From Erythrobacter sp. YJ-T3-07 (GTDB taxonomy: Bacteria > Pseudomonadota > Alphaproteobacteria > Sphingomonadales > Sphingomonadaceae): 64,000 nucleotides of DNA. The first letter of the stretch is position 1, and each line of letters begins with the position of its first letter. A program made the position numbers and the translations under genes. Positions 1 through 64,000 of the stretch are shown piece after piece. The DNA lies in assembly GCF_015999305.1 (NCBI RefSeq), contig NZ_JAEAGP010000001.1, forward strand, positions 1,054,001 to 1,118,000. The letters are read 5' to 3'. Below the pieces are notes generated by a model that made no database searches, was not told the origin of the DNA, and was given only the letters and a program-made list of their open reading frames with translations.

Positions 1-204
1 CTCGGATATCGTGACCGCCGTCAGCCATTCGATTTCAGGTGTCAGCGCGCCGAGCCCGTAGGGGCCGACGAGAATGCCGATCAGCAGGAAGCCGATAACG
101 GGCGTGATCCGGAAACGGGCGAACAGCGGGATGACGATGCCCGCTGCGCCCAAAATCACCAGCGCGTCGGACAGCGCAGTCGTCGGTTGAAGTTCACCTG
201 CCAC
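1..204 (-). CDS. Cation:proton antiporter (CPA2/Kef-like), N-terminal part
   Basis: N-terminal 68 residues of a gene running off the left edge on the minus strand. The GTG start at 204 is inferred: the nearby ATG (rc of about 213-215) is in another frame. The peptide has a short polar N-terminus, a first hydrophobic segment (LGAAGIVIPLF), then RITPVIGFLLIGILVGPYGLG. The xPVxGFLxxGxLxGPxGLG pattern is typical of monovalent cation:proton antiporters of the CPA2 family (KefB/KefC/YbaL type) in the inner membrane. Too little is present to assign substrate or to see the regulatory TrkA-N domain. Confidence 0.75.
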   Translation of the reverse strand, partial: MAGELQPTTALSDALVILGAAGIVIPLFARFRITPVIGFLLIGILVGPYGLGALTPEIEWLTAVTISE

Positions 205-264
205 GGGCCGACCATATCAAGCCTGCCCAGCCGTTGAAGGCCTGAAATGAGCGAAAATGCGTGA

Positions 265-1920
<1,656 letters not shown>

Positions 1921-1984
1921 CGGATCGTCTCCTGTATGCAGTGTTCAACGGGCACTAGTGCCTGAACAAAGGAGAGCGTCCAAG

Positions 1985-3205
1985 GTGCCACATGATCCCG
2001 AATTGCCGGTAATCGTCGTTGGCGGAGGCCCCGCGGGAATATTTACCGGAATGTTGCTTGCCCGCGCGGGCGTGAAGGTGACCGTGCTGGAGAAGCATGA
2101 GGACTTCTTCCGCGATTTTCGGGGCGACACCGTGCATCCCTCGACGCTCGACCTGTTCCACCAGCTCGGATGGCTCGACGAGCTGCTTCAGATCGAGCAC
2201 AGCAAGGTGGAGCAGATCGGGCTGAGGATCGCAGGCGAGCAGCGCCAAATTGCGGATTTCCGGCACCTGCCCGTGCCAGCGCCCTACATCGCGATGATGC
2301 CGCAATGGGACCTGCTCGATTTTCTGGCCGGCAAAGCGCGCCAATACCCCGGATTCGAACTGCGTATGGGGACAGAGGCGGTTGCCGCCCATACCGATAG
2401 CAGCGGGCGGGTATCGGCGGTCGAAACAAAGGCCGGGGAGGTGCTGCCGGCGCGGTTGGTGATCGCCGCGGATGGCCGCCGCTCGATCATGCGCGAAGAG
2501 GCGGCGCTGCCGCTCAAGCGAATCGGCGCGCCGATGGATGTCCTGTGGTTCCGGCTCGATCGCCCCGAAGGGCTCGGCCCGGAGAGCTTCGGTTCGTTGG
2601 CTGCGGGCAAGTTTCTCGTCCTGATCAACCGGCGCACTTACCTTCAGTGCGCGTTCCTGATCCCCAAAGGCACGGCGGACAAGATTCGCGGACAGGGAAT
2701 CGATGCGTTTCGCAATCGCCTGCAAGGTCTGGTGCCCGAGCTCGATGGGGCGATCGCCGCTTTCTCCGATATGGATGAGGTGAAGCTTCTGAGCGTGGCG
2801 CTCGACCGTCTGACACGGTGGAACCGTGACGGGCTGCTGGCGATCGGCGACGCCGCCCACGCGATGAGCCCGATTGGCGGGGTGGGTATCAATGTCGCGG
2901 TGCAGGATGCAGTGGTCGCCGCGAATGTGCTGGCGGCACCGCTTGCACGCGGAGACGATCCCGATCCGCTATTGCCGCGCGTGCAGCAGCTGCGCGCCCG
3001 GTCGGTCCATTACACGCAGATGATGCAGAAGCTCGCGCAGGATCGGATCATCAGGCCGATCCTCCAGCGCGATCAGCCGATCGACCGGGCGCCGATCCCG
3101 GTGCGGCTGCTCGACCGCATCGGTCCGCTGCAACGCCTGCCCGCCAGGCTCATCGGGCTTGGCATCGACCGCCCGCATATAGAAAGCCCCGACGCCTACG
3201 AGTGA
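1985..3205 (+). CDS. FAD-dependent aromatic-hydroxylase-like monooxygenase
   Basis: About 406 residues. The N-terminal dinucleotide fold has VVGGGPAGIFTGMLLARAG followed by an acidic strand end (VLEKHEDF), then the DTVHPSTLDL segment typical of PHBH/UbiH-fold flavoprotein hydroxylases. The second FAD motif, GDAAHAMSPIGGVGINVAVQDA, lies at ~290-310. The family hydroxylates aromatic substrates using NAD(P)H and O2; the actual substrate is unknown. GTG at 1985 is chosen because GGAG at 1971-1974 precedes it. A reading frame extends further upstream but would overlap the promoter region shared with the divergent GNAT-nitrilase gene. The gene converges with icd. Confidence 0.85.
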   Translation: MPHDPELPVIVVGGGPAGIFTGMLLARAGVKVTVLEKHEDFFRDFRGDTVHPSTLDLFHQLGWLDELLQIEHSKVEQIGLRIAGEQRQIADFRHLPVPAPYIAMMPQWDLLDFLAGKARQYPGFELRMGTEAVAAHTDSSGRVSAVETKAGEVLPARLVIAADGRRSIMREEAALPLKRIGAPMDVLWFRLDRPEGLGPESFGSLAAGKFLVLINRRTYLQCAFLIPKGTADKIRGQGIDAFRNRLQGLVPELDGAIAAFSDMDEVKLLSVALDRLTRWNRDGLLAIGDAAHAMSPIGGVGINVAVQDAVVAANVLAAPLARGDDPDPLLPRVQQLRARSVHYTQMMQKLAQDRIIRPILQRDQPIDRAPIPVRLLDRIGPLQRLPARLIGLGIDRPHIESPDAYE

Positions 3206-3224
3206 GGCGCCGGGGCGAGATTTT
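3186..3224 (+). terminator. Probable intrinsic terminator between FAD monooxygenase and icd
   Basis: An 11-bp inverted repeat with one mismatch: GCCCCGACGCC at 3186-3196 and GGCGCCGGGGC at 3206-3216, with a 9-nt loop, followed by GAGATTTT. It overlaps the last codons of the monooxygenase and sits between two convergent genes. It may also work for icd in the other direction, although the T-run on that side is poor. Confidence 0.6.
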
Positions 3225-3244
3225 CACGGAAGCGGTGTTCCGGA

Positions 3245-4477
3245 TCAGGCGGGGGCGAGGCCCTGCTTCTTCATTTCGGTTTCGAGGTTCGTGACGATCG
3301 CCTCGAAGAACTGCTCGGTGGTCAGCCAGCTCTGGCCGGGGCCGATCAGCAGCGCGAGATCCTTGGTCATCTGACCGTTCTCGACCGTCTGGATGCAGAC
3401 CTTTTCCAGCGTCTCGGCGAACTTCACCACTTCGGGCGTATCGTCGAACTTGCCGCGATACATCAGGCCGCGGGTCCAGGCGAAGATGCTGGCGATCGGG
3501 TTTGTCGAGGTCGCCTTGCCTTCCTGGTGCTGGCGATAGTGGCGGGTGACGGTGCCGTGCGCCGCTTCCGCTTCGACGGTCTTGCCGTCGGGCGTCATCA
3601 GCACGCTGGTCATCAGGCCGAGCGAACCGAAGCCCTGCGCCACGATGTCGGACTGCACGTCGCCGTCGTAGTTCTTGCAGGCCCACACGAACTTGCCGCT
3701 CCACTTCAGCGCGGCGGCGACCATGTCGTCGATCAGGCGGTGTTCGTAGGTGATGCCGGCAGCCTTGAAGTCGGCGGCGAATTCAGCGTCGAACACTTCC
3801 TGGAACAGGTCCTTGAAGCGGCCATCATACTTCTTGAGGATGGTGTTCTTGGTGCTCAGGTACACCGGCCACTTGCGGTCGAGGCCGTACTGGAAGCTCG
3901 CACGCGCGAAGTCGCGAATCGAATCGTCTAGGTTGTACATCGCCATCGCGACGCCCGGGCTGGGGAATTCGAACACGTCGATGTCGATGTTCTCGCCATC
4001 CTCGCCTTCGAACACGAGGCGTAGCTTGCCCTTGCCGGGGATCAGCGTGTCCTTGGCGCGGTACTGGTCGCCGAAAGCGTGACGGCCGACCACGATCGGA
4101 TCGGTCCAGCCGGGCACGAGGCGCGGCACGTTGTCGATCACGATCGGTTCGCGGAAGACCACGCCGCCCAGGATGTTGCGGATCGTGCCGTTGGGCGAAA
4201 CCCACATCTTCTTGAGGCTGAATTCCTCGACCCGCGCTTCGTCGGGAGTGATCGTCGCGCACTTCACGCCGACGCCGTACTGCTTGATCGCGTTCGCGGC
4301 ATCGACCGTGATCTGGTCGTCGGTTTCGTCGCGCTTCTCGATCGACAGGTCGTAATACTTAAGGTCGATATCGAGGTACGGCAGGATCAGCCTTTCGCGG
4401 ATCCACTGCCAGATGATTTTCGTCATTTCGTCGCCGTCGAGTTCGACGACCGGGTTCTTGACCTGAATTTTCGCCAT
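3245..4477 (-). CDS. icd: NADP-dependent isocitrate dehydrogenase
   Basis: 410 residues, the usual length of the dimeric eukaryote-like NADP isocitrate dehydrogenase found in Alphaproteobacteria. It oxidatively decarboxylates isocitrate to 2-oxoglutarate in the TCA cycle. Visible landmarks are the N-terminus [19 protein letters not shown], the isocitrate-binding [11 protein letters not shown], the metal-binding aspartates in YDGDVQSD and the nucleotide-side sequence [12 protein letters not shown]. The start at 4477 (MAKIQVKNP) matches family N-termini; an in-frame ATG ten codons upstream is less likely. The gene is monocistronic. It faces the FAD monooxygenase gene and lies downstream of tRNA-Val on the same strand. 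Confidence 0.97.
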
Positions 4478-4528
4478 TATCCGTCCCTGCTGGTCCGTGC
4501 GTTGCAATTTGGGGGTGAATCTGGCGCG

Positions 4529-4557
4529 GCTTTAGCAGAGGTCCGGGCGGGTGCAAG
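4529..4557 (-). promoter_or_regulatory. Possible icd promoter
   Basis: On the minus strand, TTGCAC (rc of 4551-4556) is separated by 16 nt from TAAAGC (rc of 4529-4534), about 50 nt upstream of the icd start. It resembles the better tRNA promoters in this window (TTGnnn-N16-CTAnnn), but the spacing is ambiguous by 1 nt. Confidence 0.3.
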
Positions 4558-4690
4558 GATCGCGGACGCAAAGCGCCGCGCCGGTGCGCGGGGTAACCAG
4601 CAAGACCGCGCTCGCTGCGGGGCAGGGGAGCTTGCAGCCAGATACGAAAAAAGGCGCCGCTCGCCGCGACGCCCCTCTCGAAAACCCCAA

Positions 4691-4765
4691 TGGTGGGCGT
4701 AGGAGGATTTGAACCTCCGACCCCTACGATGTCAACATAGTGCTCTACCCCTGAGCTATACGCCC
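4691..4765 (-). tRNA. tRNA-Val (anticodon GAC)
   Basis: A 75-nt cloverleaf with encoded CCA. The acceptor stem GGGCGTA pairs with TACGCCC, followed by discriminator A and CCA. The D-arm contains AGCTCAGGGGTAGAGC. The anticodon stem CTATG/CGTAG encloses the loop TTGACAT, so the anticodon is GAC and it reads GUC (and GUU by wobble). The T-arm is CGGAGGTTCAAATCCTCC with the standard TTCAAAT loop. No terminator was recognised before icd. Confidence 0.97.
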
Positions 4766-4802
4766 GCACCATGGGGATCGCCGTCTTGTCGGCGGAGGCG
4801 CC

Positions 4803-4830
4803 ATCTAGCCGCGCCTGCTCGCCGTTACAA
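4803..4830 (-). promoter_or_regulatory. Promoter of tRNA-Val
   Basis: On the minus strand, TTGTAA (rc of 4825-4830), a 16-nt spacer, then CTAGAT (rc of 4803-4808). The -10 ends 38 nt upstream of the tRNA 5' end. It has the same TTGnnn-N16-CTAnnn layout as the tRNA-Ala and ATP-synthase promoters proposed here. Confidence 0.6.
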
Positions 4831-4847
4831 GAGGCTAAAGTTGCTTG

Positions 4848-5240
4848 TTACAGAAGGGCCTCTCTCGCGTCCGCAAAAACCCGATCCACCTCCAGTACCA
4901 GATCGCGCAGATGGAACGGTTTCGAGAGTACCCTGGCCTGCGGCTGGTCGGCGCTTGCCTTCAGCGAAACCGCCGCGAATCCGGTGATGAACATCACCTT
5001 CGTCTCCGGGCTGATCTCGGCGCACCGCTGGGCGAGTTCGATCCCGTCCATCTCCGGCATCACGATATCGGACAGCAGAAGGTCGTAATCGCCGCTTTCA
5101 AGCAGGGGCAGGGCCGCCGTTCCGCAATCGACCGAATCGACTGCATAGCCTGATTTTTCGAGCGCGCGGGTCAGATAGGTCCGCATCGCTTCCTCGTCCT
5201 CCGCCAAGAGGATTCGCCGTTGAAAGGTGGGTTTGCTCAT
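4848..5240 (-). CDS. cpdR: CpdR-type single-domain response regulator
   Basis: 130 residues consisting of one receiver domain. The acidic pair is in LLAEDEEAM (~12-16), the phosphoacceptor Asp is in LLLSDIVMPEMDGIELA (~58), the switch Thr is in VMFITGFAAV and the conserved Lys is in LSKPFHLRDLV. The last two segments are hallmark sequences of CpdR. In Caulobacter, unphosphorylated CpdR directs ClpXP and primes proteolysis of cell-cycle factors; phosphorylation through the CckA-ChpT relay inactivates it. No output domain is present. The gene diverges from the N-formylglutamate amidohydrolase gene, a neighbour arrangement I recall from other alphaproteobacteria. Confidence 0.9.
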   Translation of the reverse strand: MSKPTFQRRILLAEDEEAMRTYLTRALEKSGYAVDSVDCGTAALPLLESGDYDLLLSDIVMPEMDGIELAQRCAEISPETKVMFITGFAAVSLKASADQPQARVLSKPFHLRDLVLEVDRVFADAREALL

Positions 5241-5339
5241 AGACCCTCATCCATAGCGGCCAGCACTTAATGAATCTTTGGCGTGTCAGTGCCTTGCCCT
5301 GCTTTGACACACCCTGTGTTCCGGTTCAGCACGGCGAAC

Positions 5340-6284
5340 ATGGAAGGCGCGCGCGGCAGCGATTCGGGACAGGGCATTAAAGGCGGAATGATCCCCGGCA
5401 GCGGGGCGCCCGCCTTCACTCTCGAGAATCTTGAGAACGCCGCAATTCCGGTCCTGATCGCGGCGCCGCATGGCGGTCGCGCCTATCCTGCGCGGATTGC
5501 GGATGCGATGCGCAATCCGGCCATCGCCCAGTTGCGGCTGGAGGATCGCCACGTCGATCGGCTGGCGCTGGCGGTGGCGCGGCAGACGGGCGCTGCCTCG
5601 CTGATTGCACACGCTCCGCGCGCAATGCTCGATCTCAACCGCGCGCCCGATGACATGGACTGGTCGATGGTGGCCGATGCGCCTGCGGACAGGCCTGCGC
5701 ACTCCAGCGCCAACCGCCGCGCGCGAAGCGGACTCGGCCTCGTCCCCCGCCGCGTTTCGGGGGTGGGTGAAATCTGGCGCACGGATCTGACCAGCGCCGA
5801 GGTGGCGGAGCGAATCGCGCTGATCCACGAACCCTATCACCGCGCGCTTGCCCGGGCGCTGGATGCGATCCGCAGGACCTGGGGCGTGGCCCTGCTGATC
5901 GATCTGCACTCGATGCCGCCGCTCGCCGCCAGCCACCCGGGGCAGCGGCCCACCGAATTCGTGATTGGCGACCGTTTCGGCGCCTCATGCGAGGATGGCG
6001 TGGCGGGCCGCGCGTTGCAGTTCCTAAGACGCAGCGATCGGGGTGTGGCGCATAACCGGCCCTATGCCGGTGGCTACGTGCTCGACCGGCACGGCAGGCC
6101 CGGTCTGGGTATCAATGCCCTCCAGCTGGAAGTGTGTCGCACACTCTACCTCGATGCACGTCTGGCGGGGGCGAGCCCCCGTCTGCCTGGGGTCGCACGG
6201 CTGATTGCCGAACTGGTACGCACGCTGGCGGACGAGGTCCTGCCGGATCGGCGCGATTACGGGTTGCCGCTGGCTGCCGAATAA
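5340..6284 (+). CDS. N-formylglutamate amidohydrolase family protein
   Basis: About 314 residues. Zinc-hydrolase landmarks of the family are IAAPHGGRAYP near the N-terminus, the LEDRHVDRLA and LDLNRAPDDMDW segments, and LLIDLHSMPP in the middle. Characterised members hydrolyse N-formyl-L-glutamate in histidine degradation (HutG-like), but no hut genes are nearby, so the substrate is uncertain. Three in-frame starts are possible: 5283 (GTG), 5340 (ATG) and 5388 (ATG, preceded by AAGGCGGA). I use 5340 as a compromise, and 5388 is quite possible. Confidence 0.82.
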   Translation: MEGARGSDSGQGIKGGMIPGSGAPAFTLENLENAAIPVLIAAPHGGRAYPARIADAMRNPAIAQLRLEDRHVDRLALAVARQTGAASLIAHAPRAMLDLNRAPDDMDWSMVADAPADRPAHSSANRRARSGLGLVPRRVSGVGEIWRTDLTSAEVAERIALIHEPYHRALARALDAIRRTWGVALLIDLHSMPPLAASHPGQRPTEFVIGDRFGASCEDGVAGRALQFLRRSDRGVAHNRPYAGGYVLDRHGRPGLGINALQLEVCRTLYLDARLAGASPRLPGVARLIAELVRTLADEVLPDRRDYGLPLAAE

Positions 6285-6317
6285 AAAAACCACCCCGTGC
6301 ACGAATGCACGAGGTGG
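6283..6317 (-). terminator. Intrinsic terminator of the SapC-family gene
   Basis: Read on the minus strand, a 12-bp stem with one G-T pair (rc of 6306-6317 against 6290-6301) has a 4-nt TTCG loop and is followed by seven T (rc of 6283-6289). It overlaps the stop codon of the convergent amidohydrolase gene. It is the last of three consecutive hairpins in the 3' region of the SapC gene. Confidence 0.8.
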
Positions 6318-6335
6318 CCAAGGTTCAGGGAGGAA

Positions 6336-6391
6336 GCACGCTCGAAAGCGTGCCTGTCCGGGGCGGCTATGAGGGGGAATTCCGCCCGGAC
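6336..6391 (-). repeat. Two further hairpins in the SapC 3' region
   Basis: GCACGCT at 6336-6342 and AGCGTGC at 6347-6353 form a perfect 7-bp stem around a 4-nt loop. GTCCGGGGCGG at 6356-6366 pairs with CCGCCCGGAC at 6382-6391 with one bulged base. Together with the terminator they give three stacked stem-loops between the SapC stop codon and the T-run. Confidence 0.6.
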
Positions 6392-6452
6392 ACGCTGAAT
6401 TTGGGGTGCGTTGCAGCAAAGTCAAGCGCTGCTGCAACGCGCCCTGTCAGCC

Positions 6453-7259
6453 CTAGTTCGGGGCGCCGTCCTGCTCGGTCGGAGCGGGCATCTTGCCCTG
6501 CTGTTCCTGGCGGCCGAAGATGTTGCGCATCAGTTCGAGCGAGGTGAGGTGCGCGTAGATGATCGCGAGCAGCCCGTTCTTGTTCCACTGCTGCAGGGTC
6601 TCGGCGTCGAGTTCGGCCAGCTTGGCCTGGTCGACCATGCGGAAGCCGCGGTACACGTAAGGCTTGCCCGGCTGCTCGGAACGCTCGATCGCGACTTCGC
6701 CATCCATCAGCAGGTCGTGCTTGACCAGTTCTTCCGTCAGATTGCGGGTGCGCTGACCGGCCTGCTCGAACTTCTCGCAGAAATCGAGGATCGCCTTGGT
6801 CTGTTCGGTGGTCGAGCCATCTTCGTTGAAGAGCGGCTCGCCGTCGTCGAATTCGCCGACCGAGTCCGACGTCGGGTCGAAGCACAGCGACAGGTCGTCG
6901 GTTTCCTGCGTCAGCTTGGCGAGGATGAATGGATAGCGGCGGACATAGGCCGGGACGTAGACCTGATCGATCAGCTTGCCTTCATCATCGAAGAAGGTGT
7001 TCACGCCTTCGTTGAGACCCATCAGCGCCAGCGGCAGCGGGTTGTCGCCCGAAGAGAAGATCACCGGATAGTGGCGCGCGGCCTGGATGAACTCGTCGCC
7101 GGTCAGCGGAATCACGTGCTGCTTGGTCAGCCAGGGTGCCGAATCGCGCAGGCGATTGCGAAACTTCATGTGATCCCGCGTGTTGAGCGGCATCAGATCG
7201 TTATAGAACATGGGAAGCTGGGGCTGTTGCGGCGCGCTGGCCATCGGTCTCTCCGTCAT
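6453..7259 (-). CDS. SapC family protein
   Basis: 268 residues, or 263 from the second Met at 7244. The N-terminal region LPMFYNDLMPLNTRDH, the central QVYVPAYVRRYPFILA and the C-terminal GFRMVDQAKLAEL match the SapC family, named after a protein next to a Campylobacter S-layer gene. It is widespread in Sphingomonadales and often linked to TonB receptors. No signal peptide or membrane segment is seen. The biochemical role is not established. A monocistronic gene ending in a strong terminator, with three hairpins in its 3' region. Confidence 0.88.
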   Translation of the reverse strand: MTERPMASAPQQPQLPMFYNDLMPLNTRDHMKFRNRLRDSAPWLTKQHVIPLTGDEFIQAARHYPVIFSSGDNPLPLALMGLNEGVNTFFDDEGKLIDQVYVPAYVRRYPFILAKLTQETDDLSLCFDPTSDSVGEFDDGEPLFNEDGSTTEQTKAILDFCEKFEQAGQRTRNLTEELVKHDLLMDGEVAIERSEQPGKPYVYRGFRMVDQAKLAELDAETLQQWNKNGLLAIIYAHLTSLELMRNIFGRQEQQGKMPAPTEQDGAPN

Positions 7260-7319
7260 CGGGCTGAATGAGTGAGGGCGGTGATCGATGCATGCCGCCC
7301 GGGTCGCGAAACCGCGCCT

Positions 7320-8774
7320 TTAAGCGGCCTGCGGAGAACTGGCAAGCGGGACCAGCTTGCCCGGGTTCATGATCCCGAGCGGGTCGAGCGCCTGCTTCAC
7401 GCCGCGCAGGATGGTCAGCCTAGCCGGGTCGGCGAGGCGTGCCAGCTCATCGCGTTTCATCTGGCCGATCCCGTGTTCGGCACTGATGGAGCCGCCCCAC
7501 TGCGTCACCAGATCGTGAACCGCAGCACTGATCGTCTTGCCTTCGCGCTCCTCCCACTCGCCACGCGTAGAACCGACAGGCGCGCGCAGGTGAAAGTGAA
7601 CATTGCCATCGCCGAGGTGGCCGAAAGCGACCGCCCGGGTGCCGGCGAATCGCTCCTCGAGCGCGGCGCTCGCCTCGTCGATGAAGTCGGGCATGCTGGC
7701 GGGTGGAACGGAAATGTCGTGCTGCACGGCAGGGCCATGCGCGCGTTCGGCGGAGGAAATGCCGTCGCGCAGAGCCCAGAGCGCCTCGGCCTGGGTTTCG
7801 TTCGCGGCGATCGTCGCATCTTTGACCAGCCCTTCGCCAAGCGCGGCTTCGAGCAGCGCGGTGGTCTGGTCGGCCAGTACGGTGGTGTCGGGAGCGTGGC
7901 TGACCAGTTCGATCAGCACATACCAGCGATGCGCGCCGGCGAGCGGGTCGCGGCTGGCTGGCTCGTGGTGCAGTACCGATTCGAGCGCGAGGCGCGGGAT
8001 GATCTCGAACCCTTCGAGCGCGGCTCCCATCCGGTCGCGCGCGAGCAGCAGTAGCCGCCACGCCTGCTGGACCGATTCGACCCCTGCGAAAACCACCCGC
8101 CGTCCGGTGATCTGCGGCTCCAGCGAAAGCGTGGCCGCGGTGACGATGCCCAGCGTGCCTTCCGATCCGATCAGCAATTGCTTGAGGTCGAAGCCTCGGT
8201 TGTCCTTCTTCAGCGCGGCGAGGCTGTCGAGCACCGAACCGTCCGGCAGCACCGCTTCGAGGCCGAGGACCTGCGCGCGCATGGTACCGTGGCGAAGCAC
8301 CTGCGTGCCGCCTGCATTGGTCGAGATCAGGCCGCCGATAGTGGCGGAGCCGCGCCCCCCGAGGGTTAACGGAAAGCGCAAGGCCCGTTTCGCCGCTTCA
8401 TCATGCAGCGTCTGCAGGATCACCCCTGCCTCGCACACGACCTGCCGTCCATCCGCGTCCCAGCGGCGGAAGGCGTCCATTCGTCGCAACGACAGCAGCA
8501 GCGCGGTGCCGCTTGCATCCGGGGTCGCGCCGCCTGACATGCCGCTGTTTCCGCCCTGGGGCACGATCGGCACGCGATGCCGGGCACACAGCGCCACCAG
8601 TGCGGCGACCTCGGCGGTGCTGGCCGGAGAGGCGAGGGCGATCGCCTTGCCGTGATAGCGGCCGCGCCAATCGGTCAGCCAGGGCTCCATCAGATCGGCG
8701 TCGCGGGTCAGGCCGCGCTCGCCCAGAATGGCCTGTGCCTCGTCGAGGAAAGATCTGGCTGTAGTCTCGCTCAT
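7320..8774 (-). CDS. FAD-linked D-2-hydroxyacid dehydrogenase (GlcD/D2HGDH-like)
   Basis: 484 residues with an N-terminal FAD-binding PCMH domain (VPIVPQGGNSGMSGGATP at ~75-92, LGGRGSATIGGLISTNAGG at ~140-160, LIGSEGTLGIVT at ~205) and a C-terminal FAD-oxidase domain with GHLGDGNVHFHL, SISAEHGIGQMK and the terminal LDPLGIMNPGKL. These are hallmarks of D-lactate, glycolate and D-2-hydroxyglutarate dehydrogenases. The paired His residues in HLGDGNVHFH and the Glu-His in EHGIG are the metal/substrate site of the D2HGDH branch. The start MSETT at 8774 is preferred over upstream in-frame codons that would enter the divergent promoter region. Confidence 0.9.
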   Translation of the reverse strand: MSETTARSFLDEAQAILGERGLTRDADLMEPWLTDWRGRYHGKAIALASPASTAEVAALVALCARHRVPIVPQGGNSGMSGGATPDASGTALLLSLRRMDAFRRWDADGRQVVCEAGVILQTLHDEAAKRALRFPLTLGGRGSATIGGLISTNAGGTQVLRHGTMRAQVLGLEAVLPDGSVLDSLAALKKDNRGFDLKQLLIGSEGTLGIVTAATLSLEPQITGRRVVFAGVESVQQAWRLLLLARDRMGAALEGFEIIPRLALESVLHHEPASRDPLAGAHRWYVLIELVSHAPDTTVLADQTTALLEAALGEGLVKDATIAANETQAEALWALRDGISSAERAHGPAVQHDISVPPASMPDFIDEASAALEERFAGTRAVAFGHLGDGNVHFHLRAPVGSTRGEWEEREGKTISAAVHDLVTQWGGSISAEHGIGQMKRDELARLADPARLTILRGVKQALDPLGIMNPGKLVPLASSPQAA

Positions 8775-8946
8775 GTTGCTGCCATGCCACACTTGAGCGT
8801 CGCCGTGCCACCCCTCGGTGTGTTGCCGCAACACAATTAAGCCGCCATTCAATAGACCACGCTATCGCAACTACTCGGGTCGATCGAACTGGACGGGCCA
8901 ACAGGCGGCATGTCCGCCCATCACTTTTAAGGCAGCGTTTCGTATC

Positions 8947-9504
8947 ATGCACTTCGTGGCGGCATTACTGGCACCGATCATGGCGCTTTCCGCGTCGGTC
9001 GCTACCGATGCGCCGCCGGTCGGCGGTACCTGCCCGCTCGATGCATCCTTTGCGATTGCCCCGCAGGAACCTGTGAGCAGCGCGCCGGGGTGGATGGCGG
9101 GCCAGTCGTGGCGACACAATCTGGAAGCGCAGCAGGTGCGCATCCGGCAGCAGATCATGATCCGCGTTTCACCGCGCAGGCCTTCGACGAACGAAATGGT
9201 GGCCGACTGGCAGGCCGAGATGCCGCGTGAATACCAACAGCGCAAGATCGGCAAGTGCCTGCCTGCAAAAGATATTATTGCCGTGCAGACGGTCTCTTCG
9301 CGCGACCTCGTCCTGCATATGGCAGACCGGCGGATGATCCGCGCGTTGCTGCCCAAGTCGTGCAATGCGCGCGACTTCTATCTGGGATTCTATGTCGAGC
9401 CCAATGACGACGGCAAGCTTTGTGTCGATCGCGATCTTCTGCGTGCGCGCAGCGGCGCGACTTGCAAGATCGGTGCGATCCGCCAACTCGTCCCCGCCGA
9501 ATAG
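8947..9504 (+). CDS. Exported protein of unknown function
   Basis: 185 residues. A short hydrophobic N-terminus (MHFVAALLAPIMALSASVATD) looks like a signal peptide. The mature part has four well-spaced Cys residues (GTCPLD, GKCLPA, SCNARD, LCVDRD) plus ATCKIG near the end, suggesting periplasmic disulphides. I recognise no domain. It diverges from the FAD dehydrogenase gene; nothing in its neighbourhood indicates function. Confidence 0.7.
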   Translation: MHFVAALLAPIMALSASVATDAPPVGGTCPLDASFAIAPQEPVSSAPGWMAGQSWRHNLEAQQVRIRQQIMIRVSPRRPSTNEMVADWQAEMPREYQQRKIGKCLPAKDIIAVQTVSSRDLVLHMADRRMIRALLPKSCNARDFYLGFYVEPNDDGKLCVDRDLLRARSGATCKIGAIRQLVPAE

Positions 9505-9612
9505 CCCTCTAATCTTGACATTCGCGCGGGTTTGAGCGAAGCCGCGCGCGCTTACGCGGAGTTGTTTTTCCGCGGCCCTGGCACTCACTGCCCTCCACAT
9601 CCGGAACCCTGA

Positions 9613-11037
9613 ATGAAATTTGCCGATCTCGGCCTCTCCGACAAATTGCTGCAGGCGGTAGAAGCCGCCGGCTACACCGAGCCTACGCCGATTCAGGCGC
9701 AGGCCATCCCCCCCGTGCTGATGATGAAGGACATCATCGGCATCGCGCAGACGGGAACCGGCAAGACCGCGAGCTTCGTGCTGCCGATGATCGACATTCT
9801 CGCCAGCGGTCGCCGCCGCGCGCTGATGCCGCGCTCCCTTATCCTTGCGCCCACGCGCGAACTGGCCGCCCAGGTGGCCGAAAACTTCGAAAAGTACGGC
9901 AAGGGGCACGACCTCCAGCTCGCGCTGCTGATCGGCGGCGTGCAGATGGGCGATCAGGTCAAGGCGCTCAACGAAGGCGTCGACGTGCTTATCGCCACGC
10001 CCGGTCGGTTGATGGACCTGTTCGAGCGGGGCAAGATCCTGCTCAACGGGTGCGAGCTGCTGGTGATCGACGAGGCGGACCGGATGCTCGACATGGGCTT
10101 CATCCCCGACATCGAGACGATCTGTTCCAAGCTGCCCGAGCCGCGCCAGACGCTGCTTTTCAGCGCGACCATGCCGCCGCCGATCGAGAAGCTGGCGCAG
10201 AAATTCCTCACCAATCCAAAGCGGATCGAGGTGAGCCGCGCGGCCTCCACCAACGAGAACATCACCGCGTTCAAGATTCCGGTGAAGCCCCGCGAAAAGC
10301 GCGAGACGCTGCGCTGGCTGCTGGCGAATGATCACGTGGAAACCGCGATCATCTTCGCCAATCGCAAGACGACCGTGCGTGAAATCAACAAGAGCCTGCA
10401 GAGCCATGGTTTCGCCAGCGGAGAAATCCACGGCGACATGGACCAGTCGAGCCGGATCGCCGAACTCAACCGGTTCAAGGCGGGTGAGGTCAACATCCTG
10501 GTGGCGTCCGACGTCGCGGCCCGCGGGCTCGACATCAAGGGTGTCAGCCACGTGTTTAACTTCGACACGCCCTGGCACCCTGACGATTACGTCCACCGTA
10601 TCGGTCGTACGGGCCGTGCGGGCGCCAAGGGGCGTGCCTTCACCTTCTTCACCGAAGACGATGCCGAGGCCATCGCCAATGTCGAGAAGCTGACCGAATC
10701 GAAGATCAAGCCCTTCGGCAAGGAAGATGTCCGGGTCGAACTGGTCGAGGCGAAGCCGAAGCGCGAATCGAGCCGCAAGCGGCCCGACGAGCGCAATTCG
10801 GATGCTCCCGAGCGTGAGGAGGACGACCGCGAAGCGGCGCGCAAGGCCAAGCCTTCGCGGGAGCGCAAGCCCCGCCGTGACGAGACCCGTCACGACGAAG
10901 CAAGGCCTGCCCGATCGGCAGACAACAGATCGTCCCGCAGCCAGGGTGGCCGCGGGCGTAGGGAAGATAATGAAGTGATCCCTGCCGGCGAGTGGAACGG
11001 GCCCAAGCCCGACTTCCTCTCGGTCAGTGCGACCTGA
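9613..11037 (+). CDS. DEAD-box ATP-dependent RNA helicase (RhlE-like)
   Basis: 474 residues. Motifs in order: Q motif (FADLGLSDKLLQAV...TPIQ), I AQTGTGKT at 45-52, Ia PTRELA, Ib ATPGRL, II DEAD at 153-156, III SAT, IV IIFAN, V ARGLDIKGV and VI HRIGRTGRAG. After residue ~370 comes a long Arg/Lys/Glu-rich low-complexity tail, a typical RNA-binding extension. It ends in WNGPKPDFLSVSAT. RhlE-group helicases assist ribosome assembly and RNA turnover; which paralogue this is cannot be decided here. Confidence 0.95.
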   Translation: MKFADLGLSDKLLQAVEAAGYTEPTPIQAQAIPPVLMMKDIIGIAQTGTGKTASFVLPMIDILASGRRRALMPRSLILAPTRELAAQVAENFEKYGKGHDLQLALLIGGVQMGDQVKALNEGVDVLIATPGRLMDLFERGKILLNGCELLVIDEADRMLDMGFIPDIETICSKLPEPRQTLLFSATMPPPIEKLAQKFLTNPKRIEVSRAASTNENITAFKIPVKPREKRETLRWLLANDHVETAIIFANRKTTVREINKSLQSHGFASGEIHGDMDQSSRIAELNRFKAGEVNILVASDVAARGLDIKGVSHVFNFDTPWHPDDYVHRIGRTGRAGAKGRAFTFFTEDDAEAIANVEKLTESKIKPFGKEDVRVELVEAKPKRESSRKRPDERNSDAPEREEDDREAARKAKPSRERKPRRDETRHDEARPARSADNRSSRSQGGRGRREDNEVIPAGEWNGPKPDFLSVSAT

Positions 11038-11129
11038 CCCGAGAAACGGGCGCACTACCTGCAAAGGCGACGGGGGTTAGGCTGGCCTTAACCAGAATCG
11101 TGCACTCGTCGCGCGCAGAAGGAGCAGGG

Positions 11130-12614
11130 ATGTCCGAAGAGAATATCAGCGTCGAGGCAATCCGCCACCGGACGCTTGCGGCGATGGAGATATTGGACAC
11201 CGAGGCCGAAGGCGAATTCGACGCCATGGTCATGGCGGCGCGCCGGATTTTCGGAAGCCGAACAGCCTATATCTCGCTGATCGACGGGGACCGGCAATGG
11301 TTCAAGGCGCGCGAGGGCTTCCCGCCCAGCGAAGTCGCGCGCGAATGCTCGATCTGTGCAACTGCGGTCGACGAGAACCGCGAGATCGTGGTCGAGAACC
11401 TGCAGGAGCATCCGGTTTACGGCCAGATGCCCGAGATCGCGGCCATGCCACATTTCCAGTTCTTCGTGACGATCCCGTTGATGGGCCCGCCGATGGATGG
11501 CGTAAGCGTACCGATCGGCACGCTGTGCGTCATCGATGACCGGCCCTGGGTCGCTAGCCGGGAAGAGCTGGATGAACTGCGCCGGCTCGCGCGTGTGGTC
11601 GAATCGCTGTTCCAGACGCGGCTCGATGCGAAGCTTGCCGAGCACGCGCTCGAGGAGCGCAGGCAACTGATCGACGAGTTGCGCCGGGTCCAGCGCCAGT
11701 TCGAACTGGCGGAAGAAATGGCGCAGATAGGCCATTGGCGAATGGACCTGGCGACCGAGGAACTGTTCTGGTCGCCGCAGACGATCGCAATTCATGCGAT
11801 CGACAATCCGACCCAAGAGCACCTCCAGGGGGGACTGGACTATTTCCCGCCCTATGAGCGGCCACGCATTGCCGACGCGGTCGACGCGTGCGTCAAGCAC
11901 GGCACACCCTACGATCTCGAACTCGATTTCTGCGATGCGAAGGGTGTTTTCAAACGGGTCCGCGCGATCGGCGAACAGGAAATTGCGGATGGCAAGCCGG
12001 TCGGGATCATGGGCGTCTTCCAGGATATTACCGAGCGCTATCACCTCGAGACGCGCCTCCGCGCAGCGGCCCACGTGGATGAACTGACGGGCCTGCCCAA
12101 TCGCGCACGCCTGAACCAGTATCTCGACAGCACCATCGACACGATGCACAAGGCGGGCCGTCGGATGGTGCTGCTGCTGATCGACCTCGACCACTTCAAG
12201 GATATCAACGACCGGCTCGGCCATGAGGCGGGGGACCGCGTGCTCAAGGGCGTTGCTGCACAGCTGGTCAGCGAACCTTTCGCCGGTCAGATGGCTGCGC
12301 GGCTGGGCGGGGACGAATTCGTGCTGGTGATCGAGAACGAGCAGTTGCTTGCCGATCTGCCCGCGACGCTCGAACTGCTGCTTAGCAAGCTGCGCTTCGA
12401 GGTCGGCCGGGAAGGTGAGACAATTCTGGCCAGCGCCACGATCGGAGCCACCTGGCTGACTGGGTGCAACAATGATCGCAGCCAGCTGCTGCGCTGTGCC
12501 GACTATGCGCTGTACCAGGCGAAGCGGACCGAGCGCGGCACTGCTTCAATTTGCCCGGATGCGATTGCGGGGGAGCACATTCGCGCCGCGCCGCAGCTGC
12601 GCGCGGTGAGCTAG
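11130..12614 (+). CDS. GAF-PAS-GGDEF diguanylate cyclase
   Basis: 494 residues. Residues ~20-165 are a GAF domain of the type with AAYISLIDxDRQWFKAREG and a Cys-containing REC-x2-C segment. A coiled-coil linker (~165-195) follows, then a PAS-like domain (~195-305, ending VGIMGVFQDITERYHLE) and a GGDEF domain (~312-480). The active-site motif GGDEF is intact at 393-397, and the substrate-binding LxxLDHFKxINDRLGHEAGD segment is present. The RxxD inhibitory site normally five residues before GGDEF is absent (the sequence there is PFAGQ). No membrane segment, so a cytoplasmic c-di-GMP synthase. Its stop codon overlaps that of the convergent helicase gene (CTAG). Confidence 0.93.
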   Translation: MSEENISVEAIRHRTLAAMEILDTEAEGEFDAMVMAARRIFGSRTAYISLIDGDRQWFKAREGFPPSEVARECSICATAVDENREIVVENLQEHPVYGQMPEIAAMPHFQFFVTIPLMGPPMDGVSVPIGTLCVIDDRPWVASREELDELRRLARVVESLFQTRLDAKLAEHALEERRQLIDELRRVQRQFELAEEMAQIGHWRMDLATEELFWSPQTIAIHAIDNPTQEHLQGGLDYFPPYERPRIADAVDACVKHGTPYDLELDFCDAKGVFKRVRAIGEQEIADGKPVGIMGVFQDITERYHLETRLRAAAHVDELTGLPNRARLNQYLDSTIDTMHKAGRRMVLLLIDLDHFKDINDRLGHEAGDRVLKGVAAQLVSEPFAGQMAARLGGDEFVLVIENEQLLADLPATLELLLSKLRFEVGREGETILASATIGATWLTGCNNDRSQLLRCADYALYQAKRTERGTASICPDAIAGEHIRAAPQLRAVS

Positions 12615-14920
12615 TCGGCTGGCTTCACGAAGCTGTCGATCACCCGCTTGGTGCCGGTGGTTTCGAACTCGATTTCGAGCTTGTTGCCTTCCTGCCCCAT
12701 GACCGTGCCGTAACCGAACTTGTCGTGGAACACCCGCGCACCCAGCGCGATGTCGTCGCGTGGCTTGGCCGCGAAGCTGGCTGCGCTGCGGCGGCTTTCC
12801 TGAACCCTGGCGGGTCGTGTCTCGTATCCCGTCGCCAGCGCACGCTGCCAGCCGGGACCGCGGTTGTTCGAGCGCTCGGGCCGATCGCGTGTGACATGGG
12901 CGAAGGGGTCTTCGCTCTCGCTCCAGTTCGCCCGCCAGAGGGAGGCGCCGCCCGACATCGTGGTCTCGCTCACGACGTGGTCTTCGGGCAGTTCACCGAT
13001 AAATCGGCTGGGTAGCGAGCTGGTCCACTGGCCGTAGATGCGCCGGTTGGCGGCGTGCAGAATCGTGCATGCCTTCTTCGCGCGGGTAATCGCGACATAG
13101 GCGAGGCGGCGTTCCTCCTCCAGTGAAGCGAGCCCGCCTTCGTCGAGCGAACGCTGCGAGGGGAAAACGCCTTCCTCCCATCCAACCAGAAACAGGTGGT
13201 CGAACTCCAGCCCCTTGGCGGCGTGGATGGTCATGATGGTGACCTTGGCATCCTCCGCATTCGCGTCATTATCCATCACCAGCGCGACATGCTCGAGGAA
13301 GTCGCCCAGCGTCTCGTAATCCTCCATCGCGCGCGCGAGTTCGGAGAGGTTTTCAAGCCGCCCCTTGGCTTCGGGCGTCCGCTCGTTCTCGAGCATCGCC
13401 TGATAGCCGCTTTCTTCCAGCACCTGCCGCAGCAGTTCGGCGGGGGCGAGGCTGTCCGCCTGTTCGCGCCACTGGAGAAATTGCCGCAGCAGGCCACCGA
13501 TGGTCCCGCGCGCCCGCGCAGGCAGTTCGTCGCTGTCGGCCAGATCAAGCGATGCCGCAGCCAGCGGCATCCCGGTGCGCCGCGCGTGCTGGTACATCTT
13601 CTCCAGCGTTTTCGCGCCGAGCCCTCGCTTGGGCTGGTTGTAGATTCGCTCGAACGCCAGATCGTCCGCCGGCTGTGCGATGACGCGCAGGTAGGCGAGG
13701 GCGTCGCGAATTTCGGCGCGTTCGTAGAAGCGGAAGCCGCCGACGATGCGGTAGGCCATGCCGATCTGGATGAAGCGGTCTTCGAATTCGCGGGTCTGGT
13801 ACTGCGCGCGCACGAGGATGGCGATCTCGTCGAGGCCCACGCCGCCACGCTCCAGGCTCTCGATCTCCTCGCCCACGCGGCGCGCTTCCTCGGGCCCGTC
13901 CCATACGCCGATGACGCGGACCTTCTCGCCCGTGTCGGTCTCGGTCCACAACTCCTTGCCGAGCCGCTGGCTGTTCTCCCCGATCAGGCCCGATGCCGCG
14001 CCGAGGATGTGCGGGGTGGAGCGATAATTCTGCTCCAGCTTGATGACCTTGGCGCCGGGAAAGTCCTTCTCGAACTTCAGGATGTTCGCCACTTCCGCGC
14101 CGCGCCACGAGTAGATCGACTGGTCGTCGTCCCCCACCACGCAGATGTTCTTGCGGGTCTGCGCGAGCAGGCGGAGCCACAGGTACTGGACCTGGTTGGT
14201 GTCCTGATATTCGTCGACCAAGATATATTTGAAGCGGTTCTGGTACTGCTCCAGCACATCGGAATGCTGCCGGAAGATGTTGAGCATGTGCAGCAGCAGA
14301 TCGCCGAAATCGCACGCGTTCAGCGATTGCAGACGCGCCTGATAGGTCTTGTACAGCTGCGCGCCGCGCCCGTTGGCGTAAGCCTCGTTCTCCACCGCAT
14401 CGAGATCTTGCGGATTGAGCCCACGGTTCTTCCACCGGTCGATCAACCCGGCCAGCTGGCGCGCCGGCCAGCGCTTCTCGTCCAGCTCGGCTTCCGCGAT
14501 CAGCGTCTTGAGCAGACGCAGCTGGTCGTCGGGGTCGATGATCGTGAAGTTCGATTGCAGGCCGACAAGCTCGGCATGGCGGCGCAGCATCTTCGCGCCG
14601 ATCGCGTGGAACGTGCCGAGCCAGGGCATGCCTTCCACCGCATCGCCGATATGCCGGCCCACGCGTTCGCGCATTTCGCGGGCGGCCTTGTTGGTGAAGG
14701 TGACGCACAGAATCTCGCTCGGCCAGGCGAGCCGCATCGCGACGAGATGGGCCAGCCTTGCGGTCAACGCCGAGGTCTTGCCCGTTCCCGCACCGGCCAG
14801 CATCAGCACCGGCCCTTCGGTGGTCAGCACGGCTTCGCGCTGTGGCGGGTTCAACCGCGCGGCATAGGGCGGGATATCCGCGTCTCCGGCGGCGGTTGCG
14901 AGGGGGAATGCATCACTCAT
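12611..14920 (-). CDS. uvrD: UvrD/PcrA-type superfamily 1 DNA helicase
   Basis: About 769 residues from MSDAFPL. It carries the Q motif LNPPQREAV, Walker A AGAGTGKTS at 42-50, FTNKAAREMRERV, GTFHAIGAKMLRRH, Walker B VDEYQDTN, the QSIYSWRGA motif III, LEQNYRST, MTIHAAKGLEFDHLF and VAITRAKK. The C-terminal KFGYGTVMGQEGNKLEIEF is the Tudor-like domain of UvrD/PcrA that contacts RNA polymerase. It unwinds DNA in nucleotide excision and mismatch repair. An upstream in-frame extension exists but lacks homology to the family. It converges with the diguanylate cyclase gene. Confidence 0.95.
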   Translation of the reverse strand: MSDAFPLATAAGDADIPPYAARLNPPQREAVLTTEGPVLMLAGAGTGKTSALTARLAHLVAMRLAWPSEILCVTFTNKAAREMRERVGRHIGDAVEGMPWLGTFHAIGAKMLRRHAELVGLQSNFTIIDPDDQLRLLKTLIAEAELDEKRWPARQLAGLIDRWKNRGLNPQDLDAVENEAYANGRGAQLYKTYQARLQSLNACDFGDLLLHMLNIFRQHSDVLEQYQNRFKYILVDEYQDTNQVQYLWLRLLAQTRKNICVVGDDDQSIYSWRGAEVANILKFEKDFPGAKVIKLEQNYRSTPHILGAASGLIGENSQRLGKELWTETDTGEKVRVIGVWDGPEEARRVGEEIESLERGGVGLDEIAILVRAQYQTREFEDRFIQIGMAYRIVGGFRFYERAEIRDALAYLRVIAQPADDLAFERIYNQPKRGLGAKTLEKMYQHARRTGMPLAAASLDLADSDELPARARGTIGGLLRQFLQWREQADSLAPAELLRQVLEESGYQAMLENERTPEAKGRLENLSELARAMEDYETLGDFLEHVALVMDNDANAEDAKVTIMTIHAAKGLEFDHLFLVGWEEGVFPSQRSLDEGGLASLEEERRLAYVAITRAKKACTILHAANRRIYGQWTSSLPSRFIGELPEDHVVSETTMSGGASLWRANWSESEDPFAHVTRDRPERSNNRGPGWQRALATGYETRPARVQESRRSAASFAAKPRDDIALGARVFHDKFGYGTVMGQEGNKLEIEFETTGTKRVIDSFVKPAD

Positions 14921-15051
14921 GGCTATGCCCGAACAGGTAGGGAACGCGGGCCATCGGAGCAAGGGAAGCGGCGCACGCGCTCCCCAACTCGGAACCTCAC
15001 GCTGGAGGTCTCGTTGATGGGGCAAGGACGAGGGAAGAAGGAGACAGAGAC

Positions 15052-15546
15052 ATGAAAAAGCTTATTATTGCTTCGACTGCCGCCTGCGGCCTCGCAATTG
15101 CTGCAGCGGCTCCGGCGCTCGCCGACCATCATATGGAAGCCGAATCCTACGCGATGACTGCCGCGCAGGAGAAGATGTACCTCGATTGGTCTGCCGAACA
15201 GCGGATGACCTATCAGGAATGGCCGATGGCCGCCCAAGAATACTACTGGACGCTCAACGACACACAGAAGAACGTCTGGTGGAACACGCTGACCAATGAC
15301 CAGCGGGTCAAGATCGTCAACATGGCGCCCGAGCAGCGCATGGCTGCCTGGCAGTCGATCAACAGCCAGCTGAGCGGTTCCGCAACGGCAACCACCACTG
15401 CGACGACCTCTGCCAGTGCAAAGATCAATTATACCAGCAAGGCGATGGTGCAGCCGACCCCGGGCGATGCAGGTCCCCCGCCGGCCGACCTGCCCATCTG
15501 CGAGCCGATGCAGCAGGATAACTGCATCAATCGCGGCGCAGCGTAA
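15052..15546 (+). CDS. Small secreted protein with KINY...LPIC...NCIN tail
   Basis: 164 residues. A clear signal peptide (MKKLIIASTAACGLAIAAAAPALA, cleavage after ALA-D) is followed by a repetitive acidic/aromatic region (YLDWSAEQRMTYQEW...AAQEYYWTLN...TLTNDQRVKIVNMAPEQR) with loose ~25-residue periodicity, a Thr/Ala/Ser linker and a C-terminal block KINYTS...DLPICEPMQQDNCIN. That block recurs in the next gene. AAGGAGACAGAGAC precedes the ATG. Function unknown; likely periplasmic or surface. Confidence 0.8.
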   Translation: MKKLIIASTAACGLAIAAAAPALADHHMEAESYAMTAAQEKMYLDWSAEQRMTYQEWPMAAQEYYWTLNDTQKNVWWNTLTNDQRVKIVNMAPEQRMAAWQSINSQLSGSATATTTATTSASAKINYTSKAMVQPTPGDAGPPPADLPICEPMQQDNCINRGAA

Positions 15547-15571
15547 TAAACGCCATCCAGCGTGAAACCGT

Positions 15572-15610
15572 GTGGCGGCTCCGGGGTTATCCCGGTGCCG
15601 CCACATTTCT
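15572..15610 (+). terminator. Hairpin between the two small secreted-protein genes
   Basis: GTGGCGGCTCCGGG at 15572-15585 pairs with CCCGGTGCCGCCAC at 15591-15604 (one mismatch, 5-nt loop), then ATTTCTT. It is either a weak terminator/attenuator lowering expression of the second gene or an mRNA-stabilising stem. Confidence 0.5.
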
Positions 15611-15629
15611 TCGAGAGGAGACAGACAAC

Positions 15630-15923
15630 ATGAATAAGATCCTTTTGACCGGTATCGCCGCTGCCCTTGCCGGGCTGGCCATGCCTGCCGCAGCGCAGAC
15701 CGCGCCCAAGATCAATTACGTCAGCAACGAAACCGCGCAGCCGGTTCCGCAGGATGAGCAGCCCAAGTCGGGCGAGCTTCCGATCTGCAAGCCCAAGCAG
15801 GAAACCAACTGCATCAATAGCTGGGAAGCCAACAAGACCGGCAACCGCCCGATCAACTACTGGCCGGGTCGCCCGGCGAGCGAGATCGACGAGCCGCTGC
15901 CGCTCAACGAACCCAAGAACTGA
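15630..15923 (+). CDS. Small secreted protein, shorter relative of the upstream gene
   Basis: 97 residues. Signal peptide MNKILLTGIAAALAGLAMPAAAQ, then KINYVS...ELPICKPKQETNCIN, which aligns with the tail of the upstream protein, then a Pro/Asn-rich end (RPINYWPGRPASEID). The Shine-Dalgarno leader AGGAGACAGACAAC nearly repeats that of the upstream gene, so the pair probably arose by partial duplication. The two Cys residues in the shared block may form a disulphide. Function unknown. Confidence 0.78.
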   Translation: MNKILLTGIAAALAGLAMPAAAQTAPKINYVSNETAQPVPQDEQPKSGELPICKPKQETNCINSWEANKTGNRPINYWPGRPASEIDEPLPLNEPKN

Positions 15924-15945
15924 TCACCCGATCTGCGATCGAAAG

Positions 15946-15977
15946 AGGGCGTTCGCCATCGGCGGGCGCCCTTTTTT
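15946..15977 (+). terminator. Intrinsic terminator
   Basis: AGGGCGTTCGCC at 15946-15957 pairs with GGCGGGCGCCCT at 15961-15972 (two G-T pairs, 3-nt loop), followed by TTTTTT. It ends the small secreted-protein operon before the convergent rsmD gene. Confidence 0.82.
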
Positions 15978-15991
15978 GATGAGGGTGGTCC

Positions 15992-16537
15992 CTAGCTGTC
16001 CAGCTGGAGCAGCAGCAGTTTCGCCTTGCCCACCTTACGCTCTGCATCGACCCGCATGCCACGCAACTCCGGCGTTTCCTTCGCCGCCACCTCGAGCGAG
16101 ATCCAGGTTGCGGGGCCGATCCAGCCGAGCCTGACCAGCCGTTCCAGCGCAACGGCTCCTGCGCCAGTGCCATAGGGCGGGTCGAGCATTACCAGATCGT
16201 GCGGCACCTTCGCCGGGCCCAGCCGCAAGGCGGAAGCCTGCTGTACCGTCGCCCGCGTCCCTGCACCCAGCGCCGCGACGTTCGCCCGGATCGCGTCCAC
16301 TGCACGCTTGTCTTCTTCGACGAACAGGCACGAGGCGCAGCCGCGTGACAATGCCTCCAGCCCAAGCGCGCCCGATCCTGCGAACAGATCCACCGCGCTC
16401 AGCCCCTCGAAACTGCCGAGGCGGCTGGTGAGCATGTTGAACAGCGTCTCTCGCGTGCGGTCGGCGGTCGGGCGGGTGGTTTCGCCCGGCGGAGCCTTGA
16501 TCGCACGCCCGCGCCAGTCGCCTGCGACGATCCGCAT
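15992..16537 (-). CDS. rsmD: 16S rRNA (guanine966-N2)-methyltransferase RsmD
   Basis: 181 residues, the normal size. The N-terminus MRIVAGDWRGRAI is followed by RPTADRTRETLFNML, the SAM-binding VDLFAGSGALGLEALSRG (~50-67) and the catalytic DPPYG (~121). It methylates G966 of 16S rRNA in the 30S assembly pathway. The ATG at 16535-16537 overlaps the rluB stop codon by one base (TGATG), indicating translational coupling to rluB. Confidence 0.95.
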   Translation of the reverse strand: MRIVAGDWRGRAIKAPPGETTRPTADRTRETLFNMLTSRLGSFEGLSAVDLFAGSGALGLEALSRGCASCLFVEEDKRAVDAIRANVAALGAGTRATVQQASALRLGPAKVPHDLVMLDPPYGTGAGAVALERLVRLGWIGPATWISLEVAAKETPELRGMRVDAERKVGKAKLLLLQLDS

Positions 16538-17295
16538 CAGTCGTGCCCCTTCTTCACCGAGGCGCGGAACTTGCCGATCTCGTGCTTGCGGATTTCCATC
16601 GCCTGCCCGCGCGGCAGATCGCCCAGCGCGACCGGCCCGAAGGCGACGCGGACCAGCCGGTTCACCTCGAGCCCGAGATGTTCGAGCACGCGGCGCACTT
16701 CGCGGTTCTTGCCTTCGGTGATGGTCACTTCGATCCACTGGTTGGCACCGGTGCGCCGTTCCAGATTGGCGTTGATCGGGCCGTAATGGACGCCGTCGAT
16801 GGTGATCCCCTCGCTCAGCTCCTCCAGCTGCGCCTGCGTGACAGCGCCATGCGCGCGCGCGCGATAGGTCCGCTCGACCGCGTTGGCGGGCAGTTCCAGC
16901 ATGCGCTTGAACTCGCCGTCATTGGTCAGCAGCAGCAGGCCTTCGGTATTGTAGTCGAGCCGCCCGATCGGCATCACCCGCGGCGCATCCTTGGGCAGCG
17001 AGTTGCGCAGGGCGTCGTAGATCGTCGGGCGCCCGCGCGGGTCATGCTCGGCGGTGATGAGCCCGGTCGGCTTGTGGAACGCGAACAGGCGCGTCGGTTC
17101 GGGCTTGGCGACCGGCTTGCCGTCCACGGTCACCCCGCGCAGCGATTCGAGCAGGGTCGCCGGGGTCTCCACGGTTTTCCCGTCGATCGCGATCCGCTTG
17201 TCCGCAATCATCCGCTCCACCTCGCGGCGGCTCGCCACGCCTGCGCGCGCCAGCAGCTTGGCGATGCGATCGCCCTTACGTTCATCTTCGGCCAT
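16537..17295 (-). CDS. rluB: Ribosomal large subunit pseudouridine synthase (RluB/RsuA family)
   Basis: 252 residues. An S4 RNA-binding domain (IAKLLARAGVASRREVERMI) spans ~8-65, and the pseudouridine synthase domain (~70-235) has the catalytic Asp in IGRLDYNTEGLLLLTNDGE and the family KNREVRRVLEHLG motif. It isomerises uridines in 23S rRNA (RluB/E/F group; the exact position cannot be read from sequence). The start MAEDERKG at 17295 fits the family; the upstream reading frame has no recognisable domain. It is co-transcribed with rsmD. Confidence 0.93.
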   Translation of the reverse strand: MAEDERKGDRIAKLLARAGVASRREVERMIADKRIAIDGKTVETPATLLESLRGVTVDGKPVAKPEPTRLFAFHKPTGLITAEHDPRGRPTIYDALRNSLPKDAPRVMPIGRLDYNTEGLLLLTNDGEFKRMLELPANAVERTYRARAHGAVTQAQLEELSEGITIDGVHYGPINANLERRTGANQWIEVTITEGKNREVRRVLEHLGLEVNRLVRVAFGPVALGDLPRGQAMEIRKHEIGKFRASVKKGHD

Positions 17296-17351
17296 GCCCG
17301 CCCGCTTAGCGACCGCCCGGCGATCCGCCAAATGCTTTGGCACGCACAGAG

Positions 17352-17549
17352 CTAAACGTTGTAGCGCGGATGCGGCTTGCGGCGCACATCCGCGTCCTTG
17401 TCCGTATCGAAAGGGCGCCAGGCGTGGTTGCAGTTGATCAGCGGGCACGCGCAGCGAGCGCAGGTCGTACGAAAATGCAGACCATCGCTCCAGACCCGCT
17501 TGCGGTCGACCCGGTGCCCGCGCAGGCCGCACAATGCTTTTTCGAGCAT
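17352..17549 (-). CDS. Small Cys-rich protein, possible zinc ribbon
   Basis: 65 residues, MLEKALCGLRGHRVDRKRVW followed by DGLHFRTTCARCACPLINC and WRPFDTDKDADVRRKPHP. The arrangement LCxLxGHxVxRxRVxxDGxHFRxxCxxCxxPL looks like a short metal-binding ribbon (Cys7, Cys30/Cys33 and Cys35 or Cys41, His). I believe similar short proteins occur in other Sphingomonadales but know no function. It lies just upstream of rluB on the same strand, separated by 56 nt. Confidence 0.6.
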   Translation of the reverse strand: MLEKALCGLRGHRVDRKRVWSDGLHFRTTCARCACPLINCNHAWRPFDTDKDADVRRKPHPRYNV

Positions 17550-17729
17550 GGCAGCGAGCCTCCGCTAGTACAGCGCGGCGAAAGAATAGACGCATATGAT
17601 GGCAATTCTGCGTCACAGCCTGGTCCACCGTCTTTCGAAGCGAGCGCATCGGCGTGTCGCGAGGGCTAGGCTAACCCCGGCCACAGCGGCTAGAGAGCGC
17701 AAGGACGATTTTTCGAGGGAAGGGTGTGT

Positions 17730-19463
17730 ATGGCCGAGGCAAAGGCTGACAAGGCGAAGAAGCCGGGCTGGGGAACGCTGGCGCGATCGCTGCGCAATCC
17801 CAAGAGCGGTTATATGGCGCTGTTCGGCTTTGCGAGCGGCCTGCCCTTCGCCCTGTTCCTCGGCACGCTTTACGCCTGGCTGAGCGAAGCCGAGGTGGAA
17901 CTGGAGACGATGGGCGTCTTCTCGCTCATCGGGCTTGCCTACGCGTTCCAGTTCCTGTGGTCTCCGCTGATCGACAAGGTTTCGATCCCCGGCTTCCGCA
18001 AGCTGGGCCGGCGAAAGCAGTGGATCGTGCCGGCGCAGATCCTGCTCGGCGTCATCCTCATCGCGCTTAGCCTGTCCAACCCGACCAACGAGGCGATCGG
18101 CTGGTTCAGCCTGCTCGCCGGGATCGGCGCACTGGCCAGCGCGACGCAGGACATCGCGATCAATGCCTGGCGCATCGACGTCGCGGACGAAGAGGCGACG
18201 ATCGACATCCTCTCGACCGTCTATCAGATGGGCTACCGCCTCGCGGCGCTGGTGGGCGGCGCACTGGGCCTGATCATCGCCGCGCGGATCGGCTGGCCGC
18301 AGACCTACCTCATGATGGGCGCGATTCTGCTGGTGATCGGGATCGCAGGCCTGTTCGCGCCCGACAGCAAGGCGGGCGAGAATGTCGACGGCACGATCGA
18401 CGACGAACTGCTGCTCAGCCTGCGCCGCAAGGGCGAACTGAAGCCCTCGGTCCGCGCCAAGGCCCTTGGCGCGGTGGGCCTGCTGTGGGCGGTCGCCATC
18501 GGCACCGTGCTGACCTTCATGTACATGTCGCTCGCATTCCCGCCGGAAGAGCGGCCCAATCCGACCGAATTCACGCTCAACTACGGCCCGTGGATCATCG
18601 TCGCCACGGTCGTCATCCCCGCGCTGATCGCGGGCTGGCTCGCCTCCAAGAAGGAGCGGGCCCAGTACGTGATGACCGAGGACCTGCCCGAACACGCGGG
18701 CCAATCCTATGCGATGGACCACCTCTATCGCGCGCTCGTGATGCCGCTGGTCGAGTTCGTCGGGCGGATGGGCTGGTCGCTGGTGTTGATCCTCTCGCTG
18801 GTGCTGACCTACCGCATCTGCGACGCGATCTGGGGCACTTTCGCCTATCCGTTCTACCTTGGCGAGCTGCAGTACACGAACGACGAGGTCGCCTTCGCCT
18901 CCAAGTTCTTCGGCGTCTTCGCGATCATCGCCGGGCTGGCGATCGGCGGCTATCTGCTGACCGCGATCGGGCGCATGGCCACGCTGACCTTCGGTGCGCT
19001 GATCGCCGCGCTGACCAATCTGCTCTATGCCGACATGGCGGCGGGTGGGGCCAACATGCAGGCGGCGAGCGACGCGATCGGCTTTTCCGCGCTGATCGGC
19101 TTCCTGGCACCCTTCGGATCGGAGGCGCTGCCACGTCTTGCTTTCACGATCATGTGGGAGAACCTTGCGATCGGGATCGCGGGGGCCGCCTATGTCGCGT
19201 GGCTGAGCTCGATCGTGTCCAAGAAGTACTCGGCGGTTCAGTACGCACTCCTGTCCTCGCTGACTCTGCTGGTGGGCACGCTGGGGCGCGGTGCGCTGGG
19301 CGAGATGATCGAGAAGCAGGGCTATTACGACGTGTTCATCCTGACGACGCTGATCGGGATGCTGGCGGTGGTGCTGTGCGTGTTGGAATGGATCCGCGTG
19401 GTCCGTTCGGGCCGCTCTCAGAATGCGCCGCCGCCCGGATCGGAAGCGGTCGCGGCACAGTAG
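17730..19463 (+). CDS. AmpG-like muropeptide MFS permease
   Basis: 577 residues, about 12 or more membrane segments. The early segment YMALFGFASGLPFALFLGTLYAWLSE, followed by IGLAYAFQFLWSPLIDKV and RRKQWIVPAQILL, is characteristic of the AmpG family, which imports anhydro-muropeptides for peptidoglycan recycling. ATQDIAINAWRIDV matches the AmpG DxAxDAxR segment. The protein is longer than E. coli AmpG (491), with an extra loop around ~225-340. ATG at 17730 is chosen over GTG at 17724 because of GGGAAGGG upstream. It converges with folC. Confidence 0.88.
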   Translation: MAEAKADKAKKPGWGTLARSLRNPKSGYMALFGFASGLPFALFLGTLYAWLSEAEVELETMGVFSLIGLAYAFQFLWSPLIDKVSIPGFRKLGRRKQWIVPAQILLGVILIALSLSNPTNEAIGWFSLLAGIGALASATQDIAINAWRIDVADEEATIDILSTVYQMGYRLAALVGGALGLIIAARIGWPQTYLMMGAILLVIGIAGLFAPDSKAGENVDGTIDDELLLSLRRKGELKPSVRAKALGAVGLLWAVAIGTVLTFMYMSLAFPPEERPNPTEFTLNYGPWIIVATVVIPALIAGWLASKKERAQYVMTEDLPEHAGQSYAMDHLYRALVMPLVEFVGRMGWSLVLILSLVLTYRICDAIWGTFAYPFYLGELQYTNDEVAFASKFFGVFAIIAGLAIGGYLLTAIGRMATLTFGALIAALTNLLYADMAAGGANMQAASDAIGFSALIGFLAPFGSEALPRLAFTIMWENLAIGIAGAAYVAWLSSIVSKKYSAVQYALLSSLTLLVGTLGRGALGEMIEKQGYYDVFILTTLIGMLAVVLCVLEWIRVVRSGRSQNAPPPGSEAVAAQ

Positions 19464-20759
19464 TCAGTCGGGCAGCGCGCCGCTCAGCCGCAGCACATCG
19501 CCCGCGAGGTAGAGCGAGCCTGCGATCAGCACGGGCAGGCCATCGTCGGGCAGGGCGCGCAGCGCCTCGGGCACATCCGCCGCCTCGCGCACGTTTTCTC
19601 CGAACATGCTCGCGGGGTGATACTCGTGCCCCGGCACGGGCACGGCGGTGATGCTGGCGATGGCGTCCGCCAGCGGATCGACCAGCGCGCGGTGATCCTT
19701 GTTGGCGAGCATGCCGAGGATGAGGTGGAAGCGCTCACCCGTAAAGTGCCGCGCCAAGGCCTCGCCCGCGCTGGGATTGTGGCCGCCATCGACCCACACG
19801 ATCCGCTCGCCCGTCAGCGGCGAGGCGGGCAGGCGTTGAAGCCGCGCGGGCCAGTTCACGTTTCGCAGCCCTTGCGCCATCGCATCGCGCGACACGCTCA
19901 CCCGGTCCTGATGGCGCAGCATCGCGATCGCGAGCGCGGCGTTCTCCGCCTGATGCGCGCCGGGCAGGGCGGGCAGGGGCAGCGCGAGTTCGCCCAGCGC
20001 ATCGACGTAGTGCAGGCCCGTCTCGGTGACGCTGGAATGCCATTCGCGGCCGCGCATCGTCAGCAGTGCCTCGCGCACGATCGCCGCATGCTCCACCTCC
20101 AGCGTCACGCCTTCGGGGTATGACAGCGTGACCAGCGGCACGCCGGGCTTTCCGATTCCGGCCTTCTCGAACCCGATGCGGGCCAGCGGTTCGGCCGGCA
20201 CGTTGTCCTCCGGCGCGAGGAGGAAGCGTTCATGGTCCAGCCCCAGCGCGGCGATCCCGCACGCGGCCAGCACGTGCGCGCCCAGAACGTTGGTCGCATC
20301 GAAGCGCCCGCCAAGGCCGACCTCGATCACGCAGGCATCGGCGGGCTCGCGCGCGAAGGCGAGGAAGGTGGCGGCGATGGTGACTTCGAAGAAGCTGGGG
20401 TTCAGATCTTCGCCCGCATCCAGCACTTCGGCCAGCAGCGCGGCGAGTTGCGCGTCCCCGATCAGCGTGCCCGCGATCCGGATCCGCTCGTTATAGCGCA
20501 CCAGATGCGGGCTGGTCGCGACATGGACCCGCTTGCCATCCGCCTCCAGCATCGCGCGCAGGATGGCGCAGGTCGATCCCTTGCCGTTGGTGCCTGCGAC
20601 ATGGAACACCGGCGGCAGGCGGTCCTGAGGATCGCCCAGTCGGGCCAGCAGAGCGCGGATCGTCTCCAGCCCCAGCCTACCATCGGGCACCGACAGCGCG
20701 CCCAGCCGGTCGAGCTGGGCCTGCACGGCGGGACTGTCGGAGCGGGCGAAGTCCTTCAT
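19464..20759 (-). CDS. folC: Dihydrofolate synthase / folylpolyglutamate synthase
   Basis: 431 residues. The ATP-binding HVAGTNGKGSTCAIL (~45-59), SPHLVRYNERI, EVGLGGRFDATNV and WVDGGHNPSAGEAL motifs identify FolC. It joins glutamate to dihydropteroate and extends the polyglutamate chain of folates. ATG at 20759 overlaps the stop of the upstream small membrane gene (ATGA), so translation is coupled. It is the last gene of the trpA-accD-folC series. An in-frame ATG at 20783 is possible but would overlap more. Confidence 0.95.
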   Translation of the reverse strand: MKDFARSDSPAVQAQLDRLGALSVPDGRLGLETIRALLARLGDPQDRLPPVFHVAGTNGKGSTCAILRAMLEADGKRVHVATSPHLVRYNERIRIAGTLIGDAQLAALLAEVLDAGEDLNPSFFEVTIAATFLAFAREPADACVIEVGLGGRFDATNVLGAHVLAACGIAALGLDHERFLLAPEDNVPAEPLARIGFEKAGIGKPGVPLVTLSYPEGVTLEVEHAAIVREALLTMRGREWHSSVTETGLHYVDALGELALPLPALPGAHQAENAALAIAMLRHQDRVSVSRDAMAQGLRNVNWPARLQRLPASPLTGERIVWVDGGHNPSAGEALARHFTGERFHLILGMLANKDHRALVDPLADAIASITAVPVPGHEYHPASMFGENVREAADVPEALRALPDDGLPVLIAGSLYLAGDVLRLSGALPD

Positions 20760-21052
20760 GCCTTTGGCCTCCACCAAGTCCATGCGATGAGGACGAAGCC
20801 TGACGCGAAGCACCCTATGGCAAGCCAACCGGCCCAGAAGGGCAACTCGGGCGCACACCAGTCGAAGCATGCGACGTTGGGACCACGAGCAGGAAGCTCC
20901 CCGCCCCAAGTCTCAACAAACCACTCCCAATGGCCGATTACCGCTGCATTCATCCAGTTAGCGGCGATAACGGACTGAAGAGTCGCCGCCATTGCGGCGA
21001 ACGCGAACAGCAGCAGCGCTAGCGCCAGCCGTCTGTCGCGCCTGGGCTTCAT
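20756..21052 (-). CDS. Small membrane protein between accD and folC
   Basis: 98 residues with two hydrophobic segments (LALALLLFAFAAMAATLQSVIA at ~9-30 and FWAGWLAIGCFASGFVLIAW at ~72-91) flanking a Trp-rich loop with two Cys (VACFDWCAPE). The stop overlaps folC's ATG by 4 nt. It sits in the accD-folC junction that I expect to be contiguous in many Alphaproteobacteria. No family recognised. Confidence 0.7.
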   Translation of the reverse strand: MKPRRDRRLALALLLFAFAAMAATLQSVIAANWMNAAVIGHWEWFVETWGGELPARGPNVACFDWCAPELPFWAGWLAIGCFASGFVLIAWTWWRPKA

Positions 21053-21074
21053 TCGTCGTCGGCCGTCCGAGTGT

Positions 21075-21923
21075 TCACGCAGCCTTCGATCCGCGCATAT
21101 AGCGCAGGATCATCGCCAGCTCGGCCTTGAGGTCGTGCCGGTGCACCACGCGGTCGACCATGCCGTGTTCGTGCAGGTATTCGGCGCGCTGGAAGCCTTC
21201 GGGCAGCTGTTCGCGGATCGTCTCCTGAATCACGCGCTGGCCTGCAAAGCCGATCAGTGCGCCCGGCTCCGCGATCTGCACATCGCCGAGCATCGCGTAG
21301 CTGGCGGTGACGCCGCCAGTGGTCGGGTCGGTCAGCAGCACGATATAGGGCAGGGCCGCCGCGCGCAGCTTGCGCACCATCACGGTCGCCTTGGGCATCT
21401 GCATCAGGCTGAGAATGCCTTCCTGCATGCGCGCGCCGCCCGCCGCCGTGACGACGACATAGCCGCACTTGCGCCGCAGCGCTTCGGCCGCGCCATCGCA
21501 GAAGGCCTGGCCCACCGCCATGCCCATCGAACCGCCCATGAAGTGGAAGTCCTGCACGCCCACGACCGCAGGCTGGCCGTCGATCGCCCCGCTGGCGACG
21601 GTGAAGGCATCGCGGTGCGGATTGCTGGCGCGCGCGGCCCTCAGCCGGTCGGTATAGCGCTTGGAATCGCGGAACTTGAGCGGGTCTTCCTTGACCTCGG
21701 GCTGGGGCAGCAGCGTGAAGCCCTCGTCCATCAGCATCGCGATGCGCGTGTCGGCACCGATCCGCCCGTGGTGCTCGCACCGCGGGCAGACGTAGAGATT
21801 GTCGGCATAGTCGCTTGCGAAGATCATCTCTCCGCAGCCCTTGCACTTGATCCACAACGTTTCGTCGGTGGAGCGCTTTGCCACGAAGGGCAGCGAATTG
21901 CGGACACGATTGAACCAGCTCAT
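21075..21923 (-). CDS. accD: Acetyl-CoA carboxylase carboxyltransferase subunit beta
   Basis: 282 residues. The N-terminal Cys4 zinc ribbon ([12 protein letters not shown]...[10 protein letters not shown], ~26-52) precedes the crotonase-fold carboxyltransferase domain with [11 protein letters not shown] and [15 protein letters not shown]. With AccA it transfers the carboxyl group from biotin to acetyl-CoA, the first step of fatty-acid synthesis. The ATG overlaps the trpA stop codon (ATGA), the usual alphaproteobacterial trpA-accD coupling. Confidence 0.97.
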
Positions 21924-22735
21924 GCGCCAGACTCCTTTTGGGGCGTCCTTTCCGCAGAATGGACCGCCTTGGCAAGCCTTGCGGTGAGATCGCGCAGGTG
22001 GGCGGGTGCATCCGCGCCGTGTTCGGCGACCAGATCGACCAACGCGGAACCGACGACGACGCCATCGGCAATCTTCGCGATCGCCCCGGCCTGTTCGGGC
22101 GTGCGCACGCCGAAGCCGACCGCGACGGGCAGGTCGGTCGCGGCCTTCAGCCGCTTCACCGCCGCATCGATCGAGTCCTGCGCGGCGCTCTGCTTGCCGG
22201 TGATCCCGGCGACGGAGACGTAGTAGAGGAAGCCTTCGCTCCCCTCGATCACGGTCGGCAGGCGGAAATCGTCGGTGGTCGGCGTGGCGAGCCGGATCGG
22301 GGCTATGCCCCGTTCGCGCAATGCCGGGCCGAGCGCGGAGTCCTCTTCGGGCGGGATGTCGACGCAGATCACCCCGTCCACGCCCGCGCCTGCTGCCTCT
22401 TGCGCGAACCATTCAGGCCCGCGCCGGACCATCGGGTTGGCATAGCCCATCAGCACCAGCGGCACGTCCGGGTGACGTTCGCGGAACTCGTTGGCGATCA
22501 TCAGCACGTCTTGCGTGGTGGTGCCCGCCTTCAATGCGCGGATATTCGCCGCCTGGATCGCCGGCCCATCCGCCATCGGATCGGTGAAGGGCATCCCCAG
22601 CTCGATCACATCCGCGCCGCCTTCGACCAGCGCATCGAGATTGGCGGCAGTATCGCCATCGCCCGCGGTGACGAAGCAGACGAGCGCGGGGTGCGGCTTG
22701 GCAAAAGCAGTAGCGATTCGGTTTGCGTTGTTCAC
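21920..22735 (-). CDS. trpA: Tryptophan synthase alpha chain
   Basis: 271 residues. The catalytic Glu is in [16 protein letters not shown] and the catalytic Asp in [22 protein letters not shown] and [10 protein letters not shown] are also conserved. It cleaves indole-3-glycerol phosphate and passes indole to TrpB. GTG at 22735 is preferred because AAAGGA lies 6 nt upstream and the protein then starts [10 protein letters not shown] as in relatives; an upstream in-frame start at 22774 is the alternative. trpB, normally adjacent, is 1.4 kb upstream. Confidence 0.96.
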
Positions 22736-22905
22736 CTGGGGTCCTTTGGAGCTGAACGCTGACACACCTGACACAGTGTCTTAGGGTCAAAAAATCTGCT
22801 GTCCGCGCGCATGGCAAAGAACGGCTGGGTGGGGAAGGGCGCTGAGCGGGTCATGCGGCGATTATGCCCGTGGGGAGGGGGTGTAGGACAGGGTTTCTCG
22901 TATTC

Positions 22906-22990
22906 GTCACCCCGGACTTGATCCGGGGTCCCGCTGCCTTGAGTGGCGCGCTCCGGAAGAAGCGGGATTCCGGATCAAGTCCGGGATGAC
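22906..22990. repeat. 85-bp inverted-repeat element (CCCGGACTTGATCCGGG type)
   Basis: Left arm 22906-22935 and right arm 22961-22990 are reverse complements at 27 of 30 positions, separated by 25 nt. Each arm contains an inner palindrome CCGGACTTGATCCGG. It lies in the trpA upstream region and differs in sequence from the TTGGGGAGGGG repeats elsewhere. From memory, similar GTCATCCCGGACTTGATCCGGG repeats are common intergenic elements in sphingomonads. Confidence 0.85.
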
Positions 22991-23029
22991 GATTGTGGTT
23001 GGGGGTCGACCCAGGTTTCGTCTTCCGAG

Positions 23030-23479
23030 TTATGACCCGTCATCCTCCGCACACACCACGCGCGCCGGCGTCCAGCCCTTGCGTCGCCGTGCGAGCCGAT
23101 CCTCGGTCTCTTCTCCATCGAAGGAGGCGGGGCTGGCGGGGGCGAAATCGCTCAGGCGGTCCATCGTGTTGATGTTGACGACGCCCAGCAGCCGGTCGTC
23201 GACCATTCCCACCGCGACGCAGGGCACGCCGCAATGCGCGCAGATGATGAAGTCGGTAATGCCCAGCCCGAAGCGGTAGTGGCGAATGTCATCGGATTCG
23301 CGATGCGACAGGACCAGTTCGCCCTGAGGATCGCTGGTCCACGCCGCGCCATGCTTGGTGCAGAAAGAGCAGCCGCAAGCACGCGCCACCGGGAGCGTTG
23401 GCGATTGGGTGCGCAGTTCGACCGACACCCTGCCGCAATGGCACGAGCCGTGGAGCGAGAGGGGTTCGAACGAGTTCAT
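23030..23479 (-). CDS. GFA family (glutathione-dependent formaldehyde-activating-like) protein
   Basis: 149 residues. The zinc-binding Cys pattern of the GFA fold is present: GSCHCGRV at ~11-18, ACGCSFCTKHGA at ~34-45 and CAHCGVP at ~80. Gfa of Paracoccus was proposed to help form S-hydroxymethylglutathione, but most relatives are uncharacterised. Its ATG overlaps the stop of the DUF559 gene (ATGA), and the short leader consists largely of a palindromic repeat. It is part of the insert between trpB and trpA. Confidence 0.88.
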   Translation of the reverse strand: MNSFEPLSLHGSCHCGRVSVELRTQSPTLPVARACGCSFCTKHGAAWTSDPQGELVLSHRESDDIRHYRFGLGITDFIICAHCGVPCVAVGMVDDRLLGVVNINTMDRLSDFAPASPASFDGEETEDRLARRRKGWTPARVVCAEDDGS

Positions 23480-23871
23480 CGTGTAGCCCCCTCACCTTCA
23501 GGGGAGGGGGTTGGGGGAGGGGCCTCGCGCAACATCTCTACAATCGCGCCCAGCCGTTGCAGCGCACCGTCCATGTTCTCCATCACCTCCGCATTTGTGA
23601 AGCGAACCACACGGTACCCGCGTTCCTCCAGACACCGTGTCCGCCCTGCATCATAGTCCAGCTGGCCCGCATGCGTATCGCCATCCAGCTCGATCACCAG
23701 CTTCGGATCGTTCGCAGCAAAGTCCGCGATGTATCGCCCGATCACCTTCTGCCGCCGAAACTTGATCCCGTTGAAGCGCCCGGCGCGCAGTTCGAGCCAT
23801 AGCCGCGTCTCCGGCTCGGTCATGCCCTTGCGCATGTCGCGGGCGCGGCGAGTCAGTTCGGCGTCGCGCAA
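23476..23871 (-). CDS. DUF559 endonuclease-domain protein with repeat-encoded C-terminus
   Basis: 131 residues. The DUF559/Vsr-like PD-(D/E)XK fold is visible: MTEPETRLWLELR, FRRQKVIGRYIADF (Asp50), LVIELDGDTH (Glu61, Asp63) and RGYRVVRFTNAEVM. Residues ~117-131 (PPPTPSPEGEG...) are encoded by a palindromic repeat at 23486-23524. The TTG start at 23869-23871 is preceded 7 nt upstream by GGAG that belongs to a second repeat at 23874-23912, so repeats supply both the ribosome-binding site and the tail. An alternative ATG start lies at residue 13 or 16. Biochemical function of the family is not established; see findings. Confidence 0.85.
   Translation of the reverse strand: MRDAELTRRARDMRKGMTEPETRLWLELRAGRFNGIKFRRQKVIGRYIADFAANDPKLVIELDGDTHAGQLDYDAGRTRCLEERGYRVVRFTNAEVMENMDGALQRLGAIVEMLREAPPPTPSPEGEGATR
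23486..23524. repeat. Palindromic repeat (TTGGGGAGGGG family), copy 1
   Basis: An imperfect hairpin, CCCCTCACC-TTCA-GGGGAGGGG, followed by GTTGGGGGAGGGG. It lies inside the 3' end of the DUF559 gene and directly upstream of the GFA start. Its orientation is opposite to copy 2, so the two bracket the DUF559 gene. Confidence 0.85.
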
Positions 23872-23873
23872 GG

Positions 23874-23912
23874 CCCCTCTCCCAACCCTCTCCCCTGAAG
23901 GGGAGAGGGCTT
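23874..23912. repeat. Palindromic repeat (TTGGGGAGGGG family), copy 2
   Basis: The minus strand reads CCCTCTCCCC-TTCA-GGGGAGAGGG followed by TTGGGAGAGGGG: a 10-bp perfect stem with a 4-nt loop plus tail. The tail abuts the TTG start codon of the DUF559 gene and provides its Shine-Dalgarno-like GGAG. Confidence 0.85.
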
Positions 23913-23944
23913 TTGAGCTTTGGTGCGGGACGACCCTCGATCAG

Positions 23945-24157
23945 TCATGGGTACTTAGCCTTCACCCTGAAGATCATGTTCGCCAAGGACATGATCAGGG
24001 TGACGCCGACTGCCACAGCGAGGCAGTCTATCCAATCGACGGCTTCTTCGAACAGGAAGTCTGCTAGAGCCCTGACTCCGAAAATTCCCAGAAAATAGAG
24101 CGGTGCAAGGCGCAGAGCCTCTTCAAACCGCATCCGCCTTCTGGGCCTGGCACCCAT
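23945..24157 (-). CDS. Small membrane protein coupled to trpB
   Basis: 70 residues, [15 protein letters not shown] followed by two hydrophobic stretches (APLYFLGIFGVRALADFLF and WIDCLAVAVGVTLIMSLANMIF). The ATG at 24155-24157 overlaps the trpB stop by one base (TGATG), so it should be translated with trpB. The Arg-rich N-terminus suggests it faces the cytoplasm. No family recognised. It marks the start of the insert that separates trpB from trpA. Confidence 0.65.
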   Translation of the reverse strand: MGARPRRRMRFEEALRLAPLYFLGIFGVRALADFLFEEAVDWIDCLAVAVGVTLIMSLANMIFRVKAKYP

Positions 24158-25401
24158 CAAATCTCGACCCCCAGCTTCTCCGCCACGGTGAAGATATCCT
24201 TGTCCCCGCGCCCACACAAATTCGCGAGGATGATGCTATCCTTGTCCATCTCCTTCGCGCGCTTCGCCACTGCCGCGATGGCATGCGAAGGCTCCAGCGC
24301 GGGGATGATCCCCTCGGTCCGGCACAGCAGCTGGAACGCCTCCAGCGCCTCGTCGTCGGTGACGGCGGTGTATTCGACCCGGCCTATGTCCTTCAGCCAG
24401 GCGTGTTCCGGCCCGATGCCGGGATAGTCGAGGCCAGCCGAGATCGAGTGGCCTTCGGTGATCTGGCCGTCCTCGTCCTGCAGCAGGAAGGTCTTGTTGC
24501 CGTGGAGGATGCCGGGTGCGCCGCCGGTCAGGCTGGCGGCGTGCTGGTCGCCGTCCAATCCAAGCCCCGCCGCCTCGACGCCGAGCATCTTGACGTCGGG
24601 ATCGTCGAGGAAGGGGTGGAACAGGCCGAGCGCGTTGGAGCCGCCGCCGATGCACGCGACCAGCAGGTCGGGCAGGCGGCTGGTGCGCTGCTGGATCTGC
24701 GCGCGCGCTTCGGTGCCGATCACGCTCTGGAAGTCGCGGACCATCGCGGGGTAGGGGTGCGGGCCCGCGGCGGTCCCGATGATGTAGAACGTGTCGTCCA
24801 CATTCGCGACCCAGTCGCGCAGCGCCTCGTTCATCGCGTCTTTCAGCGTGCCGCGCCCGCTGGTGACGGGCACGATTTCCGCGCCGAGCAGCTTCATCCG
24901 GAACACGTTGGGCGACTGCCGCCGCACGTCCTCTGCACCCATGTACACGATGCAGGGCAGGCCGAAGCGCGCGCACACGGTGGCGGTGGCAACGCCGTGC
25001 TGGCCCGCGCCGGTCTCTGCGATGATGCGCGTCTTGCCCATCCGGATCGCGAGCAGGATCTGCCCGATGCAGTTGTTGATCTTGTGCGCGCCGGTGTGGT
25101 TGAGCTCGTCGCGCTTGAACCAGACCTGCGCACCGCCCAGCGCTTCGGTCAGGCGCTCTGCAAAGTAGAGCGGGCTGGGGCGGCCGACATAGTGCTCCAG
25201 CAGATCCTCGAACTGGTCGGTGAAGGCCGGGTCTTTCTTCGCCTCGTCATAGGCCTGCTCCAGCGCGAGGATGTTCGGCATCAGCGTTTCGGCGACGTAG
25301 CGCCCGCCGAAGTCGCCGAAATGGCCGCGGTCATCCGGCTGCTGGCGGAAGCTGTTGGGGGTGTCGGCGGTGTCGCCCGGGCTGGTCTGGGGTGTGCGCA
25401 T
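24157..25401 (-). CDS. trpB: Tryptophan synthase beta chain
   Basis: 414 residues from [12 protein letters not shown] enzyme landmarks are [16 protein letters not shown], the PLP-lysine segment [21 protein letters not shown], the phosphate-binding [10 protein letters not shown] and the C-terminal LCGRGDKD. It condenses indole with serine to give tryptophan, in complex with TrpA. In-frame codons upstream (to 25488) are not conserved in the family. The next gene downstream is a coupled small membrane protein rather than trpA. Confidence 0.97.
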
Positions 25402-25605
25402 AGGCTTGAGCGATTGGCAGAGCCGCAAAATCATGTCCACCGGTTTGCGTAGGTAGCCCGAGCCAGTCGCCACGTCCGCGCTGCCCAAAAAACTGGGCCC
25501 CCAGGGAATCGGGCGCGGCGCGTCCCTCTATGATGGAAGCCTTATGGGTCTGGTTCGGGCCGGCGCTCCGGCGAGTGCGCGGTGGCCCATTGATGGGATG
25601 TTTCG

Positions 25606-26070
25606 ATGATTAAACCTGTTGTGTTTTCCGCTCTCCTGATCGCTCTTCCGGCGGCTCCGGCCTTGGCCGAAGAAGCAGCGGGCGGCCCGCGTGCGGAAGT
25701 TCGCGGCGGCGTCGCGTGGTCGGAAGGGGAGACCGATCCGGTGCTCGGCATTGCGGCGGGCTATGATTTCGACCTGAGCGAGACGGTATTCCTCGGCGGC
25801 GAGGTGTCGGGCGAGAAGATCCTTGCCGAAGACACCTATGTGGAACTCGCGCTGACCGGCCGCCTCGGCACCAAGGTGAGCGAGAAGGGCAGCGTCTTCC
25901 TCGCGGGCGGCTACACCTTCACCCACCACGGCGACGGGCCGCATGTGGGCGTCGGCTACGAGCACCACCTCGGCCACAGCGGCACCTATATCGCCGCCGA
26001 ATACCGCCACGTGTTCGTGGACCATCACGAGGCCAACGCCGTCACCATCGGCATCGGCACCTTCTTCTAA
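25606..26070 (+). CDS. Outer-membrane beta-barrel-like protein
   Basis: 154 residues. The signal peptide MIKPVVFSALLIALPAAPALA is followed by alternating strands with conserved Gly and aromatic residues (EVRGGVAWSEGE, LGIAAGYDFDLS, TVFLGGEVSG, SVFLAGGYTF, HVGVGYEHHLG, TYIAAEYRHVF), ending in Phe (GIGTFF). This is the pattern of a small 8-stranded OmpA/OmpW-like barrel with the terminal Phe needed for Bam assembly. It lies on the opposite strand between trpF and trpB. Confidence 0.8.
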   Translation: MIKPVVFSALLIALPAAPALAEEAAGGPRAEVRGGVAWSEGETDPVLGIAAGYDFDLSETVFLGGEVSGEKILAEDTYVELALTGRLGTKVSEKGSVFLAGGYTFTHHGDGPHVGVGYEHHLGHSGTYIAAEYRHVFVDHHEANAVTIGIGTFF

Positions 26071-26121
26071 CCGTCGTTTCGGTTGCCGGGCCGGGGCGCA
26101 TTGCCGCTCCGGCGCCAGCAC

Positions 26122-26766
26122 TCAGCGGTTCGCGTCCGCAGCGCGCACCGCGTCGCAAAAGGCGCGGATCAGGGCGGGGTCCTTCACGCCCGGCGCACTT
26201 TCCACACCGCTCGAGACATCGACCAGCGGAGCGCGGGTGCGGCGGATCGCCGCAGCGACATTCGAAGGCGTCAATCCGCCCGCGAGCCCCCAGGGCATTC
26301 CGATATCGACCTCGTCGAGCAGCGCCCAGTCGAAGCTCTCGCCATTGCCGCCGGGCAGCAATGCGGGCGGCGCATCAAACAGCAGGCGGTCCGCGCAGCC
26401 CTTGTAGGTCGTCGCCCGGTCCAGCGCGGAGGCATCGCCCAGGCCGATGGCCTTCCATGTCTCGACATCGAATTGCGCGCCCGTCACTGCGAGCGCTTCG
26501 GGCGCTTCGCGGCCGTGGAACTGGATGATATCGGGCCGGACCTTCCCGACGATCGCGCCAAGCAGCGCTTCGTCGGGGTCGACCACCAGCACCACCGTGG
26601 AGACATGATCGGGCACGCGCGCGCGAAGCTCGGCTGCGGTTTCCAGACTCACATGGCGCGGGCTCTTTGCGAAGTGGACCAGGCCGACATGGCTCGCACC
26701 TGCGTCCACTGCCGCATCGAGCGTTTCGGGCGTCGAGAGGCCGCAAATCTTGATCCGGGTGGGCAT
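26122..26766 (-). CDS. trpF: Phosphoribosylanthranilate isomerase
   Basis: 214 residues. The catalytic Cys is in RIKICGLSTPE at ~4-13 and the catalytic Asp in LLFDAPPALLPGG; IIQFHGREAPE and the phosphate-binding GLAGGLTPSNV and VDVSSGVESAPGVKD are also clear. It converts PRA to CdRP in tryptophan synthesis. It is monocistronic here because trpB is separated by a convergent outer-membrane gene. Confidence 0.96.
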   Translation of the reverse strand: MPTRIKICGLSTPETLDAAVDAGASHVGLVHFAKSPRHVSLETAAELRARVPDHVSTVVLVVDPDEALLGAIVGKVRPDIIQFHGREAPEALAVTGAQFDVETWKAIGLGDASALDRATTYKGCADRLLFDAPPALLPGGNGESFDWALLDEVDIGMPWGLAGGLTPSNVAAAIRRTRAPLVDVSSGVESAPGVKDPALIRAFCDAVRAADANR

Positions 26767-26851
26767 GTGTGCGCTCTTATAGCTTGGCCTTGCCGAGGCA
26801 AATGCTACTCGCCCGGCAATCGCACGGGGCTGACGAGAGGGGGGGACGGCA

Positions 26852-27358
26852 ATGCTGAAATGGATCGCAATGGTACTCGCCGGGGTGCTGCTCGCCGGGT
26901 GCAACCCGGTGCAGCAGGCGAAGGATGCGCGCGCACAGGTGGATGTGTTCCACGAGCGGCTGAATGCGGGCGAGGATCAGGCGATCTGGACCAATGCGGG
27001 CGAGCAGCTGTGCAGGGCGACCTCGCGCGAGGATTTCGTCCGCCTGCTGGGCACGGTGCGCAAGAGCCTGGGGCCGGTCGAGGAAACCTCGCAGACCAAC
27101 GTCAAGATGAACACCAGCCCGCAGGGCAGCTTCACCACCTTGCAGATGGAGACCCATTTCGAACGGGGCCGGGGCGTGGAGACTTTCGTGTTCAGCGGAT
27201 CGGGCGACTCGCTGAGGCTGGTCGGCTACAACATCAACTCGTCCGACATGATGGCCGACGTGTTCGAGAATTACGCGGACGAGCCCTCGTCGGAAGCGAC
27301 GGGGAGCGCCGAGGCGAGCGATTCGCCGGCAATCAGGATCGCCCCTGCCGAGCAGTAG
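26852..27358 (+). CDS. Predicted lipoprotein of unknown function
   Basis: 168 residues with lipobox LLAGC (MLKWIAMVLAGVLLAGCNPVQQ, lipidated Cys17). The mature part is a compact alpha/beta region (NAGEDQAIWTNAGEQLCRATSREDFVRLLGTVRKSLG...QGSFTTLQMETHFERGRGVETFVF) reminiscent of small ketosteroid-isomerase-like or DUF4019-like domains, but I cannot assign it firmly. It lies on the plus strand between the minus-strand trpF and pyrF genes, and GAGAGGGGGG precedes its start. Confidence 0.72.
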   Translation: MLKWIAMVLAGVLLAGCNPVQQAKDARAQVDVFHERLNAGEDQAIWTNAGEQLCRATSREDFVRLLGTVRKSLGPVEETSQTNVKMNTSPQGSFTTLQMETHFERGRGVETFVFSGSGDSLRLVGYNINSSDMMADVFENYADEPSSEATGSAEASDSPAIRIAPAEQ

Positions 27359-27367
27359 GCGTGCGCT

Positions 27368-28042
27368 TCACAGCGTGCCTTCGATGGCCTTCGCTGCGGC
27401 AAGGGGATCGTCCGCCTTCGAAATCGGCCGCCCGATCACCAGCACGCTCGCGCCGTCATTGCGCGCGGCGCGCGGGGTGACGACGCGCTTCTGGTCGCCG
27501 ACCGCGCTGCCCGCAGGGCGCAGGCCGGGGACGACGAAGAAGCCGTGCTTCCAGCGCTTGTGCACTTCGCCCACCTCGTGGCCCGAGCACACGATCCCGT
27601 CGAGTCCGGCATCCTGCGCCAGATCGGCGAGGCGCAGCACCTGATCGTGTGCGCTGCCCGAGACGCCCGTGCGCTCAAGGTCGCGCTCGTCGAGGCTGGT
27701 GAGCATGGTGACCGCGACCACCTTCGTATTCTCGCCCGCCGCTGCCTTGGCATCTTCCATCATCGCGCGCCCGCCGCCCGCGTGGACCGTCACGATCGCG
27801 GGTTCGAGCACGTGGATCGCCTGCATCGCGCCGGCGACCGTGTTGGGAATGTCGTGGAACTTGAGGTCGAGGAAGATCGGCAGCCCGACCTGCGCGATCT
27901 CGTGCACCCCGTGGTGGCCGTGCGCGCAGAAGAATTCGAGGCCCAGCTTGAACCCGCCGACATGGCCCTTCACCTTTTCCGCGAGGGCACGCGCCGCGTC
28001 GATCCGCGGCAGGTCGAGGGCAAGATAGACCGGGTTGCTCAC
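27368..28042 (-). CDS. pyrF: Orotidine 5'-phosphate decarboxylase
   Basis: 224 residues, the short bacterial form. The catalytic segment FLDLKFHDIPNTVAGAM (Asp-Lys-x-x-Asp) is present near residue 60, with VTVHAGGG, VTMLTSLDE and the C-terminal VIGRPISKADDP phosphate-binding loop. It makes UMP from OMP. The GTG start at 28042 overlaps the lapA stop codon (GTGA), so the two are coupled. Confidence 0.96.
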   Translation of the reverse strand: MSNPVYLALDLPRIDAARALAEKVKGHVGGFKLGLEFFCAHGHHGVHEIAQVGLPIFLDLKFHDIPNTVAGAMQAIHVLEPAIVTVHAGGGRAMMEDAKAAAGENTKVVAVTMLTSLDERDLERTGVSGSAHDQVLRLADLAQDAGLDGIVCSGHEVGEVHKRWKHGFFVVPGLRPAGSAVGDQKRVVTPRAARNDGASVLVIGRPISKADDPLAAAKAIEGTL

Positions 28043-28524
28043 GAGCTGGCTGTCGTATCCTGTGTCGGTTTGCGATCATCCGCGGCGGGTGCATCGCGAT
28101 CCGCCGTATCGTCGGCGGTCAGGCGGGTTTCCTCTTCCGCCGGGGTCTCGTCAACCGTCGGCGTGGTGTCCACCGCTGCCGGGGCGGGATCGGTAGCGGG
28201 CGCGGGTTGCGGCTCGCTGTTCGCTTCCTCCTGCCGCTCGGCCTCCTCGCGGTCGGATTCGCGTGCGGCGGCGGAGACGGAGCTGGCCTTGGCCGCGATT
28301 TCGAGGCTGCGGATCTTGCGATTGAGGCTCCAGATCACGCCGCGCGAATAGAGCCACACCGGCAGGAAGCCGATCAGGAAAGAGATGATGACCAGCGCGG
28401 GCACCTTGGTTTCGACAACCAGATTGTCCCAGATCGTCACTTCGACCGGGTTCCAGTTGGACCACGAAAAGATGATCACCGCCACCAGCAGGATCACCCA
28501 CACAATCATCCGCACGATTTGCAC
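28039..28524 (-). CDS. lapA: LapA-domain (DUF1049) inner-membrane protein
   Basis: 161 residues from the GTG at 28524, which follows a GGGGGGAAG stretch. Two membrane segments (MIVWVILLVAVIIFSWSNW and VPALVIISFLIGFLPVWLYS) enclose the DUF1049 pattern NWNPVEVTIW, then LNRKIRSLE. The last ~90 residues are a Glu/Ala/Thr/Pro-rich disordered tail. E. coli LapA works with LapB on LPS assembly and LpxC turnover; the role in this lineage is inferred. A longer form starting at 28551 is possible. It overlaps pyrF by 4 nt. Confidence 0.82.
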   Translation of the reverse strand: MQIVRMIVWVILLVAVIIFSWSNWNPVEVTIWDNLVVETKVPALVIISFLIGFLPVWLYSRGVIWSLNRKIRSLEIAAKASSVSAAARESDREEAERQEEANSEPQPAPATDPAPAAVDTTPTVDETPAEEETRLTADDTADRDAPAADDRKPTQDTTASS

Positions 28525-28622
28525 AGCACTTCCCCCCGTAATTCCGGTCAAGGCCCGGCCAGAGCGCAGCCTAGGCCGCGCGTCCCCATGCGTCCAGCGG
28601 CTGGTCAGCCCCTTTCGAAAGG

Positions 28623-29939
28623 CTAGTCGCCGTCGAACACCCGCGCGAAAATCGTATCGACATGTTTCAGGTGGTAGTCGAGGTCGAACAGCGCGGTGAG
28701 GTCATTTTCGGACAGGGCCTTCGAGACATCCTCATCCTGCTTGAGCAGGTCGAGCAGTTGCAGACGCCCGTCCGATTCCCACACCTTCATCGCGTTGCGC
28801 TGGACGATGGCATAGGCATCCTCGCGGCTGACGCCGTTCTGGGTCAGCGCCAGCAGCACGCGCTGCGAGTGGATCAGGCCGCCCATCCGGTTCATGTTGG
28901 CCTCCATCCGTTCGGGGTAGACCAGCAGCTTGTCGACCACGCCGGTGAGGCGGGCGAGCGCGAAGTCGAGCGTGATGGTCGCGTCGGGGCCGATGAAGCG
29001 CTCGACGCTGGAATGGCTGATGTCCCGCTCGTGCCAAAGGGCGACGTTTTCGAGCGCGGGCATGGCGTAGGCGCGGATCATGCGCGCCTGGCCGGTCAGG
29101 TTCTCGGTCAGCACGGGGTTGCGCTTGTGCGGCATGGCCGACGAACCCTTCTGCCCCTTGGAGAAGAACTCTTCCGCCTCGAGCACCTCGGTGCGCTGCA
29201 GGTGGCGGATTTCAACCGCCAGCCGCTCGATGCTGCCCGCGATCACCGCCAGCGTCGCGAAATACATCGCGTGGCGATCGCGCGGGATCACCTGCGTGCT
29301 GACCGGCTCTGGCACCAGGCCCAGCTTGTCGGCCACATAGGCTTCGACCTGCGGATCGATATTGGCGAAGGTGCCGACCGCGCCGCTGATCGCGCAGGTC
29401 GCGATTTCGGTGCGGGCATCCCACAGGCGTGCGCGGCACCGCTCGAACTCGGCATAGGCCTGCGCCAGCTTGAGGCCGAAGGTGACGGGTTCGGCATGAA
29501 TGCCGTGGCTGCGACCGATGGTGGGGGTGAACTTGTGCTCTTCCGCCCGGCGGCGCAGCGCGGCGAGCAGGTCGTCCATATCCGCCAGCAGGATGTCGGT
29601 CGCACGGACCAGCTGGACCGAGAGCGTGGTGTCGAGCACGTCGGAACTGGTCATGCCCTGGTGCATGAAGCGCGCTTCCTCGCCGACATGTTCGGCCACC
29701 CAGGTGAGGAAGGCGATCACGTCGTGCTTGGTCACCGCTTCGATCGCGTCGATCGCGTCGACGTCGATTTCCGGGTTGGTTTCCCACCAGTTCCACAGCG
29801 CGTCGGCGGCGCTTTGCGGGACCACGCCCAGTTCGGCCAGCTTGCTGGTCGCGTGCGCCTCGATCTCGAACCAGATGCGATACTTCGCCTCCGGCTCCCA
29901 CAGGGCGGTCATTTCGGGGCGGGCATAGCGGGGGACCAT
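28623..29939 (-). CDS. purB: Adenylosuccinate lyase
   Basis: 438 residues. The fumarase/aspartase superfamily signature GSSAMPHKRNP (~265-275), the catalytic-His segment GRSHGIHAEPVT and the N-terminal MVPRYARPEMTALWEPEAKY identify PurB. It acts twice in purine synthesis, releasing fumarate from SAICAR and from adenylosuccinate. The TSSDVLDT motif is intact. Monocistronic and divergent from the DUF3857 gene. Confidence 0.97.
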   Translation of the reverse strand: MVPRYARPEMTALWEPEAKYRIWFEIEAHATSKLAELGVVPQSAADALWNWWETNPEIDVDAIDAIEAVTKHDVIAFLTWVAEHVGEEARFMHQGMTSSDVLDTTLSVQLVRATDILLADMDDLLAALRRRAEEHKFTPTIGRSHGIHAEPVTFGLKLAQAYAEFERCRARLWDARTEIATCAISGAVGTFANIDPQVEAYVADKLGLVPEPVSTQVIPRDRHAMYFATLAVIAGSIERLAVEIRHLQRTEVLEAEEFFSKGQKGSSAMPHKRNPVLTENLTGQARMIRAYAMPALENVALWHERDISHSSVERFIGPDATITLDFALARLTGVVDKLLVYPERMEANMNRMGGLIHSQRVLLALTQNGVSREDAYAIVQRNAMKVWESDGRLQLLDLLKQDEDVSKALSENDLTALFDLDYHLKHVDTIFARVFDGD

Positions 29940-30116
29940 CGGGCGGCTCCGGTTGGAATGGCGGGGATGGACGCGCGGCTAAGATGCATCGGGTCCGAAG
30001 GCAAGCATCTCGGGCGCCAATGCACGCCGGGACAGGCCGAAGCTTCGCCTTGCACGCGCCCGTGCGGCCTGTAAGTCTGCCGGGCCAAGGCAAGTACAGG
30101 GATCATCGGGGGACCA

Positions 30117-32915
30117 ATGCGTTATTTTCACGTCGCTTATGCGACCGGGCTGATTGCGGCCGCGATCGCCATGCCGGCCCATGCGGGCGAGACGATTCTC
30201 TATGGCGATGAAGGCGCGTGGATCGATGTGGCCGATCTGCCATCTGCCGAAGATGGCCGGGGCATGCCGCTGCGCCTGATGGAATCGCAGACCCGGATGG
30301 AGGATGGCGTCGTCTCCAGCTACGGCGACATCGCCTTCGCGCTCGACAGCACCGAAGCGCTCGACGCGATGGGCACGATCTCGCTCGAATGGCTGCCCGA
30401 CAAGGGCGATCTGACGGTCCACCGGGTCGAACTGGTGCGCGGCGACAAGGTGATCGACGTGCTTGCCGATGGGGCCCGGTTCGAGGTTCTGCGGCGCGAG
30501 GAAGGGCTGGAAAAGCGCATCCTCAACGGCGCGCTGACCGCTACCATGTCCATTCCCGGCGCGCAGATCGGCGATGTGCTGCGCTACAGCTTCACCACCA
30601 CCACCGACGAGCAGGTGCTCGACGACGAGATGGAATATGTGAACGTGGTGCTGGCCAAGCCCGTGCCGCTCGCGGAAGGGCGCATGATCCTGTCGTGGCC
30701 GGTGGACGAGAGTGTCCGCTGGGCGACCACCCGGGTCGACGCGCCGGTCGATGAGACGACGCGCGACGGCTACAGGTACGTGACCATCGCGGTTCCGGTG
30801 GCCGAACCGGCCGAGATTCCGGCAGATGCGCCGCCGCGCTTCCGCCTGCCGCCGCAGATTCGCGCGACCACGTTCGATAGCTACGCGCAGATTTCCGCCG
30901 ACATCGCGCCGTTCTTCGCCACCGAAGGGACGATCGAACCGGGCAGTGCGCTGGCGGACAGGATCGCCGAGATCGGCGCGCAGACCACCGACCGGAAGGA
31001 GCGCGCGGCGCTCGCCACCCAGTTCGTGCAGGACGAGGTCAGCTATCTGCTCAACGGCCTCAATGGGGGGAACTACATTCCGCAGAGCCCGGCGGAGACC
31101 TGGGAACTGCGCAGCGGCGACTGCAAGGCGAAGTCGCTGCTGCTGCTCGCCATGCTGCGCGAGCTGGGGATCAGCGCGGAGGCGGTGCTGGTGCAGAGCC
31201 AGACGGGCGATGCGCTGCCCGAGCAATTGCCCACGCTGACCAATTTCGACCACATGATCGTGCGCGCCGATATCGACGGCGTGCCCTACTGGCTCGATGG
31301 CACCAATGGCGGGCTGCGGGCGACCAATATGATCGAGGTGCCGCGCTTCCGCTATGCGCTGCCGCTGCGCGAGGGCGGGACGGACCTGCAGGAAATGGCG
31401 ATGCGCCCGCAGGCTGTGCCCGACCAGACGGTGTCGATCAAAATCGACCAGTCGGCAGGGGTCGGGCTGCCTGCGATCTACGATGTGCGGATCGCGATTA
31501 CCGGTGCAACCGCCCGCCAGTTCGAGGCGCTCTCCCTAATCGACGATCCCGCGCAGAAGAGGGACGCGCTCTACGGCACCGTCTCGACGATCCTTGGCGA
31601 TCACCAGCCGGTCGACATGCAGCTTGCCTTCGATTCCGACAGCGGCATCGCGACCGTCACCGCGCATGGCCTCGTCACCTCGCCGTGGGATACGAACGCG
31701 CCCCGGGCCGAGCTCGACGTGCCGTATCAGGTGGCCGACAGCTTCGGTTTCGAGGTCGATCGCGCGCGCCCGGATATCGCGGAGCTGCCGGTCAGCGTGC
31801 CCGGGCCGATCTACTTCCGCCGCGAGATCGAATGGCTGCTGCCCGAAGGGGAAACCGAGTTCCGCCTGCTCGGCAATCCGCGGATCGACGAGGTGATCGG
31901 CGGCACGCGGCTTTCCTCGCAGACAGAGCTGACTGCGCCGGTGCTGCAGATCACCGAGGAGGTGCAGAGCCTCGCGTGGGAATTCCCGGCGAGCGATCTG
32001 CCCGATGTGCGCCGTGCCAGCCTGCGCCTCAAGCGCAGCCTGCCGCGACTGCGGGCGACCTCGCCCGTGCGCCGGGCGTGGGAATATCGCGGGGACGCGA
32101 GCGTCAGGCTCGAACCGATCGAAAAGCTCTATGCGCAGCTGGTCGCGGATGCGGAGAGCGACGATACGGGCGCTCTGCTCAACCGCTTCAACTTCCGCTT
32201 CCGCACCGGCGATTTCGAGGGAGCGCTGGCCGATATAGACGCGGCCATCGCGCGCGATGCCTCGGCCGACAATTATCTGAGCCGGGGCGAGATTCACTAC
32301 AATCTGGGCGATTTCGACGCCGCGCTGGCAGATCACGTCGCGGTCGCTGATATCGACCCCGACTATACGATCAACAGCCGCCGGATCGAACTGCTCGCGC
32401 TGCTGGGCCGGGCGGACGAGGCGGTCGCGCTGGTCGACGAGTTCGCCTACCTGTTCGAAGACCCCAAGAGCGAGGCGCAGCTGCGCTCCTACGCGCTGGG
32501 CTTTGCCGGACAGGCGCAGGAAGGGCTGGACCTGCTGCGCGACGAGCTGTCGATCGAGCCCGAGGATGCGGGCCTGCTCAATTCGGCCTGCTGGCACGCA
32601 GGGATCTTCGATCTGGTCACCGAAGAGACGCTGGAGACCTGCACCCGCGCTGTGGAAGAGGCGCAGAACAGCTCGGGCGCGATCGATAGCCGCGCGCTGG
32701 CGCTGTATCGCATGGGCCGCGCCGAAGAGGCGCTGCGCGACCTCGACGTGGCGCTCGCGCGTTCGCCGGGTCAGCACAGCTCGCGCTATCTGCGCGGGGT
32801 GGTGAAAGGCTCGCTGGGCCGCGAGGCGGAGGCGCGCGAGGATATCGAATCGGCGCTGCACGCCGCACCGGGCATCGCCTCGCTCTACAGCCTGTGGGGC
32901 CTGCCGCCGAAATAG
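30117..32915 (+). CDS. DUF3857 / transglutaminase-like / TPR exported protein
   Basis: 932 residues. Signal peptide MRYFHVAYATGLIAAAIAMPAHA. A DUF3857 domain (~50-220) is followed by a transglutaminase-like core (~280-400) with a plausible Cys-His-Asp triad: LRSGDCKAKSLLLLAML, NFDHMIV and YWLDGTNGG. A DUF3858-like beta region follows, then TPR-like helices from ~680 (RTGDFEGALADIDAAIARD, NLGDFDAALADHVAVADIDP) to the end. Such proteins are periplasmic in Bacteroidetes and Proteobacteria; the substrate is unknown. Converges with radC. Confidence 0.88.
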   Translation: MRYFHVAYATGLIAAAIAMPAHAGETILYGDEGAWIDVADLPSAEDGRGMPLRLMESQTRMEDGVVSSYGDIAFALDSTEALDAMGTISLEWLPDKGDLTVHRVELVRGDKVIDVLADGARFEVLRREEGLEKRILNGALTATMSIPGAQIGDVLRYSFTTTTDEQVLDDEMEYVNVVLAKPVPLAEGRMILSWPVDESVRWATTRVDAPVDETTRDGYRYVTIAVPVAEPAEIPADAPPRFRLPPQIRATTFDSYAQISADIAPFFATEGTIEPGSALADRIAEIGAQTTDRKERAALATQFVQDEVSYLLNGLNGGNYIPQSPAETWELRSGDCKAKSLLLLAMLRELGISAEAVLVQSQTGDALPEQLPTLTNFDHMIVRADIDGVPYWLDGTNGGLRATNMIEVPRFRYALPLREGGTDLQEMAMRPQAVPDQTVSIKIDQSAGVGLPAIYDVRIAITGATARQFEALSLIDDPAQKRDALYGTVSTILGDHQPVDMQLAFDSDSGIATVTAHGLVTSPWDTNAPRAELDVPYQVADSFGFEVDRARPDIAELPVSVPGPIYFRREIEWLLPEGETEFRLLGNPRIDEVIGGTRLSSQTELTAPVLQITEEVQSLAWEFPASDLPDVRRASLRLKRSLPRLRATSPVRRAWEYRGDASVRLEPIEKLYAQLVADAESDDTGALLNRFNFRFRTGDFEGALADIDAAIARDASADNYLSRGEIHYNLGDFDAALADHVAVADIDPDYTINSRRIELLALLGRADEAVALVDEFAYLFEDPKSEAQLRSYALGFAGQAQEGLDLLRDELSIEPEDAGLLNSACWHAGIFDLVTEETLETCTRAVEEAQNSSGAIDSRALALYRMGRAEEALRDLDVALARSPGQHSSRYLRGVVKGSLGREAEAREDIESALHAAPGIASLYSLWGLPPK

Positions 32916-32935
32916 GCGTTGCGAGGGGGAAGGGG

Positions 32936-33646
32936 CTAGATCAGCCCCTTCGCCTTCAGGCTGACATAGCGGCCCTGGCCGATGATCACGTGGTCGTGCA
33001 CCGCGATGCCGAGCAGCCGCCCGGCCTCCGCGATCTTCAGCGTCACCGCGATATCCGCGCGGCTGGGTTCCGGATTGCCGCTGGGGTGGTTGTGGACCAG
33101 GATCAGCGCTGCCGCACCCAGATCCAGCCCCCGGCGGATCACCTCGCGCGGGTGGATCGAAGCCTCGTCGATCGACCCGTCGCCGACGTGATGGTCCTGC
33201 ACCAGCCGGTTCTTGGTATCGAGATAGAGCACCCGCACGCGCTCCACCGTAAGATGCGCCATATCGGTGGAAAGATAGTCGATCAGCGCGTGCCAGTTGG
33301 CGATCACGGGCCTGTCCACCACCTCGCTGCGCGCCATCCGCCGTGCCGCCAGCGCGACCGCTTTGAGCGCGGCAGCGCCCGCCTCGCCCATGCCCGGCGT
33401 CTTGGCGAGCGCGGCGGGTTCCGCCTCCAGCACCCGCGCCAGACTGCCGAAACGCGCCAGCAGCGCCTTGGCCAGCGGCTTGGTATCGCCGCGGCGGTTG
33501 GCGGCGAACAGCAGGTATTCGAGCACTTCGTAATCGGCCAGCGCCTCAGCCCCGCCGCTCAGCAGCCGCTTGCGCAAACGCTCGCGGTGGCCGGCCGCAG
33601 CGGGAACCTGTGCCGACCTCGCGAATTCGTCATCCACTTGCGCCAT
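32936..33646 (-). CDS. radC: RadC-type JAB-domain protein
   Basis: 236 residues. N-terminal helix-hairpin-helix-like region (LADYEVLEYLLFAANRRGDTKPLAKALL...KTPGMGEAGAAALKA) precedes a JAB1/MPN metalloprotease-like domain with the JAMM motif HNHPSGNPEPSRAD near residue 180. RadC was once thought to be a DNA repair protein, but its function is not settled. MAQVDDEF at 33646 is used as start; longer in-frame versions run into the neighbour's promoter region. Confidence 0.92.
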   Translation of the reverse strand: MAQVDDEFARSAQVPAAAGHRERLRKRLLSGGAEALADYEVLEYLLFAANRRGDTKPLAKALLARFGSLARVLEAEPAALAKTPGMGEAGAAALKAVALAARRMARSEVVDRPVIANWHALIDYLSTDMAHLTVERVRVLYLDTKNRLVQDHHVGDGSIDEASIHPREVIRRGLDLGAAALILVHNHPSGNPEPSRADIAVTLKIAEAGRLLGIAVHDHVIIGQGRYVSLKAKGLI

Positions 33647-33726
33647 GCCCGCCCTATCCCGATAAGACCCCCCAAGACGCGCAAGAGATGCCCGCTGGCG
33701 GCATGACGTGCAAGCGAGTGACCCGA

Positions 33727-36700
33727 ATGGAGGACAGCGCAGAGGCAGATTTGGCCGCCGGTGAGGGCGAGGAAGGCGCACGCCCATCCTCCCGCTGGCG
33801 CCGCCTGCGACCCGGTCGCCGGGCCGGCTACACGCTGGTCGCACTGGCCGCGCTGTTGGTGATCGCGCTGACGATCGCATGGTTTTCGCGCGAGCGGATC
33901 GCGGATGATGTGATCCAGGGCCAGCTCGACCAGTATGATCTGCCCGCCACCTACGACATCGAATCGATCGGACCCAACCGGCAGGTGCTGCGCAATATCG
34001 TGGTGGGCGACCCGGCGGACCCGGACCTGACCGTTGCGCGCGCGATCGTGGACCTGCGGGTGCGCCCGTGGGGCACGCGCTTCGGGCGCGTCACGCTCGA
34101 AAAACCGCGCCTCAAGGGCACGCTGGGCGAGGGCGGGATCAGCTTCGGCACGCTCGACCGGGTGCTCTTCCGCGATACCGGCGGGGAGGGCGGGCTGCCC
34201 GAACTCGACCTCAAGATTATCGACGGGCGCGCGCGCATCGGCGGGGCCTATGGCGACATCGCGCTGGGGCTGGTGGGCGAGGGGCGGCTCGATGGCGGTT
34301 TCGCCGGACGTTACGACCTGCGGGCCGACGCGCTCGACTATGCCGGATGCGGGCTCAGCAATGCGCGCAGCAAGGGCCGCATCGGCGTCGATGGCGGCAA
34401 GCCGACCCTGCGCGGCCCGCTGCGGGTGGCCGAGATCGCCTGCGAAGACCCTGCGGTGCAAGTGGTCGACCTCAGCAGCCCGGTCATGCTGGTGGTGGAC
34501 GATACGCTCGATGGTCTGGAAGTGCAGGTCGACGGCAAGGTCGCGCGTCTCTCTGCCCCCAGCCTTGCGGCGGGTAGCAGCACCATCCAAGGCGCGCTTG
34601 CTCTGCGCGGCGGGCAGACGAGCCTGCACTACGACCTGCGGCTGGGCAATGCGCGCACCACCGGGCTCGCCGCGCGGTGGATCGGCGCGAAGGGCGTTGC
34701 ACGGCGTGGGCGCGATACCGGATGGCGGGTGCAGACCAGCCTTGCTGGCGAGGGCCTGTCACCCAGCGCCGACTGGCTCGCGCGGCTGCGCGACTGGCAG
34801 GTCGCGAGCAAGGACACGCTGGCCGCGCCGCTGATCGCCCGCCTGCGCGAGGCATTGTCGCGCGAGGCACGGGGAAGCTCGCTGGCGGCCGAAGTCACGC
34901 TGACGACGAATGCGGACGGCTTCTCGCTCGGCGTGCCCACCGCCACGCTCGACGGGGCGAGCGGGGCGCGCATTCTGTCGCTCTCGCGCTTCGCGGTCCT
35001 GCCGACGCAAGGGGCGTTGCCGCGCGTTTCGGGCAATTTCACCACCGCCGGGCCGGGTATCCCGGTGATGCAGGGCCGGATGGAGCGCAGCGCCTCGGGG
35101 CGGCTGGTGTTCCAGCTGGCGATGGAGGAATACCGCGCGGGCGAGGCCCGGCTGGCGATCCCGCAGCTGGCGGTCGCGCAGGCTCCCGGCGGCACGATCG
35201 GGCTGGCGGGCGCAATTCAGGCGAGCGGGCCGCTGCCGGGCGGCTTCGCGCGCGGGCTCAGCCTGCCGATCAAGGGCTCCTACGACGGCAACCGGCTGGC
35301 GTTGTGGCCCGACTGCACGCGGGTGAGCTTCGGCCAGCTGGTCTACGCCAATCTCGCGCTCGACCAGCGCACGGTGACCCTGTGCCCCGCGAAGGGCCGG
35401 CCGATCCTGACCGCAGCGGGCGGCGCGGTGCAGCTGGCGGCGGGTGCGCCCAGCCTAGACCTGTCGGGCACGCTGGCAGACACGCCGATCGCGCTGAAGA
35501 GCGGTCCGGTGGGCTTCGCATGGCCCGGCCAGCTTTCCGCCAGCGCGCTCGACGTGACGCTGGGAAGCGGCGATGCCGCGCGGTTCCGGATCGACAATCT
35601 CAAGGCACGACTGGGGCGCGACATCGGCGGCACCTTCAGCGGGGCGGATATCGGGCTCGCCGCGGTTCCGCTCGACCTCACGGATACGGCGGGCGAGTGG
35701 GCCTACCGCGATGGCGTGCTGGCGCTGACCGAAGGTTCCTTCCTGTTGCAGGACCGGGCCGATCCGCCGCGCTTCGAACCGCTTGCGGCGCGCGGTGCCC
35801 GCCTGCGCCTGCGCGACAACCGGATCGTCGCCGAGGCGGGCCTGCGCGAACCCGAATCGGACCAGCTGGTGACCAACGTCACGGTCGAACACGATCTCTC
35901 CTCGGGCTCCGGCTTCGCCTATCTCGACGTGCCCGGCATCCGCTTCGGCAAGGATCTGCAGCCCGACGATCTCACGCGGCTCGCCTTCGGGGTGATCGCG
36001 CAGACCGAAGGGGCAGTGACTGGTTCGGGCAAGATCGAGTGGGGCGCGGACGGCGTGACCAGCACCGGGCAGTTCTCTTCCGACGGGCTCGACTTCGCGG
36101 CCGCCTTCGGCCCGGTCAAAGGCGCGTCGGGCACGATCCGGTTCGATGATCTGCTGGGCCTGACCACCGCGCCCGACCAGCGAATCACCGTCGGCTCGGT
36201 CAATCCGGGGATCGCGGTGGAGGGCGGTACGGTGCAGTTCGGGGTGCGCGAGGGCCAGCTGATCGCGGTCGCCGGGGCCAGCGCGCCGTTCCTCGGCGGC
36301 ACGATCACCCTGCGCAATCTGGATATCAATATCGGCGCGCAGGAAGAGCGTGCCTATGTGTTCGACATCACCGGGCTCGACGCGGCGCGGCTGGTCGAGC
36401 GGCTGGAACTGGGCAATGTCAACGCGACCGGCATCTTCGACGGCTCGATCACCGTGCTGTTCGATGCCCAGGGCAACGGGCGGATCGTCGACGGCACGCT
36501 GGTGTCGCGCCCGCCGGGCGGCAATGTCGCCTATGTCGGCGAACTGACCTATGAAGACCTGACCCCGATCGCCAATTTCGCCTTCCAGGCGCTGCGCTCG
36601 CTCGATTACGAGCGGCTGGAGGTCGAGATCGAAGGCCCGCTGACCGGCGAGATCATCACCCGGCTGAACTTCACCGGGGTCGCGCAGGGGGCGGAGGCCG

Positions 36701-37017
36701 ACAGCAATTTCCTGACCCGTCAGCTCGCCTCGCTGCCGATCGAGTTCCGGATCAACATTTCCGCGCCGTTCTTCGCGCTGATCCAGAACGTGCGGTCGTT
36801 CTTCGACCCCGCATTCATCCGCGATCCGCGCTCGCTCGGCCTGCTGAGCGACGACGGCGTGCGGCTGCGCCCCGTGATAACGGGCGAAGAGGTGCGCGCG
36901 GCGGACGAGGCGGCAGAGGAAGAGGCGGCACAGAAAGAGGCGGCGCGGGCAGCCGCGCAAGCCGGCAAGAAGCCCGAACAAACCATTCAGCACTCGGAAA
37001 GCGAGAAAAGGCCATGA
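33727..37017 (+). CDS. ydbH: YdbH-family AsmA/TamB-like protein
   Basis: About 1096 residues. An Arg-rich cytoplasmic N-terminus is followed by one membrane anchor (YTLVALAALLVIALTIAWF, ~34-52) and a very long beta-rich periplasmic region of repeated IxxLxLxG strands. The C-terminal GQLIAVAGASAPFLGGTITL and PPGGNVAYVGELTYEDLTPIANFAFQALRSL segments are characteristic of the YdbH C-terminal domain. In E. coli YdbH belongs to the AsmA-like group that moves phospholipids to the outer membrane and pairs with YnbE. Start is uncertain (33727 chosen; 33688 and 33703 possible). The stop overlaps ynbE (ATGA). Confidence 0.86.
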   Translation: MEDSAEADLAAGEGEEGARPSSRWRRLRPGRRAGYTLVALAALLVIALTIAWFSRERIADDVIQGQLDQYDLPATYDIESIGPNRQVLRNIVVGDPADPDLTVARAIVDLRVRPWGTRFGRVTLEKPRLKGTLGEGGISFGTLDRVLFRDTGGEGGLPELDLKIIDGRARIGGAYGDIALGLVGEGRLDGGFAGRYDLRADALDYAGCGLSNARSKGRIGVDGGKPTLRGPLRVAEIACEDPAVQVVDLSSPVMLVVDDTLDGLEVQVDGKVARLSAPSLAAGSSTIQGALALRGGQTSLHYDLRLGNARTTGLAARWIGAKGVARRGRDTGWRVQTSLAGEGLSPSADWLARLRDWQVASKDTLAAPLIARLREALSREARGSSLAAEVTLTTNADGFSLGVPTATLDGASGARILSLSRFAVLPTQGALPRVSGNFTTAGPGIPVMQGRMERSASGRLVFQLAMEEYRAGEARLAIPQLAVAQAPGGTIGLAGAIQASGPLPGGFARGLSLPIKGSYDGNRLALWPDCTRVSFGQLVYANLALDQRTVTLCPAKGRPILTAAGGAVQLAAGAPSLDLSGTLADTPIALKSGPVGFAWPGQLSASALDVTLGSGDAARFRIDNLKARLGRDIGGTFSGADIGLAAVPLDLTDTAGEWAYRDGVLALTEGSFLLQDRADPPRFEPLAARGARLRLRDNRIVAEAGLREPESDQLVTNVTVEHDLSSGSGFAYLDVPGIRFGKDLQPDDLTRLAFGVIAQTEGAVTGSGKIEWGADGVTSTGQFSSDGLDFAAAFGPVKGASGTIRFDDLLGLTTAPDQRITVGSVNPGIAVEGGTVQFGVREGQLIAVAGASAPFLGGTITLRNLDINIGAQEERAYVFDITGLDAARLVERLELGNVNATGIFDGSITVLFDAQGNGRIVDGTLVSRPPGGNVAYVGELTYEDLTPIANFAFQALRSLDYERLEVEIEGPLTGEIITRLNFTGVAQGAEADSNFLTRQLASLPIEFRINISAPFFALIQNVRSFFDPAFIRDPRSLGLLSDDGVRLRPVITGEEVRAADEAAEEEAAQKEAARAAAQAGKKPEQTIQHSESEKRP

Positions 37018-37202
37018 TACATGCAAAGATGAAGGGCCTCGGCCTGGTCTGCGGGCTTTGCCTGCTGGGCGGATGCGTGAATGTGAACGCACCTTCCGAC
37101 AAGATCGTGATCGAGCTCAACATCAACATCCAGCAGGAGGTGATCTATCGCCTGGCTGCGGATGTTGAGGACAATATCGACGCCAATCCCGACATTTTCT
37201 AG
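37014..37202 (+). CDS. ynbE: YnbE-family lipoprotein
   Basis: 62 residues. Lipobox LLGGC with Cys21 after a short signal sequence (MIHAKMKGLGLVCGLCLLGGC), then VNVNAPSDKIVIELNINIQQEVIYRL. The short amphipathic beta-strand region and small size match YnbE, the outer-membrane lipoprotein that in E. coli completes an intermembrane bridge with YdbH. The ATG overlaps the ydbH stop by 4 nt. Confidence 0.9.
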   Translation: MIHAKMKGLGLVCGLCLLGGCVNVNAPSDKIVIELNINIQQEVIYRLAADVEDNIDANPDIF

Positions 37203-37244
37203 GTCGGGGCAACTCCGCAGGTTGCGGCAACAGGGATAGACGAG

Positions 37245-37643
37245 ATGATGAAACGCACGAAGCTGATGCTGACCATTGCCGGCGGAGCGATCGGCCTGGC
37301 GCTGGCCAATCCGGCTGCGGCCATGTTCCAGCGCGATCCGGCCTATGAACAGGCGCGCGCCAGCGGCCAGGTGGGTGAGCGGATGGACGGCTTCCTCGGC
37401 GTGGTCGGCAACCAGCCGCAGGCGATCGTGGATCTGGTGTCGGACATCAATATCCGCCGCCGCGCCAATTATACCGAACGTGCGCGCTCGCAGAACGCGA
37501 CGATCGACGCCTATGCGCTGACGCAGGGCTGCCTGCTGATCGCGCGGACCCAGCCGGGCGAGAAATATCAGGCGCCCGACGGTTCGTGGAAGACGCGCAC
37601 CAGCGCACCGCCCGAACGCGACAGCCGCTGCCCGCCGATGTGA
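37245..37643 (+). CDS. ydbL: YdbL-family protein
   Basis: 132 residues. The signal peptide MMKRTKLMLTIAGGAIGLALANPAAA is followed by a YdbL (DUF1318) core: YEQARASGQVGERMDGFLGVV, VSDINIRRRANYTERA and TIDAYALTQGCLLI. In E. coli YdbL is a periplasmic partner reported to modulate YdbH-YnbE. The C-terminal extension (~100-132) is Pro/Arg-rich. It completes a ydbH-ynbE-ydbL operon. Confidence 0.88.
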   Translation: MMKRTKLMLTIAGGAIGLALANPAAAMFQRDPAYEQARASGQVGERMDGFLGVVGNQPQAIVDLVSDINIRRRANYTERARSQNATIDAYALTQGCLLIARTQPGEKYQAPDGSWKTRTSAPPERDSRCPPM

Positions 37644-37675
37644 TCGGCCCGGTCCCTGTGGCAGGGGTCTGACAC

Positions 37676-37699
37676 CGCTCCTGCGGCGGGGAGCGTTTT
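37676..37699 (+). terminator. Terminator after ydbL
   Basis: CGCTCC at 37676-37681 and GGAGCG at 37690-37695 enclose an 8-nt loop and are followed by TTTT. A second small stem CCCTGTGGCAGGG lies just before it. It separates the ydbH operon from the ATP-synthase promoter. Confidence 0.6.
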
Positions 37700-37720
37700 G
37701 CCGCGCCGCGTCGGCTCCGG

Positions 37721-37748
37721 TTGACTTGCCAAAAACCCTTTTCTAAGG
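37721..37748 (+). promoter_or_regulatory. Promoter of the atpI-atpBEF'F operon
   Basis: TTGACT at 37721-37726, a 16-nt spacer and CTAAGG at 37743-37748, about 70 nt upstream of the atpI ATG. Same layout as the two tRNA promoters. Position right after a terminator supports it. Confidence 0.55.
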
Positions 37749-37816
37749 CGACCGCGCCCTCGGCGGGCAGGTGTTGCCCGTGCCGCATGATTCTCACTTT
37801 TATAGAGAGCCTTGGC

Positions 37817-38164
37817 ATGAGCGACGATAAGTCCGCGCGAGAGCCCATACCTGAGGATGCGCGGATCGACGCGCTCGAGCAGCGGCTTAAGGCCGCACGC
37901 GAGCGAGAGGAGAAGCGCAGGCCCACGGAAAGTGCGCGAAAAGCCGATGCGGATTACCGCGCCGGCAATCGTGTGCTGGCGGATCTTCTGGGTGGGCTGC
38001 TTGGCGGTTCGGTGATCGGTTACGGCGTGGATGCGCTGGCCGGAACCTGGCCGTGGGGTCTGTTGGCCGGCCTGTTCCTCGGAATAGGCGTGGCTTTCAG
38101 GAATATGTTTCGAAATGCGGGCACCAGTGGCGGTGCCAGCAGCAAACCTTCTGACGAAGGCTGA
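37817..38164 (+). CDS. atpI: AtpI/AtpZ-type ATP synthase accessory protein
   Basis: 115 residues. A charged coiled N-terminus (ALEQRLKAAREREEKR) precedes two membrane segments, LLGGLLGGSVIGYGVDALAG and GLLAGLFLGIGVAFRNMF, containing the Gly-rich DxxLGT-like hairpin of the AtpZ/AtpI family. The family is linked to c-ring assembly and Mg2+/Ca2+ handling. First gene of the operon encoding the F0 sector. Confidence 0.88.
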   Translation: MSDDKSAREPIPEDARIDALEQRLKAAREREEKRRPTESARKADADYRAGNRVLADLLGGLLGGSVIGYGVDALAGTWPWGLLAGLFLGIGVAFRNMFRNAGTSGGASSKPSDEG

Positions 38165-38215
38165 TTTTTCCAAGCCGCCGCGATTGAGCGGTAAGAGACG
38201 CGAACAGGATTTCAG

Positions 38216-39004
38216 GTGGCCGGCGAAGAAGGCAAAATCGACCCGATGTACCAGTTCACCATCAAGCCGCTCTTCGGATCGGCTCAGTGGGAAGTGGCTG
38301 GCGTCAACATCGCATTCACCAACAGCGCGCTGTGGATGATGATCGCGACCATCGTGCTCATCCTGTTCGTGCGCGCAGGCACCAAGCAGGACCTGATCCC
38401 CGGTCGCTGGCAGATGGCGGTGGAAAGCCTGACCGGCTTCATCGAGAACATGGTGGAAGCCAATATCGGCAAGGAAGGGCGCAAATACGTGCCCTACGTA
38501 TTCACCCTGTTTACCTTCATCCTGTTTGCGAACCTGCTGGGCCTGATGCCGCTGGGGATCGTCGGGGTCCACCCGTTCACCTTCACCAGCCACTTCACCG
38601 TGACCGGCGTGCTCGCCATTCTCAGCTTCTCGATCGTGCTCGCGGTCGGGTTCTGGAAGCACGGCCTCAAGTTCTTCGGCCTGTTCGTGCCGCACGGCAC
38701 GCCGCTGCTGATGACGCCGCTGATCGCGCCGATCGAGTTCATCTCGTTCATGGTCCGCCCCTTCAGCCTCGCGCTGCGTCTGTTTGTCGCCATGATGGCC
38801 GGGCACCTTCTGCTTGAAGTTCTCGCCAGCTTCGTCGTCTCCGGCGGGCTTGGCGGCGTCGGCATGGGCCTGATCGTCAGCCTGCCCAGCATGCTGCTGA
38901 TGATCGCGATCTGCGCCCTGGAAATCCTGGTCGCAGGCATCCAGGCCTATGTTTTCGCGCTGTTGACCTCGCTGTATATCAACGACGCCGAACACCTTCA
39001 CTGA
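38216..39004 (+). CDS. atpB: F0F1 ATP synthase subunit a
   Basis: 262 residues, several membrane helices. Near the C-terminus, the essential Arg of the half-channel is in FSLALRLFVAMMAGH, and PSMLLMIAICALEILVAGIQAYVFALLTSLYINDAEHLH is typical. The subunit conducts protons to the c-ring. The GTG start at 38216 follows AGGA with 6-nt spacing; an ATG ten codons later (MYQFTIKPLFG) is the alternative. Confidence 0.97.
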   Translation: MAGEEGKIDPMYQFTIKPLFGSAQWEVAGVNIAFTNSALWMMIATIVLILFVRAGTKQDLIPGRWQMAVESLTGFIENMVEANIGKEGRKYVPYVFTLFTFILFANLLGLMPLGIVGVHPFTFTSHFTVTGVLAILSFSIVLAVGFWKHGLKFFGLFVPHGTPLLMTPLIAPIEFISFMVRPFSLALRLFVAMMAGHLLLEVLASFVVSGGLGGVGMGLIVSLPSMLLMIAICALEILVAGIQAYVFALLTSLYINDAEHLH

Positions 39005-39046
39005 TCCCCTTTCAACACACGCATATTTTACCAAGGAGTATTCGAA

Positions 39047-39274
39047 ATGGACGCAGAAGCCGCAAAGCTGCTCGGAGCCGGTCTTGCCGCAATCGGTTGC
39101 GGTCTCGCCGCGCTGGGTGTGGGTAACGTCTTCGCCTCGTTCCTCGATGGCGCGCTGCGCAATCCGGGTGCCGCCGACGGCCAGCAGGGCCGCCTGTTCA
39201 TCGGTTTCGCCGGTGCGGAACTTCTCGGCCTGCTCGCGTTCGTCATCGCGATCATCCTCACCTTCGTGGCCTGA
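39047..39274 (+). CDS. atpE: F0F1 ATP synthase subunit c
   Basis: 75 residues, a hairpin of two membrane helices. Helix 1 contains GAGLAAIGCGLAALGVGNVFASFLDGALRNP, where the RNP of the polar loop is clear. Helix 2 has the proton-binding Glu in FIGFAGAELLGLLAFVIAIIL. No sodium-type motif is evident. AAGGAG precedes the ATG. Confidence 0.97.
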   Translation: MDAEAAKLLGAGLAAIGCGLAALGVGNVFASFLDGALRNPGAADGQQGRLFIGFAGAELLGLLAFVIAIILTFVA

Positions 39275-39295
39275 GGAAACCGATCGATATCTGAG

Positions 39296-39318
39296 AGGGC
39301 CGGGCGCGTCCCGGCCCT
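39296..39318 (+). repeat. Perfect hairpin between atpE and atpF'
   Basis: AGGGCCGGG at 39296-39304 and CCCGGCCCT at 39310-39318 with a 5-nt loop, followed by TGTAT without a T-run. It could protect the atpE 3' end or attenuate readthrough, helping make more c subunit than b/b'. Confidence 0.55.
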
Positions 39319-39359
39319 TGTATCGAACGTCTTCCACCTCGCACGCCGGATAGAGCAAC

Positions 39360-39854
39360 ATGCCCCAGATCGACCAATTGGCCGAAACCTTCTCCAGCCA
39401 GGCCTTCTGGCTGCTGGTGTTTTTTGGCATCTCCTTCTTCGTCGTCGGACGCGGAATGGTGCCCAAGGTCTCGGGCACGATGGAGCGGCGTAGCAAGCAG
39501 ATCGCCGACGATATCGCAGCGGCGCAGGCCGCTCGCGATCAGGCGGACCAGGAAGAAGAAGCCTGGCGCGTGCGCGAGAACGAAAATCGTGCGCGGGCCC
39601 AGGCCCTGATTGCCGAGGCCAAGGCCGAAGCTGCCGCCAAGTCCGAGAAGAAGATGGCCGCTGCGCAAAAGCGGCTCGACAAGAAGCTCGAAGAGGCGGA
39701 CCAGGAACTGGCCGCCGCCCGGGCCCAGGCTATGGGCGAGATCGAAGCGGTCGCGACCGATGCGGCGCAGGATATCGTGGCCCGGATCGCCGGCATCACG
39801 GTGACCAAGCCCGCAGCCGGCAAGGCCGTGAAGGAAGCGATGGCACATGGCTGA
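39360..39854 (+). CDS. atpF': F0F1 ATP synthase subunit b'
   Basis: 164 residues. One N-terminal membrane segment (FWLLVFFGISFFVVGRGMVPKVSG) is followed by a long Ala/Glu/Lys-rich coiled coil. As in other Alphaproteobacteria, the b-type stalk is encoded by two divergent genes; this is the first and forms the peripheral stalk with the next gene product. Overlaps atpF by 8 nt. Confidence 0.94.
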   Translation: MPQIDQLAETFSSQAFWLLVFFGISFFVVGRGMVPKVSGTMERRSKQIADDIAAAQAARDQADQEEEAWRVRENENRARAQALIAEAKAEAAAKSEKKMAAAQKRLDKKLEEADQELAAARAQAMGEIEAVATDAAQDIVARIAGITVTKPAAGKAVKEAMAHG

Positions 39855-40416
39855 ATCTACCGAAATCTTCACCACGCAAGAGCCCGTCGAATATACCGAG
39901 GCGGCGCATGGCGGCGACGCGGCGCATGCCGAACCCACCCTGCTGGGCCTCCAGCCCTTCCAGTGGGTCTCGGTCGCGATGCTGCTGCTGATCCTGGTGG
40001 CGATCCTGCGCCTCAAGGCGCACAAGAGCATCACTGCAGGGCTCGACAGCCGGATCGCCGCGATCCGCGAAGAGCTGGACGAGGCCAAGCGCCTGCGCGC
40101 CGAAGCCGAAACGCTGCGTGACGAATATGCCGCCAAGATCGCCAATGCGGAGAGCGATGCCGAGGCGATGCTCGACAATGCACGGGCCGAAGCGGAGTCG
40201 ATTCTGGAACGTGCCGAGGAAGACAGCAAGGAGCTGGTCGAACGGCGCAAGCGCATGGCACAGGACAAGATCTCCGCTGCCGAGCGTGAGGCCATTGCCG
40301 AAGTGCGTGCCAAGGCCGCTGCCGCTGCTGCCGCAGCCAGCCGCAACCTGATCGGCGAGAAGCTGGACGCGGACGCGGACCGCAAGCTCGCCGACGAGAT
40401 GATCGCCGGAATCTGA
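39847..40416 (+). CDS. atpF: F0F1 ATP synthase subunit b
   Basis: 189 residues. An acidic/His-containing N-terminal extension (EYTEAAHGGDAAHAEPT) precedes the membrane segment FQWVSVAMLLLILVAILRLKAH and a long coiled coil (~60-170). With b' it makes the peripheral stalk. The F1 genes are not in this cluster, as usual in Alphaproteobacteria. Confidence 0.95.
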   Translation: MAESTEIFTTQEPVEYTEAAHGGDAAHAEPTLLGLQPFQWVSVAMLLLILVAILRLKAHKSITAGLDSRIAAIREELDEAKRLRAEAETLRDEYAAKIANAESDAEAMLDNARAEAESILERAEEDSKELVERRKRMAQDKISAAEREAIAEVRAKAAAAAAAASRNLIGEKLDADADRKLADEMIAGI

Positions 40417-40426
40417 TTTCCCGGCC

Positions 40427-40921
40427 ATGACGGCGCTATCGCCCGGTCGGATTGTCGTTCGTCGCGATGATCTGACGGGCGAAGCCACCCGTTCCCTCAT
40501 CGAACTGCACCTGCGGGGGATGCACGCGCAGTCCCCGCCCGGAGCCGTGTTCGCGCTCGACCTGAGCGGCCTGACACGGCCCGATGTGGAAGTCTGGTCG
40601 GCCTGGCTCGGTGACGCAATCGCCGGTGTCGGCGCGCTGCGGCTGCTCCGCGATGGAACGGGCGAGATCAAGTCGATGCGAACCCACCCCGATTTTCTCA
40701 GGCGCGGGGTCGCGGACGCCATTTTGGCTTCGATCGTCTCCCGCGCGCAGGAACTGGGCCTGCACCGCCTCTCTCTGGAAACCGGCAGCGGTGCGGCTTT
40801 CGAGCCCGCGATCCGCTTCTACCGCGCTCGCGGCTTCGCGCCGGGTGCGGCTTTCGGCGACTATGTGAAGAGCGACTTCAACCAGTTCTTCCACCGCGAT
40901 CTCGCCGCGCCGCGAGGCTAA
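40427..40921 (+). CDS. GNAT family N-acetyltransferase
   Basis: 164 residues. The acetyl-CoA loop is in KSMRTHPDFLRRGVADAILASIV (~85-107), preceded by a beta strand ending in GVGALRLL and followed by RLSLETGSGAAFEPAIRFYRARGF. Closest in look to small YafP/ElaA-like acetyltransferases acting on small molecules; substrate unknown. It starts 10 nt after atpF and may be co-transcribed. Its stop codon overlaps that of the convergent gene. Confidence 0.88.
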   Translation: MTALSPGRIVVRRDDLTGEATRSLIELHLRGMHAQSPPGAVFALDLSGLTRPDVEVWSAWLGDAIAGVGALRLLRDGTGEIKSMRTHPDFLRRGVADAILASIVSRAQELGLHRLSLETGSGAAFEPAIRFYRARGFAPGAAFGDYVKSDFNQFFHRDLAAPRG

Positions 40922-41259
40922 CCGAAGATCGACAGGTCGAGCGGTTCGGATTGGCCGAACCAGATCACATGGCGCGAGTGATCGGCCAGATCGTCCCCGC
41001 TCAGGCCGTGCGCGAACAGGGTCAGCTCGCCCCGCGCGCTCGGCGCCCAGCGCACGAATTGTCCGAACTGTTCGGGGCTGAGCGTCAGCTGGCAGCTTCC
41101 ACGCGGATGCGGGCCGACCGGTCGCGTGTGGAAATGCCCCACGCTGCATCCGAACCGTGCCTTCGCACGCGTTGCGAATTCCTGCGCCGCCGCCAGCTCG
41201 TGCGGATCGAAATAGATGTGTACGTGGAAGCCGCGGAGCGCGGCTTCAGGCCCATCCAT
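40918..41259 (-). CDS. DOPA 4,5-dioxygenase family protein
   Basis: 113 residues. Metal-binding His residues lie in GFHVHIYFDPHE near the N-terminus and in VGHFHTRPVGPHPRGSCQL at ~40-58, followed by HVIWFGQ. The family includes plant/fungal extradiol DOPA dioxygenases; bacterial members are mostly uncharacterised. It is adjacent to gloB on the same strand, with touching ends. Confidence 0.87.
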   Translation of the reverse strand: MDGPEAALRGFHVHIYFDPHELAAAQEFATRAKARFGCSVGHFHTRPVGPHPRGSCQLTLSPEQFGQFVRWAPSARGELTLFAHGLSGDDLADHSRHVIWFGQSEPLDLSIFG

Positions 41260-42014
41260 CAGAAGCTGTCCTTCGCCGCGCGCAGCTTGGCAAAGGTATC
41301 CGCCGGGCTTTCTCCGCCCCAGCGCGCCTGCATCTCGGGGGCATCGGCACGAAGGAAGGGGTTGGTCTCCAGCTCGCGCGAGAGGACCGTGGGCACGGTC
41401 GGTTCGTCCTGCGCGCGCTTTGCATCGATCTCCTGCGCGTAAGCCTTCAGCGCCTCATTCTCCGGATCGGCGTGGAGCGCGAACTTCGCATTCGCGGCGG
41501 TGTATTCATGCGCGCAGTAGAGCGTGGTTTCGGGCGGCAGCGCCTTGATCCGCGCAAGGCTGTCCCAGAACTGCTGCGGCTCGCCTTCGAACATCCGCCC
41601 GCAGCCCAGCGCGAACACGCTGTCACCGACGAAGGCAATGCCGTCTGCGGGCAGGTGGAAGGCGATATGGCCATTCGTGTGGCCCGATACGTCGATCACC
41701 TGCGCCGTGTGCTCGCCCAAGGTCACCGCATCGCCATGCGCCACCACACGGTCGATAGGGGAGAGCTTGTGGACTTCCTGCGGTGCGATCACCTGCGCGC
41801 CTGTGGCCTCGACGATGGCCTTGTTCCCGCCGGCGTGGTCGGGGTGCCAGTGGGTGTTCCAGATGTGCGTGATCCGCCAGCCCTTTGCCTCGGCCTGCGC
41901 GAGATATTCCGCGCCATCCGGCGTGTCGATCGCGGCGGTCTGCCCGCTGTCGGGATCGTGCAGCAGGAAGCCGTAATTGTCGCTGAGACAGGGGAACTGG
42001 TGGATCTGGAGCAG
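41259..42014 (-). CDS. gloB: Hydroxyacylglutathione hydrolase (glyoxalase II)
   Basis: 251 residues. The zinc-binding THWHPDHAGG motif (~57-66), DVSGHTNGHIAFH, GDSVFALGCGRMFEG and CAHEYTAANAKFA identify glyoxalase II, which hydrolyses S-lactoylglutathione. The first ATG/GTG/TTG-type in-frame codon is the GTG at 41792, which would delete the zinc site. The homologous N-terminus (LLQIHQFPCLSDNYGFLLHDP) begins at a CTG at 42012-42014, 8 nt after GGAG (42023-42026), so I place the start there. Confidence 0.93.
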   Translation of the reverse strand: MLQIHQFPCLSDNYGFLLHDPDSGQTAAIDTPDGAEYLAQAEAKGWRITHIWNTHWHPDHAGGNKAIVEATGAQVIAPQEVHKLSPIDRVVAHGDAVTLGEHTAQVIDVSGHTNGHIAFHLPADGIAFVGDSVFALGCGRMFEGEPQQFWDSLARIKALPPETTLYCAHEYTAANAKFALHADPENEALKAYAQEIDAKRAQDEPTVPTVLSRELETNPFLRADAPEMQARWGGESPADTFAKLRAAKDSF

Positions 42015-42031
42015 GGGGACTTCTCCGCTTG

Positions 42032-42475
42032 TTAGTAGACCGACACATCGAGCCGGGCGGGCTCGCCGTCACGGGTATAGACGTCGACTGCGACCAGCAC
42101 GTTCCCGTCCACGATCTTGCGCGCCGACGCCTCGGTCATGTTGCCATTGGCGACCATGTCCTCGATCCGGTCGCGATTGGCGGCGGAGGCGAACAGCGGG
42201 TCGCTCTGGTCTGCATCCTGCCGCACATCGCGCTCGTGGTAGTTGACCCGGTCCTGCCGCAGGACCTGCCACGCCTGATCCAGCCGCGCGCCCGAGGCGC
42301 TGGTGTGGTCCGGCCCGTAGAGAAACGCCTTGTATTGTCCCGCCAGCTTGAGCGGGGCGCGGGTGGGCTCGGCAGCGGCCTCGTTGGCATCCGGCTGCGG
42401 GGCGGCGGCTTCGTTGGTGCAGGCCGCGCTGGCGAGCAGCAGGGCGGCGAGGGGGAGAATTGTCTGAGATCGCAT
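42032..42475 (-). CDS. Predicted lipoprotein of unknown function
   Basis: 147 residues from MRSQTILP. Signal sequence with lipobox ASAAC (LAALLLASAACTNEAA), then an Ala/Pro/Glu-rich linker and a domain with QYKAFLYGPDHTSASGARLDQAWQVLRQDRVNYHERD and a short beta C-terminus (VLVAVDVYTRDGEPARLDVSVY). No family recognised. Lies 17 nt upstream of gloB, same strand. Confidence 0.7.
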   Translation of the reverse strand: MRSQTILPLAALLLASAACTNEAAAPQPDANEAAAEPTRAPLKLAGQYKAFLYGPDHTSASGARLDQAWQVLRQDRVNYHERDVRQDADQSDPLFASAANRDRIEDMVANGNMTEASARKIVDGNVLVAVDVYTRDGEPARLDVSVY

Positions 42476-42523
42476 GCGCGCGACGCTATGGGACGCACAT
42501 TGTCGAAACAAGACCCGCGCTGC

Positions 42524-42922
42524 TCAATCCGCCGGATGATTTGCGATCGCCAAGACTGGCGGTCTGCTGAGCAGTGCCCCCATCAGGAAGAGGTAGAACC
42601 CATCGTGAGAGGAGAAATCGTCAGCGGCCACCCGAGCGACAAACGTCGCGAGCAGCCCGACCAGGCACAGGATGCCGATCGTCCGTTCCAGTCGCGGCCT
42701 CTGCGGCCTCAGCACGGTAAGATCGCTGCCCTGCATCATCGGATAGATGAGTACCGCCAGCACCGCGATGAGGACCAGCATTGTCGGACCCGCCATGGCC
42801 CAGGACGGTGCCCACCGATCGATCACAGCGAGCAGAAGACCCAGCATGGCGAACTCCCCACGCCAGCGCAGCGGAGCGCTGAGGATCGGTCTGCGAGCGT
42901 AGAGCGTCGTCCTTGTCATCAC
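42524..42922 (-). CDS. Small membrane protein of unknown function
   Basis: 132 residues. Three to four hydrophobic segments: FAMLGLLLAVIDRWA, AGPTMLVLIAVLAVLIYPMM and TIGILCLVGLLATFVARVA, then FYLFLMGALL. Codes for no recognisable family. It starts about 30 nt downstream of the rpsA terminator on the same strand. Confidence 0.62.
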   Translation of the reverse strand: MMTRTTLYARRPILSAPLRWRGEFAMLGLLLAVIDRWAPSWAMAGPTMLVLIAVLAVLIYPMMQGSDLTVLRPQRPRLERTIGILCLVGLLATFVARVAADDFSSHDGFYLFLMGALLSRPPVLAIANHPAD

Positions 42923-42950
42923 CCCAGCTTAGAGGCGCCGCATACATACG

Positions 42951-42985
42951 AAAAGGCCCGCCGCTCCGGTTGGGGAGGGCGGGCC
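42951..42985 (-). terminator. Intrinsic terminator of rpsA
   Basis: On the minus strand, GGCCCGCC (rc of 42978-42985) and GGCGGGCC (rc of 42955-42962) form an 8-bp stem around a ~15-nt loop with an internal CTCC/GGAG pairing, followed by TTTT. Confidence 0.75.
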
Positions 42986-43018
42986 GTTTCAAAGGTCACG
43001 CGTCAAGCGTGGCGGAGC

Positions 43019-44719
<1,701 letters not shown>

Positions 44720-45061
44720 AGGTATGAGGTTCCTAGTTCACTTTTGCTACCGGCCACCGGTTGTCCGGGGTCTTTACCCGTCTGCCTGCACACCATTGCG
44801 CGGGCCGTACGGGGCAAGAGGGCCGTGTTCCGCGCGAGGCCGTATGCCACCGCGCGGGTCCGTCGAATCCATGAGAATGCGAGAACGGCGGGCAGTTACG
44901 CGCGAAGCGCGGAAAATGCAAGCAAATTGGAGGCTTTGCGTGCCGGGCGGCAACCCGACTGAGTGCGGATATATTGCCGGGTGCCTGGCAATACATATCG
45001 TTTTTACAGTTCGTTATGTCCTTAGTCCTATTTGTCCGACGGTGAAGGAGTAGGATTGCCG
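44720..45061. other. 342-nt divergent intergenic region rpsA / EAL gene
   Basis: No convincing gene. It must hold the rpsA promoter and leader (minus strand) and the EAL promoter (plus strand). A possible rpsA promoter is TTGCAT, 16 nt, GTAACT on the minus strand around 44896-44923. A 7-8-7 inverted repeat lies at 44972-44993 (separate entry). The rpsA leader of ~175 nt is long enough for S1 autoregulation, but I see no specific fold. Confidence 0.5.
44972..44993. promoter_or_regulatory. Inverted repeat upstream of the EAL gene, possible operator
   Basis: TATTGCC at 44972-44978 and GGCAATA at 44987-44993 are perfect 7-bp arms separated by 8 nt, in an A/T-rich patch about 70 nt upstream of the EAL start. 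Spacing suits a dimeric regulator. Confidence 0.4.
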
Positions 45062-45835
45062 ATGGCTGGCTGTTCGCAGTGCAAATCGCCGCAGCACGAG
45101 TTCGCGATCGCGATGGCGTTCCAGCCGATCGTCGATTGCGAGACGGGCGCCGTGTTCGCCTACGAAGCGCTGGTGCGCGGCGAGAACGGCGAGAGTGCCG
45201 CCTGGGTCCTCTCGCAGGTCACTGACGAGACGCGCTACGCCTTCGATCAGCAATGCCGGGTGACCGCGATCGAGGGCGCGGTGAAGGCGGGCATTCTAGA
45301 GACCGACGCCAGGCTTTCGATCAACTTCCTGCCCAATGCGGTCTATTCGCCGCTCGCCTGTATCCAGCTGACCCTGGCGACCGCGCGGGCGTGCGACCTG
45401 CCGACCGATCGCCTGCTGTTCGAACTGACCGAGAACGAGCGGATGGATGATACCGAGCACGTGCGGAACATCGTCGAGAGCTACAAGAGCATGGGCTTCA
45501 GCACCGCGATCGACGATTTCGGGGCGGGGCACGCGGGGCTGGGCCTGCTGGCAAAAATCCAGACCGACTATCTCAAGCTGGACATGGAGCTGATCCGTGC
45601 GATCGACACATCGGTATCGCGCCGGGTGATCGTCGAAGGGATCGTGCGCATTGCCGAGAGGCTGGGCATCACGGTGATCGCCGAGGGGATCGAGACCGTG
45701 GAGGAGTGGACCACGCTCAGGCTGTTGGGCATCCGCTATTGCCAGGGATACCTGTTCGCGAAGCCCGGCTTGCGCACGCTGCCGCAGGTGGATTGGCCGA
45801 CCCCGCTAGAGCCTCTGAAGAGCGCCGCGGCCTGA
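45062..45835 (+). CDS. Stand-alone EAL-domain c-di-GMP phosphodiesterase
   Basis: 257 residues. A short Cys-containing N-terminus (MAGCSQCKSPQHEF) precedes one EAL domain. Catalytic landmarks are intact: YEALVRG (EAL at 35-37), SINFLPNAVY, FELTENE, AIDDFGAGHAGLG, YLKLDMELI, IAEGIE and YCQGYLFAKP. So it is predicted to hydrolyse c-di-GMP. The CxxC may bind metal or sense redox. AGGA lies 6 nt before the ATG. It is inserted, in opposite orientation, between cmk and rpsA. Confidence 0.93.
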   Translation: MAGCSQCKSPQHEFAIAMAFQPIVDCETGAVFAYEALVRGENGESAAWVLSQVTDETRYAFDQQCRVTAIEGAVKAGILETDARLSINFLPNAVYSPLACIQLTLATARACDLPTDRLLFELTENERMDDTEHVRNIVESYKSMGFSTAIDDFGAGHAGLGLLAKIQTDYLKLDMELIRAIDTSVSRRVIVEGIVRIAERLGITVIAEGIETVEEWTTLRLLGIRYCQGYLFAKPGLRTLPQVDWPTPLEPLKSAAA

Positions 45836-45839
45836 CCGG

Positions 45840-46469
45840 CTAGCGGGTTTGCCCTCGCGCCTGTTCGACCGCTTCGATGGCGGCGGCTATGGCGGCGTCT
45901 TTGTCCAGCGCGGTGGTATCGAGAACGAAGGCGTCGGGCGCGGGCTTCAGCGGCGCATCCTTACGGTTCATGTCGCGCTCGTCGCGCCGTTCGATCTGCG
46001 CGCGGATTTCCTCGCGCGTGATCTCGCGGCCCTGCGACCGCATCTCGGCAAAGCGCCGGTCCGCCCGCGCGTCGAGCGAGGCGGTGACGAACAGCTTCAC
46101 ATCCGCACCGGGGCAGATCACCGTGCCGATATCGCGCCCGTCGAGCACTGCGCCGCCGGCCTGCTGCGCGAAAGCCCGCTGGCGTTCGAGGAGCGCCGCG
46201 CGCACCTGCGGGTGGATCGAGACGCGACTGGCATAGCCGCCGATCGCCTCGCTGCGCAGTTCCGGATCGGATAGCAGGCTGTCGGGAAAGTCCGCCGCGG
46301 CCAGAGCATCCGCTTCGGCGTCCGGGTCCGTCCCGGCAAGCTGCACCTGCCGCCCGACGGCGCGGTAGAGCAGGCCGGTATCGAGATGCGGCAGGCCGAC
46401 ATGCGCAGCGATGGCCCTGGCAAGAGTGCCCTTGCCGCTGGCGGTGGGGCCGTCGACGGCGATGATCAC
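45840..46469 (-). CDS. cmk: Cytidylate kinase
   Basis: 209 residues. P-loop [17 protein letters not shown] (~5-21), [35 protein letters not shown] and [19 protein letters not shown] identify Cmk, which phosphorylates CMP and dCMP. The GTG start at 46469 overlaps the stop of the upstream hydrolase gene (GTGA). Usually coupled to aroA and rpsA. Confidence 0.96.
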
Positions 46470-47476
46470 GGTGCGTCGTGCCTTGCCAGCCACGCGCGCA
46501 GGATCGCCTTGCTCTCCATCGGGCGGTCCGTGAAGAAGCCGTGTGCCGCTCCGGGAACCACGCCGAATTCGGCACCCGGCGTCATCGCCACATAATCCTG
46601 CACGGTGTCGATCCGCGCCTCGTCGTACTGGCCGATCAGGAACAGCGTACGCGAACCGTCGATCTGCGCGAGCAGCGGGACCGCGTCGTAGGTCTTGAGC
46701 GAGCCCTTGGAGCGAAACTCGCTCGGCCCCCACATTGCGTTGTAGATCACCGGGTTGAAGCCCTGTCCTCCGATCCTTTCGGAATAGGCGCGCAGCGCGG
46801 CGGTGGCCGGTTCGCGGCGGTTGAACTCGGCGTAGAACGCGTCGGTTGCTGCGGCGCATTGCTCCGCAGGTGGGGATGCGTCGGTCTCGCACGCGGCGAT
46901 GGTTTGCTGGACATCCTGCGGCAGGTCTTCGAGCAGGATGTTGGCATCCGCGATCCACCGCTCGGTATTGATGTAGGTCCCGCCCAGCACGGTGGAGGCG
47001 ACATGCTGCGGGTACTTCGCGGCATATTCCAGCGCGATTGCCGATCCCCAGCTGTGGCCGACCACGTGCCAGCGTTCGACGCCGAGCGTTCGCCGGATCG
47101 TCTCCAGTTCCTCGACAAACCGCTCGACGCGCCAGTTGGCGGGATCGTTCGGGTGGTCGGACTTCCCGCTGTCGAGTTGGTCGTACAGGATCACCCCACG
47201 CTCGTCCGCCAGCCCGAGCATCGAAGCGAGGCCGTTATGCGTGCCGCCGGGGCCGCCGTGGAGGAACACCACCGGCGGCGCTGCGTCGAGATCGCCGTTT
47301 ACGCGGATATACACGTTGCCGCCTTCGACGGGGACCATCAACTCGCGGTCGGGCGCGGCGTAGGCTTCCACCGCAACGGTCTGGACCGGGGCAGGGGCGC
47401 GCACTGTCTCGGGCGGAGGAAGCGTTGCGCATCCCGACAGGGCGAGCGCAGCGGTGACAAGGATGGTGCGGATCAT
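46466..47476 (-). CDS. Alpha/beta-hydrolase lipoprotein, proline iminopeptidase-like
   Basis: 336 residues. Lipobox LALSGC ([22 protein letters not shown]). The mature region has the oxyanion [14 protein letters not shown], the nucleophile elbow [13 protein letters not shown] (Ser), [12 protein letters not shown] (Asp) and GAAHGFF (His). HGGPGG and GHSWGS are typical of S33 proline iminopeptidases. Expected to face the periplasm. Overlaps cmk (GTGA) and the upstream small membrane gene (ATGA). Substrate unknown. Confidence 0.87.
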
Positions 47477-47727
47477 GGCTGCTTCGCGGCCTTCTTCTCA
47501 CGGATGGCCTTGGCAATGCCCCAGATTGCGATCGCGGCCCAGAAGCCTTCGAGTACGAGGCTGGGCCAGTTGGTGTGCACCAGCAGGCTGACCGTCAGCA
47601 GGGCCGCGCCTGCGAGGTTGGTGCCGTGCAGGATGTACGGGTTCGGCGCCTTGCTCGACGTGAGATAGGCATAGGCACCGATGATGCAGGCCATCCCGAC
47701 GAAGCCGATGAGCGAGTAGATATCCAT
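47473..47727 (-). CDS. Small membrane protein (CBU_0592-like)
   Basis: 84 residues with three hydrophobic segments: IYSLIGFVGMACIIGAYAYL, LHGTNLAGAALLTVSLLVH and PSLVLEGFWAAIAIWGIAKAI. The asparagine-rich link ...SKAPNPYILHGTNLAGA and the final EKKAA look like the CBU_0592-type family of small inner-membrane proteins. Translated upstream codons are repeat-derived, so MDIYSL at 47727 is the start. It sits between a repeat element and the hydrolase gene. Confidence 0.75.
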   Translation of the reverse strand: MDIYSLIGFVGMACIIGAYAYLTSSKAPNPYILHGTNLAGAALLTVSLLVHTNWPSLVLEGFWAAIAIWGIAKAIREKKAAKQP

Positions 47728-47736
47728 TGTCACCTT

Positions 47737-47908
47737 ATCCCTCTCCGCGCACGGGGAGAGGATACGAAGGCTCGGCGCGAACAGCGCCTGGCCGGAGTTG
47801 GAGAGGGGCTCGTACACCATCGAGCTCGAACGCCCCTCTCCGAGCTGCGCTAGCTCCTGTCGGAGCAAGCTGCGCTATCCTCTCCCCGCACGGGGAGAGG
47901 GGGAGGGG
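47737..47908. repeat. Composite palindromic element upstream of the CBU_0592-like gene
   Basis: Hairpins CCTCTCC...GGGGAGAGG at about 47740-47762 and CCTCTCCCC-GCAC-GGGGAGAGG at 47879-47900 flank a middle palindrome with GAGAGGGG at 47810-47817 and CCCCTCTC at 47833-47840. A TTGGAGAGGGG-like tail precedes the middle. The element fills most of the aroA-47727 gap and is related to the TTGGGGAGGGG repeats. Confidence 0.75.
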
Positions 47909-47919
47909 TGGCATGGCGA

Positions 47920-49248
47920 TCACCGCGTCACCTCATTCAGCAGCGCCATGAAATTGGGGAAGCTGGTCGCGATGGGGCTGGTGTCGTCCACCTCCACCCC
48001 GTCGCGGGTGACGAGGCCCGCGACCGCCATGCTCATCGCGATGCGGTGATCGAGATGCGTCTTTACCCGCGCATTGGCACTGCCGCGCAGCGGTTCGCCG
48101 CCGGTTCCGTGGATCGTCAGCCCGTCGTCACGCTCTTCCACCCGCGCGCTGATCGTCTCCAGCGCGGCGGTCATGGTGGCGAGGCGGTCGCTTTCCTTGA
48201 CCCGCAGTTCTTCGAGCCCGCGGGTAACCGTGGTGCCCTTTGCCAAGGCGGCGGCGACGAACAGTACGGGGAATTCGTCGATCATGCTCGGCGCAATGGC
48301 CGGATCGACCTCGATGCCCTTGAGCGATGCATGGCGCACGCGCAGGTCCGCGACAGGCTCTCCGCCAACTTCGCGAGCGTCGACTTCCTCGATATTGGCA
48401 CCCATCTGCCGCAGCACGTCGACCAGCCCGGCGCGGGTCGGGTTCATGCCGACATTGCGGATCGTGAGGTCGCTCCCCTCGACCAGCGTGGCGGCGACCA
48501 TGAAGAAGGCGGCAGAGGAGGGATCGCCCGGCACGGTGAGGGTCTGGGGGCGCAGGTCGACCTGCCCGGTCAGGCGAATCACGCGGGTGCCGTCCTCCTC
48601 GCCAATCTCCAGCTCAGCGCCGAAGCCGCGCAGCATGCGTTCGGAGTGGTCGCGGGTGGGCACCGGCTCGATCACCGAGATGACGCCCGGCGTATTGAGC
48701 CCGGCGAGCAGCACCGCGCTCTTCACCTGTGCGCTCGCGACGGGCAGGCGGTAGGCGATCGGTACGGCAGGATGCGCGCCTTCCAGCATCAGCGGCATGG
48801 TGCCGCCGGGGCTGGGGGTGAAGCGCGCGCCCATCTGGCTCAACGGATCGATCACGCGGCCCATCGGGCGTTTCGACAGGCTCGCATCGCCGGTGAAGGT
48901 CACGGTGATCCCGTGGCTCGCGACCAGCCCCATCAGCAGGCGGGCCGAGGTGCCGCTATTGCCGCAGTCGATCGCCGCCTGCGGTTGCAGCAATCCGCCG
49001 ATGCCGACGCCATGAACGTGCCAGGTTGCATCGTCATCGCGGTAGAGATCCGCGCCCATCGCCCGCATCGCGGCGGCGGTCGCCAGCACGTCCTCGCCCT
49101 CCAGCAGGCCGGAAACGCGCGTTTCGCCCACGGCCATCGCGCCCAGGATCAGCGAGCGGTGGCTGATCGACTTGTCGCCGGGCACCGCGATGCTCCCGCG
49201 CAAGGGGCCGGCAGGGCTGAAGCGATGGGAGGCAGCGGTGTCATTCAT
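47920..49248 (-). CDS. aroA: 3-phosphoshikimate 1-carboxyvinyltransferase (EPSP synthase)
   Basis: 442 residues from [10 protein letters not shown]. Shikimate-pathway landmarks: [16 protein letters not shown] (~25-40), [15 protein letters not shown], and [11 protein letters not shown], plus [17 protein letters not shown] at the C-terminus. It transfers enolpyruvyl from PEP to shikimate 3-phosphate. The motif [10 protein letters not shown] (rather than LGNAGTAMRPL) suggests the class II EPSPS type. It diverges from the TIGR02300 gene. Confidence 0.96.
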
Positions 49249-49394
49249 GCGCGGGCGGCTTTGACACCGGCATTGGTGCATGGCAAGGCGCGCGCCATTC
49301 TTGATTCGGGGCGGTGGCGGCCCCAAGTCAGCCCTCACGGAAATTCACATCGGCGCGCGCGAAGATGGCAGCGCCCGCAAGAAGGACATCTCTC

Positions 49395-49727
49395 ATGGTC
49401 AAACCCGAATGGGGCACCAAGCGCACCTGCCCCAAGTGCGGCACGCGTTTCTACGATCTGGGCAATGAAGACCCGGTGACCTGCATCGAATGCGAGAACA
49501 CCTGGACGCCCGAGCCGGTGCTCAAGTCGAAGCAGCCGATTCCCTTCGAGGAAGAGAAGAAGAAGAAGGACGAGGAGGCCGACAGCGATCTGGCCGATGA
49601 CGATCTGGAGGATATCGACGTCGATGACGACGACGATTCGCCGGATAACGAGGTCGATCTGGGCGGCGACGACGATCTGGGCGTCGCCAAGTCCAAGGGT
49701 GACGACGACGATAACGACGACACCTGA
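49395..49727 (+). CDS. TIGR02300 family protein
   Basis: 110 residues. N-terminus MVKPEWGTKRTCPKCGTRFYDLGNEDPVTCIECENTW with two CxxC pairs (zinc ribbon), followed by PFEEEKKKKDEE and a C-terminal half of almost only Asp/Glu. This is the alphaproteobacterial TIGR02300 family, function unknown. The ribbon plus acidic tail suggests nucleic-acid-linked or protein-binding activity. It is divergent from aroA, a conserved neighbourhood. Confidence 0.92.
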   Translation: MVKPEWGTKRTCPKCGTRFYDLGNEDPVTCIECENTWTPEPVLKSKQPIPFEEEKKKKDEEADSDLADDDLEDIDVDDDDDSPDNEVDLGGDDDLGVAKSKGDDDDNDDT

Positions 49728-49755
49728 TTTTTCGTATCGCGGGCGGATATTCCGC

Positions 49756-49783
49756 TTGCAAAGGGGCGCCGTGCTTTCTAAAC
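49756..49783 (+). promoter_or_regulatory. Promoter of tRNA-Ala
   Basis: TTGCAA at 49756-49761, 16-nt spacer and CTAAAC at 49778-49783, 21 nt before the tRNA. It overlaps an inverted repeat (GGCGCCGT/ACGGCGCC) located between the two boxes. Confidence 0.55.
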
Positions 49784-49804
49784 GGCGCCTCCCACAACCG
49801 GCAC

Positions 49805-49880
<76 letters not shown>

Positions 49881-49938
49881 CCGGTTCAAAGGGTAGTTCG
49901 CTACCCTGATGTGAGTTTCAGAAGGGGCACCGCCCCGA

Positions 49939-49973
49939 CGCTGGCCGACGAGGTTTCGTCCGCCGGCGTTTTT
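49939..49973 (+). terminator. Terminator after tRNA-Ala
   Basis: A 13-bp imperfect stem, CGCTGGCCGACGA at 49939-49951 and TCGTCCGCCGGCG at 49956-49968, followed by TTTTT. A short GGGTAG-TTCG-CTACCC hairpin also lies just after the tRNA. ffh therefore needs its own promoter. Confidence 0.75.
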
Positions 49974-50018
49974 CGCGTTTAATCCGGTATCGTGCCGGAG
50001 ATGGAGTAAGCGGCTAGC

Positions 50019-51506
<1,488 letters not shown>

Positions 51507-51544
51507 CCGAAACCGACTTAGATTAAGACCAAGGACGAACCGAA

Positions 51545-52003
51545 ATGGCTATTGCACTCCGACTTTCCCGTGGCGGCGCCAAGAAGCGCCCCTATTACCG
51601 CATCGTTGCCGCCGACTCGCGCTATCCGCGTGACGGCCGCTATCTCGAGCAGATCGGCACCTACAACCCGTTGCTCGCCAAGGACGACGAGAAGCGCGTC
51701 CAGCTGAACGAAGACCGCGCCAAGTACTGGCTCGGCGTCGGCGCGCAGCCGAGCGACCGTGTCGCCCGCTTCCTCGATGTCGCCGGCATCCGTGAGCGTG
51801 CTGCGCGCAACAACCCGAACAAGGCCGAGCCGGGCGAAAAGGCCAAGGAACGCGCCGAGGAAAAGGCCGCCAAGGAAGCCGAAGCCGCCGAAGCGCTGAA
51901 GGCTGCCCAGGAAGCTCCGGCTGAAGAAGAAGCCAAGGCTGAAGACACCGCCGCCGAAGCTCCGGCTGAAGAAGCTGCGGGCGAAGAAAAGGCCGAAGGC
52001 TGA
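51545..52003 (+). CDS. rpsP: 30S ribosomal protein S16
   Basis: 152 residues. The S16 domain covers ~1-85 ([42 protein letters not shown]...). Residues ~95-152 form an Ala/Glu/Lys tail that roughly doubles the E. coli length (82), as in related sphingomonads. The stop overlaps the rimM ATG by one base (TGATG). First of the rpsP-rimM-trmD-rplS group. Confidence 0.97.
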
Positions 52004-52602
52004 TGACATCTCCCTCTCCCCAGCGGGGGAGAGGGTCGGGAAGAGGGGGCGCGGCTGAAAACGCTGCGCCCGCCGCTTCCCCCCTCCCAACCCTCCCCCC
52101 CGAAGGTGGGAGGGCTATTGTTTTAGCCGCCGTCACCGGCGCGCACGGGGTGGCGGGCGAGGTTCGCCTCAAGCTGTTCGGCGATGATGTCGATGCGCTC
52201 AAGGCGCACAAGACCTTCAATGACGGCCAGCTGACCGCCTCCAAGATCCGCTCCGACAACAAGGGTGGGGCGATCGCCCGCTTCGCCGAGGTTCCCGACC
52301 GCACCGCTGCCGAAGCCATGCGCGGCACCTTGCTTAGCGTATCGCGCGACGCGCTGCCCCCGCTCGAAGAAGGCGAGTTCTATCACGCCGACCTGATCGG
52401 CCTGCCGGTGGTGACCACCGACGGGGCCGCAGTCGGCCGCGTGATCGATGTTGCCAATTACGGCGCGACCGACATTGTCGAGATCGCGCATGATCCCGTG
52501 CCCGAAAAGGGCCCGAAGACCTTCATGGTCCCGATGATCCCGACTGCCGTGCCCGAATGGGATGACAAGCGCCTTGTGATCGCCGCCGAATTCGCTGAGT
52601 AG
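52003..52602 (+). CDS. rimM: Ribosome maturation factor RimM with repeat-derived N-terminus
   Basis: 199 residues. Residues ~38-199 are RimM: AAVTGAHGVAGEVRLKLFG, RTAAEAMRGTLLSV, EEGEFYHADLIGLPVVTTDG and PRC-barrel region GRVIDVANYGATDIVEI...VPMIPTAVPEWD. It binds S19 and assists 30S maturation. Residues 1-37 ([16 protein letters not shown]...LPTLPPEGG) are not RimM; they are encoded by a REPIN-like palindromic element (52011-52114). No start codon lies between the element and the RimM core, so the ATG overlapping the rpsP stop is used. Confidence 0.93.
   Translation: MTSPSPQRGRGSGRGGAAENAAPAASPLPTLPPEGGRAIVLAAVTGAHGVAGEVRLKLFGDDVDALKAHKTFNDGQLTASKIRSDNKGGAIARFAEVPDRTAAEAMRGTLLSVSRDALPPLEEGEFYHADLIGLPVVTTDGAAVGRVIDVANYGATDIVEIAHDPVPEKGPKTFMVPMIPTAVPEWDDKRLVIAAEFAE
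52011..52114. repeat. REPIN-like palindromic element inside rimM
   Basis: Hairpin CCCTCTCCCC...GGGGAGAGGG at 52012-52035 with tail TCGGGAAGAGGG; a central palindrome GGGCGCGGC/GCTGCGCCC at 52047-52071; then the inverted copy, tail CCCTCCCAA and hairpin 52091-52114. The unit keeps the rimM frame open. Confidence 0.85.
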
Positions 52603-52608
52603 AGGGTC

Positions 52609-52944
52609 ATGTTCATGATCCTTGGCCTGTTGGTGATGGTCGCGGTCCTCGTCGGGCTGACGCTGGCAATCGCCTTCATGCTCGACGTCATGGCGCCCAA
52701 AACCTCCTGGAAAATGCGCGCGGTCTGGGCGGCTTTGATCGGTGCTTACGTGCCAGCGTCTCTGCCGATCCTGACCCTTTTGAGCGAGATCGGTTTTACC
52801 GCCGAGGCGATCCCGCCGGTGAGCGCGCTGGTCGTCGGGGCGTTCATTCTGGCGGCGGTGATCGGCTTCCCCGTGGCGTACGTCTTCTCGAAGAAGCGCG
52901 CAGCCGGGCGCTTCCCGGCCGAACCTGCGAAGGATTTCGACTGA
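52609..52944 (+). CDS. Small membrane protein in the rimM-trmD interval
   Basis: 111 residues, three hydrophobic segments (MILGLLVMVAVLVGLTLAIAFML, VWAALIGAYVPASLPILTLL and VSALVVGAFILAAVIGFPVAYVF) then a basic tail. Starts 6 nt after rimM; its stop overlaps the next ATG by one base (TGATG). No family recognised. Confidence 0.7.
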   Translation: MFMILGLLVMVAVLVGLTLAIAFMLDVMAPKTSWKMRAVWAALIGAYVPASLPILTLLSEIGFTAEAIPPVSALVVGAFILAAVIGFPVAYVFSKKRAAGRFPAEPAKDFD

Positions 52945-53522
52945 TGGGGCCGGGTGGCAGTTCGCTGCCGCCCCCCGCGCTCGCGACCGATCTGTGGCAG
53001 CGGCTGGCCGATTACGAGATCGGCCCGGCGGATGCTGCGTTCACCTTCACCCAGCGGCTGGCGCGGGAGAACCGCTGGAGCGCGAACTATGCCGCGCGCG
53101 TCCTCACCGAATACAAGCGGTTCTGCTGGCTCGCCTGCGAGGCGGGTCACGAGGTCACCCCGTCGGACGCGGTCGATCAGGTGTGGCACCTGCACCTGAC
53201 CTTCAGCCGCGACTACTGGGATCGCTTCTGCCCCGAGGTGCTGCGGATGCCGCTGCACCATGGGCCGACCGCGGGCGGGACGGTGGAGCGGACGCGCTAT
53301 TACGACCAGTATGCGCAAACGCTCGCCAGCTATGAAGCGCATTTCGACGAGCCTGCGCCGGAGGATATCTGGCCCGATGCGCGTCGCCGATTCCTCGTCG
53401 ACCCCAAGGCTGTGCGGGTGAATCCGGCGGACGCCTTCATCGTGCCGCGAGGCAAAGCCTATGGTTTCGTCGCGACGATCGGGCTAGCGCTGGTCGCGCT
53501 GCTACTGGGGGTGCTGCTGTGA
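52944..53522 (+). CDS. Glycine-rich-domain (GRDP/DUF1399-like) protein
   Basis: 192 residues. Helical domain with EYKRFCWLACEAGHEVTPSDAVDQVWHLHLTFSRDYW, where VDxVWHxHL...Y is the core motif of the GRDP-like family. C-terminal membrane anchor FVATIGLALVALLLGVLL. The family is often paired with TIGR04222 proteins, as here. Role unknown. Confidence 0.8.
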   Translation: MGPGGSSLPPPALATDLWQRLADYEIGPADAAFTFTQRLARENRWSANYAARVLTEYKRFCWLACEAGHEVTPSDAVDQVWHLHLTFSRDYWDRFCPEVLRMPLHHGPTAGGTVERTRYYDQYAQTLASYEAHFDEPAPEDIWPDARRRFLVDPKAVRVNPADAFIVPRGKAYGFVATIGLALVALLLGVLL

Positions 53523-53535
53523 GGAATGGGGCGCA

Positions 53536-54372
53536 ATGAATATCGATCTGGCGCAATACGGCGCGGCACAGTTCATCATGCTCTATGCCGGGCTGATCGT
53601 GCTCGGCTGGCTGCTCGCGCTGATCGTGCCCGCGATCCTGCGCCCGACAGGCGAGCCGGGCCGCCCGCGCGATTTCGGCCAGTTCGCCGCGCTGGCAAGC
53701 GGCAAGGCCCGCTATGCCGAGGCGGTGATGGCCGACCTGCTCGCTTCGGGCCGGCTGGAGCTGGAGGGCAAGAAATTCCATGTGCGCGACCGGCAGGCCG
53801 CCACCGGCGGCGCGGAAACGCGGCTGATGTCGCTCGGCGACAGTTTCGGATGGCGGACCTTCGCGCGCGCGATCGACGGGGCCTATCAGGCGGATCGCGA
53901 CGCGCTGGTCGATGCGGGCCTGCTGACCGGATCGGGCCAGGCGCTGCCGGTGCGGATCGTGGCCGCGCTGCCGATGCTCGCGATCGTCCTGCTCGGGCTG
54001 TATCGCCTGCAGGCCGGGAGCGCGGAGGGGGAGCCGGTGGGCATCCTCGTGATCCTGATCGCGCTGGGCGCGGTGGTGATCGGCTGGCGCCTGATCGCCG
54101 GCCTGCGCCGCACCCGGGAGGGCGAGCGCGCGCTGAAGGAGGCACGGCAGGAGCATGTCGGGCTCAAGCGCGCGCCGACCCGCGACCAGATGGGGCTGGG
54201 CGTCGCGATCTTCGGCACCGCCGTGCTGGCGGGTACGCCGTTCGACCCGCTGCACGCGATGCGCCATGGCGGCGGAGGCGATGCGGGCTATGCCGGAGAT
54301 GGTGGGGGCGATGGCGGCGATGGCGGCGGATCGGGCTGCGGCGGCGGTGGCTGCGGCGGGTGCGGAGGATAG
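53536..54372 (+). CDS. TIGR04222-domain membrane protein with Gly/Cys-rich tail
   Basis: 278 residues. N-terminal membrane segment (AQFIMLYAGLIVLGWLLALIVPAIL), a soluble domain with GRPRDFGQFAALASGKARYAEAVMADLLASGRL, two more membrane segments (~135-150 and ~165-182), then a low-complexity C-terminus of Gly, Asp and Cys ending in repeated GCGG. Matches the TIGR04222 family. 13 nt after the GRDP-like gene. Confidence 0.85.
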   Translation: MNIDLAQYGAAQFIMLYAGLIVLGWLLALIVPAILRPTGEPGRPRDFGQFAALASGKARYAEAVMADLLASGRLELEGKKFHVRDRQAATGGAETRLMSLGDSFGWRTFARAIDGAYQADRDALVDAGLLTGSGQALPVRIVAALPMLAIVLLGLYRLQAGSAEGEPVGILVILIALGAVVIGWRLIAGLRRTREGERALKEARQEHVGLKRAPTRDQMGLGVAIFGTAVLAGTPFDPLHAMRHGGGGDAGYAGDGGGDGGDGGGSGCGGGGCGGCGG

Positions 54373-54394
54373 TCGCGAGCTTTGCTTGATATAT

Positions 54395-54697
54395 ATGGGG
54401 ATTCTGGTCTTCCTTTCTGCCTTGCTGGGCGCTGTTTTCCTCATCTGCCTAGTTGGAAATCTGGCGGTGCGGGGAGTGGTGCGCGATGAACGCTGGCAGG
54501 TCCGACTGGCGTTACTGGTGGTTCCATTCCTGCCAGCGGTCGTTGCATATTTCTGGATTTATCCGGGACTGATGCCTTGGAACGCGGCCGGGGCGATCAT
54601 GCTTTACCCTCTGTTCCACGTCGTATTCGTACTGGCATCCGCCGTGTCGTTGCTCATCTTGGAGAAAATTCGATTTCGTTCACCGCCACCGTCTTGA
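54395..54697 (+). CDS. Small membrane protein overlapping trmD
   Basis: 100 residues from [12 protein letters not shown]. Three hydrophobic segments (~3-24, ~37-58, ~66-90). Base composition is visibly lower in G+C than its neighbours, suggesting acquisition. The last 25 nt overlap the proposed ATT start of trmD. Weak ribosome-binding site; no family recognised. Confidence 0.6.
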
Positions 54698-55512
54698 CCC
54701 TCTACCCCGAGATGTTTCCCGGCCCGCTCGGCGTGTCGCTCGCCGGGCGTGCGCTGCGTGAGGGCGCATGGTCGCTCGACACCGTGCAGATTCGCGATTT
54801 CGCGACCGACAAGCATCGTACGGTGGACGATACGCCTGCCGGGGGCGGGGCGGGCATGGTGCTCAAGTGCGATGTGCTGGCAGCGGCGCTGGATAGTGTG
54901 ACTGATACGCCCCTCCCCGTGCGGGGAGGGGTTGGGGAGGGGCGTGCTGCACCCGAAGCGTCGACCACCCACCCCTCAATCCCCTCCCTCAAGGGAGGGG
55001 AAGCCAGAGTCCCCGTCCTCGCGATGACACCTCGCGGAAAACCGATCACGCAGGCGCGCATTCGCAAGATCGCGGAGGGACCGGGCGTCACCATCCTGTG
55101 CGGCCGGTTCGAGGGGTTCGACGAGCGGCTGTTCGAGGCGCGCCCTTTTATCGAGGAAGTCAGCCTTGCCGACATCGTCCTGTCGGGCGGAGAGACCGCC
55201 GCAATCGCCATACTCGACGCTTGCATTCGGCTGCTTCCGGGAGTAATGGGCGCGGCTTCAAGCGGGACCGAGGAGTCGTTCGAGGACGGCCTTCTGGAAT
55301 ACCCGCACTACACCCGACCTCAGGAATGGGAAGGGCGCACGATCCCCGAAGTGCTGCGATCGGGGGATCATGCGAAGATCGCGGCGTGGCGAAAGCAACG
55401 CTCCGAAGAGATGACACGGTTACGCAGGCCGGATTTGTGGGAGCGTCACACCGATGCTCCGGTCCAGTCTGCCTCTGGCGCGCAGCGAGAAACGAAGGAC
55501 CAGGACCAATGA
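54673..55512 (+). CDS. trmD: tRNA (guanine37-N1)-methyltransferase with internal repeat-encoded insert
   Basis: 279 residues. TrmD landmarks: [40 protein letters not shown], the SAM-knot [55 protein letters not shown]. It makes m1G37. Residues ~76-114 are a REPIN-derived insertion between AALD and [10 protein letters not shown], not present in other TrmD known to me. No ATG/GTG/TTG precedes the homologous N-terminus; ATT at 54673, 8 nt after GGAG, is proposed. TGA overlaps rplS (ATGA). Confidence 0.93.
54898..55014. repeat. REPIN-like palindromic element inside trmD
   Basis: Hairpin CCCCTCCCCG-TG-CGGGGAGGGG at 54910-54931 plus tail TTGGGGAGGGG at 54932-54942, then an inverted copy with tail CACCCCTCAAT and hairpin CCCCTCCCT-CA-AGGGAGGGG at 54981-55000. 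Length is a multiple of three and the frame stays open. Confidence 0.88.
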
Positions 55513-55895
55513 ACCTGATTCAGCAGCTCGAAGCCGAAGCGATTGAAAATCTCGGCAAGGATATTCCGGAATTCCGCTCCGGCGACACCGTGCGCGTCGG
55601 CGTGAAGGTCGTCGAAGGTACGCGTGAGCGTATTCAGAACTTCGAAGGCGTGGTCATCGCGCGTTCGAACCGCGGCATGGGTTCCAACTTCACCGTTCGC
55701 AAGATGAGCTTCGGCGAAGGTGTGGAGCGTGTGTTCCCGCTCTACTCGCCGATCGTCGACTCCATCACCGTGGTCCGCCGCGGCGTCGTGCGTCGTGCGA
55801 AGCTCTATTACCTGCGCGGCCGCACCGGCAAGAGCGCGCGCATCGCCGAACGTCGCGATGTGCGCCCCGCCAAGGGTGAGAAGAAGGACGCGTAA
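55509..55895 (+). CDS. rplS: 50S ribosomal protein L19
   Basis: 128 residues. [51 protein letters not shown] and [20 protein letters not shown] and [13 protein letters not shown] are classical L19. The protein lies at the 30S-50S interface. ATG overlaps the trmD stop by 4 nt. Confidence 0.98.
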
Positions 55896-55924
55896 GCGCG
55901 GCTTTCTCACAAGCGAAACAGGAA

Positions 55925-55953
55925 AGGGCGGTCCGGCAGGGCCGCCCTTTTTC
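55925..55953 (+). terminator. Terminator of the rpsP-rplS operon
   Basis: AGGGCGGTCC at 55925-55934 pairs with GGGCCGCCCT at 55939-55948 (one G-T pair, 4-nt loop), then TTTT. Confidence 0.82.
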
Positions 55954-55975
55954 GTTGGCCGCTTGTCATTCTCCC

Positions 55976-56097
55976 CCGTCATTGCGAGGAGCGTCAGCGA
56001 AGAAGCAATCCATGGCGGATCGCCCTGCATGTCGGGCGGTTGGCCACGGGATCGCCGCGCGCCCCTGCGGGGTGCGTGCGGTGACGACGGAGAGGAC
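55976..56097. repeat. CGTCATTGCGAGGAGC-type dispersed repeat
   Basis: Left arm GTCATTGCGAGGAGCG...GAAGCAATCC at 55978-56011 and a degenerate right arm ending in GCGGTGACGAC near 56081-56091 form a long inverted repeat. The left arm matches a well-known dispersed bacterial repeat type. It lies immediately upstream of the S9 peptidase gene. Confidence 0.65.
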
Positions 56098-56105
56098 TTA
56101 CATCA

Positions 56106-58346
56106 ATGCGCCACCTGCTTGCCGCCGCAGCCATTCTCGCCCTTGCTACACCACTTGCCGCGCAGGAGAGCGACGCCATGACCAGCCAGGCCACCCAGAA
56201 CGCAGACCTCACCATCGAACGCGTCTTCGCCAGCCCCGGCCTCGACGGGCCGAGCCCGCGCCAAGCGAAGCTTTCGCCCGATGGCCGCTATCTGACCCTG
56301 CTGCGCAACCGCGCGGATGATCGCGAACGCTATGATCTGTGGGGCTACGACCGGCAGAGCGGCGAATGGACCATGCTGGTCGACAGCGAAGCGCTGGGTT
56401 CGGGCCGCGAACTGTCCGAAGACGAGAAGATGCAGCGGGAGCGGGCGCGGGTCGGCAACCTCAAGGGCATTATCGCCTATCAGTGGAATGCGGATGGATC
56501 GGGCGTGCTGGTGCCGCTGGACGGCGATCTCTACCTCGCGAAGCTGGACGGAACCGTCACCCGGCTGACCGACACCGAGGAAAGCGAGCTCAACCCCAAG
56601 CTCAGCCCGGAGGGCGAATTCGTCTCCTTCGTGCGCGACCGGCAACTGTGGGTGGGCCCGGTCGGCGGGGACGCGCAGCCGATCACGCCGAAGGAAGGCG
56701 AGCTGATCCGCTGGGGCGAGGCGGAGTTCGTCGCACAGGAAGAAATGGGCCGGATGACCGGCTTCTGGTGGAATCCCGATGACACGCGGCTGGCGGTGCA
56801 ACGGACCGACGAGAGCCCGGTGGGCGTGGTCACCCGCGCGGCGATCGGCGCGACCGGGACCAAGGTGTTCGACCAGCGCTACCCCGTGGCGGGCAGCGAC
56901 AACGCGATCGTCGAGCTGTTTGTGATGGACCCGGACGGCGCGAACCGGGTCAAGGTCGATCTGGGGGACAACCCCGACATCTACCTCGCCCGGGTCGACT
57001 GGGCTCCCGATGGCAGCGCGCTGTATGTCCAGCGCCAGAACCGCGAGCAGACGCGGCTCGACATGCTCAGGGTCGATCCCGCAACCGGGGCAAGCGAGGT
57101 CTGGTTTACCGAAGAAGCGGCGCGGCCCGACTACTGGATCAACCTGTCGGACAATTACCGCTTTCTCGACGACGGGAGCCTGCTGTGGTGGTCGGAACGC
57201 GACGGTTACGGGCAGTTCTATCGCTTCGACGGTGAGGACTGGCAGCAGCTGACCAGTGGGGACGAACCCGTGACCTCGCTGGTCGGAATCAACGAAGAGA
57301 CCGGCGTGTTCTTCTACCAGGCGACGACCGATGTGCTGACCCAGCAGATCTATCGTGCCTCGCTCGACGGGCAGGCGGGCGGCGCATCGCTGACCGACCC
57401 CGGTTTCACCAACAGCGCGAGCATGGACCAGCAGGGCCAGACGCTGCTCATCAGCCGGTCTTCCCCCAGCCAGCCGCCGCAAAGCTACCTCGCCGATGCG
57501 GACGGGCAGCGCCTGGCGTGGGTGGAGGAAAACGCGCTCGACGCAGATCATCCCTACGCGCCCTATCTCGCCAGCCATGTGTGGCCCGAATTCGGCACGC
57601 TGCCTGCGGAGGACGGAACCCCGCTGCATTACATGATGCTCAAGCCCAAGATGGAGCCGGGCAAGAAGTACCCCGTGTTCATCATGCACTATGGCGGCCC
57701 CGGCCCGCAGATGGTGGATCGCGGTTGGAAGGGCGCGCTGGCGCAGGCGATCGTCGACAAGGGCTATGTCTACTTCGTGCTCGACAATCGCGGCTCGGCC
57801 AACCGGGGCGTCGCGTTCGAGCAGCCGATCTATCATGCAATGGGCGGGGTCGAGGTGCGCGACCAGAAGGCGGGCGCGGAGTTTCTGAAGTCGCTCGACT
57901 TCGTCGATCCGGACAAGCTGGCGATCTACGGCTGGTCCTATGGCGGGTACATGACGCTCAAGCAGCTGCAGGCCGATCCGGGCCTCTATGCCGCAGGCGT
58001 GTCCGGCGCCCCGGTCACCCGGTGGGAGCTGTACGACACCCATTATACCGAGCGCTTCATGGGCGATCCGAACACAGTGCCCGAAGCCTACGAAGCGTCG
58101 AGCGCCATTCCCAAAGCGACCGAGATGACCGACCCGCTGCTGCTGATCCACGGCATGGCGGACGACAACGTGGTGTTCGAGAATTCGACCGAGCTGATCT
58201 CGACCTTGCAGGAAGCGGCGGTGCCGTTCGAGATGATGCTCTATCCGGGCTACACCCACCGGGTCAGCGGGCCGAAGATCAGCGTGCACCTGTGGCACAC
58301 GATCTTCGATTTCCTGGATAGCCACGGGGTAACCCCGCCGGAATGA
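56106..58346 (+). CDS. S9 family dipeptidyl-peptidase IV-like peptidase, exported
   Basis: 746 residues. Signal peptide MRHLLAAAAILALATPLAA-Q. An eight-bladed beta-propeller (DPPIV N-terminal domain, ~40-480; with the double-Glu region FVAQEEMGRMTGFWWNPDD) precedes the alpha/beta hydrolase domain with nucleophile GWSYGGYMTL, LLIHGMADDNV (Asp) and YPGYTHRV (His). EE in QEEM binds the substrate N-terminus, supporting dipeptidyl-peptidase activity. Stop overlaps the permease start (ATGA): likely peptide digestion coupled to amino-acid uptake. Confidence 0.94.
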   Translation: MRHLLAAAAILALATPLAAQESDAMTSQATQNADLTIERVFASPGLDGPSPRQAKLSPDGRYLTLLRNRADDRERYDLWGYDRQSGEWTMLVDSEALGSGRELSEDEKMQRERARVGNLKGIIAYQWNADGSGVLVPLDGDLYLAKLDGTVTRLTDTEESELNPKLSPEGEFVSFVRDRQLWVGPVGGDAQPITPKEGELIRWGEAEFVAQEEMGRMTGFWWNPDDTRLAVQRTDESPVGVVTRAAIGATGTKVFDQRYPVAGSDNAIVELFVMDPDGANRVKVDLGDNPDIYLARVDWAPDGSALYVQRQNREQTRLDMLRVDPATGASEVWFTEEAARPDYWINLSDNYRFLDDGSLLWWSERDGYGQFYRFDGEDWQQLTSGDEPVTSLVGINEETGVFFYQATTDVLTQQIYRASLDGQAGGASLTDPGFTNSASMDQQGQTLLISRSSPSQPPQSYLADADGQRLAWVEENALDADHPYAPYLASHVWPEFGTLPAEDGTPLHYMMLKPKMEPGKKYPVFIMHYGGPGPQMVDRGWKGALAQAIVDKGYVYFVLDNRGSANRGVAFEQPIYHAMGGVEVRDQKAGAEFLKSLDFVDPDKLAIYGWSYGGYMTLKQLQADPGLYAAGVSGAPVTRWELYDTHYTERFMGDPNTVPEAYEASSAIPKATEMTDPLLLIHGMADDNVVFENSTELISTLQEAAVPFEMMLYPGYTHRVSGPKISVHLWHTIFDFLDSHGVTPPE

Positions 58347-59530
58347 GCGAAAACCAGTCGACCGGGGGCCAGCTCGGTCTTTCAGCGGTCTGGGCGATCG
58401 CGGTCGGCGGGATGGTCGGCGGCGGGATATTCTCGACGCTCGGCGTGGTCATCTCCAGCGCGGGGCACTGGGCCGCGCTCAGCTTCGTGCTCGGCGGGCT
58501 GGTGGCCTATGCCACCGGGCACAGCCTTGCCGCGTTGACGGTGGCGAAGGACGAGGCAGGCGGTATCTACACCTTCCTGCGCGACCTCAAGTTCACCCGG
58601 CTCGTCCGCTGCTCCGCCTGGGTGCTGCTCGCCGGATACGTGCTGACCTGCGCGGTCTATGCCTACACCTTCGGGGCCTATCTGGGGCAGGCGATCGGCG
58701 GACCTGGCTGGCTTCCCCCGGCGATGGCCTCAGCGGTGATCCTCGCGATGACCGCGATCAACCTGCGCGGGGCAGGTCAGGCGGCGGGGGTGGAAATCGC
58801 CATCGTCGCGATCAAGCTCGCGATCCTCGCTGCGCTGGCCGCGTTCGGCCTTTCGCAGTTCGAGGTGGAGAAGCTTTCCATCGCCCAGCAACCGGGCCTG
58901 ATCGGCATCGTGATCGGCGCGGCGTCGGTGTTCATGGCCTATGAAGGCTTCGAACTGGTCGCCTACGATTATGACGAGATGAAGGACCGCAAGCGGGTGA
59001 TGCGGCGGATCATGCCGCTGGCGATCGGTAGCGCGGCGCTGATCTACGTCCTCGTCGCGCTGGCGGTGCCGATGCTGACCGGTACGCAGGCGGTGATCGC
59101 GGATGGCGAGGTCGCGCTGTCGCGCGCCGGGCAGGCTGCGCTCGGCACGCCCGGGCTGATCGCGGTGACCATCGCGGCTGCGCTCTCCACGGCAAGTGCG
59201 ATCAACGCCACGCTGTTCAGCTCGGCCCGGCTGGCGCGCGAAGTGGCGCGGGACGGTGCCTTGCCGGGCGCGCTGGGGCGGGAGAATGCAGAAGGATCGC
59301 CTTACTGGGCGGTGCTGCTGCTCGCGGCGGGTGCGCTCGCGCTGGCGGTGATGGGCGGGCTCGACGGGCTGGTGAGCGGGGCGAGTGTGGTGTTCCTGCT
59401 TGTCTTCGGCACGCTCAACGCGCTTGCGGTGAAGGAGAATGTCGGTCGCCGCTGGATCACTCTGCCCGGTACGGTGCTCGCATTCGGCGCCCTGGCGGTG
59501 TTGCTGCTGCACATGCTCGGAGTGATTTGA
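58343..59530 (+). CDS. APC-family amino-acid permease
   Basis: 395 residues with about 11-12 membrane helices. First helix LSAVWAIAVGGMVGGGIFSTLGVV carries the GxGIF-type unwound motif of APC transporters. FMAYEGFELVAYDYDEMKD is the characteristic central segment of helix 6. Overlaps the S9 peptidase stop, so it probably imports amino acids or dipeptide products. Substrate unknown. Confidence 0.9.
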   Translation: MSENQSTGGQLGLSAVWAIAVGGMVGGGIFSTLGVVISSAGHWAALSFVLGGLVAYATGHSLAALTVAKDEAGGIYTFLRDLKFTRLVRCSAWVLLAGYVLTCAVYAYTFGAYLGQAIGGPGWLPPAMASAVILAMTAINLRGAGQAAGVEIAIVAIKLAILAALAAFGLSQFEVEKLSIAQQPGLIGIVIGAASVFMAYEGFELVAYDYDEMKDRKRVMRRIMPLAIGSAALIYVLVALAVPMLTGTQAVIADGEVALSRAGQAALGTPGLIAVTIAAALSTASAINATLFSSARLAREVARDGALPGALGRENAEGSPYWAVLLLAAGALALAVMGGLDGLVSGASVVFLLVFGTLNALAVKENVGRRWITLPGTVLAFGALAVLLLHMLGVI

Positions 59531-59598
59531 CCCCGCTAATGCTTGCGGCGCGCGGCGCTTGGCCCCATGTGGCAGTGCAGCACGCACAGGAGTGATTG

Positions 59599-60624
59599 AT
59601 GGGTTACAAGGTCGCCGTTGTCGGCGCGACGGGTAATGTCGGGCGCGAAATGATGCAGGTGTTGGCGGAACGCGAGTTCCCGATCGACGAGATCGTGGCG
59701 CTGGCCAGCTCGCGTTCGCAGGGCACCGAGATCGAGTTCGGCGACACCGGCAAGATGCTCAAGTGCAAGAACCTCGAACATTTCGACTTCACCGGCTGGG
59801 ACATCGCACTGTTTTCCGCCGGTGGCGCGATCGCCAAGGAATATGCGCCCAAGGCTGCGGCGGCGGGCTGCGTGGTGATCGACAATTCCTCGTACTACCG
59901 GATGGACCCGGACGTGCCGCTGATCGTGCCCGAGGTGAACCCCGACGCGATCGACGGCTATGCCAAGCGTAACATCATCGCGAACCCCAACTGCTCGACG
60001 GCGCAGCTGGTCGTTGCGCTCAAACCCCTGCACGATGCGGCGGGGATCAAGCGCGTGGTCGTCTCGACCTATCAGTCGGTCTCGGGCGCGGGCAAGGAAG
60101 GCATGGACGAGCTGTTCCAGCAGAGCCGTGCGATCTTCGTGGGCGACCCTGTCGAGCCAGCCAAGTTCACCAAGCAGATCGCCTTCAACGTGATCCCGCA
60201 TATCGACGTCTTTCTCGACGATGGATCGACCAAGGAAGAGTGGAAGATGGTGGTCGAGACCAAGAAGATTCTTGATCCCAAGATCAAGCTGACCGCCACC
60301 TGCGTGCGGGTGCCCGTGTTCGTCGGCCACTCCGAGGCGGTGACCATCGAGTTCGAACGTGAAATCACCGCCGAACAGGCGCAGGACATCCTGCGCGAGG
60401 CGCCCGGCATCATGCTGGTCGATAAGCGCGAGGACGAAGGCTATATCACCCCGGTAGAAAGCGTGGGCGACGGCGCGACCTATATCAGCCGCGTGCGCGA
60501 AGACCCGACGGTGGAGCACGGCCTCAACCTGTGGTGCGTCTCCGACAACCTGCGCAAGGGTGCGGCGCTCAACGCCGTGCAGATCGCCGAACTGCTGGGC
60601 CGCCGTCACCTCAAGAAGGGCTAG
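59599..60624 (+). CDS. asd: Aspartate-semialdehyde dehydrogenase
   Basis: 341 residues. NADP site VAVVGATGNVGREMMQVL, catalytic Cys in IIANPNCSTAQLV (~135), YQSVSGAG and VPVFVGHSEAVTIEF. It makes aspartate semialdehyde for Lys, DAP, Met and Thr. ATG at 59599 is preferred over TTG at 59596. Confidence 0.97.
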   Translation: MGYKVAVVGATGNVGREMMQVLAEREFPIDEIVALASSRSQGTEIEFGDTGKMLKCKNLEHFDFTGWDIALFSAGGAIAKEYAPKAAAAGCVVIDNSSYYRMDPDVPLIVPEVNPDAIDGYAKRNIIANPNCSTAQLVVALKPLHDAAGIKRVVVSTYQSVSGAGKEGMDELFQQSRAIFVGDPVEPAKFTKQIAFNVIPHIDVFLDDGSTKEEWKMVVETKKILDPKIKLTATCVRVPVFVGHSEAVTIEFEREITAEQAQDILREAPGIMLVDKREDEGYITPVESVGDGATYISRVREDPTVEHGLNLWCVSDNLRKGAALNAVQIAELLGRRHLKKG

Positions 60625-60627
60625 GCG

Positions 60628-61047
60628 ATGCTTGGCCCCGACCCGGACCAGCAACGCCGCATGGCGGGCGAGATGGACCGCTCGATCGAGCAGATCGAGC
60701 GCGAGACATCCGCCGTCCTGAAGCGTCTGGTCGTGCGTTGGGGGATCCGCTGGGCTGTCGTTTTCGCGGTCATCTTCCTGCTCACGCAGAGTGTCGACTG
60801 GCTCGACTGGCTTTGGTGGATTTCGGTGCCGCTCGCGGTCGTTTCGCTGGCCGTGCCGCTGCTGTTCCGCCGCTTCCTGACCAGACGGCTGGAGCGGGTT
60901 CGCGGCCAGTTCGGCATGTTCGGCGGGCAGGGCGAGACGATCGACGGATCATGGTACGATGCGGGCCCGGCAAGGCGTGACCCGCCGCGCGACGAACCCG
61001 CAGGAGTGATCATCGACCAGCGCCCGCGCGGGGACGGCGACGACTAG
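60628..61047 (+). CDS. Small membrane protein downstream of asd
   Basis: 139 residues. Amphipathic N-terminus with ...MDRSIEQIERETSAVLKRLV, two membrane segments (WAVVFAVIFLLTQSV and WWISVPLAVVSLAVPLLF) and a charged C-terminal tail. Only 3 nt after asd; likely co-transcribed. No family recognised. Confidence 0.7.
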   Translation: MLGPDPDQQRRMAGEMDRSIEQIERETSAVLKRLVVRWGIRWAVVFAVIFLLTQSVDWLDWLWWISVPLAVVSLAVPLLFRRFLTRRLERVRGQFGMFGGQGETIDGSWYDAGPARRDPPRDEPAGVIIDQRPRGDGDD

Positions 61048-61111
61048 TGCTTGTGGCACGCGGGCGGCTCTGACACTCTCGCGCCGGAACAACCTCGCTT
61101 GGGAGCGTGAC

Positions 61112-61711
61112 ATGACACATCGGTTCGGATTGGCCTTGGCCGGGATGGCGGCGCTCTCGCTCGCGGCGTGCAACGACGGCGCGCAGGAGCCGCAGCCCAG
61201 CGAACCGGTGACGCAGGAGCAGATCGACGCGCAGACGCCCAATGCGCCCGGTGAAAGGTCGATCGACCTGCTGCCGGACGGGCTCGTGATCGCCCCGCCC
61301 GAAGCCGGCGGCGATGGCGCGGTCCTCAACTTCGGCGAGGGTGAGGACGAGGTGGTCGAAGCGTTGACCGCAGTCTTCGGCGGCCCGCAATTCGGCAGCA
61401 ACGAGGAATGCGGCGCAGGCCCCATGACCTTCGCGACCTTCGACCAGTTCGTCGCCAATTTTCAGGACGACCGCTTCGTCGGCTGGATGGTCAACGGGCC
61501 GAGCGAGCGGGCGAGCTTCACCGGGCCCGATGGCGTGACGCTGGGCATGTCGGCCGCGGACCTGCGCAAGCTTTCGACCTATGCTGCGTTCGAAGACAGC
61601 ACGCTGGGCGAGGAATTCACCGTCGGCGGCAACGAGATGCTTGTCTCCGGCCTGATCGAGGACAATCAGGTCGCGGTGCTGTGGGGCGGCGTCGCCTGTA
61701 ATTTCCGCTGA
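61112..61711 (+). CDS. Predicted lipoprotein of unknown function
   Basis: 199 residues. Lipobox SLAAC (GMAALSLAACNDGA). Pro/Glu-rich linker, then a domain with ECGAGPMTFATFDQFVANFQDDRFVGWMV and LGMSAADLRKLS and a final Cys (VACNFR) that may pair with the ECGAG Cys. Likely periplasmic face of a membrane. Not recognised. Confidence 0.75.
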   Translation: MTHRFGLALAGMAALSLAACNDGAQEPQPSEPVTQEQIDAQTPNAPGERSIDLLPDGLVIAPPEAGGDGAVLNFGEGEDEVVEALTAVFGGPQFGSNEECGAGPMTFATFDQFVANFQDDRFVGWMVNGPSERASFTGPDGVTLGMSAADLRKLSTYAAFEDSTLGEEFTVGGNEMLVSGLIEDNQVAVLWGGVACNFR

Positions 61712-61724
61712 TCGGAGCGGCCCC

Positions 61725-62372
61725 GTGCTGACCGCCGATCTCTATTTCAGCTTCCGCTCGCCCTACAGCTACCTCGCGATCGGTCGCTATCGCGCGCTGA
61801 TGGAGAGCCACGCGGTGGAGATCGCGCTGCGGCCGGTGTGGCCGCTTGCGATCCGCGAGCCCGATTTCTTCGAGCGCAATCATCCCAACTGGCTTGGCTA
61901 CACGGTGCGCGACATGATGCGCGTCGCCCAGTTCCACGGCATTCCCTTCGGCCCGCCGCGCCCCGACCCGATCGTGCAGGACGTGGCGACGCGCCGGATT
62001 GCGCAGGACCAGCCTTTTATCCGCTACGTAACCCGGCTGGGGCAGGCGGCGGCGCGGCGCGGGAAGGGCGTGGCGTTCGCGCATGAGGCTGCGCGGCTGA
62101 TCTGGGGCGGGGCGGAAAACTGGCACGAGGGCGATCATCTGGCCAATGCGGCGCAGCGTGCCGGGCTCGATCCTGCGGCTCTCGATGCAGAGGTCGCGGC
62201 GCAGGCCGATACGCTCGACGCGGAGATTGCCGCCAACCAGCAGGCGCTGGAGGACGCGGGCCACTGGGGCGTGCCGACGCTGGTGTTCGATGGCGAACCC
62301 TTCTTCGGGCAGGACCGGATCGAGATGGTCCGCTGGCGGATGGAGCAGAAAGGGCTCACTCCGCGCGCCTAG
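61725..62372 (+). CDS. 2-hydroxychromene-2-carboxylate isomerase-like (DsbA-fold) protein
   Basis: 215 residues. YFSFRSPYSYLAIGRY at the N-terminus (Ser-x-Tyr replacing the DsbA CxxC) and HWGVPTLVFDGEPFFGQDRIEM at the C-terminus mark the HCCA isomerase / kappa-GST family, which is glutathione-dependent. GTG start 61725 follows GGAG. Physiological substrate unknown. Confidence 0.88.
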   Translation: MLTADLYFSFRSPYSYLAIGRYRALMESHAVEIALRPVWPLAIREPDFFERNHPNWLGYTVRDMMRVAQFHGIPFGPPRPDPIVQDVATRRIAQDQPFIRYVTRLGQAAARRGKGVAFAHEAARLIWGGAENWHEGDHLANAAQRAGLDPAALDAEVAAQADTLDAEIAANQQALEDAGHWGVPTLVFDGEPFFGQDRIEMVRWRMEQKGLTPRA

Positions 62373-62382
62373 CGAAGGCCCG

Positions 62383-63939
62383 CTAGGTGCGGCCCTTGCG
62401 CATCAGGAAGACCATCGGGATCGCCGCCAGCGCGAGCCACATCATCAGGTAGAAATCGTCGATGTAGGCGATCATCGCGGCCTGCCGGTTGACCTCCAGA
62501 TCGACCATAGAGAGCACCGTCTGGCCAAGCGGCTGGTAGCGGTCGACCGTCGACAGGTCGATCGCATCGATGGTCGCCGAGGTGACGTGGCTACCAAGGT
62601 CCGTGTGCGCGGTCTGGATGTTCCTCGCGAGCAGCACGGTGGTGATCGAGATGCCGACCGACGCGCCGATCGAGCGCAGCAGGTTGAGCAGGCTCGACCC
62701 GTCGGTGCGCAGGTGCCCCGGCAGGGTCGAGAACGCGGTCACGTTGAGCGGGATGAACACCAGCCCCAGGCCCAGTCCCTGAACCAGCCCGGTGACGATG
62801 AAATGCCACTCGTCCGCCGCGAGTGACCAGCCCGCCATCATCCACTGCGAATAGGCCGCGATGGCAAAGCCCGTGGCGACGACGATCCGCGCGTCGAGCC
62901 CGCGGCGGATCAGCACGCCGGACAATTGCATGCTCAGCATCACGCCGACCCCGCGCGGCATCAGCACCATGCCGGTGTCGATCACGCCATAGCCGAACAG
63001 GCGCTGCAGCATCGGCGGCAGCAGCGCCATGTTGGCGAACAGCACCATCCCGATCACCACCATGAACAGCAGCGCGATCACGAAATTGCGGTCGGCGAAA
63101 ATGGCCTTGTCGAACAGCGGTTCGCGCGCGGTCGTGAAATGGACGATCGCGATCCACGCCGCGCTGCCCATCAAGAAGGTGTAGAACCAGATCTCGTAAG
63201 ACTGGAACCAGTCGAGCTGCGACCCGCGGTCGAGCAGCAATTGCAGCGAGGAGAGCGCGACCGCCAGCATCACGAACCCGAACAGGTCGAACTTGCGCCG
63301 CTTGCCCTCGCGGTGGGGCAGCTGGGTGATCAGCAGCGCCAGCGCGAGGATGCCGACGGGCAGGTTGACGTAGAACACCCAGCGCCAGTTGGCGCTCTCG
63401 GTCAGCCAGCCGCCCAGGATCGGCCCCAGGATCGGGCCGATCATGATCCCCAGACCCCAGATCGCCATCACTTGCGGGTGGCGGCTGGGCTTCGAGCTAT
63501 CGAGCATGAAGCTCTGGCTGAGGGGCGGGATGAACGCTCCGGTGACCCCCTGCATCGCGCGGAACAGCACCATCTCGCCAAGGTTCTGCGCCATCCCGCA
63601 CATCATCGAGGCGATGATGAAACCCGCGACCGAAAAGATGAACAGCCGCCGCGCGCCGACCCGGTCGCCCAGCCAGCCGGTGGCCGGCATCGCGACCGCG
63701 CTGGCGATGATATAGCTGGTCAGCACCCAGGTGACGCTCTCCGCATTGGCGCCCAGCGCGCTTTGCATGTGCGGGATCGCGACGTTGGCGATGGTCGTGT
63801 CGAGCACCTGGATCAGCGATGCGGCCATGATCCCGACCAGCAGCAGAGGCTGGTTGCGGACCTGCAGCAGAGGCTCGTCGGCGGGCGGAGGCGCGGCGGT
63901 TCCGGCAGCAGGCGAGGCAGGGCGGGCGGCGCTGGCCAT
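62383..63939 (-). CDS. emrB: EmrB/QacA (DHA2) multidrug MFS transporter
   Basis: 518 residues, about 14 membrane helices. LDTTIANVAIPHMQ (motif D1), WLGDRVGARRLF, RAMQGVTGAFIPPLSQS and GPILGPILGGWLTESANWRWVFYVNLPVG (motif C) are DHA2 hallmarks. It starts 4 nt after the partial HlyD gene, so the pair is an EmrAB-type proton-driven tripartite efflux pump. Substrate unknown. Confidence 0.93.
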   Translation of the reverse strand: MASAARPASPAAGTAAPPPADEPLLQVRNQPLLLVGIMAASLIQVLDTTIANVAIPHMQSALGANAESVTWVLTSYIIASAVAMPATGWLGDRVGARRLFIFSVAGFIIASMMCGMAQNLGEMVLFRAMQGVTGAFIPPLSQSFMLDSSKPSRHPQVMAIWGLGIMIGPILGPILGGWLTESANWRWVFYVNLPVGILALALLITQLPHREGKRRKFDLFGFVMLAVALSSLQLLLDRGSQLDWFQSYEIWFYTFLMGSAAWIAIVHFTTAREPLFDKAIFADRNFVIALLFMVVIGMVLFANMALLPPMLQRLFGYGVIDTGMVLMPRGVGVMLSMQLSGVLIRRGLDARIVVATGFAIAAYSQWMMAGWSLAADEWHFIVTGLVQGLGLGLVFIPLNVTAFSTLPGHLRTDGSSLLNLLRSIGASVGISITTVLLARNIQTAHTDLGSHVTSATIDAIDLSTVDRYQPLGQTVLSMVDLEVNRQAAMIAYIDDFYLMMWLALAAIPMVFLMRKGRT

Positions 63940-63943
63940 TGCT

Positions 63944-64000
63944 TCAGCGGTCGTCGGTAAAGACGGTCACATCGGTAGAAAGCCCGGCGATCAGCCGTCG
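63944..64000 (-). CDS. EmrA/HlyD membrane-fusion protein, C-terminal end
   Basis: Only 18 residues (RRLIAGLSTDVTVFTDDR) before the stop are inside the window. The GLSxxVxVxT ending is common in EmrA/HlyD-family adaptors, and the position just upstream of the DHA2 transporter supports it. Confidence 0.6.
   Translation of the reverse strand, partial: RRLIAGLSTDVTVFTDDR

What the first reader, a model, noticed from the sequence alone, without database searches (positions are those of the whole stretch)
23474..23912. DUF559 endonuclease-like gene bracketed by inverted palindromic repeats that it also uses as its own RBS and C-terminus
Seen: two hairpin-plus-TTGGGGAGGGG-tail repeats in opposite orientation flank a PD-(D/E)XK-like DUF559 gene (Asp50, Glu61, Asp63 visible). 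One repeat supplies GGAG for its TTG start; the other encodes residues ~117-131. Known: RAYT transposases are bracketed by REPs they are thought to mobilise, and many DUF559 proteins, as I recall, have comparable low-complexity PSP-type tails. Inference: DUF559 proteins may be the mobilising or maintaining nuclease for this repeat family in sphingomonads, a REP-DUF559 system distinct from RAYT.
Basis: partly seen in the sequence, partly recalled or inferred. Interest (0 to 1): 0.82.

Follow-up and report, generated by a model that had tools for sequence, protein, structure and literature searches.

The report
Nuclease gene bracketed by its palindromes
A small DNA-cutting-enzyme gene (DUF559) in this bacterium sits between two mirror-image DNA palindromes, and in many other bacteria such genes usually do too, which makes the enzyme a good candidate for what spreads these short genomic repeats.

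Summary
The window's DUF559 gene (23476-23871, minus strand) lies between two hairpin-plus-tail repeats in opposite orientation. One supplies its Shine-Dalgarno-like stretch, the other its last residues. In 101 stretches from the same taxonomic family, 79 of 102 DUF559 genes but 6 of 835 neighbouring genes have inverted flanking repeats; in named records of several phyla 56 of 77 against 3 of 420. Protein and repeat similarity co-vary; none of 33 same-genome DUF559 pairs is a recent copy; repeat copy number rises with DUF559 number. Elsewhere in this genome the same repeats mostly form inverted doublets like REPINs, one of them in frame in ligA and absent from nine relatives. At the same sites relatives show three states: empty, solo repeat, repeat-DUF559-repeat. 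This genome has no RAYT (Y1_Tnp) match. After a DUF559 structure, the nearest solved fold is a homing endonuclease. I read this as a RAYT-like system with a PD-(D/E)XK nuclease; that the nuclease moves the repeats is inferred, not shown. Small standalone GIY-YIG nucleases are bracketed likewise (13 of 17), often by repeats that look like CGTC REPs, which a 2013 paper says lack a dedicated transposase.

The parts
23476..23871 (-). DUF559 (PF04480) nuclease gene, 131 aa, TTG start
   Evidence: ORF; PF04480 E=5.1e-37; conserved D50, E61, D63, H67; fold nearest 3hrl, then homing endonuclease I-Bth0305I
23873..23911 (-). 5' palindromic repeat of the element: hairpin outside (23910-23885), G-rich tail inside (23884-23873) that carries the SD-like stretch
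23485..23523 (+). 3' palindromic repeat of the element, opposite orientation; hairpin outside, tail inside; read as residues ~117-129 of DUF559
23030..23479 (-). GFA-domain gene (PF04828) whose start overlaps the DUF559 stop (ATGA)
23945..24217 (-). 90-aa ORF without Pfam match between DUF559 and trpB (its 5' part overlaps the trpB 3' end)
24157..25488 (-). trpB (PALP domain PF00291; named trpB by its neighbours), upstream border of the interval
21920..22774 (-). trpA (PF00290, E=1.4e-86), downstream border of the interval
52009..52122 (.). dispersed doublet of a related repeat (two hairpins in inverted order, short spacer), ends approximate
   Evidence: L016

Best explanation
The DUF559 gene and its two bracketing palindromes form one unit, built like a RAYT 'REPtron' but with a different enzyme. 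A small PD-(D/E)XK nuclease of the Vsr / I-Bth0305I type recognises its own cognate palindrome. In trans it nicks or cuts inverted doublets of that palindrome (REPIN-like, roughly 100-140 bp) at single-stranded or recombining DNA, and so copies them to new sites. The gene itself rarely moves, tends to stay at fixed sites, and can decay to a solo repeat. Shown: the bracketing and its excess over other genes, different repeat types for different genes, doublets elsewhere with the same layout, presence and absence at orthologous sites, co-variation, dose relation, nuclease fold. Inferred: recognition of the palindrome, cutting, and mobilisation in trans.
For: Bracketing: 79/102 vs 6/835 (highest of 510 shuffles 16.5 against a threshold of 18), 56/77 vs 3/420 in named records, 21 of 26 loci of the own genus. 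Layout: hairpin out, tail in; stop codon in or beyond the 3' repeat in 66 of 80; start codon a median 4 nt from the inner end of the 5' repeat, though only 28 of 80 lie within -5 to 20 nt. Specificity: protein and repeat similarity correlate (rho 0.238, null maximum 0.199 of 2000; without syntenic pairs rho 0.192, reached by 5 of 3000), while 33 same-genome pairs share no more repeat similarity than background and none exceeds 55% protein identity. Dispersed copies: 8 of 10 other sites in this genome are inverted doublets; one lies in frame in ligA, absent from nine of nine relatives, one in glyS. Orthologous sites show empty, solo and filled states. Copy number vs DUF559 number: partial rho 0.46 and 0.54 with genome size and RAYT held. 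Fold: 3hrl E=3.6e-8, homing endonuclease I-Bth0305I E=5.4e-4. No Y1_Tnp match in the genome; of 24 Y1_Tnp genes of the family 5 have flank pairs at 16 or more, none of this kind.
Against: No cleavage or binding is shown. No general target-site duplication (2 of 80 at score 11 or more; null fraction 0.006). Repeats occur without a cognate bracketed gene: G095 holds 8 copies of the window's type without the trp-site gene; G155 has 10 + 10 strand matches of the CCCCTCCC type with a single 192-aa DUF559 match that is not bracketed; 6 of 20 DUF559-less genomes hold 1-3 copies of that type, and the excess of four or more copies is not significant for the window's type (19/129 vs 0/20, p=0.08). RAYT presence also goes with repeat presence (16 of 26 vs 29 of 123; partial rho 0.25 and 0.21). 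23 of 102 DUF559 genes lack inverted flanks at the threshold; 15 lack direct ones too, 9 of them 76-133 aa long, 6 of 191-426 aa. The E. coli gene is not bracketed and a gonococcal one has a direct, not inverted, pair. The genes studied are mostly the best-scoring ones. Host phylogeny was not controlled in the dose test.
Confidence: 0.52

Rival explanations
1. Homing: the doublet is the target and the DUF559 gene is the selfish part. The nuclease cuts a doublet, and repair from the bracketed copy inserts the gene between its two palindromes, as free-standing homing endonucleases do.
For: After 3hrl the nearest solved fold is homing endonuclease I-Bth0305I. At 5 of 8 compared sites some relative without the gene carries a single repeat of the same or a similar kind at the same point.
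Against: No recent copies of one DUF559 at several doublets of a genome: best same-genome identity 55% over 33 pairs. At two sites (prfA, crtI) several relatives have no repeat at all, so the whole bracketed unit arrived, or the repeat came first unseen.
Confidence: 0.2
2. Passenger: the palindromes are spread by another enzyme, and DUF559 (perhaps a Vsr-like repair nuclease) merely sits inside such elements or profits from their terminator, SD and tail.
For: In Caulobacter cells that lack the cytosine methylase ScmA, the DUF559 protein VsrA causes a DNA damage response, and a mismatch-repair role is proposed (PMC12907096, passages). Repeats occur without a cognate gene. Repeats correlate with RAYT too.
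Against: Different repeat types for different genes and co-variation; dose relation with RAYT and size held; among 370 small neighbour genes only two GIY-YIG nucleases and one 52-aa ORF have the layout; 29 of 45 genomes with the window's repeat have no Y1_Tnp match.
Confidence: 0.2
3. Ordinary background: the repeats are abundant intergenic terminators and any isolated small gene is flanked by them.
For: Several hairpins are followed by short T runs outside and many lie between genes.
Against: Only 3 of 370 small neighbour genes and 6 of 835 in all are flanked; three of the six stand next to a DUF559 gene and share its repeat. About 12 copies of the window's type in 3.3 Mb.
Confidence: 0.03

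Closest known systems
RAYT / REPIN systems (REP-associated tyrosine transposases; REPtrons)
   Same: Nuclease gene bracketed by palindromes; dispersed inverted doublets; each enzyme gene distinct and single copy (REPIN and RAYT features from passages of PMC3116915, and PMC3733652).
   Different: Enzyme is PD-(D/E)XK DUF559, not an HUH Y1 transposase (no match in the genome); the window's repeats carry neither a GTAG nor a CGTC tag; G-rich inner tail.
CGTC-tagged REPs (Di Nocera 2013, PMC3733652, passages)
   Same: Short hairpins, mostly head-to-head dimers, mainly Alphaproteobacteria, some inside genes, not tied to RAYT.
   Different: Different hairpin and no CGTC tag; in this family repeats that look like CGTC REPs bracket standalone GIY-YIG genes instead.
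Homing endonuclease I-Bth0305I (3r3p)
   Same: Related sequence (E=3.7e-4) and fold (E=5.4e-4).
   Different: No intron host seen and no sign of the gene spreading to many target copies in a genome.
Vsr-like DUF559 nucleases (VsrA of Caulobacter; NGO0050, 3hrl)
   Same: Same Pfam family or structure hit; VsrA causes DNA damage in cells without the methylase ScmA (PMC12907096, passages).
   Different: Proposed role there is mismatch repair with a methylase; the passages seen mention no repeats.

Membership tests
DUF559 (PF04480) | profile match over the curated cut-off and catalytic residues | tested here: met
   126.5 bits vs 20.6; D50, E61, D63, H67 conserved
RAYT (TnpAREP) | Y1_Tnp / HUH domain | tested here: not met
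   protein is PF04480; no PF01797 match in the genome at E<=0.001
REPtron-like architecture | gene bracketed by palindromes that also occur dispersed | tested here: met
REPIN | inverted doublet of a REP with short spacer, dispersed in several copies | tested here: met
   8 of 10 other sites in the own genome are doublets; copy numbers modest (up to 27 of the window's type, 68 of a second type)
REPIN | mobilised by its bracketed enzyme | not testable with these tools
   needs biochemistry or population sequencing
GTAG or CGTC REP superfamilies | unpaired GTAG or CGTC tag at one end | tested here: not met
   sequence of both units of the window
Insertion sequence / classic transposon | target-site duplication of fixed length | tested here: not met
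   2 of 80 vs null 0.6%; one 20-nt duplication, 17 of 20 identical, at L192
Insertion sequence / classic transposon | near-identical copies of the gene within a genome | tested here: not met
   best identity 55% over 33 same-genome pairs of bracketed genes
Homing endonuclease | related fold | tested here: met
   3r3p, E=5.4e-4
Homing endonuclease | gene found inside its cut target at many allelic or repeated sites | tested here: inconclusive
   solo repeats at 5 of 8 sites but no intragenomic spread

The most novel reading that the evidence does not exclude
Bacterial short palindromic repeats are run by at least three unrelated nuclease classes, each gene bracketed by its own repeat: HUH RAYTs with GTAG REPs, PD-(D/E)XK DUF559 with the CCCTCTCCC...GGGAGAGGG-TTGGGWGAGGGG superfamily, and standalone GIY-YIG nucleases with CGTC REPs. 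Repeats would have taken nucleases into service again and again, and the missing mover of CGTC REPs would be GIY-YIG.
Probability: 0.38. Interest if true: 0.93.

Novelty: new variant of a known kind. Interest (0 to 1): 0.82.

Why it matters
[quoted passage not shown] CGTC REPs are said to lack a dedicated transposase (PMC3733652, passages). A DUF559 nuclease bracketed by its own repeats in several phyla gives a specific enzyme, a specific substrate and a direct test. It would also explain the low-complexity proline-rich tails of many DUF559 proteins: they are read from the repeat. Seven full-text searches for DUF559, GIY-YIG, Vsr or 'endonuclease domain-containing' with repeat, transposase or palindrome terms (open-licence library only) listed no paper whose title or abstract start links them; four of the seven found nothing at all, and of the listed papers I looked into one (PMC12907096).

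Tried and rejected
Chance or ordinary intergenic clutter: rejected by neighbour-gene controls. RAYT as the owner of these repeats: no match in the own genome, and of 24 Y1_Tnp genes scored 5 had flank pairs at 16 or more, of other sequence; but RAYT presence does correlate with repeat presence, so a helper role is not excluded. Classic transposon with target duplications: no general duplication. Defence system: no PADLOC match. The first genome-contig query (30-sequence alignment) gave no usable stretch. One strand (L245) had wrong coordinates and is ignored. The L173 site was in the flank query but its relatives were not fetched; one fetched interval (L213) matched on one flank only. In the genus the weak ~195-aa DUF559 class (a match near E=1e-10 in nine of ten genomes) was fetched only for the own genome (L175, not bracketed). 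Not every DUF559 match was studied: 100 stretches were taken from the listed matches, and the list was cut, so low-scoring members are under-represented. Of 104 matches in these 101 stretches 103 were called as genes and 102 had enough flank. 3 of 80 named loci were too near a contig end to score; 1 of 30 GIY-YIG loci was too short. The 149-genome tables and the scores recounted for one search were typed by hand from the outputs.

Full report
What is there. The window is G000:C1:1054001-1118000 of a 3.3-Mb genome. Among the named DUF559 relatives the closest are from Citromicrobium and Alteriqipengyuania, and two genomes of its genus group match named Citromicrobium contigs by length and position. 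On the minus strand, between trpB and trpA, lie a 90-aa ORF, a 131-aa DUF559 gene and a GFA-domain gene. The DUF559 gene is bracketed by two 39-nt units in opposite orientation, hairpin outside and G-rich tail inside. The tail of one gives GGGAGAGGGGCC in front of the TTG start; the other is read as about residues 117-129, and the stop overlaps the GFA start. Residues 121-130 have mean pLDDT 46.

Is it more than chance. I fetched 100 stretches, most of about 10 kb, around DUF559 matches of 149 genomes of the family and added the window. Genes were called with a hexamer model, 1110 in all. A local alignment of the left flank against the reverse complement of the right flank scored 18 or more for 79 of 102 DUF559 genes and 6 of 835 neighbours (3 of 609 not next to DUF559; 3 of 370 small ones); the highest of 510 shuffles was 16.5. 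Counting inverted or direct repeats: 87 of 102 vs 19 of 835. Of the 15 without either, six have 191-426 aa and nine 76-133 aa. In 77 scorable loci of named records, most of them Alphaproteobacteria and many from metagenome bins, with single bracketed cases labelled Nitrospirae, Chloroflexi (Dehalococcoidia) and NC10, it was 56 inverted and 63 either, against 3 and 6 of 420 other ORFs. Of seven further records, inverted repeats bracket DUF559 in two Deinococcus plasmids, a Sphingomonas and an Azospirillum plasmid; a gonococcal gene (3hrl is NGO0050 of that species; identity not checked) has a long direct pair that includes such a hairpin; the Synechocystis and E. coli genes fall below the threshold.

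Different genes, different repeats. In 80 bracketed elements from 55 genomes the hairpins are variants of CCCTCTCCC..GGGAGAGGG, CCCCTCCC..GGGAGGGG, CCTTCTCCC..GGGAGAAGG and CCTCCCC..GGGGAGG, with tails such as TTGGGAGAGGGG, CTGGGGGTGGG, TTGGATGAGGGG or GGGTGAGGG, some with a second hairpin. Protein identity and repeat similarity correlate between genomes, also when syntenic pairs are left out (2852 pairs, rho 0.192, 5 of 3000 permutations reach it). The effect is modest: mean repeat similarity rises from 0.33 to 0.56 over the identity range. Within a genome the bracketed DUF559 genes are at most 55% identical over 33 pairs and their repeats are no more alike than background. That resembles RAYTs, described as single-copy and distinct within a genome (PMC3116915, passages).

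Dispersed copies. The own genome has 12 places of the window's repeat at up to 3 mismatches; two bracket DUF559. Of the other ten, eight are inverted doublets with hairpins outside (partner scores 13-23; the other two 7 and 8). One lies in frame in ligA; nine of nine other genus genomes lack it. One lies in frame in glyS, where a relative carries a doublet of another repeat family at the same spot. Such doublets look like the DUF559 element with the gene replaced by a short spacer.

Sites in relatives. In the genus 21 of 26 fetched DUF559 loci have inverted flanks at 18 or more. For eight sites I fetched 57 orthologous intervals from genomes of the genus where the DUF559 search had given no match. 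At five sites some relative carries one repeat of the same or a similar kind at the same point: trp (L195, hairpin only), pdh (L199, L200, L202, L204), topA (L211), gyrB (L218), crtI (L245). At the prfA site all nine relatives, and at crtI three, show neither gene nor repeat. At the ispE site the G095 element is flanked by a 20-nt duplication (17 of 20 identical) of the start of ispE, and three relatives carry a doublet of another type there. In 80 elements there is no general target duplication. Loss by recombination between the repeats would explain solos beside direct pairs (pdh); which state is older was not resolved. Gene names of these sites other than trpA and trpB are read by eye from translations.

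Dose and confounders. The window's repeat type is in 45 of 129 genomes with DUF559 and 0 of 20 without (p=0.0005); at four or more copies 19 vs 0 (p=0.08). A second type is in 63 of 129 and 6 of 20 (p=0.15), and at four or more copies in 41 of 129 and 0 of 20 (p=0.002). Copy numbers rise with DUF559 number: rho 0.50 and 0.57, partial 0.46 and 0.54 with size and RAYT held. Host phylogeny was not controlled, and each element adds up to two copies by itself. RAYT presence keeps a smaller partial correlation (0.25, 0.21). Within the genus one repeat type roughly tracks its DUF559: three carriers and the one relative with a solo hold 2-6 places, two others one each, four none. Another type does not: non-carriers hold many copies.

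Mechanism. DUF559 is a PD-(D/E)XK-type nuclease by conserved residues (motif name recalled) and fold: nearest solved structures are 3hrl and the homing endonuclease I-Bth0305I, with Vsr at rank 16 and a weak E of 0.14. In Caulobacter without the methylase ScmA a DUF559 protein causes a DNA damage response (PMC12907096, passages). The simplest reading is a nuclease that acts on its own palindromes in trans, as RAYTs are thought to do. Homing into doublets and a passenger role are the live rivals.

A parallel that raises the stakes. Two of the three control genes with high scores that do not adjoin a DUF559 gene are standalone GIY-YIG nucleases. Testing that family in 30 loci: 13 of 17 small GIY-YIG proteins (130 aa or less) are bracketed, 0 of 12 larger ones, 1 of 29 other ORFs. 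Their repeats are of another kind; 12 of the 13 hold CGTC, its complement or GTCAT (a loose text test), several as CGTCAT-hairpin-TCC, like the CGTC REPs that 'apparently lack a dedicated transposase' (PMC3733652, passages). The match to the CGTC families is by eye, and their copy numbers were not counted.

Verdict.

Noticed in passing
L332-L361; L115:8570-8885; L148:1504-1831: Standalone GIY-YIG nuclease genes are bracketed by inverted repeats, often CGTC-like (13 of 17 small ones; 0 of 12 larger GIY-YIG proteins). Candidate missing enzyme of CGTC REPs.
   Followed up: partly
window 22904-22992: Inverted pair CGTCACCCCGGACTTGATCCGGGG... / ...CCGGATCAAGTCCGGGATGACG (32-nt arms, 91% complementary), by eye a CGTC-type dimer, beyond the 3' end of the GFA gene; a similar one sits in frame in glyS of a relative (L364) and at the L176 site of several relatives.
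   Followed up: partly
L014 (G000:C1:1161371) and L008 (G000:C1:1821792): Doublets of DUF559-type repeats inserted in frame in ligA and glyS of the window's own genome, adding about 30 residues.
   Followed up: yes
L192 (G095): 4903-4922 and 5399-5418: 20 nt of the start of ispE is duplicated on both sides of the DUF559 element, an exception to the general lack of target duplications.
   Followed up: partly
L384, L387 (Deinococcus plasmids); L388 (Sphingomonas): DUF559 sits at two different places and against the reading direction inside the hpa cluster of two Deinococcus species, and between sufB and sufC in Sphingomonas: signs of insertion into operons.
   Followed up: no
L386 (N. gonorrhoeae): The DUF559 gene here is flanked by a long direct repeat (score 80) that contains a CCCTCTCCC...GGGAAAGAG hairpin and a GAGAGAGGG tail.
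   Followed up: no
L001 / L172 (G000:C1:1882943): Another DUF559 copy of the own genome has an in-frame TAG and lies between direct copies of a long repeat; four relatives keep a single such or similar repeat there.
   Followed up: yes
window 21920-25488: The trpB-trpA interval holds a 90-aa ORF, DUF559 and a GFA gene; four relatives without DUF559 there carry other sequence in the interval (L195-L198).
   Followed up: partly
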